From Candidatus Ruminimicrobiellum bubulum (GTDB taxonomy: Bacteria > Elusimicrobiota > Endomicrobiia > Endomicrobiales > Endomicrobiaceae), in contig JAGCCP010000006.1 of assembly GCA_017651625.1 (NCBI GenBank), positions 1 to 64,000 on the forward strand: a stretch of DNA of 64,000 nt, written 5' to 3'. Every line of letters starts with the position of its first letter. Position 1 is the first letter of the stretch. Under the pieces are notes generated by a model. That model made no database searches and was not told the origin of the DNA. It saw only the letters and a program-made list of their open reading frames with translations. A program made the position numbers and the translations under genes. Shown piece by piece: positions 1 to 64,000 of this stretch.

Positions 1-3000
1 GAAAAGTAGTAGGAATAAACAGCATAAAGGTAAACGGACAAGAAGTAAGTAGAGAATTTGTAGACAAAGTAAATGAATCGTTGGATAATAATAGCGGAGC
101 AACGACGGGAGAAGTAATAAATAATGCGATAATGAAAGCAGGAGGACAGGAACAGGTAGCAAATCAAGAACAATCGGTACAACAAAATACAACAAGTGCT
201 CAGGAAGGAATTCAGAGAGAGACGACATCTGTTAATGCAACGAGCAACGTTGATGCAACAGCGGAGGTTGATGCAACAGCGGAGATAGAAGGAGCAACAC
301 AGACAGAAGCAACGATACAGACAGAGGCAACAGTACAGACAGAAGTAGCGCAAGAAAATAAAGGATTCTTTGGAAATCTTATAGACGGGGCAAAGAATTT
401 AGCATCTAATGCTGTAGAAGCAATAGGAAATCTGTTTGGCGGAAATAATGAAACTAATGTTCAAGGAACACCGGAAACAACTAATGCAGCAACAGATATT
501 GATACTGCAAATACTGCAACGGAAGTTGAAGAAACGACAACAATAGACAATGTAGCGGAAACGGAAACGGTACAAGAAAACAAAGGTTTGTTTGATACCA
601 TCATTGATGGAGCAAAAGAATTTTTAGCAGATCCTGCGGAAGCTATAGGAAATGTTTTTGAAGGAGCAGCGGAAGCGGTAGCGGGATTAGTAAATCCGGA
701 AAAAGATGATGCTGTTTCAACGGTTATAAATTGTGCAGCAATAGCAGTATCAGAAGCACTGAGCGCCGCAGGCAAGATGATATCAGCCGGAGTAGCAGCA
801 ATACAGAATGCGGCAGCAGATATAGCAAACGGAGTAACGGAAAAAGAAGAAGAACAAACCAGCGTTGCCGCAGTTGTAGAAACATTGAATAATAATTTGA
901 AACAAGACAGCGAATCGGAAGGAAAAGGTGATAATGCACAACAAGAAAATGTAAGTCTTTACGATGCATATGAAACAACAGGGACACAAGGAATAGAAGA
1001 AGGATTGGAAAACGGTGCGGTGATATTGAGAGTTTCTGCAGAAGATGAACAGGGTAACGATGTAGGACATTACATAACCATAGAAAAAGATGAAAACGAT
1101 AATATCGTAATAAAAGATCCTAACAAAGGAGATGTAACAAAGACAAAAGAAGAATTTGGAGACTATTTAAAGACAGAATACAACTGGGAATCAGGAACAA
1201 TGATTGCCAGAGGAGATATAACAAACGGAGAAGCATTAACAAAAGATGAACAAAAAGAAATATTGGGTGCAAGATTAGTAGAAGATGCTGCAGGAAAAGT
1301 AACACATGCAAGTCCTTCGACTACAACTCGTTCAAGCAGTTCTTCGGGCGGTAATTGGTTTACCAGAGCCGTAAATAAAGTAGCTAGTACGGTATCATCA
1401 TGGTTTGGCGGAGGAAGTTCATCCGGTGGTAACAGTGGCGGTGGTAGCAGAGCAGCTAGTACCCCAAGTATAAGTACGCCAAATATTTCTTCACCGTCAT
1501 CTCCAAATATAAGTACGCCGAGTACAAATAACAGCGGTGTGTTTGGAGGAGCAATTGGGTCCTTCTTTGGTGGAGTAGTAGGAGCTGTTACCGGGGCAAT
1601 TGCGGGAGCAATAACCGGTGGAATAGGCGGAGCTGTTAACGGAGCTATTGCAGGAGCGGCAACAGGAGCAGCTATAGGCGGAGCAGCCGGTGCTGCGGTA
1701 GGTACGATAGGTTCTTTCGGCGGGCCAGGTATGGGATTCACGGGTATTGGAGCAGGAATAGTGGGTGCTGCTGCAGGGTTACTGCCAAATAACGGATATG
1801 TAAATTGTGCGGCAAATGCTGTTGCAGATGTTACGGGAACAAATAACTCGTGGCTTGTACAAGCTTCATTAAATATAGCAGATTTCTTCTTGGGTAATAA
1901 AGATACATCCGATGGTAATTCGTTGGCAGCAGTGCAACAAGTATTGGGGGATGATTATGCCGGTTATCAGAATGTAACGTCGGCAGGTTTACAACAAGGT
2001 TTAGATAACGGAAAAGTTGTATTGTTTGTAGATTCCGATTATGAGAAAAATGCTGAAAATTCAGATGAATATACAGCAACACCTAATCATGTAGTAACAT
2101 TGGGAACAACTACATCTGATGACGGTACACAACAGATAACATTGAATGATAGTAATTATGGTGGAACTAAAACTTTTGATAGTTTAGAAGAGGCACAGGC
2201 TGAGTTGTCTTCAAGATACGGATGGGAAACCGGTAGCGGTGTGATGTTGGCTTCCGGAGATATATCTGAAGATGATGGAACGACTTTAAGTCAAAAAGAA
2301 TTATCAGGTGAAAAATATAAAGCTAAAGATACCGCTGAAGATGCAGCTCAGAGAAGAGAAGCTTTGGATGCATTGGAAGATTCCGGATTAGAAATAGAGA
2401 ACAGGGGAGATATAAAATTAGAAGATGCAGAAGAGATAATAGAAGGATTACAAGAAGTTATGGATGTTATGACTACGGAAGATGGTATAAGGGATGGTTT
2501 TGCTGTTACATATGACGGGAAAGATCAAACATTTGATTTAACATATACAAGCGGTAGCGGAGATGATGAAGTTAGTACTTCGGTAACTTTGGATTTGTTA
2601 GATACTGATGGCAATAAGGCACAAAATATAGGTATATTGACAGAGGTTACAGCAGGATTGTTAGAATCCGGCGGTGATTCATATACACTTGATTTGGCAG
2701 GAAAGGAAGTTGATGATGTAAAGTATTTGACAGGAGAAGTAACGTTAACAGCCGGTGAAGATGGCGCATTGGAATTAGTTTACACGGGATTATCATATGA
2801 AAGGAGAGTGACAGAAGGAGTAGATCCTTCCACCGGTATTAATTGGGCAAGTTCGGGAACAATAACAACAACAATATCCGATGATGGTAATACAACATAT
2901 AGTTATAGCGAAGGATTAGGTTATATCGAAACCGATGGCACTGTAGTTGATTTATCTGGTGTAACGGAAACTTATAACAGTGATCAACAATTAATAAGAC

Positions 3001-6000
3001 AAACCGTAACAGATCTTACCACAAATGAAATAGTATCTACAACAGATTACACTTATGACGGAGATCAAATTTCGGGATATACTACAACAGTAAATTTAGG
3101 AGATTTAACTTACACCGAAACAATGACATATGATGCAGAAAATAAAATAAAAACAACTACCGTGGTAGGACAGTATAACGGAGAAGATTTTAGCAGCAGT
3201 TATACGGATTCTGTTGTGGTACAAGATGGTGAAACAGTATCAATAAGAACGTTTGAAGGAGATGTATTAGACAGGCAAAATGTTCCTACCGGTGCAAAAT
3301 GGAATGAAGGAACAAGTGTAACTTTGAAAGACGGTAAAGAAACATGGTCTGAAAATAGCGGTTATTATATAGAACATGGTGCGGATGAGACGGTTGCATT
3401 CGACGGTGAGGAATATACTTGGATACCGGGAACCAGAGAAACCATAATGATAAGTCCTGACGGCGTAGAACAAAATCCTGTTTATAGTAACGAAAACGGA
3501 GATGCCGGATGTTATAAAGTACATGAAGAAGGTGAGACGGTTACTATTAACGGTGAAGAATATGCATGGATACCGGGAACAACAGAAACAGTTATACTCG
3601 GAGAAGATGGTACACCTACCGGATACAGATATACCAACGATAGCGGTGATGCCGGTTACTATAAAGTACATGGAGCAGATGAATCTGTAATGAGATATGA
3701 TCCGGAAACACAGTCTTATGTAGACACCGGAAACAAATGGTTGGAAGGAACCAGAGAAACTGTAATAATAGGGGAAGACGGATACCCCATCGAATATAGA
3801 TATACCAATGATAACGAAGGCGGTGAAGCCGGTTATTATACCGTTCATACAGCCGATGAAGCTGTAATGAAATATGATCCGGAAACGGAAACCTATATAG
3901 ACACAGGATATAAATGGGTAGAAGGAACTCAAGAAATTGTAATAATAGGTCTCGATGGAACACCTACAGACATTAAATATAGTAACGAAAACGGAGATGC
4001 CGGTTACTATAGAGTATACGGTGAAAATGATCCTGTACAGGAATACAATGCAAATACCGGAACATGGGAAGATACTGAATATATGTGGATACCCGGAACA
4101 ACTGAAACCATTGTGATAGGTGATGACGGAACACCTACGGGACATACATATAGTAACGAAAACGGAGATGCCGGATACTATACGGTTCATGGAGCCGATG
4201 AGCCTGTAATGAAATATGATCCTGCAACACAAACTTATGTGGATTCAGGATACAAATGGCTTGACGGAACGGTAGAAACCAGATTGCTAAATCCGGATGG
4301 TACGGAACAAGCTCCTACATATAGTAATGAAGACGGAGATGCAGGTTATTATGGTACGGTAACACTTCCGAGTGGAACATCATATACGGAAACAAATATA
4401 TTTAATTCCGATGGAAGCACGACAACAACAATAGAAGGAACAGATTCGGAAGGAAATGATTTATTCTGTCAATATACTGATATGGAGTCGGAAGATGGAA
4501 CAACTTTAACCAGAACATATGCAGAAGGCAGTAGAGTAATGGACGATTCTACCGGAGAAGCTACGGGAGCAACATGGTTGCCGGGAAGTCAAAAGATATA
4601 TACATTCGGAGAAGACGGACACGTTACGGGAATGGAATATTCTGCAGGTAGCGGTTACGTTATAGAATATAATTCGGAAACAGGAACAAATTATACGGAA
4701 ACAAAAGTATATAATGCTGATGGAAGCACGACAACAACAATAAGTGGTACGGATGCTGCAGGTGAACCTTTATTTAGTCGATATACAGATGTACAATCGG
4801 AAGACGGAACAACATTGACCAGAACATATACGGGTGGCAGTAGAGTAATGGATGATAGTACAGGAGAACCTACGGACTTAAGATGGATTACCGGAACAAG
4901 CAAAGAATACACGTTGGATGCAAACGGAAATCCGATAGATATGAAATTTAATGAAGGTAGCGGATATTATATATATCATAACGGCGATGAGACTTTCACA
5001 CATGATGGTATTGAATATACATGGATAAACGGAACTAAAGAAACCGTAATGTTAAATCCGGATGGGACAGGACAGGATCCTGTATATAGTAACACAGGTA
5101 TGGGTGAAGCCGGATTTTATAGAGATATTGAATATAAGGAAGGACAAAACTCTATAGAAAATTGTAGAGAAACGACCATCTTAAATTCTGACGGATCCGT
5201 GACAACAAGAATTACTGGAAATGTCGGAGATCAAGAGATATTTAGCGAATATACACAAAGTTATGATCCTGATACACAACAGACAACCATAACTTATTCC
5301 GAAGGAAGCCAAATAATAAGCTTCAGCGAAGAAAATGTTTTTGAAAAAATAGAGGCTTTAGGTGAACATGAAACAAGAACCGATGTTTATGATTCCGAGT
5401 ATAATTTATTGACAAGTACAATTGCCGGAACTTATCCTGACAATAAAGGTACATATACGGAAGTAACCGATTATAGCGATCCGGCAAAGATAGTAACAAC
5501 GACATCAGGCATTTACGAAGATAAAGAATTCTTGTCGGTTGAGACAATAGAAGCTGTTGACAATGGAGGTGATACATTTACACAAACAGTTACACATTCG
5601 GGTAATGTTTTAACCGAAGGCAAAGTTCCTTTGATGTCGGGTGATGAACTTGCTGTATGGAACGAAGGAACGCAGTCTATAAGTATTGTTAATAAAAACA
5701 CATATGAAATATCTAGTTTTTCGTATTCTGAAAATGCGGGATATACCATAAACGGCAGAAGTTTTTCAATGGATATGTTAGGACGAGTTGTATCACCGCA
5801 GGAACAGGCTTATTATGATGCTTTGGAATCAAAAGATCCTGATGCAATAGCAACAGCTGAAGCAAATTTAAGAGATTATTTGATAACTGCCGCAATGGGT
5901 ACCGACGGTTTTGAAGAAGATATTATTGCCTGCGGTTTCGAATCTCCTGAAGATTTCTTTGCAAATGCGGAAATAGACGGGAGTTTAGAAGGCGGATATT

Positions 6001-9000
6001 ATCTTGTTAATACTTCACAAGGAAAAGTAAAGGATTTTGGCTTACTTGGAAATATAAATGGTGCGACATTGGATGAAAATATTGATGTTGAATGTCGTTG
6101 GCAGGTATCTACTGTAGGTGTATCCGGTGTTTCCATAACAGATAGTACGGAGGCGACGTACGTTTCCGATGTGGATTTTGAAAGCGGTACTAAAAAGTAT
6201 ACTACCGCAGATAACGGAGTATCCGGTACATGTGTGGATGATGCCGGTGTTGAACATGACGGAGTATTTTTGAACTTATCTTTAAGTAAAAATGAGGTAG
6301 GTGAATTTGCAGTATCTACAATGGATTTCGGCTTTAGAGGCGGTTTTGTTGCCAATGATCCCGAAGAACAAAATGGCGGAGGCGGTCAGCCGGGTGCTGC
6401 AGGTAATCCTGTATTGACACAAGGTATAATAGACAGAAGTGTCCCTGGACAGACTACCATTACAAGTGCCGGTGATGATATGGCATTCATTTCAAAGAGA
6501 GGCGGTCAGTATGTTGCTATGGGTAATGGTACTACCGCATTGGAAGGTTCAAAAATAGATACTCCGTTAGGAGTTACGAGTACTACTACCGGAATATACA
6601 AAATGAATTCTGATGGTCAGTGGATGGCACAAACGGATAATGCAACATATTCTTACTCAAGGCAGGATCTTGAACAAACTATAGGTAATGTTTATGGAAT
6701 GGATGCCAGAATAAACTATCCGAGTGTTAGAATTGTTTTATCCGGAGATATTGTTTCAAGTTTTGGTGAAGGTATGAGAGCTATAGGTGAAAAATATTCC
6801 GGTGCTGCATCATACGAGGGTGTTCCCAGAGAAGATTTTGTAACATTAAGAGGAAGATCGGATGGAAATCCTGTGTCAATTGGCAATTTTTCAATGTCCG
6901 ATCCGTCTGATGCCGAAATAGGAGTGTCATTAGAAGGTGATGATCTTGTTTACACTGTAAGAAACGATGAATTAAATGCCACATTTAATCATCAATATCC
7001 TAAAGGATACAGTGTCGGCGGGCAAGATATAGGAGATATAAACGGACAGGATATTACCTTTGGTAATGGTGAAAGACTCGACATTGAAACTGCATTTAAT
7101 AAATTTTTCGGTAGTACAACTGTAACAAATACCGAAGCGGTAAGTAAGTATAATTTAAGTAATCCGTTGTTGATGTCTTCTATGACAGATAGTGAACCGG
7201 AAACAATAGAAATAGGTGCCGGTGAAATAGAATTAAGCGTTAGCGGTAATGATTTCTATTTAGAAAAGAAAATGTATGCCGGAGAATATGGCGGAGCAGA
7301 ACTTTATTATGAGGCAGGATCTGAAGTTGTTCTTTTTGCTTCCGGAGATACTCCAATGATAGCAGTATCTAACGGAACCATGGTATTTAACAATGAGAAT
7401 AGTGTTAAACTAAATACGGCTCAATCCAGCTCTGCTCCTATGAGTCAAAGTTCCGGTTCCGAAAGCTATGACGGACCTGCTTTTGTAGGTGATGTAGATT
7501 CTCATAATGTTTTCACGGGAACGGTAACCGGTATTGATGAAACTACCGGTGGAAGTTTGGATGAAAATTTCTGTTGGGCAGGTTTGTTTAATGTCAATAA
7601 TACAATGAATTCAGGCTCCGATGTAACATGGGCAGAAGGAGCAACAAGTGCTTACGGAGTACTTCATAACGGCGGTTTACATGTAACAGTAGATTCCGAT
7701 GGTGTTGTAGATGCGAGAGCTATACCTTCGGGATCAGCTGAAGTTGTTACTGCTACATCTGAAGTAACACAATGGAATCCGGAAACAAATGAAAGAGAAA
7801 CTGTACCGGGACAAACAAGGGTAAGATCCTTCACTGAAGCCGGCTTTGTAAGCTCATTATTGAATATTGAATCGGGAGAAATTCCTTCGGAATACATGTC
7901 GGGAAGAGAAGGTGTGACAATTGAAAACGGTGTTTTCTCCTTGGTATATGAAATAAATCAAACAACTCACAGAGAAACAGGAGCAGTTTCCGGAGTAACT
8001 GCTTCGGAAGATTTCTTGGCTACGCAGACTGTTCAAGTTTCTGGAATAGACGGAATAAATTCCGTAACGACAACGTTTACAGCCGGTTTTGATGAGCATA
8101 CAAGACAATTTGCAGGATTTTCCGAGAAATATGATGTTGATAATTCTTTGGGAATAACAGATTTTACACCGGAAACCGTATATATGGAAGGGCATGGTGT
8201 GGTTATGTCATATAACGGCGGAGATGACTATTTATTGGCAAATCTTTCGAATACAGGAAATACCGGCGGAACAGTTACACATGGAGATGTTGCGAATAAT
8301 TATTCCGGAGATGCTATTGTAGGTAATACTGGAAGCTCGGTAGTTAATACCAGCGGTAAACCTATTACAAAGATAACTTTTGCCGGAGATGATGATTTAA
8401 CTGTTTATACTTACGAATCGGACGTAAGAGGAGATAATGTTATATATACTTACGGGCAAGGTGATGACCAGGTTGTTCGCGGAAGATTACCTGTACAAAG
8501 TAAAGATAATAATTATGTTACGGATTTACAGCTTGGCAGATATCAATCTCAACAACCTTCGGGAGAATTGTTGGATGTAAACGTAACTATATCGGGTGAT
8601 ATTTTAACAGTTCAATCCGTAGGTAACAGAGGAACTCCTTTTGAAGGACAAACAGATAAATATAAATTGACAGATTTCATGCTTTTACCGGTAACACCAA
8701 GTAATCCTAACAACAATAATCCAAGCAGTGCAGCATATCCTACACTTGCAAATATAAGTATAGATACATTCAATATAAATACGACAGATTACACATTAAC
8801 CGGAAGAGATATTTCAGATTATGCCGTTGCCGAAATAACCGGAAGAAAAGACGGACAATATCAAATATGGAGTTCTATAGATACCGGAAGTAAATCTATA
8901 AACGGAACTGAAATTATAAACGGAGCTGTAAGATATGCGGTTAATGACGGAACCGCTTCACTTTCGTTTATTGGTTATGAATATGATAATAGCACCGGTG

Positions 9001-12000
9001 AAGTATATCAGTTTAATGCAAACTTTAACGGTACTGATTTAAGCAATGTAGAAGGAATAGATATGGAAGGAGGACATATTAAATCCGGAAGTACATTGAA
9101 TTTAGGTGCGGAAATAAATGCAAATAACGGAGGCACAAGAGGAGATTTGTTCTCGCATGCTACAAAGAAAAACTCTAACGGTGATATTGTTGCCGTATTT
9201 GATCAGAATGCCAATGTAGATGGTGCTGAGTTAGGCGGCAGATATGTTACAGATGCAGATTTATTGGCAAGATGGAGCAGAGATGCCGTTAATGCTGCAA
9301 GATCAGCAAAGCCTTCTCAATGTACAGGTGAAGGTCTTGAGGGAACAATGACGTACGGAACAAATTATAGAGTGGAAGATTTTATGTTCAGTGCCGACGG
9401 AAAGCCTTCCGCATCAGTTTCCGTAGATGCAACTTATAAAGTAGATACATCGAAACTTCCTTCCGAAGTAAGAACCAACGGTAGTGATGGTAGATTTACA
9501 GGTTCATCCACATTAACTATTGCAAATATAGAAAGAGATATTGATATTTATAGTGAAAACGATGTGATGCCGTTTATATCTTCGGAATCGTTTACCGGAT
9601 ATGATGTTGCCGGTAACGGTTTTTCACATACAACAAACAGAAATTATTATCAAAGCGGTGGTTATGATTATTATAAAACCGGTGCAAAGACCGATGAAGC
9701 ATACTATACGGTATATTCCAATACTGATGGTAATAGAACCATAACCAAAATTGCCGAAGGTAATAATACGTTCAATGTTTTCGGTGGGACAGCGACAAGA
9801 GATGTAATTACTATAAGAAACAGCGATGGTTTAAAAACGAATGAAAGAGTATCGAATTATGTTGATTCTTCTCATATAGATAGAGGAGATGTATCTATTG
9901 ATTATAGATATGGTGTAGGTGGTACAATAACAAAGCCGGTTGATACCGACAATAGGTATTTGAGCGATTATTATAATTCTGACGGAGAAAAAATTGATAC
10001 CATTGAAAATGAGGTAGTTGTTGATATCATTACAGTTACCGGGGCTGATAATTATGAAGTTACATCTTGGGTAGATGTTGCTAGCGGAGAGCAGAGATAT
10101 TATAGGAGCCAGAGCATAGGTAATGAACAAACTTTAACGGTTTCTGAGGAATTTGTTGTTTATACTGATGAAAGAACAATAGAGGTGTCGGTAGGGGATC
10201 ATAGCTACTACAACTTATTCTGTACGCTTAATAATTTAGATCCTGAAGATGAAGATTCTTATGAGCAGTATCGTGAATCAGATTTGTATGATGCAGCTAT
10301 CTCTGGTCAGTATTATCCAATAGCAAAAGCTTTAGAAAATTTGGGAATAGACTTAGGAGAGTACGATGGTTCAATAAATAAATATTTTGTTGAAAATGAT
10401 GGGGAAGAAAGAACAACGTACAACAGAGAGGTAGTTTCTACAAACACTACATATAAAGGAAAAACTACAGACTCTAAAGTTGATAAAGATAAAAGTTATA
10501 CTACAAAATCAAGCTATACATATATGTCCAACTCCAATGGTGACGGACATTATTTAGCAAGGATGGTATCGTTTAAACTGGATTATGGGAAAAAAATGGG
10601 AGATGCGATGCCTGAGACATTCTTAACATTTAATGAAACCGGAGATATTGTAAGTAATAATTATTATTTTGGTTTAAGAAAGACAGATAATAAATATGGT
10701 GAGGACACTTATGGGGATATTTTCCTGAAATCTGAAAGCTACGATGTAGCAACATCTAGAATAGGCGGAAGAGCTATAGAATCTGATGTTGATTTAATTA
10801 TAACTAAACAACAAATAAATAAGGTGTTTGAAGAAAGAGGTACAAATGCGGCAAATTATTTTGAGAGTGGAAGAACTATAGAAATTGGCAGTACTGATAA
10901 TTCCGCGGCATCAGATCAAGGTTTCTATGGGGCAATTTTAGGCTTCTCTTTTGCAAATTCCGATGGTTCGTACACAACTGTAGGGTATAGTTCTCAACTT
11001 ACTGATTACTCATATGCCGGATTGACGGAACAATATTCTTGTACGATAAATTCTTTGAATTATGTTGCCACAACAGGATTGCTTGCAAACCTTGAAACTT
11101 TTGGATTGGAATATGATATAACCAAACATGCATACAAGAGTGAAACTCTTGTTAACGGTGAAACAAAAACAGAGTATAGAATTTATGACAATTACAGTGT
11201 TGAAGATAACATGTGGACGGGTTATGGTGTTGATGCACAAACAGGGAAAGTGATGGGTAATGTTGTTTATTCGTTAGATATTACAATAGAAGGTTGGAAC
11301 AGAGATTTTACGGGTGCAACCGAAACAGCTATCACGTATAATTCCGATGGCACACAAGAAAAAGTTGTAATAGGTTTTGATACAAGCGGTGGTGTTACAA
11401 AACGTTTTGAAACGGATAAAAACGGAAAAACAAAGAAATATTATGGTAGCGGTGGTGAATATAATTGGTGGGATTATAATAAAGGTTATGTTATAGGTGC
11501 TGCAGCTGTAGTAGGAATGGCAGCGTTAACTATTATTACGGCAGGTGCGGCAGGAATTGCAATAGGAGCCGGTTTCTTGGCAACATTGGCAGTTTCTGCA
11601 ATATCAACCGCAATGGTAGTATTGCCTGCGGCACAAGCTGCATGGGAAGCTATTGATTTGGGACAAAGTGCGGCATTCCAAATAGGACTTTGCGCTGTTG
11701 CTCTTATAATGATGCCTATTAATGTATTGGCAGGCCCAGGAAGTTCAACCATTATGAAAGGTGTTGAACAAGTGCTTAAGATTGGTGCAAGGGAAGCTGC
11801 AAAGAGAATAGCTATATCCATGGCCATCGGTGCAGGTGTCGGATTCTTAGCCGGAGGAGCATCCGGATGGATAAGAGGTAACGGTTGGAGCTGGTCCGGT
11901 GCATGGTCCGGTGCTATAGCCGGAGGATTTACGGGACTCAGCTTAGGTTTATCTTGGTCTGCAGCCGGTGAGGTCCTTGCTCGTGACTTTATACCTAAAG

Positions 12001-15000
12001 TAATTATAGGAGAAGGCGGTTTAGTTAAAAAATGTTTCAATGTTGCTGAACGATTAATAGATTTGGATATTACTGTAAATATGTCTCATTCGTTATATGA
12101 CAGTTTAAGAAAAGGAGATACAAAAGGTGTAATAGGTTCATTGTCTATTCTTACTTCTATGAACTTAATAAATCCTTTGATGAGTATAGGCAGAACTGCA
12201 CAGGAAGCAGAAAGAGCCGCGCAAATGGCTGCAAGCGGTAAAGTTGAGCAGGAATTGACAACAAAAGAAAAATTGTTGAATCCTATAAGAGATACTATTG
12301 CACCTATGTTTGGTATTCACGACGGGCACTTTAGCGGTAAAGTACTTCTTCAAACATGGGGTTCTGCAGGACTTGGCGGTTTGGCAGGATATGGCGTTGT
12401 ATCTTTAACCAATGCTACAGGTTTGACAGATGACTTAAATCCTTTGATAGGTTTTGGTATAGGTGCTGCAGGTGGTATGGGTGTAAGCAATGCTTCGTTG
12501 TTGGGTGCATATTCTAAAGAAACATTAACAACCTTATTATCCAATTTGAACCCTGTAACACTTTATAACAGATCATTTGAAATGATAAACAGAATAGAAG
12601 CATTCAACTTAAGATTTACGTATGGATTGGCAATGATGAATCAAGCTACCGGCGGTAGAATGTTAAGAAACAGTGTTTCCGAAAGAGACGAACAGGGAGA
12701 ATTAGTTGATCCGGATAATGCCACCGTACTGGATAAAATAGATGATTTTTCAGGACTTCATTTCTTCTCTTCCGCAAAAGATTTATCGGATAGTGCAACA
12801 TGGATTGGTTTGTATGGAACGGATGAAGTAGGTGAAGCCGGAGAACGTTTTGAACAAATGATTTCAACCCCGAATATGTGGACATTTAGTCTTGCAACGG
12901 GAGGTTTACAGCCTATATTGGGCCCAGCATTGCTAAATATGCCCGGTGTAGGAACCGCAATGCAGTATATGAATACAATTGGTGATATGATGCCTAATGA
13001 AACTCTACAGACAGGATGGGAAGAAGGTGTGAAAGAACAAGGAATCGGCAAAATATTGCCTGTTTTAGGTGTAGATGGTCAAGCAGCGGAAGTTGTTCAA
13101 GAATTGTTTGACGGTGACGGTGTTAATATGACAGATTCTGTTGATTTCTTGTCTTCAACAAAAACCGATTCTGAGACAGTTGACAGTGTAATAGATGCTA
13201 TAGCTGATGCTGCAGCAACCGGAAATTATAATCCTGCTACATTCCAAGATACTGTTAATCATCAACTGGGCAGACTTGGTCTTAGTGCAAATACTTTCCA
13301 AACTGATGCTCATAGTGAAATTGCGGGACAAACCGGCACGGATCATACTACAGGAACAGGTTCCGTATTCTATTATGGTATGTCAAATAAAGATGTTAGA
13401 ACTGCAGTTCTTGCAGAAATGGCTTTAAATGCAGCAAATAATAACGGTTTTACCGGAAATGGTACCGTAGATACTCAAACAGCAAGACAACTCTTACAAC
13501 AGACATTAGGAAAGTTAAATCAAGGTATATTATTGGGAAGAAATAACTTGAACGGTATGGGTACGGCAAGCCAGTTGAATTTTGCTTACGGAAATGCCGT
13601 TGCCGTAAATCTCGGTGTAATAAACAGTGATAATGTAAAAAATATCAGTTCTGAAGATGTTGCCAGACAATTGCTTGCTAAAGGTGCACAAGAAGTAAAT
13701 ACTGAACAGGCAAGTGATAATGAACAAACAAATGATAATGAAACACCAACAGTTAGCGGTCCTACAATTGACATACTAAGAGCAACAGCAAATCTTGCCG
13801 ATGGTATTGCTAATATGAGAAGAGGCTTCATGGATTATTTCTCCGGAAGAACTGATGCGTCCGGAATTGTGGATATAATGGCTGATGCTTTGCAACATCA
13901 AACAGAAGCAATAACATCCGGTGATTCAAATGCTTCAAGACAAACAGTGGCAGACACTTTTGCATTAAACAACTTCACTCAATCATTAATGAATAGTGTT
14001 AGAGGTGTTACTTCTGCAATAGAAAATATTTCGGAAACATTGGCAAACAATGCAACTGCAATCCAAAATAAGATAGATATTAATTTTGCACAATCTATCA
14101 ACGATCAATTAAAAGAAGCACAAGAACAACGCGCTCTAACAACTTCGGAACAAATGTTGTTGAATTTGTCGCAACAAGTGTTAGACGGGCAGATGAACGC
14201 TTTAGATTTTAGACTTTTGGTAAATACCGACAATTCACAATATTTCATTCAAACAAACAGGCAACAGAGACAATCTTTGAGTGATATAAGACAAAGTTTA
14301 AGAGAAGCATTTAGTGCGGATTATTTACAATCCTTGGCACAAGCAAGACAAGCATTGGAAAATATGGATAATTATGCATTGGCAAACGGACAGAATGCAA
14401 GAATTAGACCTATTTTAAACAACTTAAAATTGTCTTCTCTTGAATATTCACTTTTTGGAACTAATTTGTTATCGTCATCGTTATTCTCAGGCTCTGCATC
14501 ATCCGTAAACAGATTGTCTCCTTTACAACAGGTACAACAGTTGCATAATTATGACAATATAGAAGCTCAAATTAAGTTTGATTGGCAAAATGCAGACACA
14601 ACACAATTGCAAAATAATAATTTAATTCAGGCTAGACAACAGTTGGATAATATAAGAACGCAAGTAAATGCTTTAGAAAATGAAGCATTGAAGCAAAGTG
14701 TTAATGATCTGCTTGAAAGCAAAAATGTTGAAGAAATGACGTTTGATGAAGTTGTTCAAATGATAAACGATATAAACAGTTTGGTTTCAAAAGCCGATAC
14801 TACGACTGCAAGTGAACAAAAATTCAATGATGAAGTAACAACGGCTACGGAAAGAGCGGATTATTTGAAAAACTTGCAAGATATTTATACACAGATGGCT
14901 AATTTGCAACAAATGTTGAGCAGCAGTGCCAGATTGGTAGTTGAAACGTATAAACAGAGATTAGAAAAATTATCTGAACAGGTTAAAGATTTATTATCAA

Positions 15001-18000
15001 ATGATAAAGTATCCGAACAAGCAAAAGATACATTAGACAATGTTGATGCAAATGCATTGTTAAATTATGTTTCTTCTGCGGCAAACGGAATTGTAAACAA
15101 TAGAGTAAGCGAACAAATAATAAATAAGATTAACGAACAACTTAAAGCAGAAACTGACGAGTCCAAGAAAGCAGAATTACAAAGTATCATCGACATATTT
15201 GAATTGTTATCGAATGACGATTACTCCGATCCTGTAAAGATGCAGGAACTTAACAAACAAGCCATGGTTAAGATAAGCCAGTTGTTTGAATCTTATTACA
15301 ACAATTATTGGGCAGGGTTGGATACCGCAATTGATGGGTATATACAACAATATTTAGCTACAAATAAAGATCAAGTGTTGAGAGATATAGACGAATCATT
15401 ACGAGCATTGGACGAAGAATATAGTACCGATAAAGCAAGAGAAAGTAAGGATTATCAAGATGCAAAGAAGAATTTGGAAACGGCAAAAGCAAATATCGAA
15501 AATTATGGTAATTTGGAAGCCGGACCGGTAAAAACAACAGTAACCGGAATAATAATAAAATCTATGGGTTTTGAACAAACACAAGAAATGAGAAATGCTA
15601 TGGCGCAATCGATAAGAGATGGTGCAAAAGAAAGTGATTTAAGTTTTGCAGAAGAATTAGCATTGACATTGAAGTTGGGAGAAATAGCTTACGGAATACC
15701 TCCATCAAATAGTGAAACGTTCAACAATATAAACACCAGAAACGAAGATGGTGTTGTACATGAAGGAGATGCTATAACTGAAGATAATATAATGAACGTT
15801 GATTTTGGTAACGGAATATTATCTCAATCGGCAACAAAAGGTAAGAGTACGGTAAAACAAGTTTTGATGTTATGTGAAAACTTGTTGGGTAGAGTTTCGG
15901 CATTGTCTGCAGGTGGCGGTAAATCATTTGTATTTGCATGGACAATGAACATGTATTTCCATACAACAGGAGAAGCAGGAGTTTCTGAATTCTTAGCTGC
16001 AAAACCTGGCGATGCTGCTCAGTTTATAAGTAATACACATGCGGAAAATCCGATATTATTGAAAGCATTGGGATTGGAAAAAGTTGATGGTAATGCTTAC
16101 TACAATAATAATGACTTCAAAGGTTTGGCAGATCAATATACGGCGCAAATTGCAAACGGGGCAAAGGGAAGACTTGTTGCTTATGCTACAGGAACCAGAG
16201 GTTTCGTTGAATTGCAGGCAAGAGTTGGAGAAGGTGAAGACTCTAAGACTTTAAATTCAGCATTGAACAATGTGTCTATGAGAGTTGCCGATGAGGCCGA
16301 TGTTGCTGCTCTCAGCAGAGTTGCATTTATATTAGGTTCCGGTAATGATACCGTTCCTTTGGATGTCGCAAAGAAATCCGTATCAATGTTGCAATTCTTG
16401 CAAGGTATTAATACTGAAGCCGTGGTTGATGCAACCGATCTTGCGGGAATGCAGTTTACCATGAAAGACGGAAAAGTAATATGCAGCAACGAATTACAAT
16501 CTGAGATAGATAATAAGTATGGTTCCGACGTCGATAAGGCCTTAATAAGTAATGTTATGAGAGCAATGTATCAAATGGCAAGAAAAGCAAACGGACAAGA
16601 ATCGGTAGCTTTTGTTAACGGACAACCAGCTTCCATCGAAGCCGGAACTTTACAGGAAAATACTACTGATCAAAGCAGTGCATACAATGTCGCATTAGTT
16701 GCATTGCAGATACAAAATCAAATGCAATTGGATGGAAAGAGTATTACCGATATGAAATTCAAAGATTTCAAATATGGTGAATACGATGTAACACAGGTTA
16801 AGATGTCCGTAAGTTCCGGAGAATCTACTTTGTCTCAAATATTCAGCAGAGGCCAGGCAAATACATTGAATTGCGGTGGTTCTGCAACGCTTGATGTTGC
16901 AAGAGAAGTTGCTCACACGATATTTGGCGGTCAAGCAATAGACATTGAAGCATCATCAATAGAGTCAACAAAAACACAGTTAAAAGATAGATTTAATGTT
17001 GAAAGAGACTCTTCAAGAGAAGCAATAATAGCAGAAAATGTTGAAACGGCTGCCGCATTCTTAGCAAATGGCGGAATTTTAGACAAGTATGGTGATGTAG
17101 TTAAAGATTCCGGTAACAATACCGTAGGTTTATTATTCGGTGCAATGGATATGTCATATAACTTAGAAGTTATGGTTAGAGCTTTAGCCAAATTATCACA
17201 GGGAACAAGTAAACAATTTACGTATGAACAAATAATGGATGCTACTAATGGTTATACAATGACAGAAGTATTGAACTACATATCAGAGAATTATTCCGAT
17301 ATGCAGAAGTATACAAGCAATATACAAATTGTAGATTCTCAACTTGCCGGAACCAATGCTGACGAAATTCAAAAGATGACGCAGAATAAAGGTAAATTGA
17401 CATTCAGTAATGAAAATGCATTGAGAGGTATAAACTGGCAAAGTATAGATTTGATATTGTTAGATGGTCAAAATTTCCCGAGCAGTGAATTGTTACAGGC
17501 AATAGGAAGAGCGGGAAGAAACAAAGAATACGGTAAAGATAAATGTTCTGTCACGATATATACTATTGAATCTTCGTTGAATGATACGATACAAGAAATG
17601 AGAGCAATAGATCAGTGGTACAAACAAAATCAAACAGGAAAATCTAACTTGTTTGACGGATTAGGTGATGAAACAGCACAAAGATATCAAGACTTGTTAT
17701 ATAGTGATAATATAAGTGCGGTTGATTTGTTGGAAATAGTTTCCGTTTATAAATCCATGCAGTTGAAATCAGAATCTATAATGTTTAAAGCAAATCAAGA
17801 AGCAATGTACATATTGGTAAAAGAGGCTTTGGCTGAAGCAGCGACAAAAGCACAACAAGATGGAAATATAAAGGATTATGAATTCTTACATGCGCTTTAT
17901 TTGGATGTAATATCTCACGACGAATCGAACTTGTTCGGTTCGTTTACGAATACTACGGATATGGAAAATTATAGTAATCCTATAGAAGCTGTAAGACAGA

Positions 18001-21000
18001 CTTACTTGAATGCATTAGATAAGGCAATAGAATATTTAGGTAGAGCCGCGGAAGGTGTCAGTGATCAAATGTTAAGATTCCAATTTGAATTGAGATTGCA
18101 AGATGCACAAACGGCAAAAGATAATGATGTATTTGGTATGTTGAATAACAGTTCCGATATGGAAAATACACAAGGCTTCTTTAATAACACTTTTGCAGGA
18201 GCAACAAGAGATGTTGATCCTATGTTTGGAGTAAGTCCTGCAACGGATATAGCAAAAACATTATTAAAGTTGGCTGGCAATGTATTACCTACGGCAAGTA
18301 CTAATGCTCAGGCACAACAACAAGTTACCGTAAATCAGGCAATAGCACAAAATTCTTCTTTAAGTGAACAGGAACAAGAATACTTAAGAAGTGATGAAGC
18401 GGTGGAAAGAGGATATGTATATACAAATGAGGACGGTGTTAAAGTTTTATCTAACAAAGGTGATATGTTAATAAAGACTTTGACCGGAGATGATGATTGG
18501 TACAAATTCTTTGCTTGGTTGTTTGGTGTATTAGGAATAGATTTTGATAAATCTGCGGATGTATACGGAAAAGCGGATGCTGTGGACTCTATATGGAATA
18601 AGGGATACACCGACATGACAAAACTTGAGAGATTTAAAGATAGAATGGCATTTGTAGATAAAGGAACACATTTTAGTGAAGAAGACTTTAAACAAATGTA
18701 TACATTTACATATCCTGCAGGTTTAGGTTCATTTGGATTAAAAATTCATTCGGATAGTATAGCATTTGCCAACAGAGTGGAAGGAACAACAAGTGATAAT
18801 GATTACTTTAGATCCATTAGAGAACAATATGCAGATATAGAGGAAGAATATCAGAAATTTGTAGATAGTCAAGGTTCTAATAAGTTAGCATTAGGGAAAA
18901 TACAAAAATTGGTAACAGCATTGCAAAATACAGTTAATCCAACAATTGAAAGCTTGACACCGATAGCACAAATGCCACAGTTGCAGGAGCAATTGACGGA
19001 GGCAAGATATTATAATCAACAAGCGGATGTAATTGAAACGGAAAATAGTTTGGCAAATATACCTGCAGAAATTAAAGCGGCAATGGTACAAGCCGGAATG
19101 ACTGTTACAGCAGCAACGGAAGCCGCGATAGCAAATATGTTAAAAGTAGCAGATCAATTGAAGCCGGAAGACAGAGCCAAATTATTTGGTGAAATGAAAT
19201 TAGGAGATATACCGAAATTTGTAAATATAACAAGTGCATTAAGTTTAGATGATAGTGAAGAGAGATTTAATAATGCAGGTTATGGTACGATAACCGGATT
19301 GTTAGGCTTTAATAAAGAAAAAGGTGGAATATGGAAATTTATTAGCGGAATAAAAGACAAGATATTTGGTCAAACACAAGATATCTTTGCAACAATAAAA
19401 GAACAACAAGCAAGAACACAAGCAGCAAGGACAGAGTTCTTCGGTATAGATTCTGAAGACAAAGATTTGACATTATCATCCATAGCTGATTATGCATATC
19501 AATCGGCAGTTGCTGTATATAGTACAGATGCATATGTTGCAGAACCGACACAAGAACAGATAGATGAAGAATTAAGATTAGTATTTGCATATTTATATCC
19601 TACACAAGATTCCGAAGCATTGTTGAATAAGTATAAATCTATGTTGACAAGAGGAGAGTTGGGTGTAGCCGAATTATTGACGAGAGAAGAATTCGGAAGA
19701 GAGGATGTATATGTAACGGAAGACGGAAAACCGAGTGAAGGATATGTACAAGTAATAGAAGCAAAGACATATGAACAATTAATGGGAGTAACAAAGATAG
19801 GTAACAGCGCAAGTAAAGATAGTTTAAGAGCATTCGGAATAGTATATGATGGAGCAAAGAGTGAACATGACATAGATTTAGCTGGCCATTACGGAGAAAT
19901 GGTAAGTTTCTTCAAGTCACAAGGATTAACAAAAGAACAAGCTCAAGATTTGGCTAAGACCTTTACGATAGGAGAATTAAGTGATCCGACATTTAGAAGC
20001 GGTTTAAAGAGTGTTGTGAGAGAAGGTTTAATAACAATTGGTACAGGGACAACCAGACAAGGCATAATCGGTTCCGTAAAGGGATTTACAAATGAACAGT
20101 TGAGAAGAGAAGGAATAGAAATTGAAGCTATAAGCCCGTTATTAACAATGGCCGGATTGGATGCAGAACAAGTACAACGTAACGAAAATGCAATAACATT
20201 GTGGATGTCAAATTCGGAAGTTGTAAGAACGTTCGGAGAAGATCTTACATTTGAATATGAAGTAGGTATGGAAGATTTATCTAAACCTTCATTTGTTAAA
20301 GATAATTTGAGACAACAAGATTATACTGAAGTATTAAAGAATCAGTATGGCAATATGACGTATAGTGACTATATGAATACACAAGTATCTTCTGAATTGA
20401 GTTTGAAAGATACGAGAGAGTTCTTTGGCTTGATAGGTTTAGACTATGATAGTGCTAAAGAAGCTTACAGCGGGTTGAGAGAATATGTACAGGGAGATAT
20501 AGAGACAGCAATAGCGGAAGGAATGGCTGATAGAGACATGGGAATAAAAGAATTCAATGAAGAAGTCGCAAGCCAAGTTGGTGGTGTATTAGATAGATTT
20601 GCAGGAAGTGCTACAGTAGAACAATTATCCGATCCTGAATATATTGCGGGAATAAAGTCATTAGTAGATAGCGGAGTAATAACAACAGAAGATATATTAA
20701 GCGGAAGATCGATAGAAGATATAATAAGCGGTAAGAAAGTTGGAGAAGTAAAGAGAGCATTAGGAACGGAATACGATGTAGCGATGACTGCATTCGGATT
20801 AGAGAATGTTGTAGATAACAAGAATAAATTGGAAGAAAAATATGGCAGCGATGTAGAGAAAGCGGTAATAAGTGAAATGAGTATATCGGAATTAATAAAT
20901 GTAGATCCGTTGATTAATGACGAAAATAAGATGAAAATGAAAGTAACAAAATTCGGAGATATATTGACGATGAATATGGCACAAGAGATAGCTACCAGAG

Positions 21001-23420
21001 AAGGTTTGGATATCGCCGGAATAATAAACGGAGCAACAAGATATTTAGGATATGCATTATACGATAGGAGAGTCAAAGAGTTGAATAATGAAGGTATAGA
21101 AACCGGTGATATACCGATAAAATCAATAATAGATAATGATAAAGTGTTAGAAGAAGTGAAAGGATTAGTAGTTCTTGGTTTTGAAGCAAAAGATATAGAA
21201 GGATTAATGAAAGAAGCAGGAAAAACGAAAAAGACAATAGTTAATGCAATGAAAGGAAAGAGTATAAGAGATTTCGAAGACTTAATGGAAAGAATGACCG
21301 ATGAACAGAAGGATAATTTATATAAATACCTTGGATTGAACAGAAAAGCAATAGAGAAGAAGATAGATGAAATAAGAGCCGGAGTGAAAGTTCCTGAAGA
21401 GTTAGCGATGGATAAATTGGTAATGAAAGAAGTAGATAGTAACACAGCAAAAACATTGATAGAAAAAGCAAACGGAAAAGTAGAAGCAGCAAGTTACAAA
21501 GGATTAAAGGTTTCTGCTTACGAAGGATTAAGTGAACAGGATAAAGCGAAATACGGAGCAGATCAAATTAAGATAGATGCCAGAATAGGAGAATTAGTAA
21601 CCGGAGATGATGCGATGTTATTAAAGTATATAATAGGTGGAATGAGTGTAAGAGATCTGCTCAGAGAAGGAGTAGCAGAGAATAAGATAGATACGGTAAT
21701 GAAGAGTGAAAGCCAGAAGAACAGATATTATAATAATATGAGAGCAGAAGACTTTATGAAAGCAACGGAAGTAGTGAAAGATGGCAAAGTGGAACCAACA
21801 GAGACTGAAAATAAGAGAAGAGCTATATTGGGTGACAAGTATGAGATGTTTATGGGTAATTATAAAGATCTGATGGCAGATATAAGATTCGGAGATGTAA
21901 TAAAAGGAGTAAGAGTAGAAGTATTAAGTAGCGACAGAGCAGAAAGAAGCATAGAAAAAGCAATGGAAGACCAAAGCTTTACTAAAGAACAAGCGGAAAA
22001 GATAGTATTGGTAATAGAGGAATCAAAAGAAGAAGAAAGTAGAAGAAGAGAAGTGTTGGGAGAAAAGATAGAACCTGTATTGGAAGAAGTACAAGTTACA
22101 ACCGATAGAGAAAAGGTGGATTGTGTAGAAGTTGCGGCAGAGACAATGGGTAGTATAATACCGTTAAAATCGTTAACCGAAGCTGCATTGAGAGCAAATC
22201 CGTATGCACAAGATAAGTTGAAAGCTGCAGGAGTAGGAGAAAGTTTTGAAGGAACGGAGTTAGGTGAATTGAGAAAGAAGACAGGATTAAGTTATGCAAC
22301 ATTATCCGAACAGGATGTTGATTTGGAAAGCTTTGATTCGAAGAAACTTAAGAAAGAACAACTTACTGTTTATATGCCGGAAACAGGAGAAGTTTTGACA
22401 GTTACGGGAATCAGAAAACAGGGTAAAGAGAAAGTTGTATCATATACTATAACTACACCGAAAGGTGAAGAAATAGATACGGAAAAGACGATAGAAGCGT
22501 TTGACGGTTTACGCGGAGTAGTTATACCATCGGCATTTATATCATACAAAGAAAATGCCGGAAGTGAAACAGGACATGTAGTGACCGTAACTGAAATAGA
22601 CGGAGGATACTTAACGTACACAAGTACAAATGAAAACGGAGAAAAAATAGTAGAGACAACAACAATAGATGCATTCTTTAAAGAAGAAGGATTTACCGGA
22701 TTGATGTTGGCACAAGCGGGACAAAAAGGAGTAAGTTACTTAGATAGCGGAGTAAAAGAAGTAATAGGAGAAATGTTCAAGAATACTAAATCAAAGAAAT
22801 ATGAAGCCGGCAAAGAGATGTTGGAGAAGATAATAGACGGAGTAACTGCACCAGGTGAATTGAACAAAGCATTGAAATACGTATTATCAATATGGAACAA
22901 AGATGCTACCAGTATGTTGAAATACATAGGATTAGAAGAAAGTGATTTAGGCAACAAACAGAAAATAATACAAAATGCAACCAGAAAGATAACCGAAGCA
23001 GTAGCGTTAGGAAAAGAAGGAAAATTGAGTGATGCCGAAGTGAAGGTAGAAATAGAGTTAGTAACGACATTGAGAGACTTGTTGATAACAGCAGGACAAC
23101 AAGAAACAGGCTGGTTGGCAAATGCAAGCGAAGAAGAAATAATGGCTAAATTGATAGTAAGTAAAGCAGTAAATCAGAATGTGATAGTACATATGTTTGA
23201 GGACGGAGTAAAGACTGCAGTATCTGATGAAAAAGCCGAAGATTTTGTAATAGATGTAAAGAAATTACAAAACACAATAGTAGATAAGAATATTAAATTT
23301 GCAAAAGATGCAAAAATAGAAGATGTAATGGAATTGCTGGCCGGAGCAGATAAGAAATACAAAACACCTATGATGAGCTTCAGTATGAGAAATGTTCATG
23401 CAATAGCTGCGGCGGCATAA
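1..23420 (+). CDS. Giant multidomain protein, 5'-truncated (C39-like peptidase modules, repeat field, SecA-like ATPase)
   Basis: The frame is open from the left edge: its first complete codon is at 3, 26 sense codons precede the TTG at 81, and it ends at TAA 23418. That leaves 7,805 visible codons, and the true start lies outside the window. In order it holds Ala/Glu/Thr-rich linkers (to about 700), a C39-like peptidase module, a Ser/Gly/Pro linker (1310-1530), a glycine-zipper stretch, a second C39-like module, a long beta-rich Gly/Thr/Asp field with tandem repeats (about 2800-11450), hydrophobic helices (about 11480-12500), a Gln/Asn-rich alpha-helical region (13700-15600), a SecA/DEAD-like ATPase (15700-17640), further helical repeats (18400-22080) and a third C39-like module. 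No known family covers the whole protein. Size, linkers and membrane segments suggest an envelope-anchored or exported machine, which is inference. A bidirectional terminator follows. Confidence 0.9.
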   Translation, partial: KVVGINSIKVNGQEVSREFVDKVNESLDNNSGATTGEVINNAIMKAGGQEQVANQEQSVQQNTTSAQEGIQRETTSVNATSNVDATAEVDATAEIEGATQTEATIQTEATVQTEVAQENKGFFGNLIDGAKNLASNAVEAIGNLFGGNNETNVQGTPETTNAATDIDTANTATEVEETTTIDNVAETETVQENKGLFDTIIDGAKEFLADPAEAIGNVFEGAAEAVAGLVNPEKDDAVSTVINCAAIAVSEALSAAGKMISAGVAAIQNAAADIANGVTEKEEEQTSVAAVVETLNNNLKQDSESEGKGDNAQQENVSLYDAYETTGTQGIEEGLENGAVILRVSAEDEQGNDVGHYITIEKDENDNIVIKDPNKGDVTKTKEEFGDYLKTEYNWESGTMIARGDITNGEALTKDEQKEILGARLVEDAAGKVTHASPSTTTRSSSSSGGNWFTRAVNKVASTVSSWFGGGSSSGGNSGGGSRAASTPSISTPNISSPSSPNISTPSTNNSGVFGGAIGSFFGGVVGAVTGAIAGAITGGIGGAVNGAIAGAATGAAIGGAAGAAVGTIGSFGGPGMGFTGIGAGIVGAAAGLLPNNGYVNCAANAVADVTGTNNSWLVQASLNIADFFLGNKDTSDGNSLAAVQQVLGDDYAGYQNVTSAGLQQGLDNGKVVLFVDSDYEKNAENSDEYTATPNHVVTLGTTTSDDGTQQITLNDSNYGGTKTFDSLEEAQAELSSRYGWETGSGVMLASGDISEDDGTTLSQKELSGEKYKAKDTAEDAAQRREALDALEDSGLEIENRGDIKLEDAEEIIEGLQEVMDVMTTEDGIRDGFAVTYDGKDQTFDLTYTSGSGDDEVSTSVTLDLLDTDGNKAQNIGILTEVTAGLLESGGDSYTLDLAGKEVDDVKYLTGEVTLTAGEDGALELVYTGLSYERRVTEGVDPSTGINWASSGTITTTISDDGNTTYSYSEGLGYIETDGTVVDLSGVTETYNSDQQLIRQTVTDLTTNEIVSTTDYTYDGDQISGYTTTVNLGDLTYTETMTYDAENKIKTTTVVGQYNGEDFSSSYTDSVVVQDGETVSIRTFEGDVLDRQNVPTGAKWNEGTSVTLKDGKETWSENSGYYIEHGADETVAFDGEEYTWIPGTRETIMISPDGVEQNPVYSNENGDAGCYKVHEEGETVTINGEEYAWIPGTTETVILGEDGTPTGYRYTNDSGDAGYYKVHGADESVMRYDPETQSYVDTGNKWLEGTRETVIIGEDGYPIEYRYTNDNEGGEAGYYTVHTADEAVMKYDPETETYIDTGYKWVEGTQEIVIIGLDGTPTDIKYSNENGDAGYYRVYGENDPVQEYNANTGTWEDTEYMWIPGTTETIVIGDDGTPTGHTYSNENGDAGYYTVHGADEPVMKYDPATQTYVDSGYKWLDGTVETRLLNPDGTEQAPTYSNEDGDAGYYGTVTLPSGTSYTETNIFNSDGSTTTTIEGTDSEGNDLFCQYTDMESEDGTTLTRTYAEGSRVMDDSTGEATGATWLPGSQKIYTFGEDGHVTGMEYSAGSGYVIEYNSETGTNYTETKVYNADGSTTTTISGTDAAGEPLFSRYTDVQSEDGTTLTRTYTGGSRVMDDSTGEPTDLRWITGTSKEYTLDANGNPIDMKFNEGSGYYIYHNGDETFTHDGIEYTWINGTKETVMLNPDGTGQDPVYSNTGMGEAGFYRDIEYKEGQNSIENCRETTILNSDGSVTTRITGNVGDQEIFSEYTQSYDPDTQQTTITYSEGSQIISFSEENVFEKIEALGEHETRTDVYDSEYNLLTSTIAGTYPDNKGTYTEVTDYSDPAKIVTTTSGIYEDKEFLSVETIEAVDNGGDTFTQTVTHSGNVLTEGKVPLMSGDELAVWNEGTQSISIVNKNTYEISSFSYSENAGYTINGRSFSMDMLGRVVSPQEQAYYDALESKDPDAIATAEANLRDYLITAAMGTDGFEEDIIACGFESPEDFFANAEIDGSLEGGYYLVNTSQGKVKDFGLLGNINGATLDENIDVECRWQVSTVGVSGVSITDSTEATYVSDVDFESGTKKYTTADNGVSGTCVDDAGVEHDGVFLNLSLSKNEVGEFAVSTMDFGFRGGFVANDPEEQNGGGGQPGAAGNPVLTQGIIDRSVPGQTTITSAGDDMAFISKRGGQYVAMGNGTTALEGSKIDTPLGVTSTTTGIYKMNSDGQWMAQTDNATYSYSRQDLEQTIGNVYGMDARINYPSVRIVLSGDIVSSFGEGMRAIGEKYSGAASYEGVPREDFVTLRGRSDGNPVSIGNFSMSDPSDAEIGVSLEGDDLVYTVRNDELNATFNHQYPKGYSVGGQDIGDINGQDITFGNGERLDIETAFNKFFGSTTVTNTEAVSKYNLSNPLLMSSMTDSEPETIEIGAGEIELSVSGNDFYLEKKMYAGEYGGAELYYEAGSEVVLFASGDTPMIAVSNGTMVFNNENSVKLNTAQSSSAPMSQSSGSESYDGPAFVGDVDSHNVFTGTVTGIDETTGGSLDENFCWAGLFNVNNTMNSGSDVTWAEGATSAYGVLHNGGLHVTVDSDGVVDARAIPSGSAEVVTATSEVTQWNPETNERETVPGQTRVRSFTEAGFVSSLLNIESGEIPSEYMSGREGVTIENGVFSLVYEINQTTHRETGAVSGVTASEDFLATQTVQVSGIDGINSVTTTFTAGFDEHTRQFAGFSEKYDVDNSLGITDFTPETVYMEGHGVVMSYNGGDDYLLANLSNTGNTGGTVTHGDVANNYSGDAIVGNTGSSVVNTSGKPITKITFAGDDDLTVYTYESDVRGDNVIYTYGQGDDQVVRGRLPVQSKDNNYVTDLQLGRYQSQQPSGELLDVNVTISGDILTVQSVGNRGTPFEGQTDKYKLTDFMLLPVTPSNPNNNNPSSAAYPTLANISIDTFNINTTDYTLTGRDISDYAVAEITGRKDGQYQIWSSIDTGSKSINGTEIINGAVRYAVNDGTASLSFIGYEYDNSTGEVYQFNANFNGTDLSNVEGIDMEGGHIKSGSTLNLGAEINANNGGTRGDLFSHATKKNSNGDIVAVFDQNANVDGAELGGRYVTDADLLARWSRDAVNAARSAKPSQCTGEGLEGTMTYGTNYRVEDFMFSADGKPSASVSVDATYKVDTSKLPSEVRTNGSDGRFTGSSTLTIANIERDIDIYSENDVMPFISSESFTGYDVAGNGFSHTTNRNYYQSGGYDYYKTGAKTDEAYYTVYSNTDGNRTITKIAEGNNTFNVFGGTATRDVITIRNSDGLKTNERVSNYVDSSHIDRGDVSIDYRYGVGGTITKPVDTDNRYLSDYYNSDGEKIDTIENEVVVDIITVTGADNYEVTSWVDVASGEQRYYRSQSIGNEQTLTVSEEFVVYTDERTIEVSVGDHSYYNLFCTLNNLDPEDEDSYEQYRESDLYDAAISGQYYPIAKALENLGIDLGEYDGSINKYFVENDGEERTTYNREVVSTNTTYKGKTTDSKVDKDKSYTTKSSYTYMSNSNGDGHYLARMVSFKLDYGKKMGDAMPETFLTFNETGDIVSNNYYFGLRKTDNKYGEDTYGDIFLKSESYDVATSRIGGRAIESDVDLIITKQQINKVFEERGTNAANYFESGRTIEIGSTDNSAASDQGFYGAILGFSFANSDGSYTTVGYSSQLTDYSYAGLTEQYSCTINSLNYVATTGLLANLETFGLEYDITKHAYKSETLVNGETKTEYRIYDNYSVEDNMWTGYGVDAQTGKVMGNVVYSLDITIEGWNRDFTGATETAITYNSDGTQEKVVIGFDTSGGVTKRFETDKNGKTKKYYGSGGEYNWWDYNKGYVIGAAAVVGMAALTIITAGAAGIAIGAGFLATLAVSAISTAMVVLPAAQAAWEAIDLGQSAAFQIGLCAVALIMMPINVLAGPGSSTIMKGVEQVLKIGAREAAKRIAISMAIGAGVGFLAGGASGWIRGNGWSWSGAWSGAIAGGFTGLSLGLSWSAAGEVLARDFIPKVIIGEGGLVKKCFNVAERLIDLDITVNMSHSLYDSLRKGDTKGVIGSLSILTSMNLINPLMSIGRTAQEAERAAQMAASGKVEQELTTKEKLLNPIRDTIAPMFGIHDGHFSGKVLLQTWGSAGLGGLAGYGVVSLTNATGLTDDLNPLIGFGIGAAGGMGVSNASLLGAYSKETLTTLLSNLNPVTLYNRSFEMINRIEAFNLRFTYGLAMMNQATGGRMLRNSVSERDEQGELVDPDNATVLDKIDDFSGLHFFSSAKDLSDSATWIGLYGTDEVGEAGERFEQMISTPNMWTFSLATGGLQPILGPALLNMPGVGTAMQYMNTIGDMMPNETLQTGWEEGVKEQGIGKILPVLGVDGQAAEVVQELFDGDGVNMTDSVDFLSSTKTDSETVDSVIDAIADAAATGNYNPATFQDTVNHQLGRLGLSANTFQTDAHSEIAGQTGTDHTTGTGSVFYYGMSNKDVRTAVLAEMALNAANNNGFTGNGTVDTQTARQLLQQTLGKLNQGILLGRNNLNGMGTASQLNFAYGNAVAVNLGVINSDNVKNISSEDVARQLLAKGAQEVNTEQASDNEQTNDNETPTVSGPTIDILRATANLADGIANMRRGFMDYFSGRTDASGIVDIMADALQHQTEAITSGDSNASRQTVADTFALNNFTQSLMNSVRGVTSAIENISETLANNATAIQNKIDINFAQSINDQLKEAQEQRALTTSEQMLLNLSQQVLDGQMNALDFRLLVNTDNSQYFIQTNRQQRQSLSDIRQSLREAFSADYLQSLAQARQALENMDNYALANGQNARIRPILNNLKLSSLEYSLFGTNLLSSSLFSGSASSVNRLSPLQQVQQLHNYDNIEAQIKFDWQNADTTQLQNNNLIQARQQLDNIRTQVNALENEALKQSVNDLLESKNVEEMTFDEVVQMINDINSLVSKADTTTASEQKFNDEVTTATERADYLKNLQDIYTQMANLQQMLSSSARLVVETYKQRLEKLSEQVKDLLSNDKVSEQAKDTLDNVDANALLNYVSSAANGIVNNRVSEQIINKINEQLKAETDESKKAELQSIIDIFELLSNDDYSDPVKMQELNKQAMVKISQLFESYYNNYWAGLDTAIDGYIQQYLATNKDQVLRDIDESLRALDEEYSTDKARESKDYQDAKKNLETAKANIENYGNLEAGPVKTTVTGIIIKSMGFEQTQEMRNAMAQSIRDGAKESDLSFAEELALTLKLGEIAYGIPPSNSETFNNINTRNEDGVVHEGDAITEDNIMNVDFGNGILSQSATKGKSTVKQVLMLCENLLGRVSALSAGGGKSFVFAWTMNMYFHTTGEAGVSEFLAAKPGDAAQFISNTHAENPILLKALGLEKVDGNAYYNNNDFKGLADQYTAQIANGAKGRLVAYATGTRGFVELQARVGEGEDSKTLNSALNNVSMRVADEADVAALSRVAFILGSGNDTVPLDVAKKSVSMLQFLQGINTEAVVDATDLAGMQFTMKDGKVICSNELQSEIDNKYGSDVDKALISNVMRAMYQMARKANGQESVAFVNGQPASIEAGTLQENTTDQSSAYNVALVALQIQNQMQLDGKSITDMKFKDFKYGEYDVTQVKMSVSSGESTLSQIFSRGQANTLNCGGSATLDVAREVAHTIFGGQAIDIEASSIESTKTQLKDRFNVERDSSREAIIAENVETAAAFLANGGILDKYGDVVKDSGNNTVGLLFGAMDMSYNLEVMVRALAKLSQGTSKQFTYEQIMDATNGYTMTEVLNYISENYSDMQKYTSNIQIVDSQLAGTNADEIQKMTQNKGKLTFSNENALRGINWQSIDLILLDGQNFPSSELLQAIGRAGRNKEYGKDKCSVTIYTIESSLNDTIQEMRAIDQWYKQNQTGKSNLFDGLGDETAQRYQDLLYSDNISAVDLLEIVSVYKSMQLKSESIMFKANQEAMYILVKEALAEAATKAQQDGNIKDYEFLHALYLDVISHDESNLFGSFTNTTDMENYSNPIEAVRQTYLNALDKAIEYLGRAAEGVSDQMLRFQFELRLQDAQTAKDNDVFGMLNNSSDMENTQGFFNNTFAGATRDVDPMFGVSPATDIAKTLLKLAGNVLPTASTNAQAQQQVTVNQAIAQNSSLSEQEQEYLRSDEAVERGYVYTNEDGVKVLSNKGDMLIKTLTGDDDWYKFFAWLFGVLGIDFDKSADVYGKADAVDSIWNKGYTDMTKLERFKDRMAFVDKGTHFSEEDFKQMYTFTYPAGLGSFGLKIHSDSIAFANRVEGTTSDNDYFRSIREQYADIEEEYQKFVDSQGSNKLALGKIQKLVTALQNTVNPTIESLTPIAQMPQLQEQLTEARYYNQQADVIETENSLANIPAEIKAAMVQAGMTVTAATEAAIANMLKVADQLKPEDRAKLFGEMKLGDIPKFVNITSALSLDDSEERFNNAGYGTITGLLGFNKEKGGIWKFISGIKDKIFGQTQDIFATIKEQQARTQAARTEFFGIDSEDKDLTLSSIADYAYQSAVAVYSTDAYVAEPTQEQIDEELRLVFAYLYPTQDSEALLNKYKSMLTRGELGVAELLTREEFGREDVYVTEDGKPSEGYVQVIEAKTYEQLMGVTKIGNSASKDSLRAFGIVYDGAKSEHDIDLAGHYGEMVSFFKSQGLTKEQAQDLAKTFTIGELSDPTFRSGLKSVVREGLITIGTGTTRQGIIGSVKGFTNEQLRREGIEIEAISPLLTMAGLDAEQVQRNENAITLWMSNSEVVRTFGEDLTFEYEVGMEDLSKPSFVKDNLRQQDYTEVLKNQYGNMTYSDYMNTQVSSELSLKDTREFFGLIGLDYDSAKEAYSGLREYVQGDIETAIAEGMADRDMGIKEFNEEVASQVGGVLDRFAGSATVEQLSDPEYIAGIKSLVDSGVITTEDILSGRSIEDIISGKKVGEVKRALGTEYDVAMTAFGLENVVDNKNKLEEKYGSDVEKAVISEMSISELINVDPLINDENKMKMKVTKFGDILTMNMAQEIATREGLDIAGIINGATRYLGYALYDRRVKELNNEGIETGDIPIKSIIDNDKVLEEVKGLVVLGFEAKDIEGLMKEAGKTKKTIVNAMKGKSIRDFEDLMERMTDEQKDNLYKYLGLNRKAIEKKIDEIRAGVKVPEELAMDKLVMKEVDSNTAKTLIEKANGKVEAASYKGLKVSAYEGLSEQDKAKYGADQIKIDARIGELVTGDDAMLLKYIIGGMSVRDLLREGVAENKIDTVMKSESQKNRYYNNMRAEDFMKATEVVKDGKVEPTETENKRRAILGDKYEMFMGNYKDLMADIRFGDVIKGVRVEVLSSDRAERSIEKAMEDQSFTKEQAEKIVLVIEESKEEESRRREVLGEKIEPVLEEVQVTTDREKVDCVEVAAETMGSIIPLKSLTEAALRANPYAQDKLKAAGVGESFEGTELGELRKKTGLSYATLSEQDVDLESFDSKKLKKEQLTVYMPETGEVLTVTGIRKQGKEKVVSYTITTPKGEEIDTEKTIEAFDGLRGVVIPSAFISYKENAGSETGHVVTVTEIDGGYLTYTSTNENGEKIVETTTIDAFFKEEGFTGLMLAQAGQKGVSYLDSGVKEVIGEMFKNTKSKKYEAGKEMLEKIIDGVTAPGELNKALKYVLSIWNKDATSMLKYIGLEESDLGNKQKIIQNATRKITEAVALGKEGKLSDAEVKVEIELVTTLRDLLITAGQQETGWLANASEEEIMAKLIVSKAVNQNVIVHMFEDGVKTAVSDEKAEDFVIDVKKLQNTIVDKNIKFAKDAKIEDVMELLAGADKKYKTPMMSFSMRNVHAIAAAA
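712..1245 (+). other. C39-like cysteine peptidase module 1 in giant protein 1
   Basis: The candidate nucleophile Cys is at 732 (context INCAAIAVSEAL). The candidate His is at 1068 (GHYITIEKDENDN), and an IKDPNKGD segment follows in the place where C39 peptidases carry their third polar residue. C39 peptidases normally process bacteriocin leaders or sit at the N-terminus of ABC exporters. Here the fold is embedded in a giant polypeptide. Activity is not shown by sequence alone. Confidence 0.55.
1540..1790 (+). other. Glycine-zipper / Gly-Ala hydrophobic segment
   Basis: The translation is almost entirely Gly, Ala, Val and Ile with GxxxG spacing (for example GGVVGAVTGAIAGAITGG). This is typical of glycine-zipper segments that pack in or across membranes. 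It sits between a Ser/Gly/Pro linker and the second C39-like module. Confidence 0.6.
1795..2270 (+). other. C39-like cysteine peptidase module 2 in giant protein 1
   Basis: Cys is at 1806 (GYVNCAANAVADVTG) and His at 2088 (TPNHVVTLGTT), followed by LNDSNYGG. The order Cys, 'A-DV-G', His-V-V-T, then Asn/Asp matches module 1 and the C-terminal module 3. Both modules end with a similar 'YxWExG...ASGDI/ARGDI' segment (YNWESGTMIARGDI and YGWETGSGVMLASGDI), so this pair looks like an internal duplication. Confidence 0.55.
3290..4360 (+). repeat. Tandem repeat of about 49-59 residues (YSNENGDAGYY-type)
   Basis: At least six units share the order 'W..GT.ET', 'DG.p', 'Y(S/T)N..GDAGYY.VH'. Copies are close at DNA level: a segment reading tatagtaacgaaaacggag starts near 3482, 3976 and 4147. 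The last two are 171 bases (57 codons) apart, and a diverged copy lies near 4319. Expansion by slippage or recombination is likely. A related diverged unit reappears at about 4960-5120. Confidence 0.85.
4370..4970 (+). repeat. Two-copy repeat of about 103 residues
   Basis: The segment from 'YTETNIFNSDGSTTTTI' through 'EDGTTLTRTY' to 'GSRVMDDSTGE' occurs twice, starting near 4380 and 4690. The shared DNA word gatggaagcacgacaacaac recurs about 309 bases apart. It directly follows the 49-59 residue repeat field and has similar beta-rich composition. Confidence 0.85.
11480..12500 (+). other. Hydrophobic/transmembrane block of giant protein 1
   Basis: Several Ala/Gly/Ile-rich hydrophobic stretches occur (near 11490-11640, 11680-11740, 11810-11960 and 12360-12480), for example VIGAAAVVGMAALTIITAG and AISMAIGAGVGFLAGGASG. 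Long toxin-like proteins often carry such Gly/Ala-rich blocks before their C-terminal effector part. Here they separate the beta-rich repeat field from the helical and ATPase part. Confidence 0.6.
15700..17640 (+). other. SecA/DEAD-like ATPase domain embedded in giant protein 1
   Basis: A Walker A motif SAGGGKS has its Lys at 15921, a Walker B motif VADEADVAALSR lies at 16287-16320 with DEAD at 16290-16301, and helicase motif VI QAIGRAGR lies at 17496-17519. After Walker B comes a 'VAFILGSG' segment, and after motif VI 'VTIYTIESSLND', paralleling SecA's 'TPLIISG' and 'FFLSLEDDL'. The preceding 'AYATGTRGF' parallels SecA's 'YgTnnEfGF'. The order and spacing favour a diverged SecA-type motor over an ordinary helicase. 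All nucleotide-binding motifs are retained, so it may be active. Confidence 0.75.
22110..22720 (+). other. C39-like cysteine peptidase module 3 at the C-terminus of giant protein 1
   Basis: Cys is at 22122 (VDCVEVAAETMGS) and His at 22575 (TGHVVTVTEIDGGYLTYTS). The Cys-His distance is about 151 residues, against 112 and 94 in modules 1 and 2, so this copy carries an insertion. It lies about 230 residues from the protein's end. Confidence 0.5.
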
Positions 23421-23434
23421 TCTAAGAATAGCAA

Positions 23435-23474
23435 TAAAAAAGGCAGATGAAAAAATCATCTGCCTTTTTTATTT
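23435..23474. terminator. Bidirectional intrinsic terminator
   Basis: The stem aaggcagatga / tcatctgcctt has a five-A loop, with an A-run before it and a T-run after it. It ends giant gene 1 on the plus strand and, read in reverse, the lexA/small-membrane-protein unit. Confidence 0.9.
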
Positions 23475-23486
23475 TAATAAAATTTT

Positions 23487-23672
23487 TTATTCTTTTTGGT
23501 TAGAAATTTCTTGTTTTTTCTTTTCTATTTTTAAAATAACAACAAATGTGACGATGTTTATAAATAACAAAACACAAGCGGTTGTTATACCTACAATAAT
23601 GTTTAAAACAAGAGATAAAATTATTCCTATAGCAATATCAATTGCAAATAAAAAATAAAAAAATAGTTTCAT
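23487..23672 (-). CDS. Small two-helix membrane protein next to lexA
   Basis: A 61-residue protein with two hydrophobic helices (about residues 3-25 and 28-47) and a charged Lys/Glu tail. I recognise no family. Its ATG begins one base after the lexA TAA, and an AAAGGAT ribosome-binding site lies inside the end of lexA, so the two genes are probably cotranscribed and translationally coupled. If so, it would be under LexA control and SOS-inducible. Many small SOS proteins are membrane peptides, but there is no sequence similarity I can point to. Confidence 0.65.
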   Translation of the reverse strand: MKLFFYFLFAIDIAIGIILSLVLNIIVGITTACVLLFINIVTFVVILKIEKKKQEISNQKE

Positions 23673-23673
23673 A

Positions 23674-24276
23674 TTATCCTTTATATTGTCTTACTAAATA
23701 TATGAGTTTACCTACTACATCAATATCATATTCATCGGAATTTAGTGTAGGATATTTAGGATTTGTAGATTTTAAAAATATTTTACCTTTTTCTTTGAAA
23801 AACATTTTTACGGCTGATTCGTTATCTACCAAAGCTACAACAATATCTCCGTTGGACGGTGCTTCTCCTTTAGAAACTACGATTGTATCTCCTTCAACGA
23901 TTCCCGACGGTTCCATGCTGTCGCCCTTTACTTTTAAAGCAAAACATTGTTTATTTCTTGTGATATCCGTATTTATGTAAATATAATCACTCGCATCTTC
24001 GATTTGTTCCAAAAAAGTTCCCGCATGTACTGAGCCCAAAATTGCTACGGGCGTGAATGTTTTTCTGTTAGGAAAATCTATTCCTCTCGATAAAGATCCT
24101 CTTTTTACCAGAAAACCTTTTGATAAAAGTGCTCTTAAATGTTGTTGGACCGAGCCTATGGACAACTTAAAATTTTTTGCAATTTCTCTAACCGTAGGCA
24201 TCATGGCGTTATTAGTGTGAAACTTTCTAATAAATTCCAAAACTTTTTCTTGTTTTTCCGTGAGTTCTTTTTTCAT
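23674..24276 (-). CDS. lexA: LexA repressor / S24 autopeptidase
   Basis: A 200-residue protein of normal LexA length. The N-terminal winged helix-turn-helix starts LTEKQEKVLEFIRKF and continues through PTVREIAKNF. The cleavage site is Ala85-Gly86 (SVHAGTF), and the S24 catalytic pair is Ser120 (KGDSMEP) and Lys157 (NESAVKMFF), all intact. It should repress SOS genes and self-cleave when RecA filaments form. The ATG follows a good site (ATGGAGGTTAT). A near-consensus promoter with a dyad in its spacer lies just upstream, consistent with autoregulation. The DNA-binding helix differs from that of Escherichia coli, so its operator will not be the classical CTG-N10-CAG. Confidence 0.95.
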   Translation of the reverse strand: MKKELTEKQEKVLEFIRKFHTNNAMMPTVREIAKNFKLSIGSVQQHLRALLSKGFLVKRGSLSRGIDFPNRKTFTPVAILGSVHAGTFLEQIEDASDYIYINTDITRNKQCFALKVKGDSMEPSGIVEGDTIVVSKGEAPSNGDIVVALVDNESAVKMFFKEKGKIFLKSTNPKYPTLNSDEYDIDVVGKLIYLVRQYKG

Positions 24277-24310
24277 ATAACCTCCATGTTAATATCAAAT
24301 ATTATACAAT

Positions 24311-24339
24311 ATTATAATATACATTTGTATTTTAGTCAA
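24311..24339 (-). promoter_or_regulatory. lexA promoter with candidate LexA operator
   Basis: On the minus strand, TTGACT (24339-24334), a 17-base spacer and TATAAT (24316-24311) form a near-consensus promoter. The spacer holds a dyad spanning 24315-24334: arms ATACA/TGTAT around TT, extended by further matching bases beyond one mismatch. An operator between -35 and -10 of lexA fits autorepression. The operator assignment is inference. Confidence 0.7.
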
Positions 24340-24390
24340 GTCTCTATAAATTTTATTGTTTTTGAAGATGAATATATAATTTTTTATCGT

Positions 24391-24420
24391 TTGAAAAACA
24401 AGGTATAAAATTTGTAAAAT
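24391..24420 (+). promoter_or_regulatory. Candidate promoter for the CpXC gene (leaderless)
   Basis: TTGAAA (24391) and TAAAAT (24415) are 18 bases apart. The ATG at 24428 is only seven bases after the -10 box and has no Shine-Dalgarno sequence, so the mRNA would be leaderless or nearly so. TATAAA at 24404 is an alternative -10. Confidence 0.5.
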
Positions 24421-24427
24421 ATATCAA

Positions 24428-25087
24428 ATGTCAATATTATCTAATTGTGAAATCAAATGTAGTTGCGGAGAAACTTTCGAAGCCGAGCTTTGGAAAGCCG
24501 TAAATGTTTTTGATGATCCCGATTTAAAAGAAGTCATTTTATCGGGAAGATTTAACACGGTTGAATGTCCTAAATGTCATAAAGTTTTTTATCATGAACA
24601 TTTCTTTATTTATCAAGATTTAGAAAATGAAATAATTGCTTATATATATCCTCAAGCCGATAAAAACATGGCTGCCGATTTAAGAAAAAAAATGTTGTCC
24701 GAATTTAAGGAAATTTCAAAAACGATAGACGGATTTGAAAAAATAGATTTTGATCCGATACTATATTTCGGCATAGAAGATTTGATAAATACATTAAAGA
24801 ACGAAGAGTACATAAAAGATGAAATAGATATACTGAATTTTATCGCAAAAAGAATAGAACTCGATTTAATAAAAATAAAACCGTCTAAAGCAAGAAATTT
24901 ATGTATTCTCCATACAATTCCGAAAGTTAAAAAAACAACAGGTGACATAAAAAAAGATATTGTGTCCGGGCTCGAACAATTGCTAAAGTACAATCCTAAT
25001 TTGGTTGAATACGAAAATTTACTTGCAAGAATAAAACAAAATATTTCCTGTTTAGATGAAATTCTTTTACACAAAAAAGAAAAATGA
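24428..25087 (+). CDS. CpXC-domain zinc-binding protein
   Basis: A 219-residue soluble protein. The N-terminus carries the CpXC domain: Cys11-x-Cys13-Gly (CSCGETFEAELWKAVN) and Cys47-Pro-Lys-Cys50 (VECPKCHKVFYHEHFF), which should form one zinc site. The rest is helical and Lys-rich with no motif I recognise. The molecular role of CpXC proteins is not known to me. No Shine-Dalgarno sequence precedes the ATG. The stop overlaps the next start (ATGA), so it is coupled to a small membrane protein. It is divergent from lexA with about 150 bases between them. Confidence 0.8.
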   Translation: MSILSNCEIKCSCGETFEAELWKAVNVFDDPDLKEVILSGRFNTVECPKCHKVFYHEHFFIYQDLENEIIAYIYPQADKNMAADLRKKMLSEFKEISKTIDGFEKIDFDPILYFGIEDLINTLKNEEYIKDEIDILNFIAKRIELDLIKIKPSKARNLCILHTIPKVKKTTGDIKKDIVSGLEQLLKYNPNLVEYENLLARIKQNISCLDEILLHKKEK

Positions 25088-25413
25088 CGATAGAACAAAT
25101 AATAGGAATCGTTTTAATTTTGATAAATGTACCATTCGGTTGGGGTGGTGCCTTGCTTTGCGGTTATTATGGTCAAAAAACCGGTAAAAAGTTTTTTTAT
25201 GTTTTATCCGTTGCAGTTTATATATTATCTTGGATTATGCTTGCTGTCGGTGTTTTGTTGTGCGGAAAACCGTATGCCGAGTATATAATCGAAAATTATG
25301 TAGCTAAATATATAGTTCCTGTTGTTTTTATTACTTTGGCGATTATAATACTATTTTTGTTTGTTTACAGAAAAAAAATATTTAAAAAATATAAAAATGA
25401 CAAAACTTATTGA
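25084..25413 (+). CDS. Small membrane protein, three predicted helices
   Basis: A 109-residue protein starting in a four-base ATGA overlap with the CpXC gene. Hydrophobic helices lie at about residues 3-25, 37-60 and 77-96, and the Lys-rich C-terminus is probably cytoplasmic. An early 'PFGWGGALLCGYYG' segment is Gly-rich. I do not recognise the family. The tight coupling suggests it works with the CpXC protein, perhaps as its membrane partner, which is inference. Confidence 0.7.
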   Translation: MTIEQIIGIVLILINVPFGWGGALLCGYYGQKTGKKFFYVLSVAVYILSWIMLAVGVLLCGKPYAEYIIENYVAKYIVPVVFITLAIIILFLFVYRKKIFKKYKNDKTY

Positions 25414-25419
25414 TTTTTG

Positions 25420-25448
25420 TTGACAAATTTAAGTTTTTCTTATATACT
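25420..25448 (+). promoter_or_regulatory. Promoter of the efflux operon
   Basis: TTGACA (25420-25425), a 17-base spacer and TATACT (25443-25448) form a near-consensus sigma-70-type promoter. Transcription would begin near 25455, which excludes upstream in-frame starts and supports the GTG at 25474 as the start of the TolC-like gene. Confidence 0.8.
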
Positions 25449-25473
25449 TTTAAGGATAGAAAAAGGAACTTTT

Positions 25474-26874
25474 GTGATAAAAAAAATATTAGTTTTAACT
25501 ATTATAGGTTTTTTGTTTTCTCAGCCTTGTTTTTGCATGGATGAATTTCTGGAAGAATGTTTGAAGCTTGCACAGGCACGAGATCAAAAAATAGCAGTGG
25601 CTGCAGAACAGGTGGACTTGGCTCAGTTGAGAGTAGTCGGTTCAATACGTTCGTATTTTCCGCAACTTTATTTGCAAGCCGAACAATCGAAAGGTAAAAC
25701 TTATTTGTATCGAGAGCTTGGTACACAAGAATACAAATCGGAAAGTATCGGTGCAAAGGCTTCAATGCCTATCTATACGGGTGGCAGCAATAAGGCAAAT
25801 TATAAATACAACAAGATGATGAAAGATGCCGCGAAGTATAATTACACGAAGGCAAAAGAAGATTTGTATGCAAACGTGAAACTTGCTTATTACGAATATC
25901 TTACGTTAAAAATGGAATATGTTGCATTGAGTAAAGCTTTTGAGCAAGTCGAGAATTTATTTTTAAAAACAAGAGTAGAGTATAAAGCAAAAGCCATATC
26001 GAATTTGGATTTGGCGGAATCGGAAAATTTCAGAGATAAGGTTGCTAATTTATTGAGTTCTTCAAGAATAAATCTTGAGTTTTCTACACAGAAATTGATA
26101 GAAACCGTAGGTGTTAATACATTGGAAGAAATTCCGGCAACGGTTTCGGATGAACTGCCTTCGGATGCATTTGAAATTGCATTTACCGCTCAGGATTGTG
26201 TAAGTTTTGTTCAGTCGAATAACCTTGATGTACAACTTGCAAAACTGCAACTTGAAATGGCAGAACAAAGAATAAAGATAAGCAACTCGAAAGTACATCC
26301 TCAGTTGTTTTTAGAAGGATTTTATGGTAAAACCGGTGAGGCTTTTGTTACCGAACCGTTGGAACTTACCACTCAATGGAATATAGCGGCAAAACTTGCA
26401 TGGGGATTGTGGGGAAATTCTCTTGCGGCAAGTTATAGCATGGAAAGAACAGATCCTACAACAATTGTTGATGCAAGTAAAAGAACGGAAGTCGACGCTT
26501 TTTCAGCTCAATTGGGTATTTTGGATGATATTCAGTATTTTATAGATGCCAAAGAAAGTTCTGTTACTCAAAAACAATTGAATGCCGAATTGATGGATTT
26601 ATTAAAAAACAGCAGATTGTCAGTTGAAAAAGCATACAATGAATATATTCTTTCTTTGAATAATGCAAGAACAACAAGAAACGAATTAACAGTTAAGGAA
26701 AGAAAACTTGCACTTATGAAGAAAAGAAATGATTTATACGAAATTCAGACGGTAGCTCTTATGGAGGAAAGTTGGAATTATGCCGAGGCTATAGCGGCTT
26801 TTGCTAAAGCTCTTTATGCAAACCATGCCGCAATCGTCGAATTGGAAAAACTTACTTTAATGAGTTTAAGATAA
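25474..26874 (+). CDS. TolC-like outer membrane efflux protein
   Basis: I chose the GTG at 25474: it follows AAAGGA by about eight bases, lies downstream of the promoter, and opens directly into a signal peptide (VIKKILVLTIIGFLFSQPCFC). The product is 466 residues. It has the two-repeat architecture of outer membrane efflux proteins, with long amphipathic coiled-coil helices ('ALSKAFEQVENLFLKT', 'ELTVKERKLALMKKRNDLYE') and beta-strand segments ('IGAKASMPIYTGG', 'NIAAKLAWGLWGN'). It should form the trimeric outer-membrane and periplasmic exit duct for the adaptor and RND permeases encoded next, 15 bases downstream. Cys at the end of the signal (CFCMDE) could be a lipid attachment site, but the lipobox is weak. 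The substrate is unknown. Confidence 0.88.
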   Translation: MIKKILVLTIIGFLFSQPCFCMDEFLEECLKLAQARDQKIAVAAEQVDLAQLRVVGSIRSYFPQLYLQAEQSKGKTYLYRELGTQEYKSESIGAKASMPIYTGGSNKANYKYNKMMKDAAKYNYTKAKEDLYANVKLAYYEYLTLKMEYVALSKAFEQVENLFLKTRVEYKAKAISNLDLAESENFRDKVANLLSSSRINLEFSTQKLIETVGVNTLEEIPATVSDELPSDAFEIAFTAQDCVSFVQSNNLDVQLAKLQLEMAEQRIKISNSKVHPQLFLEGFYGKTGEAFVTEPLELTTQWNIAAKLAWGLWGNSLAASYSMERTDPTTIVDASKRTEVDAFSAQLGILDDIQYFIDAKESSVTQKQLNAELMDLLKNSRLSVEKAYNEYILSLNNARTTRNELTVKERKLALMKKRNDLYEIQTVALMEESWNYAEAIAAFAKALYANHAAIVELEKLTLMSLR

Positions 26875-26889
26875 TATTGGAGGAATATT

Positions 26890-28113
26890 TTGAATTTCAA
26901 GTATTTATATTACAAGTTTATAGAAAGTGTAACTTACAGGTATAACCAAATATCACAAAAGTATCCTAGATTCAAAAGAAATGCAATTATTACTCTTGCA
27001 TGCTTGGGACTTATTCTTTTGGGCATTTTAATTTATTTTATCTATTTTGCGAAAGATAAAGTTGTTGAAGAAAAGCAGGATATGATAACTGTAAAAGTTA
27101 AAAAAGCTACAAGAGAAGATTATAAAGACACTTATACCGTAATGGGTACGATAAAAGGTGCCGTTGAAAATGAAATGAGATTTGAACTCGACGGGCAACT
27201 TGCATCTTACAATTATAAAGAGGGAGCAAGACTTAAACAAGGTGATGTTATTTGTTCCTTGGATCCTAAAGATGCGATGACAAAAGCCGATTATGCTCAA
27301 AGTAAATATAAGAGTGAAGTTTCAGCATATAATTCCGCAATGGAAAGATATAAAGTTTACGAAGAGTTGTATAGAATGAAAGCTCTTTCGGAAAGTAAAT
27401 TATATGAAGCAAAATATGAAATACAATCTGCTCGTTCAAAAGTAAAAGCTGCTTTATCCGAAGTGGAACTGTCTCAATCTAATTTGGCAAAGACCAATAT
27501 GTTGGCACCGAGTGATGGTATTTTGGCAGAGATAATAATAAAACCCGGTGACTATATTACACCTCAAGATGTTATTGCAAAATTTATCAGCGATAAGGGA
27601 ACGAATTTCGAAGTAGATGTTCCTGAAAAAGATGTTCATAAACTCGCTGTCGGGCAGTCGGTAACAATTAATTGTGATTCTTATCACGGGAAAGAATTTT
27701 TAGGAACATTGACGGAAATTGCACCTACCGTTAAAGAAAGAACAAGAACATCAACAATAAAAGTAAGTGTTGAAAACGATGAAGGAAAATTAAGATCCGG
27801 TATGTTCGGAAGAGGTGTAATATTACTTAAAGAATTGAAAAACGTTATGCTTGTTCCCAACGACAGTATTGTTTCTTTGGGAGAAAGTGCATTTTTGGTT
27901 CCTGTTGTTTCTCCGGATTACAGAACTCCCGGTGAAGGAACTATACTTATGAGACCTTGTCAGTTAGGGGAAAGATTAACGGATAAAACCGTGGTAGAAC
28001 AAGGTCTTCAAATAGGTGAGTTTGTCGTAACGGAAACTCAAGGTCAATTAAGTGATGGTATGAAAGTTAAATTCCTTGAAGCGATAGAAGATACGATTGA
28101 AACACCGAAATAA
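26890..28113 (+). CDS. RND efflux periplasmic adaptor (membrane fusion protein)
   Basis: A 407-residue protein starting at TTG 26890 behind a strong TTGGAGGAA site. It has an N-terminal cytoplasmic stretch with one transmembrane anchor (about residues 31-53), then a barrel-sandwich half (EGARLKQGDVICSLDP), a long alpha hairpin (about 135-200), the second sandwich half (APSDGILAEIIIKPGDYITPQ), a beta-barrel (VGQSVTINCDSYHGKEF) and a membrane-proximal domain (LRSGMFGRGVI). This is the HlyD/AcrA family order. It should link the RND permeases to the TolC-like duct. The membrane anchor replaces the lipoprotein anchor seen in AcrA. It is the only adaptor in this operon although two permeases follow. 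Confidence 0.92.
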   Translation: MNFKYLYYKFIESVTYRYNQISQKYPRFKRNAIITLACLGLILLGILIYFIYFAKDKVVEEKQDMITVKVKKATREDYKDTYTVMGTIKGAVENEMRFELDGQLASYNYKEGARLKQGDVICSLDPKDAMTKADYAQSKYKSEVSAYNSAMERYKVYEELYRMKALSESKLYEAKYEIQSARSKVKAALSEVELSQSNLAKTNMLAPSDGILAEIIIKPGDYITPQDVIAKFISDKGTNFEVDVPEKDVHKLAVGQSVTINCDSYHGKEFLGTLTEIAPTVKERTRTSTIKVSVENDEGKLRSGMFGRGVILLKELKNVMLVPNDSIVSLGESAFLVPVVSPDYRTPGEGTILMRPCQLGERLTDKTVVEQGLQIGEFVVTETQGQLSDGMKVKFLEAIEDTIETPK

Positions 28114-28175
28114 TAATATAAAAATATAACCTAATAAAAGTTTACCTACGTCAATTGCATTTTAAGGGATAATAA

Positions 28176-31100
28176 ATGATAGAATTCGGAATAAAAAAGC
28201 CGGTAACAACATTAATGCTTGTTATTGCTATGATTTTATTTTCCGCTATCACAACTTTCAGAATCCCAGTAGAATTAAATCCGAGCGCACAATCCGGTTT
28301 GGTAAGTGTAATCACAAGACTTAGAGGCGGTGTTGCCGCCAGTGAAGTTGAAAAGTATGTAACAAAACCGTTGGAGGAAGTTTTTGCTGAACTTAACGGT
28401 TTAAAAGAAATGATTTCTTCATCTAAAGAATCGGAATCAAACATAATGATGATGTTTCATCATAATATTGATACCGATTTTATTGTTATTGATATAAGAG
28501 AAAAGATAGCAATGATAAAACACAATTTGCCGAAAGAAACGGAAAAACCTATCATTGCAAAATTCGAACAATCGGACAGTCCCATATTGATATTGTCTTT
28601 AAGTTCGGAAGAAAAAACTCCGGAACAGTTAAGAGAAATTGCCGAAGAGCAATTAAAAGAAAGAATCATGAGAGTTGCAGGTGTTGCGAACGTTGAATTC
28701 GGAGGCGGAAGAGAAAGAAAGTTTTTAATAGAAATGGATAATGCAAAACTTTTGGGATATAAACTTTCTATTCTTGAGGTTGTTCAAAAAATCAATCTTG
28801 CAAACTTGTCTATCTCAGCAGGAGAAATTACCAGAAACACTAATAAATTCGTTATAAGAGCCACCGGTGAATACAGCAATATAGAAGAAATAGAAAATAC
28901 CGCTATCGCAATAACTGCTTCCGGATCTATTGTAAGAATCGGAGATATAGCCACGATAAGAGATTCTTATTATGAACCTACATCCTATTCAAGACTTAAC
29001 GTTCAAGATGTGGTTTCTATTTATATTCAAAAAGAATCCACGGCAAATACTATAACCGTTGCAAAAGAAGCACTGCAAATAGTCGATAAATTTAAAGATA
29101 TTTTGGATCCGGATATTAATATAACCGTTGTTAAAAACGATGCGGAGTATATTCAAAAAGCAATTTCGTCACTCGTTGAAGCTCTTGTTCTGGGCGGAAT
29201 AATACTTGCCGGAGTATTGTTCCTTTTTATGAAAAACATAAGAAGTATTTTTATAGTTGCAACAACAATGCCGTTAAGTTTATTTATGTCGATAATACTG
29301 ATATATTTTACAAACCAGACGTTTAATATCATGACTTTAAGCGGTCTTGCCATGGGTATGGCAAATGTTATGGATAATTCTATTGTTGTGTTGGAAAATA
29401 TAGCTTTTCATTATCACAGAAAATCTTTTGCGACAAAAGCCGAACTTGTTGTTAAAGGAACAGCAGAAATGTGGCAACCGATATTTGCTTCTACCGTTAC
29501 CACTATAATCGTGTTTTTACCATTAGTATTTTTGGAACCGGAAATAAGGCAAATGTATGTTCCGTTCGGTTTAACGATAACTTTTGCATTGGTAGCTTCC
29601 GTTGTTGCTACTATGATGTTTATTCCTACGGAAATTTACAGATGGCAAAACAAGTTTGATTTGGACTTCCAGAGATGGTACATAAAAGTAAGACATATAT
29701 ATGGAAGAATGTTAAAGTTTTGTTTTAGATGGCAAACGTATGTTTGGCTGTTTACGTTGGTACTTTTTTTATTGTCGGCAAAAATAATGATGACGAGAGA
29801 TTCCGAATTTATGGATCCCGGCAGTGTTAACACTTTCCGTATAGGTGTTCAGTTTCCGCCCGCAACAAGAATAGAAGTTTCAAACGAAGTTGTAAGAAAA
29901 ATGGAACAAGCCTTAATGAGTTACCATGATTGGGTGGAAAGAGTTTCTTCGAAAGTAGAAAAACTTCATACTTTCGTTGAAGTTACCGTTTATGAAAGAC
30001 CAGAAGAATTTAAAGAAGAGTTTAGAAAAAGATTCGGAGAATTTTCTCCGGCATTCGTATATTTTCAGGATTCGCAAAGTTCTGCCTCAAAAGAAATATA
30101 TGTGGATTTTTACGGGCAGAACTATGATACTTTAAAACAACTTGCATTCTCCGCATCCGGTAGATTGCAGCAGGTGAAAGGTCTTACCGATGTTAAAATA
30201 AGAATGAGAGAAGATGAACCGGAAGTTATACTTACTGTTGATTATGATAGATTGGCTATTTTTGGTTTGACGACTTATTATTTCAGTAACACTTTACATT
30301 GTCAGTTAAGAGGTCTTATTGCTACACAATACAGAACGGAAGGTAAACAGATAGAAACAATATGCAGACTTTATCCGGACAGTATTACAAATGTAGAACA
30401 AATACCGTTTATAGGTGTTGTTAATCCGAGAAAAGATGTTGTTTATGTGGGTCAGGTTACAGACATGAGCAAATTGAAATCGAATCAAGAGATATGGAGG
30501 AAAAACAAAAAGAGATTTATACAGATAAGTGCAAACAGAGCAAAAATAGGACTTACAACCGCGGCCGAAAAAATAAAAGCAACTTTGAAAGGTGTTGCAT
30601 TCCCTCAAGATTATTCTTTCAATATATCGGGTGATTATGAAAAAACCGTTAAAAACAGAGGATCATTTATGTTGGCTGTTGCACTTACGGTTATACTTAT
30701 ATTTTTTGTTCTTGCATCGATTTTTGAATCTTATATGCAGCCGGCATTAATAATGTTTGCATTACCGTTAAGTATGATAGGAGTTGCTTTTTCATTATGG
30801 ATATTTAAAAAACCTATAAGTTTGGGTGTGTGGATAGGTATCATGATTTTATTCGGTTGTATTGTTTACAGCTCGATTATTATTGTTGATAAAATAAACC
30901 AGAGAAGAATCGGTAGGACAAATTTATTAAGAGTTATTTTTGAGAGTTGTAAAGAAAGATTAAGACCGGAACTTATAACCATGCTTATGAAAACATTGGG
31001 GCTCTTACCGATGGTTTTAAGTAGAGATGAATCTGCTTCTATGTGGAGATCTTTAGGACTTACCGTTTTGTGCGGAACGATAACAGGAACGTTACTTACC

Positions 31101-31259
31101 ATGCTTATAATCCCTACCGCATATTATGTTTTGGAAAGACCTAAAAGCAGTTTTTATAAGTTTTTCCAAGCACTCGGAATCAAACCCTTGTTCAAGTTAT
31201 TTAATAAGATATATAATAAGTTTTTTAAGAGAGATAAAGAAAATTTTGAAAATATATAG
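28176..31259 (+). CDS. RND efflux permease, first of two
   Basis: A 1,027-residue member of the AcrB/MdtB-type ACR_tran family with normal length and twelve-helix layout: N-terminal 'KPVTTLMLVIAMILFS', periplasmic porter loops, and two hydrophobic six-helix halves. Helix 4 reads GMANVMDNSIVVLEN, keeping one acidic proton-relay residue (Asp400) followed by Asn401, where AcrB has Asp-Asp. Helix 10 reads FGCIVYSSIIIVDK, lacking the AcrB Lys and also the Asn-Asn pair common in relatives, so its proton pathway may be altered. It sits 62 bases after the adaptor gene. Together with the second permease it may form a mixed trimer as in MdtBC, or the two may share one adaptor. Confidence 0.92.
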   Translation: MIEFGIKKPVTTLMLVIAMILFSAITTFRIPVELNPSAQSGLVSVITRLRGGVAASEVEKYVTKPLEEVFAELNGLKEMISSSKESESNIMMMFHHNIDTDFIVIDIREKIAMIKHNLPKETEKPIIAKFEQSDSPILILSLSSEEKTPEQLREIAEEQLKERIMRVAGVANVEFGGGRERKFLIEMDNAKLLGYKLSILEVVQKINLANLSISAGEITRNTNKFVIRATGEYSNIEEIENTAIAITASGSIVRIGDIATIRDSYYEPTSYSRLNVQDVVSIYIQKESTANTITVAKEALQIVDKFKDILDPDINITVVKNDAEYIQKAISSLVEALVLGGIILAGVLFLFMKNIRSIFIVATTMPLSLFMSIILIYFTNQTFNIMTLSGLAMGMANVMDNSIVVLENIAFHYHRKSFATKAELVVKGTAEMWQPIFASTVTTIIVFLPLVFLEPEIRQMYVPFGLTITFALVASVVATMMFIPTEIYRWQNKFDLDFQRWYIKVRHIYGRMLKFCFRWQTYVWLFTLVLFLLSAKIMMTRDSEFMDPGSVNTFRIGVQFPPATRIEVSNEVVRKMEQALMSYHDWVERVSSKVEKLHTFVEVTVYERPEEFKEEFRKRFGEFSPAFVYFQDSQSSASKEIYVDFYGQNYDTLKQLAFSASGRLQQVKGLTDVKIRMREDEPEVILTVDYDRLAIFGLTTYYFSNTLHCQLRGLIATQYRTEGKQIETICRLYPDSITNVEQIPFIGVVNPRKDVVYVGQVTDMSKLKSNQEIWRKNKKRFIQISANRAKIGLTTAAEKIKATLKGVAFPQDYSFNISGDYEKTVKNRGSFMLAVALTVILIFFVLASIFESYMQPALIMFALPLSMIGVAFSLWIFKKPISLGVWIGIMILFGCIVYSSIIIVDKINQRRIGRTNLLRVIFESCKERLRPELITMLMKTLGLLPMVLSRDESASMWRSLGLTVLCGTITGTLLTMLIIPTAYYVLERPKSSFYKFFQALGIKPLFKLFNKIYNKFFKRDKENFENI

Positions 31260-31378
31260 TAACGATAATTTATAATGTACAATTTACAATGTCGGTAAAA
31301 TTTGTATAGCAATTTTTGATAAACAAAAACTATAAGCTGTAAGCTCTAAGCTTTAAGCTAATATAAGAGAGAAAAAAT
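31260..31378. repeat. Intergenic micro-repeats between the two RND genes
   Basis: This 119-base gap holds short tandem words: 'taagct' repeated with one- to three-base spacers near 31331-31358, 'gtacaatttacaatg' near 31277, and an imperfect hairpin aaaatttg...caattttt near 31297-31316. It resembles the gaps before mlaD and after hisG. I see no promoter or terminator of good quality, so the two permease genes are probably cotranscribed. Confidence 0.55.
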
Positions 31379-34300
31379 ATGAGTTTATTAAGATTACCTG
31401 TAGATAGGCCCGTAACAACTGTTATGATATTTTTGTCAGTAATTCTTATGGGTGTTATTTCATGGACCAGGATACCGCAAGAATTGTTTCCTGCCATGGA
31501 ATATCCGCAGATCACTATTGTTACAAAATATGAAGGTGCGGGTCCGGAAGAATCTGAAAAATTGATCAGTAAATTAATTGAAGAGTCTGCCGGAACGGTT
31601 AAAAAAATTAAAAGGGTGTCATCTATATCCAAAGAAGGAGTATCTATAGTTTCGTGTGAATTCTTATGGGGAACAAATATGGATTTTGCTTCAATGGATA
31701 TAAGAGAAAAAATAGATTTGATAAAAGAGTCTTTGCCTAAAGATGCTCTTGATCCTGTTGTGTTGAAATATAATCCTATGCAGGTAGAAGCGATGATTTT
31801 GTCTGCCACATATAAAGATATACAACCTACTTTGATGGAAATGGCCGACTTAAGACATATGTTGAAAAAAAATGTTAAGGATGAATTTGAAAGGCTGGAA
31901 GGAGTTGCAAAAGTAGATTTAAAAGGTGGAGAACAAAAAGAAATATTGGTGGAAATAGATAAAGGAAGACTTCTTGCAAACCAGTTGGCAATTACGGATG
32001 TTATCACATCTTTACAAACGGCAAACATTACTTATCCTGCCGGAACAATCAAAGAAGAAAAACACGAATATATAGTTAAAACCGTGGGTGAATTTAAAGG
32101 TATTGAAGATATAGAGAATCTTTCGTTCGGCAAACAAGATCAGCGAGGTGGTCCTGCAAGGTATAGAAGGGATAGAACTTATCAAGGGGAAACGGGTGAA
32201 AAAATTGTTTACATGCGAGATGTTGCCGATGTAAAAGAATCTTTGCAAGACAGAAAAGGTATGTCCAGATACAATTCACAGGACAACATTTCTATCGGTG
32301 TGTATCCTCAGTCCGGAGCAAACCTTATCAATATGTCTAAAGTTGTTCATGATAAATTGGAAGATATTAAAGAAAAACTTCCGGATAATGTCGATATAAA
32401 AGTAATTTACGATCAATCAATATTTATTAAACAGTCGTTGAATAGTATTTATCAGTCGGGTTTGCAAGGTATATTATTAACATTTATTTTGTTGTATTTC
32501 TTCATGGAAAGTTTTGTAGGTTCTGCAATTATCAATACCGCAATTCCTATAAGTTTGTGTGTTACGTTAAGTATTATGTATTTTCAGGGAATAACCATTA
32601 ACTCGATGTCTTTGGGAGGATTAACAATCGGTATCGGTATGGTTGTTGATAACGGTAACGTTGTTATAGAAAATATTTTGATGGCACTGCACCGAAATAA
32701 GCATTTGCCTAAAAAAGAGTGTATTTATCAAGCGTCGTCTACACTTCTTGCTCCTATTTTAAGTTCTACAGTTACTACCATTGCAATCTTTATACCTTTT
32801 GTGTTCGTTGCAGGTATGATAGGACAATTGTTTAAACAACTCGCGCTTACCATTACTTATGCCATGATAGCATCTATATTTTCGGCTATGTTTTTGGTTC
32901 CGCGTCTTTCTCTTACGGCAAATGTTAAAAATATTTCTGTTACCGCAGGAAGAAAAGCTATACAGGAATATTTTGTTCCGATATTAAAATCTACATTGAA
33001 TTTAAAAGCATTACAAGTTTTTACTTTTGTCCTTTTATATGCTTTACTAGGTGCAATGATAGCTTATTTCATTCCTAAAGAATTTATGGCAAAATCCGAT
33101 GAAAGAAGATTTGTGCTAAATGTGGCAATGCATCCGGATACTCCTCTTGAAATTACCGATACTGTGGTAAGAAGAATAGAAAAAGCAATTTCTAAATACG
33201 ATGAAGTAAAAGATGTTTCCACAACGGTAGGTTCTACAGGAGAAGAAAACAATGGAGGAGGTATAGAAACATCCGGAAGCTATCAGGCAAGAATAATAAC
33301 AAATTTAACTTCAAAAGGAATGTCTACGAACGAAATAGTTTCCGATTTAAGTGATGAAATAAAGAAATGGAATATAAAAGATCTCGATGTTGAATTTATT
33401 ACTCAACAAGGTTTGTTTGGGTCCGGTATAGGTTCAACTGCCGGTGTTACTGTAGAATTAAAAGGTAAAGAGTTATCAAAACTTAGAGAGTATGCAGATA
33501 AACTTAAAGGACAAATGGAAAATATGCCGCAATTCTATGGTATTAAAGTAGATCCGTCCGATGAAGTTCCAGAACTAAGACTTACAATTGACAGAGAAAG
33601 GGCATCATTATTCGGTTTATCTACACAGGATATTGCTGCCATGACACTTGCCGGTATTAAAGGTTTTGTTGCGACAAAATTGAAACTTCCGGATGATGAA
33701 ATGGATATAAGAGTAAGAATGCAACCTAAAGACAGGGATACTTTGGATAAAGTTTTGGAAATGACCGCGTACTCATCGTGGGGTATGACAATTCAGTTAA
33801 AACAGATAGCTCAAGCAAATTTTGTAAAAACGTTACCTGCAATTAAGAGAATTGAAGGGGAAAGAACGTATCTTGTTACGGCAAACGTTAAAGGAAACTT
33901 TACTTCAGCTGTTGCGGAACTGCAGGAATTGTTGGATGACGGATACGAAAATAAAGATGTAAATGCTTTTATTACCGGAGAAATGCTTGCAATGAAAGAA
34001 GCCTTATCTCAAGTATCTTTTGCATTGATATTGGGTGTTATAATTATTTACATGATTCTTGCATCGGAATTTGAATCGTTATTACAACCTGTAATAGTTA
34101 TGACCGCTGTTCCGTTAGGTATTATAGGTTCTTTATTAACTTTACTTATTACCGGACAATCAATCAACTCTATATCGATGTTGGGCATAATAATGTTGGT
34201 GGGTAACGTTGTTAATATTTCTATTCTGCTTGTGGATAGGTATAACTACCATCTTGCTAAAGATCCGGGAAAATATACGGATATGCTTGAATTAAAGAAA

Positions 34301-34543
34301 ATGGTAGTTTCAACTACATCAGATCATTTAAGACCTATCATAATGACAACATTAACAACAGTTGTAGGTCTTATTCCATTGGCTTTAGGTCTTGGTGAAG
34401 GTGCTACAACCAACCAACCTATGGCTATAGCGGTGTGCGGAGGTCTTACATTCGCATTAGGCCTTGCACTGCTTTTTGTTCCGTTTATTTATTTGTTTTC
34501 AAAGGGTATGAGAAACAGAAGAGAAGAAGAAATTATTTATTAG
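31379..34543 (+). CDS. RND efflux permease, second of two
   Basis: A 1,054-residue ACR_tran family permease, more typical than its upstream neighbour. The N-terminus is 'RPVTTVMIFLSVILMGVISW'. Helix 4 reads GMVVDNGNVVIEN (Asp424-Asn425) and helix 10 LVGNVVNISILLVDR. The porter region has the usual signature segments (IDLIKESLPKDALDPVV, VKTVGEFKGIEDIENL). Basic residues close to 'DQRGGPARYRRD' form an unusual insertion after the first porter subdomain. It should be an inner-membrane proton-driven exporter acting with the adaptor and TolC-like duct. The start has only a weak site (AAGAGAG). Substrate cannot be read from sequence. Confidence 0.92.
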   Translation: MSLLRLPVDRPVTTVMIFLSVILMGVISWTRIPQELFPAMEYPQITIVTKYEGAGPEESEKLISKLIEESAGTVKKIKRVSSISKEGVSIVSCEFLWGTNMDFASMDIREKIDLIKESLPKDALDPVVLKYNPMQVEAMILSATYKDIQPTLMEMADLRHMLKKNVKDEFERLEGVAKVDLKGGEQKEILVEIDKGRLLANQLAITDVITSLQTANITYPAGTIKEEKHEYIVKTVGEFKGIEDIENLSFGKQDQRGGPARYRRDRTYQGETGEKIVYMRDVADVKESLQDRKGMSRYNSQDNISIGVYPQSGANLINMSKVVHDKLEDIKEKLPDNVDIKVIYDQSIFIKQSLNSIYQSGLQGILLTFILLYFFMESFVGSAIINTAIPISLCVTLSIMYFQGITINSMSLGGLTIGIGMVVDNGNVVIENILMALHRNKHLPKKECIYQASSTLLAPILSSTVTTIAIFIPFVFVAGMIGQLFKQLALTITYAMIASIFSAMFLVPRLSLTANVKNISVTAGRKAIQEYFVPILKSTLNLKALQVFTFVLLYALLGAMIAYFIPKEFMAKSDERRFVLNVAMHPDTPLEITDTVVRRIEKAISKYDEVKDVSTTVGSTGEENNGGGIETSGSYQARIITNLTSKGMSTNEIVSDLSDEIKKWNIKDLDVEFITQQGLFGSGIGSTAGVTVELKGKELSKLREYADKLKGQMENMPQFYGIKVDPSDEVPELRLTIDRERASLFGLSTQDIAAMTLAGIKGFVATKLKLPDDEMDIRVRMQPKDRDTLDKVLEMTAYSSWGMTIQLKQIAQANFVKTLPAIKRIEGERTYLVTANVKGNFTSAVAELQELLDDGYENKDVNAFITGEMLAMKEALSQVSFALILGVIIIYMILASEFESLLQPVIVMTAVPLGIIGSLLTLLITGQSINSISMLGIIMLVGNVVNISILLVDRYNYHLAKDPGKYTDMLELKKMVVSTTSDHLRPIIMTTLTTVVGLIPLALGLGEGATTNQPMAIAVCGGLTFALGLALLFVPFIYLFSKGMRNRREEEIIY

Positions 34544-34567
34544 TATTAAAATAAATAATTATTTTTA
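34531..34567. terminator. Weak AT-only hairpin between convergent genes
   Basis: The perfect ten-base inverted repeat aattatttat (34531-34540) / ataaataatt (34551-34560) spans the stop of the second RND gene and is followed by atttttaa. It is stable only weakly but is the only candidate terminator between the convergent genes. Confidence 0.4.
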
Positions 34568-35041
34568 AGCAGCCTGTTTTTGTTTGTTTTTATCTTCTTT
34601 TTTCTTTTTGAGGTGTTTTAAATATTCCGGAAATGTTACAATTCCCAAATCTCTTTTTCTTTCTTTATCGTAGATTCTAACGAATGCACCGTAACTCTTT
34701 GCCAGTTCTATTTTTTCTAAATTGTCTGATATTTGATCATCAAACCATGCTGAAGCAATAATATCATTTTCGATTCTTTTAGTTTTGGTTAAAGATACAA
34801 TTTCAGTTCTTAGTATTTTTTTAATGTCATCAATTACCGGAGTACCTTCTTTAAAAACTACGTATAAAACTACAGGATAATTTTTATTGTATTGTTTTAT
34901 TTGAACCTGATAAGTTTCTCTGTCTATTGTTGTTACAGGTGTGTCATCTTGTTTTTGAACAGTACTCTCGTTCTCCGCAAAACAGAAAGTCGGTAATATA
35001 AATAAAGTAAATATAAAAATACTTTTAATAAAAATTTTCAT
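34565..35041 (-). CDS. Small secreted/periplasmic protein downstream of aroK
   Basis: A 158-residue protein with a clear signal peptide (MKIFIKSIFIFTLFILPTFCFA, cleaved before Glu), a mixed alpha/beta middle ('YPVVLYVVFKEGTPVIDDIKK', 'IIASAWFDDQ', 'YGAFVRIYDKERKRDLGIVTFPEYL') and a Lys-rich C-terminus. The middle looks like a small exported alpha/beta domain, but I recognise no family. The start overlaps the aroK stop (ATGA), so it is the last gene of the mlaF-mlaD-radA-aroC-aroK unit. Nothing in its sequence links it to aromatic biosynthesis. Confidence 0.75.
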   Translation of the reverse strand: MKIFIKSIFIFTLFILPTFCFAENESTVQKQDDTPVTTIDRETYQVQIKQYNKNYPVVLYVVFKEGTPVIDDIKKILRTEIVSLTKTKRIENDIIASAWFDDQISDNLEKIELAKSYGAFVRIYDKERKRDLGIVTFPEYLKHLKKKKEDKNKQKQAA

Positions 35042-35559
35042 TTTAAAATATCCTTTACGAGTTTATGTTCCAATATTTTTTTTACAACTTGTTCCGGAGA
35101 TAAATTGTCCGTGTTTATTGCAAAATCGCATTGCTGATATGCCTTTTGTCTTTGAGCCAATAATTTTTTTATTCCGTCGAACGGATTTGTCATTTGTTTT
35201 ATTAAGGGTCTTGTATCGTATTCATATAATCTTTTAAATATGTGTTCGGGCGATGCATACAAGTTTATTATTATTCCGTTTCTGTTTAAATTTTTAACGT
35301 TTGCCGGATTAACAACAACTCCACCGCCGCAAGAAATAACACTATCTTCAAGATTAGATATTAATGCTATAGTTTCGGTTTCAAATTCTCTGAATTTAGG
35401 TTCACCTATTTTTTTAAAAATTTCTTTTATCGATGCACCTAACTTTTCTTCAATTATTTGGTCCGTGTCAAAAAATTGTCTGTGTAATTCTTCAGCTAAC
35501 AACTGTCCGACAGTTGTTTTGCCTGTTCCCATAAACCCCGTCAAAACAATATTTTTCAT
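35038..35559 (-). CDS. aroK: Shikimate kinase
   Basis: A 173-residue protein of usual length. Walker A is GFMGTGKTT (residues 8-16). The shikimate-binding Asp lies in DTDQIIEEKLGASI, Arg in GEPKFREFETE, the CGGGVV loop follows, and the lid Arg is in YDTRPLI. It phosphorylates shikimate in the pathway to chorismate. The start shares one base with the aroC stop (TAATG), so the two pathway genes are coupled. Confidence 0.96.
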   Translation of the reverse strand: MKNIVLTGFMGTGKTTVGQLLAEELHRQFFDTDQIIEEKLGASIKEIFKKIGEPKFREFETETIALISNLEDSVISCGGGVVVNPANVKNLNRNGIIINLYASPEHIFKRLYEYDTRPLIKQMTNPFDGIKKLLAQRQKAYQQCDFAINTDNLSPEQVVKKILEHKLVKDILK

Positions 35560-36716
35560 TATATTATTTGTATCCTTGATACATAAGATTTATAATTGTT
35601 TTTCATGTCTTCCAAACAATCTCCGCCGAACTTTTCCACCATTGCTCTTGCAAGTTCAAAAGCAACAGCGGCTTCTCCTACTATACCTGCTGCAGGAACG
35701 GCACAAACATCGCTTCTTACGGCTTCTGCTTTTTCAACTTTTTTTGTATCTATATTTACGGATTTTAACGGTTTGGATAATGACGGAATCGGTTTCATTG
35801 TACAAGATATCTCTATGTTTTCTCCGTTAGTCATACCGCCTTCGGTTCCGCCTGCCCTGTTTGTAGTTCTGTAAAAACCTTTTTTATTTGAATAGAAAAT
35901 TTCGTCGTGAGAAGCAGAACCTAAAGTTGTTGCAAATTTTGTACCCATACCGACTTCTACTGCTTTAATTGCTTGAATAGACATTAAACTTTGTGCAAGT
36001 CTTCCGTCGAGTTTTAAATCCCATTGAGTATGGCTTCCCAATCCTATAGGAACATTTTCAGCGATAACTCTGAATTTTCCACCTAAAGTGTCACCCTTAG
36101 AACTTGCTTGTCTTATTACTTGAATCATTTTTTTTGATGCTGCTTTATCCGGACATCTTACAAAAGACATTTCAGCCAAATGTTGAATTTGTGATTTATC
36201 TATACCCGACAATTTTGCCGAAACTTTTCCTATAGTTTCAACGTAAGAATAAATATTTATTCCGAACTCTTTTAATAATTCTCTGCAAACAGCACCTACA
36301 GCAACTCTTGCAGCGGTTTCTCTTGCGGAAGCTCTTTCTAAAATGTTTCTGAAATCATCTACACCGTATTTCATAAGACCTGCCAAATCCGCATGACCGG
36401 GTCTCGGTTTTTTTAAGTGCTTGCCGTCAATATCTACACTTGTGGGTGACATTACCGACTGCCAATTTTCCCAATCTCTGTTAAAAATAAAAAGAGTTAT
36501 CGGTGAGCCCATAGATTTTGCATATCTTACTCCGGACAAAATATGAACCTGGTCTGTTTCTATATTCATTCTTTGCCCTCTTCCATACCCTTTTTGTCTT
36601 CTTGCAAGATCTACGTCTATATCTTCGGTGTTTATATTAAGTCCTGCAGGAATACCTTCAAGTATTGCCACTATTCCCTGACCATGTGATTCGCCTGCTG
36701 TTGAAAATCTTATCAT
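35559..36716 (-). CDS. aroC: Chorismate synthase
   Basis: A 385-residue protein starting MIRFSTAGESHGQG, the family's N-terminal signature. Other conserved blocks are present: RRQKGYGRGQRM, GSPI, RPGHADLAGLMKYG, RASARETAARVAVGA, and NRAGGTEGGMTNGENI for FMN and substrate binding. It makes chorismate from 5-enolpyruvylshikimate-3-phosphate. A clear AGGAG site precedes the ATG. It lies 17 bases after radA and is directly coupled to aroK. Confidence 0.97.
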   Translation of the reverse strand: MIRFSTAGESHGQGIVAILEGIPAGLNINTEDIDVDLARRQKGYGRGQRMNIETDQVHILSGVRYAKSMGSPITLFIFNRDWENWQSVMSPTSVDIDGKHLKKPRPGHADLAGLMKYGVDDFRNILERASARETAARVAVGAVCRELLKEFGINIYSYVETIGKVSAKLSGIDKSQIQHLAEMSFVRCPDKAASKKMIQVIRQASSKGDTLGGKFRVIAENVPIGLGSHTQWDLKLDGRLAQSLMSIQAIKAVEVGMGTKFATTLGSASHDEIFYSNKKGFYRTTNRAGGTEGGMTNGENIEISCTMKPIPSLSKPLKSVNIDTKKVEKAEAVRSDVCAVPAAGIVGEAAVAFELARAMVEKFGGDCLEDMKNNYKSYVSRIQII

Positions 36717-36733
36717 TTTATATCTCCTAAAAA

Positions 36734-38104
36734 TTATCGTATTGCTTGTATTGCACTATGAACATTTGTTACACCGATAATTTCAATTTTACCTTTATAA
36801 TTTAAACTCTTTAAATTGCTTTTAGGTATTATAGCTTTTTTAAATCCTAACTTTTCGGCTTCGGTTAATCTTTCTCTTATTTGAGATACCGCTCTTACCT
36901 CTCCGGCAAGTCCTACTTCGCCGAAAATAACCGTTTTATCGGGACAAACAACTCCGTTGTTTGCCGAAGCTATTGCACATGCTATAGCTAAATCCGATGC
37001 TGTTTCTTTTATTTTTATACCGCCTACAACATTTATAAACACATCTTGATTGTCGAGCGGTATACCAATTCTTTTTTCAAGAACGGCAATAATTATTATT
37101 ACTCTGTTCAAATCGTATCCGGAAACCATTCTTCTCGGTAATCCGAAATTTGTTCTTGCAACAAGAGACTGAATTTCTATGAGTAACGGTCTTGTCCCTT
37201 CTATTGAAGTTGTTATTACATTTCCTGCAACCGTATTGGAATTTTCACTTAAAAATATCATCGAAGGGTTAGCAACTTCGCAAAGACCGTTAGCTTTCAT
37301 TTCAAAAATTCCTATTTCACTTGTAGGTCCGAACCTGTTCTTATATGCTCTTAAAATCCTATATATTTGTTGCTTTTCGTTTTCAAAATATAAAACGGTA
37401 TCAACAATATGTTCCAAAATTCTCGGACCTGCCAAATCACCGTCTTTAGTTACGTGTCCCAATATAAAAACCGTTATATGTTGAGATTTTGCTATTCTTA
37501 AAAGTTCCGCCGAACATTCTCTAACTTGTCCTACCGATCCCGGAGCAGACGTAAATTCCGGATGATAAGTTGTTTGTATTGAATCTATAACCAAAAATTT
37601 CGGTTGTATCTTATTTATAGCCGAAACTATATTTTCGAGATTTGTTTCGGAAGCAAGAAAAATATTATCCTTTGAAATATTTAATCTTTCCGCTCTGGAT
37701 TTTACTTGTGAAAGAGATTCTTCTCCCGATATATATAATACTGTTCCTACTTTAGAAAGAGCTCCGGAAATCTGTAACATTAATGTGGATTTCCCTATGC
37801 CCGGTGCACCGCCAAGCAAAGTTAAAGAACCTGGAACGATTCCTCCGCCTATCATGTGGTCGAATTCTTTAATTCCGGTCTTTATTCTTTCAAAGCTTTT
37901 AACCGCAACATCGTTTAACGGAAACGTGCCTGAAGAAAATCCTGTTAACTGTCTTGTTGATTGATTTGAAGATAAAATCGGTTCTTGTTTTTCTTCTACG
38001 AAGGTGTTCCACTTTGAACATCCCGGACACTTTCCTAACCATTTCGGAGATTCATAACCGCAACTTTGACATACAAATACTGTTTTAACTTTTTTAGATT
38101 TCAT
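36734..38104 (-). CDS. radA: DNA repair protein RadA (Sms)
   Basis: A 456-residue protein with the three RadA parts: an N-terminal C4 zinc finger (Cys12, Cys15, Cys26, Cys29), a RecA-like ATPase with Walker A GGAPGIGKST (residues 98-107) and the RadA-specific KNRFG motif in AYKNRFGPTSEIG, and a C-terminal Lon-like domain ending in 'IIGVTNVHSAIQAIR'. It promotes branch migration in recombinational repair. Its ATG is six bases after the MCE gene's stop and lacks a clear Shine-Dalgarno sequence, so translation probably depends on coupling. Confidence 0.97.
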   Translation of the reverse strand: MKSKKVKTVFVCQSCGYESPKWLGKCPGCSKWNTFVEEKQEPILSSNQSTRQLTGFSSGTFPLNDVAVKSFERIKTGIKEFDHMIGGGIVPGSLTLLGGAPGIGKSTLMLQISGALSKVGTVLYISGEESLSQVKSRAERLNISKDNIFLASETNLENIVSAINKIQPKFLVIDSIQTTYHPEFTSAPGSVGQVRECSAELLRIAKSQHITVFILGHVTKDGDLAGPRILEHIVDTVLYFENEKQQIYRILRAYKNRFGPTSEIGIFEMKANGLCEVANPSMIFLSENSNTVAGNVITTSIEGTRPLLIEIQSLVARTNFGLPRRMVSGYDLNRVIIIIAVLEKRIGIPLDNQDVFINVVGGIKIKETASDLAIACAIASANNGVVCPDKTVIFGEVGLAGEVRAVSQIRERLTEAEKLGFKKAIIPKSNLKSLNYKGKIEIIGVTNVHSAIQAIR

Positions 38105-38109
38105 ATTTT

Positions 38110-39459
38110 TTATTTCGAACTTGCCGCCGCTATACCTGCAACACCGAATATACTTGCAAGATCTTCATCGGTAACTTTAAGTTTAATGTACGGCATAACG
38201 TTTGTTTTTGTAAGTGTGTCTTCAACTTGAACACCGACATATAACCAGTTGAAGATGCCGAGTCTTGCACCAAGCACAATATTCGGCTTATCTCTGTCGG
38301 GATCATCTTTCTTGGCTGTTTCTGTTCTGAATATTGCTTCTGCATTAATATAAAGTCTTCTCATAGGACCATATATCTTATCAAACGGAGACCAACCTAC
38401 ACCCACACCGCCTTTACTTCTCATAACACCGCCATAAGCTTCAAAGTTTTCCGATCTGAAGCCCATGAGAGCATCAATCTTGTTCATGTTGTTTCGTTCA
38501 AATTCATCATCTTCGTTTGTATAATTACCGATATTGTTTATACCGATATAATAGAATTTATGATTTGTCGGTCTAAATCTGATACCGAAATCGTTACGAT
38601 ATTTTTCGTTTCTTGTATCAAATTTACCCATGTATTCCCAATCGATTTCAAGTTTTTTAGTTCTGGATACAAACTGTTGTAACTGTTCAACAGTAACCTT
38701 AATATCACTAACGGTATTTTTAATTTCGCCGGCCATTTCTTCATCGTTTATCAATGTGGAAATTGTTCCGTCACCTTCGCTTATCTTTGTTACCAACTCA
38801 TTAATCTTTTCTGAAACTTTTTTGAGTTCAAGAACAATATCTCTTATATCTTGTTTGTTCTGTTGAGTTATACTATACAAGTCGGAAGAAAAGTTTTTGA
38901 AATTATCAATAACTTGTCCGATTTGTTTTTCTTTATCTGAAATTGTTTTACTTACTTTTTTAAGATTTTCTACTGTATCGTAAAGATTTTGGAAGAAATC
39001 TTTGTTTAAGCCGCTGGAAGCATTACCCAAAACTTCATCAACTTTTTTCACTGCATTTTCTATCAAATCTTCAAGAGATGCTGTCTTTGCGGCATTAACA
39101 GTTCCTCCGGGTTCTATAACACTGTTTGTAGGAGTTCCCTGAGTAAGTTCTATATATTTTGTTCCTATTATACCCATAGAAATTATTTTTGCTGTTGCAT
39201 CGGAATACAATGTTATTTTTCTGTCTATAACAAGTACTACTTTTGCTCTACCGTTTTCCAAAATAATATTTTTTATATTTCCTACATCAACACCGGAAAT
39301 TTTTACCTTAGATTTTTTTGGAAGACCGGCAGTATTTTCAAAATAAGTGTTAACAATATACTTTGATGTTAAGCTGTAATTGCCCAACATCATTATTGTT
39401 ATAAGAACAGCTATTATACCTATTGTTACAAAAATTCCAAGTTTTAATTCGTTAGACAC
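38110..39459 (-). CDS. MCE (MlaD-like) protein with C-terminal barrel-like domain
   Basis: A 449-residue protein starting at GTG behind AAGGGG. One membrane anchor (about residues 7-27) is followed by a single MCE domain (about 35-115: 'VNTYFENTAGLPKKSKVKISGVDVGNI', 'IGTKYIELTQG'). Then come a long helical/coiled-coil region (about 125-270) and a 170-residue C-terminal part with alternating strands ('FYYIGINNIGNYTNE', 'AYGGVMRSKGGVGVGWSP', 'NIVLGARLGIFNWLYVGVQ') that reads like an outer-membrane barrel. One polypeptide could thus reach from the inner to the outer membrane. Ordinary MlaD is about 180 residues and lacks this tail. The neighbouring ATPase gene supports a lipid-transport role. 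The barrel call is inference. Confidence 0.85.
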   Translation of the reverse strand: MSNELKLGIFVTIGIIAVLITIMMLGNYSLTSKYIVNTYFENTAGLPKKSKVKISGVDVGNIKNIILENGRAKVVLVIDRKITLYSDATAKIISMGIIGTKYIELTQGTPTNSVIEPGGTVNAAKTASLEDLIENAVKKVDEVLGNASSGLNKDFFQNLYDTVENLKKVSKTISDKEKQIGQVIDNFKNFSSDLYSITQQNKQDIRDIVLELKKVSEKINELVTKISEGDGTISTLINDEEMAGEIKNTVSDIKVTVEQLQQFVSRTKKLEIDWEYMGKFDTRNEKYRNDFGIRFRPTNHKFYYIGINNIGNYTNEDDEFERNNMNKIDALMGFRSENFEAYGGVMRSKGGVGVGWSPFDKIYGPMRRLYINAEAIFRTETAKKDDPDRDKPNIVLGARLGIFNWLYVGVQVEDTLTKTNVMPYIKLKVTDEDLASIFGVAGIAAASSK

Positions 39460-39631
39460 GAGAACCCCTTGTTATAGTTTATAGTTTATAGTTTAACTGC
39501 CGAAGATTTGAGGATTTGAAGATTGGATGATTGGAAGTTCAAATGTAAAATTTGCTTCGCAAATTTTGATATTATTTAATTTTCTGTTTTGCCTTCCATT
39601 CTTCTAATCTTCTATTCTTCTATTCTTCTAA
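39460..39631. repeat. Intergenic hairpin and micro-repeats between mlaF and MCE genes
   Basis: This gap holds three tandem 'atagttt' words (39474-39494), a run of 'gaagatttgaggatttgaag'-like words, a perfect nine-base hairpin AAAATTTGC-TTC-GCAAATTTT at 39547-39567, and 'ttcttctattcttctattc' words at 39599-39630. There is no T-run, so it is not a classical terminator. A related hairpin lies at the hisG stop. Confidence 0.6.
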
Positions 39632-40420
39632 CTAATGCATCGTAAAAGACATTTCAACCGGTATCGGCCCTACACTTGAACCGTCAACAAACTGCTTTAA
39701 CATTTTATCGTTAACCGATTTAGGGTTAGCAATAGTCTGTTTTAGTTTTTCTACCGTTCCTTCAAAAATCACTTTACCCAAATACAACATTATTATTCTA
39801 TCCGCTATTTTATAAGCGGAATTCATATCATGAGTAACAACAATAGATGATACTTTTAATTCTTTCTTTAAATGAATTATAAGTTCACCTATAACGTCGG
39901 ACATTATCGGGTCAAGACCGGTTGTAGGCTCATCATAAAAAATATATTTCGGCTGATAAGCTATAGACCTTGCAAGTCCAACCCTTTTTTTCATACCACC
40001 GCTCAGAGCGGACGGTTTTAATTTTTCTATATCCGAACTTAATCCTACCATATTCAAACAAGCAGAAACTCTTTTTTTCATCTCTTCTTCGGATAAATTT
40101 GTAAGATTTTTCATTCCGAAAGAAACATTTTCTTCTATTGTCAAAGAATCAAATAACGCCGCTTCTTGAAACAAAAACCCAATCTTCTTTTGAATCTCAC
40201 GAAGATTCTTTTTATCTGTTTTTGTTACATCTATGCCGTCGATAATAATTTTACCGGAATCCGGTTTTATAAGTCCTACGAGATTTTTAAGTAAAATACT
40301 TTTTCCCGTTCCGGATCCGCCTATGATAACAAGTGTTTCACCATCTTTAACTTCAAGGCTTACACCTTGTAACACTTTTTTAGTTTCAAAAGATTTATAT
40401 AAATTTTCAACCTTTATCAT
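39632..40420 (-). CDS. mlaF: MlaF-like ABC transporter ATPase
   Basis: A 262-residue ATPase with Walker A GGSGTGKS, the signature ALSGGMKKRVGLARSI, Walker B KYIFYDEPTTGLDP and the switch His in VVTHDM. The SGGM-KRVGLARAI form and the MCE gene next door point to the Mla/Mkl lipid-transport subfamily. It should power lipid movement between the membranes. A short C-terminal extension ends in 'GPIPVEMSFTMH'. The usual MlaE permease gene is not adjacent on either side and must lie elsewhere if present. The ATG has no Shine-Dalgarno sequence and sits nine bases after a -10 box. Confidence 0.9.
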   Translation of the reverse strand: MIKVENLYKSFETKKVLQGVSLEVKDGETLVIIGGSGTGKSILLKNLVGLIKPDSGKIIIDGIDVTKTDKKNLREIQKKIGFLFQEAALFDSLTIEENVSFGMKNLTNLSEEEMKKRVSACLNMVGLSSDIEKLKPSALSGGMKKRVGLARSIAYQPKYIFYDEPTTGLDPIMSDVIGELIIHLKKELKVSSIVVTHDMNSAYKIADRIIMLYLGKVIFEGTVEKLKQTIANPKSVNDKMLKQFVDGSSVGPIPVEMSFTMH

Positions 40421-40429
40421 ATCTTGAAT

Positions 40430-40458
40430 ATTTTATAATTTTTATATTGATTTTCCAA
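40430..40458 (-). promoter_or_regulatory. Candidate promoter of the mlaF operon (near-leaderless)
   Basis: On the minus strand, TTGGAA (40458-40453), a 17-base spacer and TAAAAT (40435-40430). Only nine bases separate the -10 box from the mlaF ATG, and no ribosome-binding site is visible. Confidence 0.55.
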
Positions 40459-40469
40459 TATGTTAATAA

Positions 40470-40500
40470 AAAAAACGAGAAGAAAATTCTTCTCGTTTTA
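40470..40500 (-). terminator. Intrinsic terminator of gltX-DUF1844 unit
   Basis: A near-perfect stem AAAACGAGAAGAA / TTCTTCTCGTTTT is followed on the minus strand by a T-run. Its apex 'GAAGAAAATTCTTC' recurs in other terminators of this window. Confidence 0.9.
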
Positions 40501-40520
40501 TCGTTATTTATAAATTGCTT

Positions 40521-40841
40521 TTACTTTTTTTCTTCTTGTTTTTCTTCTACTTTTGGTTGTTCTTCTGTTTTAGGTGTATCACCTTTAGCAACTTCGTCAG
40601 CATAGTTTATTTGCAAATTGGAAATTGTATCTTCCAACAATTTTTCTTCTGTTTTAGTTAAGTTGCCTTTAGTTTTATCTTTTAACATCAAAAGCATATC
40701 GATAGTTACTTGTGCGGATTTTAAATCTTTATGCATTTTTCCGTCGATTTGGCTTGGGATTTTGCCCATTTGTTGCCAACATGCGGAAGCAAACATAGAT
40801 ATTAAACTGAATAAATGTTGATTAAGTTCTTTAGGATCCAT
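40521..40841 (-). CDS. DUF1844 family protein
   Basis: A 106-residue protein. Residues 8-75 match the DUF1844 pattern as I know it: 'LFSLISMFASACWQQMGKIPSQIDG', 'DLKSAQVTIDMLLMLKDKTKGNLTKTEEKLLEDTISNLQINY'. The last 25 residues are a charged Glu/Lys tail. The function of the family is unknown. It begins 14 bases after gltX and ends at a strong terminator, forming a two-gene unit with it. Confidence 0.88.
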   Translation of the reverse strand: MDPKELNQHLFSLISMFASACWQQMGKIPSQIDGKMHKDLKSAQVTIDMLLMLKDKTKGNLTKTEEKLLEDTISNLQINYADEVAKGDTPKTEEQPKVEEKQEEKK

Positions 40842-40855
40842 CTTTAAGTACCTCT

Positions 40856-42331
40856 TTATTTAAAAAATTTATCAATTGTAATCTGTATTCTTTTTAATAC
40901 TTCGTCTTTTCCCATAACTTCCATCATATGGAAAAGGCTTGGACCTTGTGTTCTTCCGGAAATTGCAACTCTTATCGGATGGAACACTTTACCGTTACTG
41001 AAACCTAACTCTACCGCCAAATCTCTTGCATATTTTTCAAGAGCTTCCGGTGAAAAATCTTGTTGGTTAGGTAATCTTTTTAATGTTTCTTCCAATACAA
41101 CTTTAGAACTGTCTTTTTTAGTTTCGGATAACAAAACTTTTGATACTGCTTGTTCATCAAAAGATAATTCTTTAAAGAAGAAATCTACAAGTCCCGGAAT
41201 ATCTTTTAACAATTTTATTTTTTCATGTTCCAAAGAAATTGCTTTTTTTAGTAACTCTCTGTCCCAATCTTTTATTAAATCCTGTTGGTTTGTATATTCT
41301 ATCCAATCTATAAACAAATCATAAATTTCCTGGTCGGATTTATTTCTTATATATTCTCCGTTCATCCATAACAACTTTGAAGGATCAAATGTTGCAGGGC
41401 TTGAATTACATCTGTCCAAAGAAAAATTTTCTATTAAACTGTTACCGAAAAATAATTGTTGGCTGTCTTCGGTTGACCAACCCAAAAGTGCCAAATAGTT
41501 TATTAAAGCATCTTGTAAATAACCTTCTTTTCTGTATTCGAGAACAGAAGTGTGTCCGTGTCTTTTTGAAAGTCTTGCACCGTCGGAACCAAGTATCATG
41601 GATAAATGTGCAAATGTAGGCGGTTCCCAACCTAAAGCTTTAAATATGTGAATTTGTCTGGGTGTATTTGAAATGTGATCATCGCCTCTTATTACATGAG
41701 ACATTTCCATTAAGTGATCATCTATTACACAAGCAAAATTGTATGTAGGAACACCGTTAGCTTTCATCAAAACGAAATCGTCAAGTAAAGCATTTTCAAA
41801 ACTTACGTGTCCTCTAACGATATCGTCAAACTCTATCTTACCTTCTTTAGGCATTCTAAATCTTATAACCGCTGTTCTTCCCTGCTTTTCGTATTCTTCC
41901 TGTTGTTCTTTAGTTAAATTTGCACAATGTCCGTTATATTTAGGTGGCTGTTTCGCAAGTCTTGCCTGTTCTCTCATTTTCTCTACTTCTTCCGGGGTAC
42001 AATAACATTTATATGCGTAACCTTTTTCTAACAAGATATCTATATATTTTTGGTATATACCTTGCTCTTTTCTTTTCATCTGATAATATGGAGCATACTT
42101 TTCAAGCTCGTTTCCCGGACCTTCGTCCCAGTTGAGTTTCAACCATTTCATTGCATTTATAATAATGCCCGTTGAAGCATCCGTAGATCTTGCTTCATCC
42201 GTATCTTCTATTCTAAGTATAAATGTTCCTTTTTCTTTTTTTGCAAAAAGATAATTAAATAATGCAGTTCTTACTCCGCCTATATGTAAATCGCCTGTAG
42301 GTGAAGGTGCAAAACGTACCCTGATACTCAT
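40856..42331 (-). CDS. gltX: Glutamyl-tRNA synthetase
   Basis: The start is ATG 42331, directly after AGGAGAAATAAA. An upstream in-frame ATG at 42376 lies in the promoter and is rejected. The product is 491 residues of normal length. The class I signature is [13 protein letters not shown], and [10 protein letters not shown], the KMSKS-like loop ARLSKRHG, and '[10 protein letters not shown]' are present. It charges tRNA(Glu), and possibly tRNA(Gln) if the organism uses the GatCAB route, which cannot be judged here. The last anticodon-binding part ('[16 protein letters not shown]') is intact. Confidence 0.97.
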
Positions 42332-42360
42332 TTTATTTCTCCTAAAATAAATATGTATAG

Positions 42361-42399
42361 TTTGTATATTATACAAAATATTTCGATATATGTTATAAT
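42361..42399. promoter_or_regulatory. Divergent promoter region with perfect palindrome
   Basis: On the plus strand, an extended -10 TGTTATAAT (42391-42399) serves the barrel gene. On the minus strand, TATAAT (42373-42368) serves gltX. The latter lies inside a perfect 8-1-8 palindrome TTTGTATA-T-TATACAAA (42361-42377), a possible operator. Neither -35 box is good. Confidence 0.5.
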
Positions 42400-42433
42400 C
42401 TCAATGATAAATGTTTTTTAAGGAGTCGTTATA

Positions 42434-43477
42434 ATGAAAAAACTTTTTTTGTCGGTAAGTCTTATTATGTTGTTATCTGCAGTATCATCGTTTGCAATGG
42501 GTGCATTTCCGAGAAAACAAGTGCCTGTTGCGGCATTATCCGGAGCATACTCCAATCAAACAAATGTAACTAAAAACTCGTTCAACAATATGGAACTTAC
42601 AAGAATAAAAACACAAGAACAACAGGAAGATAAAAAAAGTATTTTGGATGGTGTTTTTTTAAATGTTTACGGTAACACGGAAAAGGTTGAAACCAAGGGT
42701 TACAATCGTATAGAAGGAAAAGTCGATAACGATGTGTACGGGACAATAGCAGGAGTGGATTTAGCAATAAATAAAAATACCACGGCACAAGTGTATTTAG
42801 GTTATATGGGTTCTAAACAAAAATATCAAGAATACTGCCCGGATGGATTTGGTGGTGGAGAATCTACAAATGTTAGTATGTCTCAAAAAGCTTTTGTTTT
42901 CGGTTTAGGCGGTATGTGGACAAAAGAATCTTATTTTGTCGAAGCCGGATTAAATATTGCCAAAAATCAATTAGAATTAAACCACGAAACCAATACAGGT
43001 GATACTGAAACATTAAATTATTCCGTAGCGGTAAAAGGCGGATATGATATCAAAGTAGGTAAAAACTTTATAATTCAACCGAATTTGATGTTGATTTATT
43101 TAAGAATGGATACAAAAGATATAAATCTTTTTGTGTTTGATGATGGATTTGTCGGAGACTATGTTAACATTAATTCACATACGGACAATATAAAATTTTT
43201 TCATATAGAACCTGCCGTTAAAGCTAAATTTGATTGGATAAACGGATGGACACCTTATGCAGTAGTATCTGCGGCATTCAATGATTGTAAAGTTTCATCA
43301 AAGAACACTGAAGATAGAAATAATCCAGATTTGGAAATTGATACATATTATGAAGCAAGTATCGGTATAGAAAAAGCATTTAATAAACTTCCGTTAAGTG
43401 GGTATGTTCAGGTTATAGGAACAACAGGTTCTAAAGAAGGTATAGGATTTGATATAGGTGCAAAATATTCCTTTTAA
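42434..43477 (+). CDS. Autotransporter-type outer membrane beta-barrel protein without passenger
   Basis: A 347-residue protein starting behind AAGGAG with a signal peptide (MKKLFLSVSLIMLLSAVSSFA). After a short linker, alternating strands run to a C-terminal Phe preceded by 'GIGFDIGAKYSF', the outer-membrane sorting signature. Segments 'GTIAGVDLAINKNTTAQVYLGYMGSKQ', 'GKNFIIQPNLMLIYL' and 'WINGWTPYAVVSAAFN' closely parallel the C-terminal barrel of the large autotransporter at 44313-48023, so the two are paralogues. The passenger is reduced to about 50 residues, so it may be a stand-alone porin-like barrel or a remnant. A terminator follows. Confidence 0.85.
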   Translation: MKKLFLSVSLIMLLSAVSSFAMGAFPRKQVPVAALSGAYSNQTNVTKNSFNNMELTRIKTQEQQEDKKSILDGVFLNVYGNTEKVETKGYNRIEGKVDNDVYGTIAGVDLAINKNTTAQVYLGYMGSKQKYQEYCPDGFGGGESTNVSMSQKAFVFGLGGMWTKESYFVEAGLNIAKNQLELNHETNTGDTETLNYSVAVKGGYDIKVGKNFIIQPNLMLIYLRMDTKDINLFVFDDGFVGDYVNINSHTDNIKFFHIEPAVKAKFDWINGWTPYAVVSAAFNDCKVSSKNTEDRNNPDLEIDTYYEASIGIEKAFNKLPLSGYVQVIGTTGSKEGIGFDIGAKYSF

Positions 43478-43502
43478 TTTAGAATTTATATGTAAAAAGC
43501 AA

Positions 43503-43540
43503 TAAAAAGCGAGAAGAAAAAATCTTTTCGCTTTTTTTAT
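43503..43540 (+). terminator. Intrinsic terminator after the barrel gene
   Basis: The stem AAAAGCGAGAAG / CTTTTCGCTTTT (one G-T pair) is followed by seven T. It shares the 'GCGAGAAGAAAA' flavour of the other terminators. Confidence 0.88.
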
Positions 43541-43549
43541 GAAACTTTT

Positions 43550-43579
43550 TTGATGCTTATTTTGTCCAAATATTATAAA
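43550..43579 (+). promoter_or_regulatory. Candidate promoter for the His-rich protein gene
   Basis: TTGATG (43550) and TATAAA (43574) have an 18-base spacer. It rules out the in-frame ATG at 43550 as a start and supports the ATG at 43607. Confidence 0.55.
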
Positions 43580-43606
43580 ATGAATATAACAAAGGGGGGA
43601 AATAAA

Positions 43607-44227
43607 ATGAAAAGTGTAAAAATTATAATATGTTTGTTTTTAATGATTGCATTACCTATATCATCTTTTGCAGTTGGTCATGGCAGTACACCGCCTAGAC
43701 CTGCACATAGCAGCAGTCATCATGGTGGTCCGGGAGGTCATCCCGGTCATCATAGCCGTCCAAGTCATCACAGACATCATAATTATCACGGATATTATTA
43801 TGGTGGTGACTATTATACAAGAGATGCTTTTTGGGCCTTTTTAGGTTTTTCTGCATTAACGGCTATAGCAGTTGCCGCAAGTACCTCTAAAAAGAAAAAA
43901 GAAAAAGTGGTTGTTGTTGAAGAAAAAGAAGAAGAACCGGAAGAAGATTTAACCATTACGGCAGAACAACAAGCCCAATTACAAAAATTGTTTGATGAAA
44001 ATAAAGATAATATTGCAAAGTTAAGAACTGAAAAAGATTCGAAAACGACTGCTTTGGAAAAAGAAAAAAGTAAAGCAAAACCGGATGAAGCAACAATAGC
44101 AAGTTTGGAAAACGAAATTTCGCAGTTATCGATGAACATATTCAGAGTTACTCAAAATACGAAAAAACAGATACAAACAATACTTACTCCCGCGCAATAT
44201 GAACAATATGAAGATGTAAGACTTTAA
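43607..44227 (+). CDS. His-rich periplasmic protein with Spy/CpxP-like LTxxQ region
   Basis: The ATG at 43607 follows a strong AAGGGGGGA site and opens a signal peptide (MKSVKIIICLFLMIALPISSFA). The 206-residue product then has a His/Gly/Pro-rich segment (about residues 24-65, many HH and HxH pairs) suited to metal binding. Next come a Tyr-rich patch, a hydrophobic helix 'FWAFLGFSALTAIAVAAS', an acidic Lys/Glu stretch, and a helical C-terminus bounded by 'ITAEQQAQLQKL' and 'ILTPAQYEQYEDV'. Those two boxes resemble the LTxxQ motifs of Spy/CpxP/ZraP-type periplasmic chaperones and metal sensors. A role in metal or envelope stress is inference. It lies between two autotransporter-type genes. Confidence 0.8.
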   Translation: MKSVKIIICLFLMIALPISSFAVGHGSTPPRPAHSSSHHGGPGGHPGHHSRPSHHRHHNYHGYYYGGDYYTRDAFWAFLGFSALTAIAVAASTSKKKKEKVVVVEEKEEEPEEDLTITAEQQAQLQKLFDENKDNIAKLRTEKDSKTTALEKEKSKAKPDEATIASLENEISQLSMNIFRVTQNTKKQIQTILTPAQYEQYEDVRL

Positions 44228-44260
44228 CTACAGAAGATTAAAAGATTAGAAGTAAAAAGA

Positions 44261-44296
44261 AAAAAATGGGAAGAAAATTCTTCCCATTTTTTTTGT
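44261..44296. terminator. Bidirectional terminator between convergent genes
   Basis: The near-perfect stem AAAAATGGGAAGAA / TTCTTCCCATTTTT has A- and T-runs on both sides. It serves the His-rich gene (+) and the large autotransporter (-). Confidence 0.92.
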
Positions 44297-44312
44297 TGTT
44301 AGTTCTTTGCTT

Positions 44313-47300
44313 TTAGAAAGCGTATTTGATTCCTAAATTAAATCCTACTCCGCTTCTTGAACCGCTCTTTCCGCTGACTTGTCCGTAACAGCTCCAAGGA
44401 CTATTCAAGAAATCTTTACTTACTCCGACCCCATACTCGAAATAAGGATCCATTTCCAAACTTTTTACTTTATTTCCGTTTATTTTTGTTGATGTTTCAC
44501 CTGTGTTTATTGCTATATCAAATAATCCGTATGGTGCCCATCCGTTTGTTAAACTTAAATCCAATCTTAGTCCGGGTTGAATTAATATATTGCTTATTCC
44601 ATCGTCTTCTATTTTGTTACCTTGAACATTTGTGAAATCGTTTGAAGTTGAACCGATATACATCAATATAATATTGGGTTGCAAGGTGAAATTTTTTCCC
44701 AAATCAAAATCGTAACCGGTTTTAAGTCCTAAAGAATAAGTAATGTTATCAATATCATCCGAACCTAAATCGTTATCGGCAGTTACCTTGTTGGTTCCCG
44801 CATTAACAGTTGCACCTAAATACCATTTGTCTTTTATTAATGTTCCGGTTACACCTAACATGTAGTTTGTTTGATTTGTTTTTACGGAATTGAATTCTTG
44901 TTTTCCTCCTGTATATCCCAAATAAAAAGATAATAATTTGTCTTTTCCTGCCGGTAAATCTATTCCTGCGAGAGTTCCGTACATTGTATTATCCACTTTC
45001 GAATCGGCACCTACATCAACAGTATCACTTACAACATAAGGTCTTAACCATAAAGCTCTTTCAATGCTTCCGCCTTGTTCAAAAACTTGGTTGGTGTTTG
45101 CTGAAGCATATAACGGTGTTTTTGCAGCTGCTCTTGTTTGTGAAACTTTGTTATCTATGTTTGCAAACGATTGGTTTGCTACAGTCACTTGCGATAAATA
45201 TCCGCCGGCCAATCCCGATACTGCAGATTCGTTGGATATAGGATTTTCTTTGCCTCGTACGAAACTCATGTTACCGGTTTCTTTATCGTAACTTGCATCA
45301 TATTCATACATAACCGAATATGCTTTATCTACAGATTTCACGATACCTTTTAAAGTGTTTCCTGTTATAAAATCTAAACTTATTTCTTCTTTTTTGTCAG
45401 AATCTTTCGTAATATTGATTGCTGTTACATTTACTTTTCCGTCTCCAGAAAAATTGTTTGCCGTTATTGTGTCCATTTTTTCATTCTTTAAATCGGCATC
45501 AATTTTTAAATTTAAGGTATCAGTCACTTTCAAACTGTTTGCAAATTCATAATCTTGTATTACGGAATTTGCAAAATCTATTGTTGCACCGGAAATATCA
45601 TAGGTGCAGTTTGAATTAAAAAAAGTTCCGTTTTCTCCTAATTGCACATATGCTCCGTTAATATTTATTTTTCCTGTGTAGTCGGACATATCCGCATTCA
45701 ATATTATTTTCGAAAAATCGTCAAATATACCTAAAATAACATAATCATAAGAGTCAAACCATAGTTCGCTATCAGAATCATAAGAAACAAGCTTGTCGTT
45801 AAAAATTACATTTGCGGCACCGGTTACAAAAGCCATCCCTCCGCCAACATTAAATATTGCGATATCGTTTCCTGTAAATTCAATATCTTCACTCATTGCA
45901 AAAAATTTTAAGCTTCCATAATTGTATATTGCCGAATTGTTATTATTTATAAACTTTGCCCCATTTCTAAAAAATATCTCGGCATCATTATCATTATATA
46001 TTGCACTGCCTTGGTATCCTTGGTTAGAAATAAAAGTTGCATTTTTCTCGAAATCGATAACCCCTTGGTTATTAATTGCACCGCCTCTATCGGCCGTATT
46101 AGATTCAAATAGTATATTTCCACCGAATATTGTAACAGAATCTTGCTCAGTTTGTAAAACTCCGCCAGAGTTTGCGGTATTGTTACGGAAAGTAATATTG
46201 TCTCCTGTATGCATATATGATTTTTTATTACCATAAAAAACCCCTCCTGCATATAGGACGGTATTATTTTCGAATGTTATGTTTGAACCGATCTTGGTAA
46301 GACTGTAATTATCAACTACTGCACCATAGTATCCGGAAAACCCGGATATTGTTTTGATATTTTCCAATCTTAATGTTTTTTCATCATAGCTGTTATCCGT
46401 GTCGATATATACAGACATTCCTTCTTTGCCGTTTGAGGTTATATCGTAACCGTTTCCGTTTATTATAAGTTGTTTGCCTTCTAAATTTCCTAATTTTTGA
46501 GACAACATTTCGTTGTTTGATAAATTGTATACTTTGTATGATGTTGCGTCACTTATAACTTGTGCAAATGTTTGTGCTTGCGGTAAAATTTCATAGTCAA
46601 TATCTGTATCATTTAATGTATCATTTAATGAAGTTTGATTTTCCGTAAATTTTATTGTTTTTCCGTTTTGAGTTACTTTTAAATCTGCATAAAGGTTTGG
46701 ACAAGGACCGTTTGAAGTAGATATCACAGTAAATGTTCCCGTATTATCGGTTATTAAATTATTTGTAATGTTTACATTTGTTAATGTTACTCCCGAGTAG
46801 TAATAGTTGTTACCGTCATTGTGGAAATCTGCAGAAATAGGAGCAAATTTGTCTCCGATTGAACTGTTTCCGCTTAAAGTTGCATCTATTTCCAAGAATG
46901 CATAACCGGAAAAAAAAGTAGGACTAACATCCGCACTGTCGTTTATTTTCCCGTTTATTAAATTTAAGGTTCCGTCGTTTGATTTCAAACTTGTGTTAGA
47001 AATTTTTCCGTCGTATCCCAATTGAAGCGTACTACCGGACTCTAAGTATATTTTTCCATTATATCCGGACATGTCCTCATTAAATATCGTTTTCCCGAGA
47101 CCTTCTATAGATATTTCTGAATATTCATTTTCAGATGTTATTCTGTCGTTAAATATTATATTTGAACCATAATTCGACATTAAAGTAATAGTTCCTTCAT
47201 TGTCATGTATTGCATTGGATACTCCGTTTGCGGTGTTTCCGTTAAACACTATATCTTCACAATCTGCCCACATTTGTAAATCGCCATGATTATATATTGC

Positions 47301-48023
47301 ACCACCATAATCGGTTGCGGTATTATTTACAAATTTTGTTCCACCTACTATTGTCAAAACACCATCGTTATATATTGCACCGCCTCTTTTTGCCGCATTT
47401 GAATCGAACAGTGCACCTTTGTATATATCAAGTACAGGTTTTTCGTTATCGGAATTGGAAAAGCCGTTATATATTGCTCCGCCATCATTAAGTGCTCCAT
47501 TATCTATAAATTGTGCATTCGCATAAATAAGTGTATTTCCTCCAAAACAATTTTCTATGGCTCCACCAAACATCTCAGATGAGTTAAAATTATTTAAAAA
47601 TTTCACATTGTTTTTTATTGAAAGTGTTCCATCTTCGTTAACTATGGTTCCCATATAATAATTTGGATCTGCATTTGAGTTAAATTCAACATTGTTTCCT
47701 ATTACGGTATACCCCTTTTTACTCCAAATGGTTCCTCCCGTATTCGATGTAAAAGAAGACCCGTCACCTATTTTTAAAAAAGCATCTTCAGATACAGTTA
47801 TCGCGAAAGAATCATTATTTTTAAAAGTAACATTGTTTAATATTAAAGTTCCTTCAACTCCGAATATTCCAGGATAATCATCCGTGGAAAAATCACTATA
47901 GGTTTGCTTCTCCGCTATTAAGGTTTCACCTTCAGGTATGTGTTTAAACACGTTTTTCATATCCGCAAAAGATGTTGTAGATACAAAAAGAGTTAAAATA
48001 AGTGATAGTAACAGTTTTTTCAT
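44313..48023 (-). CDS. Large autotransporter with Pmp-like (GGAI/FxxN) passenger
   Basis: The start is ATG 48023 behind GGAGG. It opens a signal peptide (MKKLLLSLILTLFVSTTSFA). An in-frame ATG eleven codons earlier lacks a site. The 1,236-residue product has a passenger with many polymorphic-membrane-protein motifs: GGAI at least five times (GGAIYNDGVLTI, GGAIYNHGDLQM, GGAINNQGVIDF) and FxxN often (FTSN, FVNN, FESN, FINN). That predicts a beta-helix. Two passenger halves repeat the same order ('LILNNVTFKNN', 'GNNVEFNSN'), suggesting duplication. The last 270 residues form an autotransporter barrel ending 'GVGFNLGIKYAF'. It is probably a surface-exposed adhesin, and it is paralogous to the barrel at 42434. 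Confidence 0.92.
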   Translation of the reverse strand: MKKLLLSLILTLFVSTTSFADMKNVFKHIPEGETLIAEKQTYSDFSTDDYPGIFGVEGTLILNNVTFKNNDSFAITVSEDAFLKIGDGSSFTSNTGGTIWSKKGYTVIGNNVEFNSNADPNYYMGTIVNEDGTLSIKNNVKFLNNFNSSEMFGGAIENCFGGNTLIYANAQFIDNGALNDGGAIYNGFSNSDNEKPVLDIYKGALFDSNAAKRGGAIYNDGVLTIVGGTKFVNNTATDYGGAIYNHGDLQMWADCEDIVFNGNTANGVSNAIHDNEGTITLMSNYGSNIIFNDRITSENEYSEISIEGLGKTIFNEDMSGYNGKIYLESGSTLQLGYDGKISNTSLKSNDGTLNLINGKINDSADVSPTFFSGYAFLEIDATLSGNSSIGDKFAPISADFHNDGNNYYYSGVTLTNVNITNNLITDNTGTFTVISTSNGPCPNLYADLKVTQNGKTIKFTENQTSLNDTLNDTDIDYEILPQAQTFAQVISDATSYKVYNLSNNEMLSQKLGNLEGKQLIINGNGYDITSNGKEGMSVYIDTDNSYDEKTLRLENIKTISGFSGYYGAVVDNYSLTKIGSNITFENNTVLYAGGVFYGNKKSYMHTGDNITFRNNTANSGGVLQTEQDSVTIFGGNILFESNTADRGGAINNQGVIDFEKNATFISNQGYQGSAIYNDNDAEIFFRNGAKFINNNNSAIYNYGSLKFFAMSEDIEFTGNDIAIFNVGGGMAFVTGAANVIFNDKLVSYDSDSELWFDSYDYVILGIFDDFSKIILNADMSDYTGKININGAYVQLGENGTFFNSNCTYDISGATIDFANSVIQDYEFANSLKVTDTLNLKIDADLKNEKMDTITANNFSGDGKVNVTAINITKDSDKKEEISLDFITGNTLKGIVKSVDKAYSVMYEYDASYDKETGNMSFVRGKENPISNESAVSGLAGGYLSQVTVANQSFANIDNKVSQTRAAAKTPLYASANTNQVFEQGGSIERALWLRPYVVSDTVDVGADSKVDNTMYGTLAGIDLPAGKDKLLSFYLGYTGGKQEFNSVKTNQTNYMLGVTGTLIKDKWYLGATVNAGTNKVTADNDLGSDDIDNITYSLGLKTGYDFDLGKNFTLQPNIILMYIGSTSNDFTNVQGNKIEDDGISNILIQPGLRLDLSLTNGWAPYGLFDIAINTGETSTKINGNKVKSLEMDPYFEYGVGVSKDFLNSPWSCYGQVSGKSGSRSGVGFNLGIKYAF

Positions 48024-48123
48024 TTGTGTGTCCTCCAATAAAATTTTTATGTGCATCTGTAAATATTAAATTCGTGAAGAAAATTTTAAATTTGTTTTTG
48101 ATTTAACAAATTTGGCAAAGAAT

Positions 48124-48153
48124 ATTATAACTTATATTAAAATGTAATTGCAA
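48124..48153 (-). promoter_or_regulatory. Promoter of the large autotransporter gene
   Basis: On the minus strand, TTGCAA (48153-48148), an 18-base spacer and TATAAT (48129-48124). This leaves a leader of about 95 bases before ATG 48023. I see no clear folded element in the leader. Confidence 0.65.
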
Positions 48154-48167
48154 TGTAATTTATAATA

Positions 48168-48203
48168 ACAAAAAACGGGAAGAAATCTCTTCCCGTTTTT
48201 TTA
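48168..48203 (-). terminator. Intrinsic terminator downstream of hisG
   Basis: The perfect stem AAAAAACGGGAAGA / TCTTCCCGTTTTTT has a four-base loop and is flanked by A and T runs. It lies 92 bases past the hisG stop and upstream of the autotransporter promoter. Confidence 0.9.
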
Positions 48204-48275
48204 TTATTATTTAATCTTTTAATTCTTTAGTTGTTGTCGTTTCCATGCATCTATACTTCTATGCATCCATACTTC

Positions 48276-48295
48276 AAAATTGCTTTAGCAATTTT
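48276..48295. repeat. Perfect hairpin touching the hisG stop
   Basis: AAAATTGCT-TT-AGCAATTTT is a perfect nine-base stem at 48276-48295, touching the hisG stop codon. No T-run follows on the minus strand. It is similar to the hairpin at 39547-39567. Just beside it are tandem 'atgcatc/tatacttc' words (48243-48274). Confidence 0.6.
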
Positions 48296-49167
48296 TAGTA
48301 TATAATCTTATTCAATGGGTATTCAATAATCCCTTCCGCTCCCGCTCTTTTAAGTGCAGGAATAACTTTTTTTACTATGTTTTCTTCGATGATAACTTCC
48401 AAAGCTATCCAATTACCGTCGCTCAAATTTGAAATTGTAGGTTTTCTTAATGCAGGCAATATTTTTTCAACAACAGGCAACTTCTTGAAATGTATATTCA
48501 TTTTCAAACCAACCATACCTTCCGCATTTAATGCACCTTGTAAAAGTATTGCAAGATTTTCGATTTTTTCTCTTTTCCAAGAATCTTTCCAAGAAGAATT
48601 GTTTGCAATAAGTCTTGTTGTTGAAGTTAAAATTTCTTCAACTATTCTTAAGTGATTTGCTCTTAAAGAAGATCCTGTTTCTGTAAGTTCAACGATAGCA
48701 TCTACAAGTTTACCTGCTTTAGCTTCCGTTGCACCCCAAGAAAATTCTATATTTGCTTTAACTTTGTTTTTTGCAAAATATTTTTTTGTATAGTTTAAAA
48801 GTTCGGTAGCGATTCTTTTGCCTTGCAAATCTTTTACACTTTTTATTTTTGATGCTTCAGGTACTGCCAATACCCATCTTACAGGTCTGAAACCTGACTT
48901 TGCATATCTCAACTCGCAAACTTCTTTAACTTTTGCATTTGTTTCGCATATCCAATCAAAACCGGTAAGACCTGCATCAAACACACCGTCTTGAACATAT
49001 TTTGCCATTTCTTGTGAACGAACAAGCATAACTTCTATTTCTTCGTCACTGCATGTAGGGAAATAAGATCTTGAAGAAACGTTTATTCTTATACCTGCTT
49101 TTTTAAATAACTCTATTGTTGATTCTTGTAAACTGCCTTTTGGAAATCCTAATCTTAATTTTTTCAC
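48295..49167 (-). CDS. hisG: ATP phosphoribosyltransferase, long form
   Basis: I chose GTG 49167, which follows AGGAGAATAACA and opens directly into '[20 protein letters not shown]'. A longer in-frame start would overlap the CvpA-like gene. The 290-residue product is the long form. The catalytic part contains '[10 protein letters not shown]' and the PRPP-binding segment '[16 protein letters not shown]', and the C-terminal regulatory domain ('[32 protein letters not shown]') is the one that binds histidine for feedback inhibition. It catalyses the first step of histidine synthesis. No other his gene is in the window. Confidence 0.95.
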
Positions 49168-49192
49168 TGTTATTCTCCTAAAATTAAATGTA

Positions 49193-49636
49193 TTACTTTT
49201 TATCAAACTTAAAATTCGGGACATAGTTACCGAATATCGGTAATACCTGTTCCGATAAATTCGATATGTAAGAGATTGTTTGGGAATCTGTTTTATCTAT
49301 TGAATTGCTAAAAGCCGGTATTACAACGTTTGCCGATAATACAAGCCATATGAAAATTCCTAAACAAGCTCCAGCTAATTTATCAAATATAGATAAATAG
49401 AAAAATTTAACTACTCCGAATATAAAAAGACCGATTAAAAATATTATAATTGCCACAGCCGCAAAAATAAAATAATAATTTATGCCGGACTGATACGGAT
49501 AATTTTCTGCCAACACTATGGCAAAAAATCCTGCTGCGACCGCAAAAAAACTTTTTATTATACCTGCATAAAAACCTATATACAATAAAATTACCAACAG
49601 TACAAATAAAATAATGTTAACTACTATGTTTAACAT
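49193..49636 (-). CDS. CvpA-family membrane protein
   Basis: A 147-residue protein with four hydrophobic helices. '[28 protein letters not shown]' and '[32 protein letters not shown]' match the CvpA (colicin V production) family, including the DK/R-x-x-G-x-x-x-G segment. CvpA proteins are inner-membrane proteins linked to envelope homeostasis; the molecular role is not settled. Its start overlaps the end of the DUF1015 gene by seven bases, and hisG follows after 25 bases. Confidence 0.88.
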
Positions 49637-50850
49637 GATTTATGTATTATTATACCGCTTGCCAATTTCGGGAAAAAGTAAGTAGATTTTTGCGGCATAT
49701 TTTCATTGTTCAATGCAATTTCCTTTATTGATTCTACCGGCGTTGCAGGAACCAATATTGCAATTTTTTTCGTTTTCTTAGCAAGAGATACAGCTTCTTT
49801 TTCGTCTTTAACGTAAACATATTTGTCTGCCGTAACCTGTTCCTTAGGTATCAATATGTTATGTAATATGCTAACACCTAAATTTCTAAAAGCTGAACAA
49901 TTTTTCGGCATAGCTTTTTTCAATAAAGCTTCGTTCTTTATAACTAAAGTTCTGTATTTGCCGTCTTTAAACAACAAGATAGGTTGAACTTTTGCTTTTT
50001 GAAGTTTATAAAAATCTTTTTGAGGGAAAACATTAAAATATTTTTCAATGTTTTGTTCGAGATTTTTAGGTTCTTCAATAACTCTGTGTGTAGGCCATAT
50101 TGAAATACCGCTGTCTTCCATCGGACACAAATATGCAAGAACATATCCGTATTCATTTTTATCGGAAAACTTTTTGTCTTTGCCTTTTATATATTGCAAA
50201 TAGTTCCAAGATGTTTCGTATCTGTGGTGACCGTCAGCTATAAATGTCTTTTTGCTTTTCAATGAACTCTCTACTTCTTTTATAATCTTTTCATCATCTA
50301 TAACCCACAATTTGTGAGCGGTTTTTTCTTTATCTGTTGCAACTGAAGTTGGTTTTTTCTTCGATATTTTTTTGCACAAATTAACGATTTTTTTCTTGTC
50401 ATCATTAAACAACAAGAAAATCGGGCTCAAGTTTGCTTTAACGGCTTTTAACAAACTTAATCTGTCTGCTTTCGGTTTTGAAAGAGTTTTCTCATGAGCT
50501 TTTACTGCTCCGCCGTGCGGATTTTCTATCTTTAATGCTGCAAAAAATCCTCTTCTTACCATTTTTTTGCCATGGTCTACAAATGCTTGTTCATAGAAAT
50601 AAAGAGCCGGTTTTGTGTCTTGCAACAAAACATTCTTAGCTAACCATTCTTTGAACAAAACATTTGCTTGAGCATACTTGTTCCTTTTACCTTTTGGGTC
50701 CGAAAGTTCCAATTGAACCATATTGTATTTTGATTTAGCTTTTAATTTCTTCTTTTCTTCCGCACTTATTACATCGTAAGGAGGACAAATTTCGTTCGTA
50801 ATATTTGCTTTAGAATATCTAACACCGTTAAATGCTTTTATTATAGCCAT
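49630..50850 (-). CDS. DUF1015 family protein (SerK/ParB-like fold)
   Basis: A 406-residue protein of typical DUF1015 length. It starts 'IIKAFNGVRYSK...ICPPYDVISAEEKKKL', the family's opening, and has 'YFYEQAFVDHGKKMVRRGFFAAL', 'VKAHEKTLSKPKADRLSLLKAVKANLSPIFLL' and the conserved 'IADGHHRYETSWNYL'. The last block resembles the nucleotide-hydrolysing loop of ParB/SerK-like proteins. A role in serine phosphorylation has been proposed for relatives, but I cannot confirm it here. A GGAGTAATAAAA site precedes the ATG. It is first in the unit with cvpA-like and hisG. Confidence 0.9.
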   Translation of the reverse strand: MAIIKAFNGVRYSKANITNEICPPYDVISAEEKKKLKAKSKYNMVQLELSDPKGKRNKYAQANVLFKEWLAKNVLLQDTKPALYFYEQAFVDHGKKMVRRGFFAALKIENPHGGAVKAHEKTLSKPKADRLSLLKAVKANLSPIFLLFNDDKKKIVNLCKKISKKKPTSVATDKEKTAHKLWVIDDEKIIKEVESSLKSKKTFIADGHHRYETSWNYLQYIKGKDKKFSDKNEYGYVLAYLCPMEDSGISIWPTHRVIEEPKNLEQNIEKYFNVFPQKDFYKLQKAKVQPILLFKDGKYRTLVIKNEALLKKAMPKNCSAFRNLGVSILHNILIPKEQVTADKYVYVKDEKEAVSLAKKTKKIAILVPATPVESIKEIALNNENMPQKSTYFFPKLASGIIIHKSC

Positions 50851-50881
50851 TTTTATTACTCCTATTCTTAAAATATTATTG

Positions 50882-50911
50882 ATTTTACATAATATTTCGG
50901 TGTGTTGTCAA
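50882..50911 (-). promoter_or_regulatory. Promoter of the DUF1015-cvpA-hisG unit
   Basis: On the minus strand, a consensus TTGACA (50911-50906), an 18-base spacer and TAAAAT (50887-50882). The leader is about 25 bases and contains the ribosome-binding site. Confidence 0.75.
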
Positions 50912-50956
50912 AAAAACGGGCAAATTGTGAAAAATCGGTAAAAAGTAGTTTTTTTG

Positions 50957-50985
50957 TTGCGGTTATTTTATTCAAGTGCTATAAT
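50957..50985 (+). promoter_or_regulatory. Extended -10 promoter giving a leaderless mRNA
   Basis: TTGCGG (50957), a 17-base spacer and TGCTATAAT with TATAAT at 50980-50985. The ATG at 50994 is eight bases after the -10 box, so transcription should start at or just before the start codon. No Shine-Dalgarno sequence is present. Confidence 0.75.
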
Positions 50986-50993
50986 TAGAATGT

Positions 50994-51473
50994 ATGAAAA
51001 GCATCTTAAAGTGCGTTTTAGCTTTTTTTGTTTTCTTTTCAATGGTAGATTTGTCGGCGATAAATCTGCTGAGGAGTTTTCATTTTGATACAAAAACAAC
51101 GGCAACAATAACAATGTCTGATGTTGTAAAAGTTCAGTGCGATTTATTACAACAAACGAAAAACGTTGTAGCCAATGTGTGTGACAACATAGCAAAAGAT
51201 GTTATAAGCTTATTGGCTCCAACACAACAGAACAATGTATTTTTTGCTACTAATCAAAAAGAAAGAAAACTAATTACCGATACTTACTTTAGCTATGTTA
51301 AAGTTGTGTTGTCGGTAATTGTTTTAAGTATAAATTATGTTCTAAAAGACACTAAGGTACCACTGTTTTTCTTTGTGTTTGTATTCGTGTTTCTGTTGAG
51401 GTATCTGGGGCTTTTATTCACATTTGACGGGATAACTATCTCTAAACGGTATAAAAAGGCATATAGCATGTAA
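50994..51473 (+). CDS. Small membrane protein upstream of giant gene 2
   Basis: A 159-residue protein. The N-terminus MKSILKCVLAFFVFFSMVDLSA is a signal peptide or anchor, followed by a polar Thr/Gln/Val-rich segment (about 30-95). Two adjacent hydrophobic stretches follow (about 100-116 and 121-145, 'VPLFFFVFVFVFLLRYLGLLF'), then a Lys/Arg/Tyr tail. I recognise no family. It has its own promoter and appears leaderless. The stop codon sits within a terminator-like hairpin, and giant gene 2 starts 40 bases later, so the two may belong to one regulated unit. Confidence 0.75.
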   Translation: MKSILKCVLAFFVFFSMVDLSAINLLRSFHFDTKTTATITMSDVVKVQCDLLQQTKNVVANVCDNIAKDVISLLAPTQQNNVFFATNQKERKLITDTYFSYVKVVLSVIVLSINYVLKDTKVPLFFFVFVFVFLLRYLGLLFTFDGITISKRYKKAYSM

Positions 51474-51493
51474 TATTGCTATATGCTTTTTTT
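51455..51493 (+). terminator. Terminator-like hairpin between the 159-residue gene and giant gene 2
   Basis: The stem GCATATAGCA / TGCTATATGC has an eight-base loop containing the TAA stop, and is followed by seven T. The giant gene's ribosome-binding site begins only six bases beyond the T-run. It may act as a terminator, a read-through attenuator or an mRNA-processing site. Confidence 0.8.
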
Positions 51494-51512
51494 ATTGTAA
51501 GGAAGGGGAATT

Positions 51513-54500
51513 ATGATAATAAAATTTATAAAGAAAAAGGTTAGTTTAATAAAAATCTGTGCCGTATTTACAACAATATGCTTTGTTGTATCTACATTGG
51601 GCGCTAACTTGTATGCCATACCTTTGGCAGAAAACGCAAACCAAAAATATGAAGATGTGTTTAACAAAACAAGCAGCATCAGTGCCGAATACGGTAAAAT
51701 AACATCAAGTAAAGACGGTAACAGTGATATAACCGTAATAAATATACAAGATTTACATTGCCATCCCCAAACACAAAGAAACATAGCCAAAATAATCGGA
51801 CAAATCGCAGATAAATATAACTTAAAGAAAATCTATGTTGAGGGCGGATACGGAGATATAGATGTAAGTTGGTTAGATTCAATAAAAGATGAAAAAATAA
51901 AAAGACAAATAATAGAAGGTTTGTTGGAAGAAGGTATATTAACAGGAAGCGAATATTATAAGTTAACAAACAATAATGAAGTAGAACTAAAAGGTATAGA
52001 TGAAGAAGAAATTCATAAAGATAATGTAAGAAGATTGTCATGGATTATAGAAAACCAACCCAAATATAAAGATGTGATAACAAAAGTAGAAAATGAAATA
52101 AACATCTTGGAAAAGATATATGTTAATAGCAGGAACGAAAGATTTAACAGAGATACAGAAAAATATTTAACAAGTGAAATAGATTCAAGAAGATTTTACA
52201 GGCAGTTAGCAAAATATGTTAAAGATATTAACGAAAATCCCGACAAATATAACAACATAACGGCAATAAGATTGGAAGATTATCCTAATATAATGAAGTT
52301 TATTGCACTAAGGAAAACATCTCAAGATATAGATGTAAGAGAAGTAACGCAACAGTTACAGATGGTAATAAATGAACTGAAAAGTAAATTACCGTATAAT
52401 GTTTATACAAAATTATTGAGTGAAACCGAAAATTTAAGTGACAGCCAAAAAGTTGTGGAACTTGTAACGATGTTTTGCAATAAAGAAGGAATAGATTTAG
52501 AACACAAATATAAATCGTTATATACGTTTTTAGAAAGCAACGAAATAAACAGACAATTAAATACGGTAGAACTTGTTCTTGAAGAAAGACAATTACTTTC
52601 GGAAATAAGAAAAGCTCTTTCGTATAACAACGAAGAATATGAAATAACTTTTTTGTCGGACTTCAGCAGATATTTTAAAGATTATTTGGAATATAAATTA
52701 ACGGATGCCGATTGGAAATATTTTGAATCGGCTTATGATCAGTTTAGAACATTGTATTCTAAGTATGCCGTTGTAGACAGAATATGGGAAATAGATGGCG
52801 ATTTTGATGAGTTGAATAAATATTACAAAATAAATGATCAAAGAAATAATATATTCGTAGCAAATTTGTTAAAAGGTGAAGAAATAAGTGTATCTGAAAC
52901 CGACAGAGTAAGACAAGAAGAAGAAATATTGAAAGATTCGAAAGAGGTAATAATAGCAGTAACCGGAGGTTTCCACAGTAGCGAGTTGGAAGAAATACTT
53001 GCCCAAAAAGAAGTTAATACCATTGTAATAACACCATCCATATTTGAAGGAATAGAAAAAGCAACAAGACAGTATAAAGGAATAATAAAAGAACAGAGTA
53101 AAGAATTTCAACATCAAGCATTGGCATATAGAATTCTATCTTCGTTACCTAATCAAGAACAAAAAGTTTATTTGTATGGCGCATTGAAAGCTTTAATAGG
53201 TAATAATCTTGATAAATTAAAAGAATTTTTAGGGGAAGATGTGGATTTAGATGCTTTGGAAACAGAGTTTCAAAATTTACAATTGTCGGATGAACAGTCT
53301 CAATTAAACGTAAGTATAACAGTTAAAGCTTTAGAAACCGCAGTGGATCTTATGATAGATATGGATTGGTTGCCGAAAGAGGGTGGCAAAGCTATTTTTG
53401 CACCGAATGTAAGTGAAATAATGTGGAAAGCAGCTAAAGCTTTGGTTGATGCCGGAATATTTTTAAGTAACGGACCTATTTTTGTAGCAGAACAACAAGG
53501 ATTGCCTGAAGTAAAAGAAACCACCGCTGAAGTATATTCAAGAATGCCTGCCATCATACAAGAAGCTTTGTTTGCTCAAGAAGGATTAAGTACAAAAGAA
53601 GGTGATGAAAGAGTAACCGAAGAAGAAAGTGTCGTTGAAGAAGATGCACAGAAAACGAAAGAGCCGGAAACAGTTAAAGAAAATAAAGAGGAAGAAGAGG
53701 TTGATACGAGTAAGGTTACTCCCGAGAGAAGAAGAGAACTTTTAAATAGATTTTACAATAATAATACAAAAGCTCTTAATCTGTTAATAAATGTTTGTTG
53801 CAGAAAATCTGTTGATTTTGATTTATCAAAAGATAGTCGTCTTTTGGATATGTTTATAAGAAAATTCAATTCATATAATTATAGTTTGGAACAGATGGAG
53901 TCTATTATAGTAAGAGCTGTAGAAGTTTCAAAGAGATTCTATTTTGATACGGATTTAAAATTCTCATGTTTTGAAAAATTTGTTGATGATTTCGATATTG
54001 TTGATAAGGATGATAATGGTGAGCGGGAATATATAAAGTCTTTCAGAAAATTGTTTTCTTTAAGCCAAGCAAATTTAGAATTCTTTTATGAAAAAATAGA
54101 TGGGACATTAGCAAATGAGCTTTTCTTTTATTGTGAAGATACAGATATAGATAAAAACTTAACATTTTTATTCGAAAAATATGGTGAAGAACTTTCCGAG
54201 TTGGACGATTATAGCAAATTGATAGAATTGTTAGATAACATGGATAAATTAGATTATAGTGTTGAAGATCTTAAAGCTATTTTAGGTTCTGAAAACTATG
54301 ACGATGTACGATATACTCCAAAAGGTCTTTTTGCATATTTGATGTCTCTGCCTAGAGATATTTCCGATAGTATTTTAAAGACATCAAAAAATCCTTCTCA
54401 ATTTCTAAGAAAACTGATTGCAAGTAAAAAGTTTTATTTTATTGGTCAAAAGTCAGATATAATAAAACTTTTATTTGATAATGCCGACAAGTTTTATGGC

Positions 54501-57500
54501 CTTGATCCGATTGAGTTTTCATATTTTACTAGACTTGATGAAAAAGCTATGTCTTTTGTTTTGAAATATGCAAGAAATTCTTCGGATATAAAAAATATAT
54601 TGACTATTTGTCAAGAAAAAGGATTATCTACAAGTTTTAACAATTTGGAGGGTGTTAAAGATTTTAACGATCCGAGATTTAAAGCTCTTGTTAAGTATAT
54701 TTCTATGGGAGACAGAAAATTTTACACCGAATTATTCGAATTCGACAAAAAAATAGTAGCCCTTATTGCAGATAGTGTTGATGATGGTGAGTTTGTAAGA
54801 GATTATCTTTTAAATCCCGAATATAGAGATATTTATAAAGGTTTGTTTGATAAATTGATTCATCCGGATTTGGATTTAAAAAATATTGCGGTTGAAAATA
54901 ATCATTTCGCACTTAAACTCATTTTGAATAAAGATTTCAAAAGAATGTTAACTGAGTCCAGATTGGATAATATATCCGACACAGAAAATATTGTTGCGAG
55001 ATATTATTCTGCCATAGCTGTTTCAAGAATGATGTATGATGGCGCCGGAAGAGAAATCAAAGATTATGATTTTAATAATGAAGAATTTATGAATCTTGTG
55101 AAAAAAGCTACAAATATGTATATCAGAATGATGAAGGCAATGTTAAATATTATATTGATAGATGAAAACACCAAAATATATGCACTTTGTAACAGCGAAA
55201 GAGCATTTAATCAAGACAGATTTAATGTAAGTACGTTAAGGGAAATTATAAAACATATGGGAATAGAAATAGAAATTCCCGAAGAAAATGTGTACAGAAG
55301 ATTGGGAAATGATACTAATGCATCGAGAATGTGGTTGAGAGCAATAGAAGAATTTGAAATGTCTTCCGATAAAACAAAAGGGTATTTCGTCTTTAGAGGT
55401 CATGGAGGAGAAGAATCTTTGTTAGTTTATGATCCGAAAGCGAAAGATAATGGTTTAGCTACCGGACATGAAGAGGAAAGAATTAAGCCCGAACAATTGG
55501 CGGACTCTTTATTTAAGTTAGCTACAAGAACTGATAAACCGGTAGATTTAAGAAACATAACAATAGATTTAAGTTGCTGTCACTCTTATTTCTTTGCAAG
55601 AAATGTATATAAAATATTGGAAGAGAAATATAGGGAAAAAGGAATAGAAGGATCGTTTCCTACAATAATAACGGCTGCCGGTCTTGAAACGAAAACCGGA
55701 ATTACGGATTTTCAATATATGGAGGGAAATTTACATAAAGGTATAAAAAAACTTTTAAGAAATTATCCAGAAGGTAAGATACCTGTTTTATCTTTGGGAA
55801 TGATAGGTGTATCGGAATATATGTTTAGAGATTCCAATATTACAATGTTTACATCTTTCTTTAATAAAACAATATTAAGGGATCTTGCAAGAACAAAAAA
55901 AGAAATTCATGATTATGTAAATTCTGAACAGACCGCAACCGAACAACAACCGGAAATTTCCGAAAAAGGAGAGGAAATGTCCGAGCAAGTAGTAGGAGAG
56001 GGAAGCGGAAAACTTTCATCTGTATTACCCGTGCCGGTTACGGAAGCTTCTATTTTTAAAGAAGATAAATATGCTCCGATATGGGAAGAACTTTTTTACA
56101 GATTTGCTCCTGCACTTATACTTACAGTTTTAGTATCTGTTACAATGATATTTGCTCCGGCGGGATTTGTTTTATTTACAAAAATAGGCTTTGCAGTTAT
56201 TTTGGCATTATTTCAAAAAATATTTGTGAAAGCTCATATAGTGACGGATTGGTTGAAAGCAAAAGATTCCGGCGGAAAGAGTTCTTCCGAAGAAGTTTCT
56301 AAAGCTTTATCTTCCGACACGAAAAGCAAAACTGTTGATTTTGAGGAATTTGTAAAAGATGACAATTTAACTGTTGAAGAGAAAATAAATAGAATTTTTA
56401 AAACAGTAAAAGAAAGATTATTTGCCATATTTTCCGATGCTAAAGATGCAGAGAGATTTAAAATTTTTTATAAGAGCAGTAAAATCGCTGCCGAACATAG
56501 AGATGGTCTTATCATACCTACAATAGCTTTTACCATACCATATGTAGCCGCAATGTTTTTCTTTCCTTCAATCCAAGCCGTTGCGATAGCAACAATAGTA
56601 TCAATGGCTTTACATGCAATAAACAATGTAGTAGCAAATTTAATCAAGAAAAAAGGATTATTACAAAAAAAGAAAAGAGATATAGATTTTCAAGACATTC
56701 GAAGAAGAATAAAACATGTTAAACTCCTTATTGAAAATCCTAATGTGGAAAAAGACTTACCGGAACTTAAAGAAGGATTTTTTAGTTTAAAATTCGGATT
56801 AGAAAGAAAAGTCGAAAGAAGAGCAGAATCTTTGTTAGAGTATGAAAAAATAAGAATATTTTTCATTAATAGACTTAAAGAGGAAATGGCAAGGAAAGAA
56901 GAAATAAAAGCAGAGATAGAAAAAATAAAAAAAGAAAGAAAGACTAAAAAGAATAAAACAAAAATACAAGAGTTAGAAGAACAATTAGAGATAATAGAGA
57001 AGGAATATCCTTCAATATATAAGGAATTCCTTTTTGCCGATACAAAAGAAGTTGAGAAAACAATAGATAAGATAGATGCTCTTTTACCTATCTTTGAAGA
57101 AATAGATATTATATTGGACAATATAGAAAACTTCAAACTTGAAAATGCCGATGATGAAGATGCATACAAAGAAATAAGTGCATTAGAAGAAGACTTCTTG
57201 GATTTCGCAGAAAATACTTTCATGAATAGTTTAATGTTTTTGTATAACAATCAAAAAACAACCGGAATCCACGTAAGAAGAGTGGTAGGCGATTCCAATT
57301 TGATCGGAACAAAGATGCTTTCAGGTAATAATGTAAGAATGATGTATAAATTAATGCTTTCTTCAATATTGCATGATATAGGCAAAAATTTAGTTCCTTT
57401 ACAAATTCTTGACAAGCAAGGTTCTTTTGATCGTTTGGAAAGAAATATAATGGAGTTCCATGTTGTTTTCGGTGGTATTATATTAAGAAGTTCGATATTG

Positions 57501-60500
57501 AGAAGGCTATCATATACCGCAGAGAATCACCATCGTTATACTCTCAAAACAAAAATGGATGATTTAGGAAAAGAAACAGAAGTGGGTGATTTACATATAC
57601 CAACAATTTCTTCTCTTGATGAAGAAAAGGAAGAACACATTGAAAGAATTGTTAAATTTTTGGAAGAAATAAATCCTGATTTATCGTTTGATTCGGAAAG
57701 CCAATATCCAAAAAGCTTGGAAGATATTAAAAGTATTTTGGAAGATAATGATATGGATTTAACCGAATCTCAGCAAGAAAAACTTGATGATTTGTTACGT
57801 GAAATAGAACAAATTGAAGAAGAAGTACTGATTGCAAAGATAGTTTCTCTTGCTGATGTCTTTGAAGCGGTAAGTCCGAAATTGTCTTTTGATTCGGAAA
57901 GGACATATCAATTCCCGCAAAAGATAAGGGACATTTCCAGTATGTTGGAAAATATAGATATAGATTTGACGGAGTCTCAAAAGAGAGAAGTGATTGTTTT
58001 GTTAGCCGAAATAGCCCAAATAGATAGTGAAGAAGATGCAGCAAAGAAACAAGAAATGGAACAAAAATTTATAAAGAAAGTGTTATATGATCGTAGCAAG
58101 AGTGCAGTTATAAAATATGTGAGAGAGAAAAACTATGAATTCGTTAGAGAAAATGCCTTTAGAATAATATTCACAAAATATCCCAAAGATATATTCGAAG
58201 AGCTCGGACAAACAAAAGAAGAATTTATGGCTGCCTTTGAAAATGATCCTAAAGGAACCATAGATAAATGTATGAGTTTGGTGGATGCGGACAAATTCGA
58301 ATTTGACGCGGATGTTATAAGAGCATTTTTAGAGTTTTATTTCAGTTCTGAAGATATTAGAGTAAATGATACGATATTAGAAAGTTTAAATAAGAGTAGA
58401 GAAAGCGATTTTATAGTATATATAAAGGATGCATTATATTCCGTACATAAGTTATTAAGAGACATTAGTAGAGCTTTAATCAGGTTTGCTCCCGTAATAG
58501 CTTCGATTTTTTCTGAAGAACAAGAAGGTGTTTCCGTAAAAGAGAAATTCAATATAGATACTGTTATAAATTATACTGTTACAATTAAGAGAAGAAACGG
58601 CGATACGCATTTTCTTTATTTTGATGAAAAAGGCTTTCAACAAATGGGAAGAGATTCAGGTATCACAATGTCAATGGGAAGTTACGGAATACAAGAAATT
58701 AAATACGATGAAGACGGCAAAATCGTTGATATAATACTTGAACCGGGAGCGACGATAGATACAGATGCTTCCGGAGGGGAAATTCTTGTCGGCAGCGAAG
58801 CGGAAAATCTTTCATTTGAAGATATAGAGGAACAAATAAAAGAAAATTATGAAAGAAAACATCATCAGAAATTGGAACAAGAAGGATTTTTGTTAAAGCC
58901 GATAATGGAAGATACGGGTACTACAGAAAAAGTAGATGTTTACTTGGATGATGATGTAAAAACAATTTTAGCCACTATAGAAGATGCAATAAATAACAAT
59001 AAATTGATGGTGATTCATGTATTTAAAGAAGGATTCAAAACACAGAATTTATCTTTGTGGCAGAGATATCAAAAATACAAAGTAGTTTATGGTCTTTTAG
59101 ATTCAAGAAGTAAGTTTGAATCAACTTTTTCAAAAACTTCAGAAATAGAAGAACAATTCTTAAAACAAATTGAAGATGGTTTATCCGAAGAAGAAAGAGA
59201 TATGGAGTGGATAAAGAGAAATGCGGCAAAAACATTTTTCGCTTTAAGAGAAGTATTGAAAAATAATTTTGACCATGGTAATTTAGGCTTATTTGAATAC
59301 CCTATTGCTTTACATATTTCTAAAGATAATAATGGTAGAGTTACCGAATTTTCTACATATAATCTTTCCACAAAGCCTATAACACTTGACAGAGCTGAAG
59401 AAAAATCACTTTCGGATTTAATGTATGAAGCTTATATTTCCGGTTCCCATAAAGGTGCGGAATATATGACGGATAGTTTTTTTACAAACTTGGAATATGG
59501 CGATGACATAAAAATATCAGTCGGTGAAGAAGTTTATAGAATTTACAGAACAAAAGTTACATTAAAAACCGAGCAGGAACAAGAACAAGCATTGGAAAAA
59601 TATAATCAATATAGGCAACAAAAAGCTGAAGAAAGAAGAAGATATGAACAGGCTTCCGAGGCAGAAAAAAGAAGAATGGAGGAGATACAAAGACAAAAAG
59701 ATTTGGAAGATTTCTGGGGCATGCAAACCAGAGATACTGTAAGCAGATTATATAACAGGGGTTTAACTAAATATTTAAGACAATATTTGAAACAAACCGG
59801 GAAATTAGTTGAGAATTTAACGAAAGAAGAATCTACTGCAATAAAGCAAAAAGCTGAAAAATATAGATTTACATTCCCCGGATTAGTATATGGTACATTT
59901 TTAGAAATTTTTGCATTATGGGAACCGAATTTTGTTGATAAGCATGACTTAGATCCATCAAAAAGAGCCGGCATGATTGCCGTTGTTTGGACAATAAGAG
60001 CTTTGTCGATAGGGTTAGGACTGACAGCAACTTTCCTTTCTTTGTCCGCATTACCTGTTTCAACTATTTTGTTAACCGCAGTCACTCCTGCAATTTTTGG
60101 TGCAACCACAATATCTTCAAGTTTTATAATTCACTTATTATGGAATATCGGTGCCGTTTTAACAGGGCAAATTGTTGATAATTATCGTATCCATGTAAAA
60201 AGAGATTTCGTATATGAAGCTGGCAAAGCTATGGACATAGAAGATTTTATTGATAGAACTTTTGAAATTACAAAAGGGAAAGAAACTCATTTCCTTAGTT
60301 TTGGATCTGCTAAAATTTCAGGTACAAAAGATAGTGAAACAAAAAATCAAAAAGAAAAAGGAACCTTTAAAAAGTACGGAATAGAAGATGTTCGTAGGGG
60401 AAAAGGTGGTTCGACTATTATTTTGACTCTACAGGAAGGATATACTGTTGATGGCAAAAGTACGGTAGAGTTAGCTCTTCCGAATAAAAATGAACATACT

Positions 60501-63500
60501 TACATTACAATATCTAAAGGGGATGAAAAATACATAATTCGTTTTAATCGTGATTCTTTTTCCGAAATAGAAGTGAAGTTGAATGGAGAAACAGTAACGA
60601 ATTGGGAAGATTTACAGGGTATAGCAAATATTGAAGGACACTTCTTAGATTTTAGCGAAGGATTAAAAATAATAGAATCTTTAAATCATCATATGGTCAG
60701 AGATTATACTCGCCAACCTTTTACAATCCAAAAAGAGGGTAGAGAAGCGGAACTTATTTTATTTGACTCTAAGACAAATAGTCTGTTTAGAGTCTTGGAA
60801 TACGGTATTTTGAAAAAAATAGAACCGAAACAATTGAGCAATTATGGAATAAAAGTTTTTGAGGCAAAGGCAGGCAAGATTACTTCTCTTATGCTTGATT
60901 CTGATGCACATATAAGGTTAGCTGCAAGACAATCTGTAGGTATAGTGGAAGCGGAAAGAGAAAGGAGAATGGAGCAACTTGCTAAGTCAAGAGCACAACA
61001 AAAAGGTGTACAACTGGTACCGATTCAAGCATCTTTCACTTTTGAAAAAATTATTGAAATAGTGAATGAAAGTAATCTTTTTTCGGATGATATAAAGAAA
61101 GAAATTAATGAGCAAATTAAAGAGCTTAGAAAAAATCGAAAATTATCACCCGAACAATGTTTAGAACAAATATTAGAAAAAATCGGTCTTATGGAAGAAG
61201 ATAGAAAGACATATGTTGAAAGAATATTGTCTGAATGTATGTTAAGTGAAATAGATGCAATTCTAAAAGGTTTAAACCTTAAAAGGAAGAAAGAAGTATT
61301 ATTATCAATGTTTGATGAAGAGAATATACAACAAATATATGGAAAAGCTTTGGGTAATATGGAAGAAGCAGAAATTGACGCTATAATTAAAAAACTGGTA
61401 GAAGACAAAGAACTTATGTTCCTAATACCATATCAACAGAGACGAGTATTGCTGAGAGCAGGTATTAAGGAAGAAGAAATTGAGTTTGATGCGGATGGAC
61501 ATCTTTCAACTAGAACAAAAAATGCTCTAAAAAGGAAAAATTCAGATAGCAAAGAGGTAGAAATAAACACATTTAAGCCGGAAGAGTTGTTGGAAAATTT
61601 GGCTAAAAACGATTATGTGTTAATTCCGATGCTGATAGATGCTCTTAATAGAGCTTTTGATCTTGATAGAGATACGACTACCAAAGAAAAAATTTCATCT
61701 CTTGAAGATTTGGTGGAATATTTGAAGAGCTTGAGGGATCCTCAAGCATCTTTAAGAGGATATTTCGGTGAAACGTATCTTGCAAATACGACATTTGCAG
61801 GAGAAATAGATGGCGTTAAATTAAGATTACAATTACCCAAGGATAATAATGCAGTTGGAATAGATTTAATAGATCCTGTTACGGGAATGAAAATACAGGT
61901 AAAGATAGGTAGGAGTAAGACAGCTACCGAAGCCCTTTCAAGATTTCCTGAGATTCCTATATTCTGTAGTAATAATATAAAAAACAGTGATGAACATGCA
62001 GCAAATCGATCTGTACAACAATTTGTAGAATTAAAAAGAATAGAAGATTTTGCAAGAACATTTATTGGCTTAATTAAACAAGTAGACAGTTCTAAGAGCG
62101 CATCTATTATGTTAGATAGAATAATAGATCCGTACATAGATCCCAGTAAAAATTATGCAGAATTACTTTTTAATGAACTTAAAAAAGCAGCCGAAAAAAA
62201 TCAATCCGAAGATTCGTCCATCCTTCCTGAAAATATGGGATTGGTAAATAGAATAATGCAGAGTAGATTCGGAAATGCATTTATAGCAGCAACCGTAGTA
62301 GCATTCAGAGAATCCTTTGCAAGTTCAGAACCGAATTTTGTAGATTTGCACCAAACTGCCACGGGTAAAATAGGGGCACAACAAGTAGCAAGCTTGGCAA
62401 ATAGATATAACATAACGGAAAAAGATACAATAACAACAAAAATAATAAAGAGCATATTAGGAATAATATTCAGAGGTGCAAGCATAGTAAGGCATATAGC
62501 AATAGATTACAGATATATAAAAGCAAGCGGATTGAAAGAAGCAATAAATATGTTCGGAAAGAACACGTATATGGATGAGTATGGCCAAATACGTATACCG
62601 CCTGTTTTGATAGTTGATGATTTAACAGGATTGGAGAACTTAAAGAATACCGGAATAAAAGTAAACGGAAGATATATATACCAGGTCGGACAAAAAGGAA
62701 TATTGGTATACGGAGCAGAAGGAGTTGATTATCAAGAGATAAGTACAGTTATAAATGAAAGCCAAATGATAAAAAATGCAATAGAACAAATGATAAGAGA
62801 AAAAGGTTATGAAGGAGTAACCGTAGAAGTTGATGGTGTAACGAGAGGAGAAGGTGAAGGTGTAAGCTTTGATAGAGGAATCACTATAGTAGGAAATGAT
62901 GAGTTAGAAAACAAGAGTGCAGAATACATTGACGGATATGTAAGTTCAAGTATTGAACTAAGAAGAACTGTTGGTATTATGTATAGCCAAAAAGCATTAA
63001 TAAGTTTGGAAAGTATAGATGATACAGAAAAATTGAAGCAAGCATTATATCAAGGAAGAGCCAGAAAAATAATAAGTATGAATCAATATAATCTATTAAA
63101 GTTATCGCAGGAAGAAATAATGACTTTGAGGAAAAACGGAATAGAAATTTATGTAGACAGCAACGAAATAGATATGAATTTAAAAGCAATGGGAATAGTA
63201 GGACAGATAGTTAGAAACAATGACAACAAAATGTTCATTCACGATTATTATGCACAGGAAAAAGTTGAAATAGAAGAAATAAGTGATGGAGCTACTATAA
63301 CGGATATAGAAAGTAAATTGTTAAATTCACAAAACCCTATAATGATAGATATTAAGGTGTTAGCAAAGACTTTCCAAAGAGAAAATGTTTTGACGGCATA
63401 TAAAGGATTGAATAATTTGATAGGTAATTTAAAGTTAAAAACCGGTATAGGAGAATTAAATAAATCGGATATAATGAGTTTGATATATAATTTAGATTAT

Positions 63501-64000
63501 AATAAATTGCCGTTATTATCGATGCTTGATGAATCTAAATCGTTACAAGAATATGAAGGAAAAGATATAGAAGAATTTTTGAATACAACTATTTCGAATT
63601 TAGATACAAATACAGAAATAAAAATAATATTAAAAGCAATAAAAAAGAATAAAAATTTCAATGAAGAAGATTATAATGAATTTGTACAGATAATTAAAGA
63701 AAGAATTTTGGCTAAGACAGCATTAGTCAAAAATTATAAAGAGTTTGGATTGAAAGATAAAAAATTGGAAATTTTATTGGGAGAAATGTTGTATAAACAA
63801 TTACCTTTTGCTATTGAAGATAAAGATCTTAGTGACTACAGAAATAATGTGGATATTACATACATCAATGAAAGAAATGAAAGAGTAGATGTTCAAGGTG
63901 AAAATGGTCTTATGGAAAAGATAAAACAAGATACGGAAAAAGTCATGAGAGATAATGATAGAGTTGCAATCAATTCCATAATCGATATAATATTGACATA
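51513..64000 (+). CDS. Giant multidomain protein 2, 3'-truncated (signalling, protease and nuclease-like domains)
   Basis: ATG 51513 follows AAGGAAGGGG and opens a signal anchor (hydrophobic residues about 13-35). The frame stays open to the right edge, with 4,162 complete codons. Domains in order: TraB/Tiki-like (about residues 70-500); an acidic linker (690-740); a helical region (740-1200); a caspase-like peptidase (1210-1450); CPBP membrane protease motifs (1525-1705); coiled coil (1715-1870); an HD-GYP-like domain with an internal duplication (1890-2175); a histidine-kinase-like ATPase (2560-2690); a coiled coil (2690-2740); a second hydrophobic block (2785-2895); a helical region (3160-3350); and a PD-(D/E)xK-like fold (3410-3510). 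About 650 more residues match nothing I know. I know no single family with this order. The role is unassigned. The product is probably envelope-bound. Confidence 0.92.
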   Translation, partial: MIIKFIKKKVSLIKICAVFTTICFVVSTLGANLYAIPLAENANQKYEDVFNKTSSISAEYGKITSSKDGNSDITVINIQDLHCHPQTQRNIAKIIGQIADKYNLKKIYVEGGYGDIDVSWLDSIKDEKIKRQIIEGLLEEGILTGSEYYKLTNNNEVELKGIDEEEIHKDNVRRLSWIIENQPKYKDVITKVENEINILEKIYVNSRNERFNRDTEKYLTSEIDSRRFYRQLAKYVKDINENPDKYNNITAIRLEDYPNIMKFIALRKTSQDIDVREVTQQLQMVINELKSKLPYNVYTKLLSETENLSDSQKVVELVTMFCNKEGIDLEHKYKSLYTFLESNEINRQLNTVELVLEERQLLSEIRKALSYNNEEYEITFLSDFSRYFKDYLEYKLTDADWKYFESAYDQFRTLYSKYAVVDRIWEIDGDFDELNKYYKINDQRNNIFVANLLKGEEISVSETDRVRQEEEILKDSKEVIIAVTGGFHSSELEEILAQKEVNTIVITPSIFEGIEKATRQYKGIIKEQSKEFQHQALAYRILSSLPNQEQKVYLYGALKALIGNNLDKLKEFLGEDVDLDALETEFQNLQLSDEQSQLNVSITVKALETAVDLMIDMDWLPKEGGKAIFAPNVSEIMWKAAKALVDAGIFLSNGPIFVAEQQGLPEVKETTAEVYSRMPAIIQEALFAQEGLSTKEGDERVTEEESVVEEDAQKTKEPETVKENKEEEEVDTSKVTPERRRELLNRFYNNNTKALNLLINVCCRKSVDFDLSKDSRLLDMFIRKFNSYNYSLEQMESIIVRAVEVSKRFYFDTDLKFSCFEKFVDDFDIVDKDDNGEREYIKSFRKLFSLSQANLEFFYEKIDGTLANELFFYCEDTDIDKNLTFLFEKYGEELSELDDYSKLIELLDNMDKLDYSVEDLKAILGSENYDDVRYTPKGLFAYLMSLPRDISDSILKTSKNPSQFLRKLIASKKFYFIGQKSDIIKLLFDNADKFYGLDPIEFSYFTRLDEKAMSFVLKYARNSSDIKNILTICQEKGLSTSFNNLEGVKDFNDPRFKALVKYISMGDRKFYTELFEFDKKIVALIADSVDDGEFVRDYLLNPEYRDIYKGLFDKLIHPDLDLKNIAVENNHFALKLILNKDFKRMLTESRLDNISDTENIVARYYSAIAVSRMMYDGAGREIKDYDFNNEEFMNLVKKATNMYIRMMKAMLNIILIDENTKIYALCNSERAFNQDRFNVSTLREIIKHMGIEIEIPEENVYRRLGNDTNASRMWLRAIEEFEMSSDKTKGYFVFRGHGGEESLLVYDPKAKDNGLATGHEEERIKPEQLADSLFKLATRTDKPVDLRNITIDLSCCHSYFFARNVYKILEEKYREKGIEGSFPTIITAAGLETKTGITDFQYMEGNLHKGIKKLLRNYPEGKIPVLSLGMIGVSEYMFRDSNITMFTSFFNKTILRDLARTKKEIHDYVNSEQTATEQQPEISEKGEEMSEQVVGEGSGKLSSVLPVPVTEASIFKEDKYAPIWEELFYRFAPALILTVLVSVTMIFAPAGFVLFTKIGFAVILALFQKIFVKAHIVTDWLKAKDSGGKSSSEEVSKALSSDTKSKTVDFEEFVKDDNLTVEEKINRIFKTVKERLFAIFSDAKDAERFKIFYKSSKIAAEHRDGLIIPTIAFTIPYVAAMFFFPSIQAVAIATIVSMALHAINNVVANLIKKKGLLQKKKRDIDFQDIRRRIKHVKLLIENPNVEKDLPELKEGFFSLKFGLERKVERRAESLLEYEKIRIFFINRLKEEMARKEEIKAEIEKIKKERKTKKNKTKIQELEEQLEIIEKEYPSIYKEFLFADTKEVEKTIDKIDALLPIFEEIDIILDNIENFKLENADDEDAYKEISALEEDFLDFAENTFMNSLMFLYNNQKTTGIHVRRVVGDSNLIGTKMLSGNNVRMMYKLMLSSILHDIGKNLVPLQILDKQGSFDRLERNIMEFHVVFGGIILRSSILRRLSYTAENHHRYTLKTKMDDLGKETEVGDLHIPTISSLDEEKEEHIERIVKFLEEINPDLSFDSESQYPKSLEDIKSILEDNDMDLTESQQEKLDDLLREIEQIEEEVLIAKIVSLADVFEAVSPKLSFDSERTYQFPQKIRDISSMLENIDIDLTESQKREVIVLLAEIAQIDSEEDAAKKQEMEQKFIKKVLYDRSKSAVIKYVREKNYEFVRENAFRIIFTKYPKDIFEELGQTKEEFMAAFENDPKGTIDKCMSLVDADKFEFDADVIRAFLEFYFSSEDIRVNDTILESLNKSRESDFIVYIKDALYSVHKLLRDISRALIRFAPVIASIFSEEQEGVSVKEKFNIDTVINYTVTIKRRNGDTHFLYFDEKGFQQMGRDSGITMSMGSYGIQEIKYDEDGKIVDIILEPGATIDTDASGGEILVGSEAENLSFEDIEEQIKENYERKHHQKLEQEGFLLKPIMEDTGTTEKVDVYLDDDVKTILATIEDAINNNKLMVIHVFKEGFKTQNLSLWQRYQKYKVVYGLLDSRSKFESTFSKTSEIEEQFLKQIEDGLSEEERDMEWIKRNAAKTFFALREVLKNNFDHGNLGLFEYPIALHISKDNNGRVTEFSTYNLSTKPITLDRAEEKSLSDLMYEAYISGSHKGAEYMTDSFFTNLEYGDDIKISVGEEVYRIYRTKVTLKTEQEQEQALEKYNQYRQQKAEERRRYEQASEAEKRRMEEIQRQKDLEDFWGMQTRDTVSRLYNRGLTKYLRQYLKQTGKLVENLTKEESTAIKQKAEKYRFTFPGLVYGTFLEIFALWEPNFVDKHDLDPSKRAGMIAVVWTIRALSIGLGLTATFLSLSALPVSTILLTAVTPAIFGATTISSSFIIHLLWNIGAVLTGQIVDNYRIHVKRDFVYEAGKAMDIEDFIDRTFEITKGKETHFLSFGSAKISGTKDSETKNQKEKGTFKKYGIEDVRRGKGGSTIILTLQEGYTVDGKSTVELALPNKNEHTYITISKGDEKYIIRFNRDSFSEIEVKLNGETVTNWEDLQGIANIEGHFLDFSEGLKIIESLNHHMVRDYTRQPFTIQKEGREAELILFDSKTNSLFRVLEYGILKKIEPKQLSNYGIKVFEAKAGKITSLMLDSDAHIRLAARQSVGIVEAERERRMEQLAKSRAQQKGVQLVPIQASFTFEKIIEIVNESNLFSDDIKKEINEQIKELRKNRKLSPEQCLEQILEKIGLMEEDRKTYVERILSECMLSEIDAILKGLNLKRKKEVLLSMFDEENIQQIYGKALGNMEEAEIDAIIKKLVEDKELMFLIPYQQRRVLLRAGIKEEEIEFDADGHLSTRTKNALKRKNSDSKEVEINTFKPEELLENLAKNDYVLIPMLIDALNRAFDLDRDTTTKEKISSLEDLVEYLKSLRDPQASLRGYFGETYLANTTFAGEIDGVKLRLQLPKDNNAVGIDLIDPVTGMKIQVKIGRSKTATEALSRFPEIPIFCSNNIKNSDEHAANRSVQQFVELKRIEDFARTFIGLIKQVDSSKSASIMLDRIIDPYIDPSKNYAELLFNELKKAAEKNQSEDSSILPENMGLVNRIMQSRFGNAFIAATVVAFRESFASSEPNFVDLHQTATGKIGAQQVASLANRYNITEKDTITTKIIKSILGIIFRGASIVRHIAIDYRYIKASGLKEAINMFGKNTYMDEYGQIRIPPVLIVDDLTGLENLKNTGIKVNGRYIYQVGQKGILVYGAEGVDYQEISTVINESQMIKNAIEQMIREKGYEGVTVEVDGVTRGEGEGVSFDRGITIVGNDELENKSAEYIDGYVSSSIELRRTVGIMYSQKALISLESIDDTEKLKQALYQGRARKIISMNQYNLLKLSQEEIMTLRKNGIEIYVDSNEIDMNLKAMGIVGQIVRNNDNKMFIHDYYAQEKVEIEEISDGATITDIESKLLNSQNPIMIDIKVLAKTFQRENVLTAYKGLNNLIGNLKLKTGIGELNKSDIMSLIYNLDYNKLPLLSMLDESKSLQEYEGKDIEEFLNTTISNLDTNTEIKIILKAIKKNKNFNEEDYNEFVQIIKERILAKTALVKNYKEFGLKDKKLEILLGEMLYKQLPFAIEDKDLSDYRNNVDITYINERNERVDVQGENGLMEKIKQDTEKVMRDNDRVAINSIIDIILT
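51729..53050 (+). other. TraB/Tiki-like N-terminal domain of giant protein 2
   Basis: 'VINIQDLHCHPQTQRN' (His82, His84) is followed by 'KKIYVEGGYGDIDVSWL', and about 400 residues later 'VIIAVTGGFHSSELEEIL' (His488). An N-terminal His loop, an early 'VEGG' and a late 'GGFH' are the pattern of TraB/GumN/Tiki-ChaN-type hydrolase folds. I have a memory of this 'QDLH.....N' domain in proteins of Elusimicrobiota and Omnitrophota. The fold call is inference. Confidence 0.45.
55130..55870 (+). other. Caspase-like (clan CD) cysteine peptidase domain
   Basis: 'KGYFVFRGHGGEESLLVYD' places His1297 at 55401 in an h-G-H-G-G context. 'NITIDLSCCHSYFFA' places Cys1355 and Cys1356 at 55575-55580 after a hydrophobic strand. 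The strand-His-Gly, then strand-Cys order and the 58-residue spacing fit caspase, CHAT and gingipain-type peptidases. Both catalytic residues are present. Confidence 0.6.
56070..56650 (+). other. CPBP (Rce1-like) intramembrane protease motifs with insertion
   Basis: EExxxR is at residues 1525-1530 (APIWEELFYR, 56085), FxxxH at 1571-1575 (FVKAH, 56223) and HxxxN at 1701-1705 (HAINN, 56613), each in or beside a hydrophobic helix. These are the three motifs of the CPBP family. About 125 residues separate motifs 2 and 3, much of it a polar insertion. Confidence 0.7.
57180..58040 (+). other. HD-GYP-like phosphohydrolase domain with internal duplication
   Basis: The metal-ligand set is visible: His1920 (GIHVRRV), His1954-Asp1955 (LHDIGK), His1983 (MEFHVVFGG), His2006-His2007 (ENHHRYT) and Asp2115 (SLADVFEAV). 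The GYP triplet after HHRY is missing. A segment of about 50 residues ('LSFDSE...DLTESQ...EI.QI') occurs twice, at 57680-57820 and 57883-58032, with the first copy inserted before ADVFEAV. Cyclic-di-nucleotide hydrolysis is possible but uncertain. Confidence 0.7.
59190..59570 (+). other. Degenerate histidine-kinase-type ATPase (HATPase) domain
   Basis: 'ALREVLKNNFDHGN' (Glu2580...Asn2584) matches the N-box of GHKL ATPases. A strand 'VTEFSTYNLSTKPI' replaces the usual DxGxG, and 'ISGSHKGAEYMTDSFF' resembles the second Gly-rich box. The missing Asp-Gly pair suggests loss or change of ATP hydrolysis. Confidence 0.45.
59865..60210 (+). other. Second hydrophobic block of giant protein 2, possible degenerate CPBP copy
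   Basis: Three to four hydrophobic stretches run from 'GLVYGTFLEIFALWEPNFVD' to 'FIIHLLWNIGAVLTG'. The HLLWN segment fits CPBP motif 3 (HxxxN), but the EExxxR motif is not conserved. The 'EPNFVD.H' segment recurs at 62328-62351. Confidence 0.45.
61740..62030 (+). other. PD-(D/E)xK-like nuclease fold in giant protein 2
   Basis: A helix 'RGYFGETYLANTTF' (Glu3420) is followed by 'AVGIDLIDPVTGMKIQVKIG' with Asp3451 and Gln3462-Val-Lys3464, then 'EIPIFC'. The order Glu, Asp, (E/Q)xK with a strand-turn-strand between matches restriction-endonuclease-like folds that use QxK. It could be a DNase-type effector or a structural relic. Confidence 0.5.

Follow-up and report, generated by a model that had tools for sequence, protein, structure and literature searches.

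A long MlaD with a predicted outer-membrane barrel in Candidatus Ruminimicrobiellum bubulum and its relatives across Elusimicrobiota

Introduction

The closest described counterpart of the system studied here is found in Veillonella parvula. In the excerpts of the published study on which we draw (Grasekamp et al. 2023, PMC10665443), V. parvula MlaD is a 419-aa protein consisting of a membrane helix, an MCE domain, a helical region of about 150 residues, and a barrel of ten strands, and the organism is described as possessing MlaEFD only, with no MlaA or MlaC. In experiments reported there, the two ends of V. parvula MlaD separated, with the MCE part going to the inner membrane and the barrel going to the outer one (PMC10665443). 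Two other MCE systems resemble our protein in part. MlaD of Escherichia coli also has a membrane helix followed by an MCE domain; however, it is 183 aa long, lacks a barrel, and, according to the same account, works with MlaC and MlaA (PMC10665443). The mycobacterial Mce1 complex (8fed) likewise combines MCE domains with long helices, but is described as being built from six different chains that each give one strand to a small shared barrel, with no ten-stranded barrel in each chain (PMC10665443).

Here, we describe a long MlaD encoded in Candidatus Ruminimicrobiellum bubulum, a rumen member of the Elusimicrobiota. The window, that is, the whole stretch of DNA analyzed, comprises positions 1 to 64,000 of contig JAGCCP010000006.1 (assembly GCA_017651625.1; 64,000 nucleotides). 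The name Elusimicrobiota is absent from the main text of PMC10665443, the supplements of which may list the phylum, and a literature search judged by titles found no account of a barrel-type MlaEFD in Elusimicrobiota.

Results

The window protein combines one MCE domain, long helices, and a strand-rich tail

The mlaD gene and its neighbors are listed in Table 1. PF02470 matched the product in one stretch, with 59.0 bits against a Pfam cut-off of 25.1 (E value, 5.6e-16). Two curated models scored below their cut-offs, namely TIGR04430, the proteobacterial MlaD equivalog (87.9 bits; cut-off, 135), and TIGR00996, the Mce paralog family (98.4 bits; cut-off, 140.5). The best match among PDB sequences was 8fed_B (E value, 3.1e-26), and solved MlaD structures match the part of the window protein that comprises the N-terminal helix and the MCE domain. 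The closest named relative in a single-protein scan, which returned 6 loci, was from Candidatus Ruminimicrobiellum ovillum (93% identity), followed by rumen contigs labeled "Elusimicrobia bacterium" (88 to 89%).

Table 1. Features of the mla locus in the window (residues are those of the mlaD product)
Feature	Position	Strand	Basis
mlaD, long form with predicted C-terminal barrel	38110..39459	-	ORF; GTG start; 449 aa
N-terminal helix, residues 3-25	39385..39453	-	AlphaFold2; presumed inner-membrane anchor
MCE/MlaD domain, residues 33-108	39136..39363	-	PF02470
Helical stretch, residues 129-265	38665..39075	-	AlphaFold2, mostly low pLDDT; presumed periplasmic tunnel
Ten-stranded C-terminal domain, residues 271-430	38170..38649	-	predicted outer-membrane barrel; AlphaFold2, alternation, structural matches
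C-terminal helix, residues 431-447	38119..38169	-	AlphaFold2 and alignment; conserved D431, D433, G439
mlaF, ABC ATPase	39632..40420	-	PF00005; NCBIfam MlaF model; place between mlaE and mlaD conserved in relatives
radA (presumed), operon neighbor downstream of mlaD	36734..38104	-	ORF; place after mlaD in linked loci (see text)

An alignment of 49 rows (A1) was assembled from the window protein and 48 full-length relatives, the latter drawn from the 52 ORFs of 420 aa or more in the loci collected and reduced at 85% identity. The AlphaFold2 model of the full protein built on A1 had a mean pLDDT of 70.4. In this model, the N-terminal helix is followed by MCE strands at residues 33 to 123 and by a run of helices assigned by DSSP at low confidence (mostly pLDDT below 50), and then by the ten strands of the tail, mostly with pLDDT values of 82 to 95. 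An earlier note on this DNA had read the protein as one MCE domain, long helices, and a strand-rich tail, and the ORF, the PF02470 match, and the AlphaFold2 model confirm that reading. Since a homologue of mlaD is present in 94 of 99 Elusimicrobiota genomes and all ten tail strands are occupied in every one of the 49 rows of A1, this architecture is not a product of chance.

The tail is predicted to fold as an outer-membrane-type barrel

The tail was also modeled alone (residues 265 to 449, alignment A2), which gave a pTM of 0.81, a mean pLDDT of 86.3, and again ten strands with a final helix. This last helix is a predicted extra element relative to V. parvula MlaD, the two proteins being likened by the published description as excerpted here (PMC10665443). 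The confidence of both the full-length model and that of the tail alone rules out a disordered tail.

Foldseek placed OprF, OmpA, and OmpX-type barrels at the head of its matches to the tail, with low TM-scores. When the Foldseek list was realigned, the best match was the outer-membrane barrel OpcA (Z score, 16.0; rmsd, 3.5; 150 residues aligned), and the other top outer-membrane barrels were a Legionella porin (Z score, 15.4), Pla (14.3), and the designed TMB10 (13.2); OmpT entries followed at 11.5 and 10.8. OpcA, OmpT, and Pla are ten-stranded. The strands of the tail alternate between hydrophobic and polar residues, with a mean face-to-face difference of 3.28 compared with a shuffled mean of 1.36 and none of 20,000 shuffles as high, on a hydrophobicity scale that we adjusted to count tryptophan and tyrosine as membrane-friendly. 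Alternation was weak in two strands (residues 301 to 308 and 339 to 346). Because the strands of the MCE domain, which do not lie in a membrane, also alternate, this property by itself is no proof of a membrane barrel.

It is highly unlikely that the tail is a soluble periplasmic lipid-binding beta-barrel lying outside the outer membrane. Although a few soluble beta-barrels occur in its structural list (among them 2o62, Z score 11.8, and 4tq2, Z score 9.5), the top structural matches are outer-membrane barrels, and every strand has one hydrophobic face, with averages of 1.23 to 3.16 on our scale, and an opposite face that is mostly polar. We predict that the tail adopts a ten-stranded fold of the outer-membrane type, closure being judged from the matches to closed barrels. 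The ten strands, the pTM, the OpcA match, and the alternation all speak for the built-in outer-membrane-like barrel that the earlier note had suggested. An Omp85 (BamA-type) family protein is encoded in the genome, which fits insertion of such a barrel.

At the sequence level, the tail stands apart from the families searched. No Pfam family matched the tail of the window protein, and a Pfam scan of 49 tails returned five families with one member each; likewise, the tail had no match among PDB sequences or in PHROGs. A plasmid search returned 31 records that matched MCE parts only, with none covering 80% and no full-length relative.

The genome carries the remainder of a minimal MlaEFD system

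The NCBIfam MlaF model matched the window mlaF with an E value of 1.6e-52, which is nevertheless below the cut-off of the model. The ORF downstream of mlaD is one that we take from its sequence to be radA. The gap between mlaF and mlaD (39460-39631) is 172 bases long and contains short repeated motifs; the same two genes stand 8 bases apart in locus L079. Elsewhere in the window, 42434-43477 encodes a protein of 347 aa that carries a PF03797 autotransporter barrel domain, and 44313-48056 encodes a 1247-aa protein that has an end resembling this nearby protein and looks by eye like a full autotransporter.

No mlaE adjoins mlaF in the window, as the earlier note had remarked. The observation holds locally, but the genome does carry mlaE and the operon is merely split: in the assembly (58 contigs; completeness given as 100), a search of the genome found a single mlaE (PF02405; E value, 1.5e-71), which immediately follows alr on contig 53. 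A system without MlaE is thereby ruled out. An artefact of contig ends is also ruled out, with mlaE lying inside an 18,451-base contig and other genes preceding mlaF in the window. PF02470 detected one MCE gene in the genome, LpxC is present, and searches for MlaA (PF04333) and MlaC (PF05494) gave no match, while the controls were positive in E. coli and Caulobacter.

The mla operon probably broke once in this clade and independently elsewhere

To place the separation of mlaE in context, the locus was compared among the 94 genomes that have both mlaD-type and MlaE matches. In 81 genomes mlaE stands beside mlaFD, with the two matches sharing a strand and separated by 761 to 4,229 bases, and in 13 it stands apart. 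Contig ends account for two of the 13, namely G045, in which mlaD lies at base 298 of its contig, and G009, in which mlaF is cut on a 7,045-base contig. The remaining 11 comprise five genomes of this genus, three from two nearby genera (G017 and G044; G031), and G001, G008, and G014.

The order alr-mlaE-mlaF-mlaD was found in all 29 linked loci drawn with their flanks, with alr truncated at the start of the contig in two of them. In 25 of these 29, radA follows mlaD directly, and in 2 it lies one ORF further. A genome read as the cultured species Endomicrobium proavitum (G020, locus L080) has the linked operon alr-mlaE-mlaF-mlaD-radA-aroC intact. The genus of the window genome retains both parts of the operon intact, alr-mlaE and mlaF-mlaD-radA, but at separate places. 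A tree of 46 genomes was built from joined MlaE, MlaF, RadA, and Alr, leaving out G093 and G014. The split genomes of this genus, together with G017, G044, and G031, formed one clade with a support of 1.00, while G001 and G008 were placed elsewhere. The simplest account is therefore a single break at the mlaE-mlaF junction in this clade, with independent breaks in the others. Since mlaE is on another contig and the operon is broken in this clade, its absence beside mlaF means little.

The window protein very probably belongs to a three-gene lipid transporter

The window MlaD shares with the long MlaD of V. parvula, as described in PMC10665443, a helix, one MCE domain, about 140 to 150 helical residues, and a ten-stranded barrel, and the two are similar in length (449 and 419 aa). 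The systems also agree in gene content, with mlaE and mlaF present and mlaA and mlaC absent in both (PMC10665443, for V. parvula). With one mlaE, one MCE gene, and no match to MlaA or MlaC, the genome fits the V. parvula design. The two differ in their surroundings according to the same account: mlaE is split from mlaFD in our genome, unlike in V. parvula, and the neighbors are alr, radA, and aroC here and tolC and tamB there (PMC10665443).

We consider it very probable that the window protein serves as MlaD, the MCE subunit, in a minimal MlaE-MlaF-MlaD lipid transporter of the V. parvula kind. In the proposed mechanism, the N-terminal helix and the MCE domain would be seated on MlaEF at the inner membrane, the helices of the oligomer, presumably a hexamer, would form a tunnel through the periplasm, and the ten-stranded tail would be embedded in the outer membrane, so that the protein would be anchored in both membranes. 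Lipids would then pass between the membranes without MlaA or MlaC; the cargo would be phospholipid and the direction retrograde. The earlier note's proposal that a single chain could bridge the inner and outer membranes is largely upheld as a prediction. The note had also contrasted the protein with an MlaD that needs MlaA and MlaC, as in E. coli. That contrast agrees with the lack of an MlaA or MlaC match here, but it is not new, having been published in 2023 (PMC10665443). The window protein is a further example of an architecture published earlier from another phylum rather than a new machine.

Barrel-bearing MlaD is the usual form in the phylum, and short forms also occur

In 83 of the 99 genomes, the mlaD match extends to residue 430 or beyond, in five cases with one stop within it. 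The full-length, barrel-type MlaD is thus the usual form in Elusimicrobiota, and the barrel is kept among the aligned full-length proteins down to about 22 to 26% identity. Nine genomes (G002, G004, G006, G009, G012, G015, G018, G024, and G027) instead have short, complete MlaD ORFs of 271 to 302 aa with no room for a barrel; of the others, one (G021) is cut by a contig end and one (G014) has a broken gene. None of the nine short-form genomes gave a match to MlaA or MlaC, and LpxC is present in all nine. Across the phylum, 1 of 99 genomes gave a match to MlaA and 3 of 99 gave one to MlaC. In the tree, the short forms (7 of the 9 were included) sit in group f10 with f13, with a support of 1.00, and in group f12, which is weakly placed. 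One or two losses of the barrel, or gains elsewhere, are possible.

The nine genomes with a barrel-less MlaD and no MlaA or MlaC match indicate that the barrel is not always needed. They favor a variant of the transporter reading in which the tail is an outer-membrane barrel serving only as an anchor or tether, with lipids running along the helices and entering the membrane elsewhere. A single ten-stranded barrel is also thought, in the excerpted text of PMC10665443, to be too narrow for phospholipids. Retention of the barrel in all 49 aligned full-length proteins points to constraint, yet it would be expected equally for anchoring and for passage. We give this variant slightly less than an even chance; because it is a form of the three-gene transporter, our confidence in the two overlaps.

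Additional MCE genes were noted in some genomes. A second MCE gene occurs in seven of the nine short-MlaD genomes (L053-L061). Two genomes of group f11 carry a second MCE set (L119:3012-6219 and L120:1659-4866), consisting of an approximately 361-aa MlaE extended at its N terminus, an ORF resembling an ABC ATPase, an approximately 267-aa MCE protein, and a 189-aa probable lipoprotein; the lipoprotein and the ATPase were identified by reading the sequence. In loci L121 and L122 (G086 and G045), the MlaC matches lie next to one ORF resembling an outer-membrane efflux protein and another, large ORF resembling a pump, both likewise named from sequence.

The system is missing, decaying, or apparently replaced in a few genomes

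MlaE is missing from 4 of the 99 genomes (G037, G088, G089, and G095), and none of these has a PF02470 match. The absences in G089 and G095 are weak, as both genomes are only 85% complete. In one further genome, G014 (main contig, 1.11 Mb; L063 and L064), the three genes are broken together: mlaD contains nine stops, mlaF is fragmented in three frames, and mlaE is fragmented. This joint absence and joint breakage count in favor of the three-gene transporter. In G014, alr and radA are open in the parts that were tested, and lpxC is fragmented. LpxC, found in 98 of the 99 genomes, was used as the LPS marker instead of LptD, the profile of which matched only 6 of the 99 and is apparently not broad enough for this phylum. 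The organism of G014 is probably a relative of the endosymbiont Candidatus Endomicrobium trichonymphae Rs-D17, in which LPS synthesis is interrupted by pseudogenes, as stated in the excerpted text of PMC4505116.

These observations bear on the cargo. The ABC system might move a different lipid or a hydrophobic nutrient, inward or outward, rather than maintain phospholipid asymmetry, as mycobacterial MCE systems carry other lipids (PMC10665443, in the part drawn on here) and the window protein falls below the cut-offs of both the curated MlaD and Mce models. However, this is the sole MCE and MlaE set of the genome, and in the reduced genome G014 these genes and lpxC are broken together, which is what a connection to LPS asymmetry would lead one to expect. 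The joint decay is supporting evidence only, and weak, since decay is general in such genomes and affects other pathways too. On balance, we regard a different cargo as unlikely, and favor the phospholipid transporter.

In G088, contig 96 (L065:1061-9121) carries, in order, dnaB, alr, MlaA, MlaC, an 832-aa MMPL-family protein, and radA, with the genes from dnaB to radA overlapping or closely spaced. Of these, dnaB, MlaA, MlaC, and MMPL were named by Pfam and alr and radA by similarity. The MlaA-MlaC-MMPL set occupies the slot that mlaEFD holds in relatives, and the tree places G088 next to barrel-bearing genomes, with a support of 0.96. We tentatively suggest, with confidence somewhat short of even, that the barrel-bearing MlaEFD bridge and the MlaA-MlaC-MMPL set, the latter seen in this one genome, may serve Elusimicrobiota as alternative solutions to one task. 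If true, this would be a natural swap of a transenvelope bridge for a lipoprotein-chaperone-pump route, beside a barrel-less lineage that lacks MlaA and MlaC matches.

Discussion

With these results, Elusimicrobiota joins the groups with a barrel-type MlaD, and most of its genomes have this form. What is still of interest is the set of contrasting cases inside the phylum, where, in similar gene surroundings, the barrel is kept, the barrel is absent, the system is apparently swapped, or the system decays along with an LPS gene. The cultured Endomicrobium proavitum carries the intact operon. Such natural comparisons could help to decide the purpose of the barrel, a question left open in the text of PMC10665443 consulted here.
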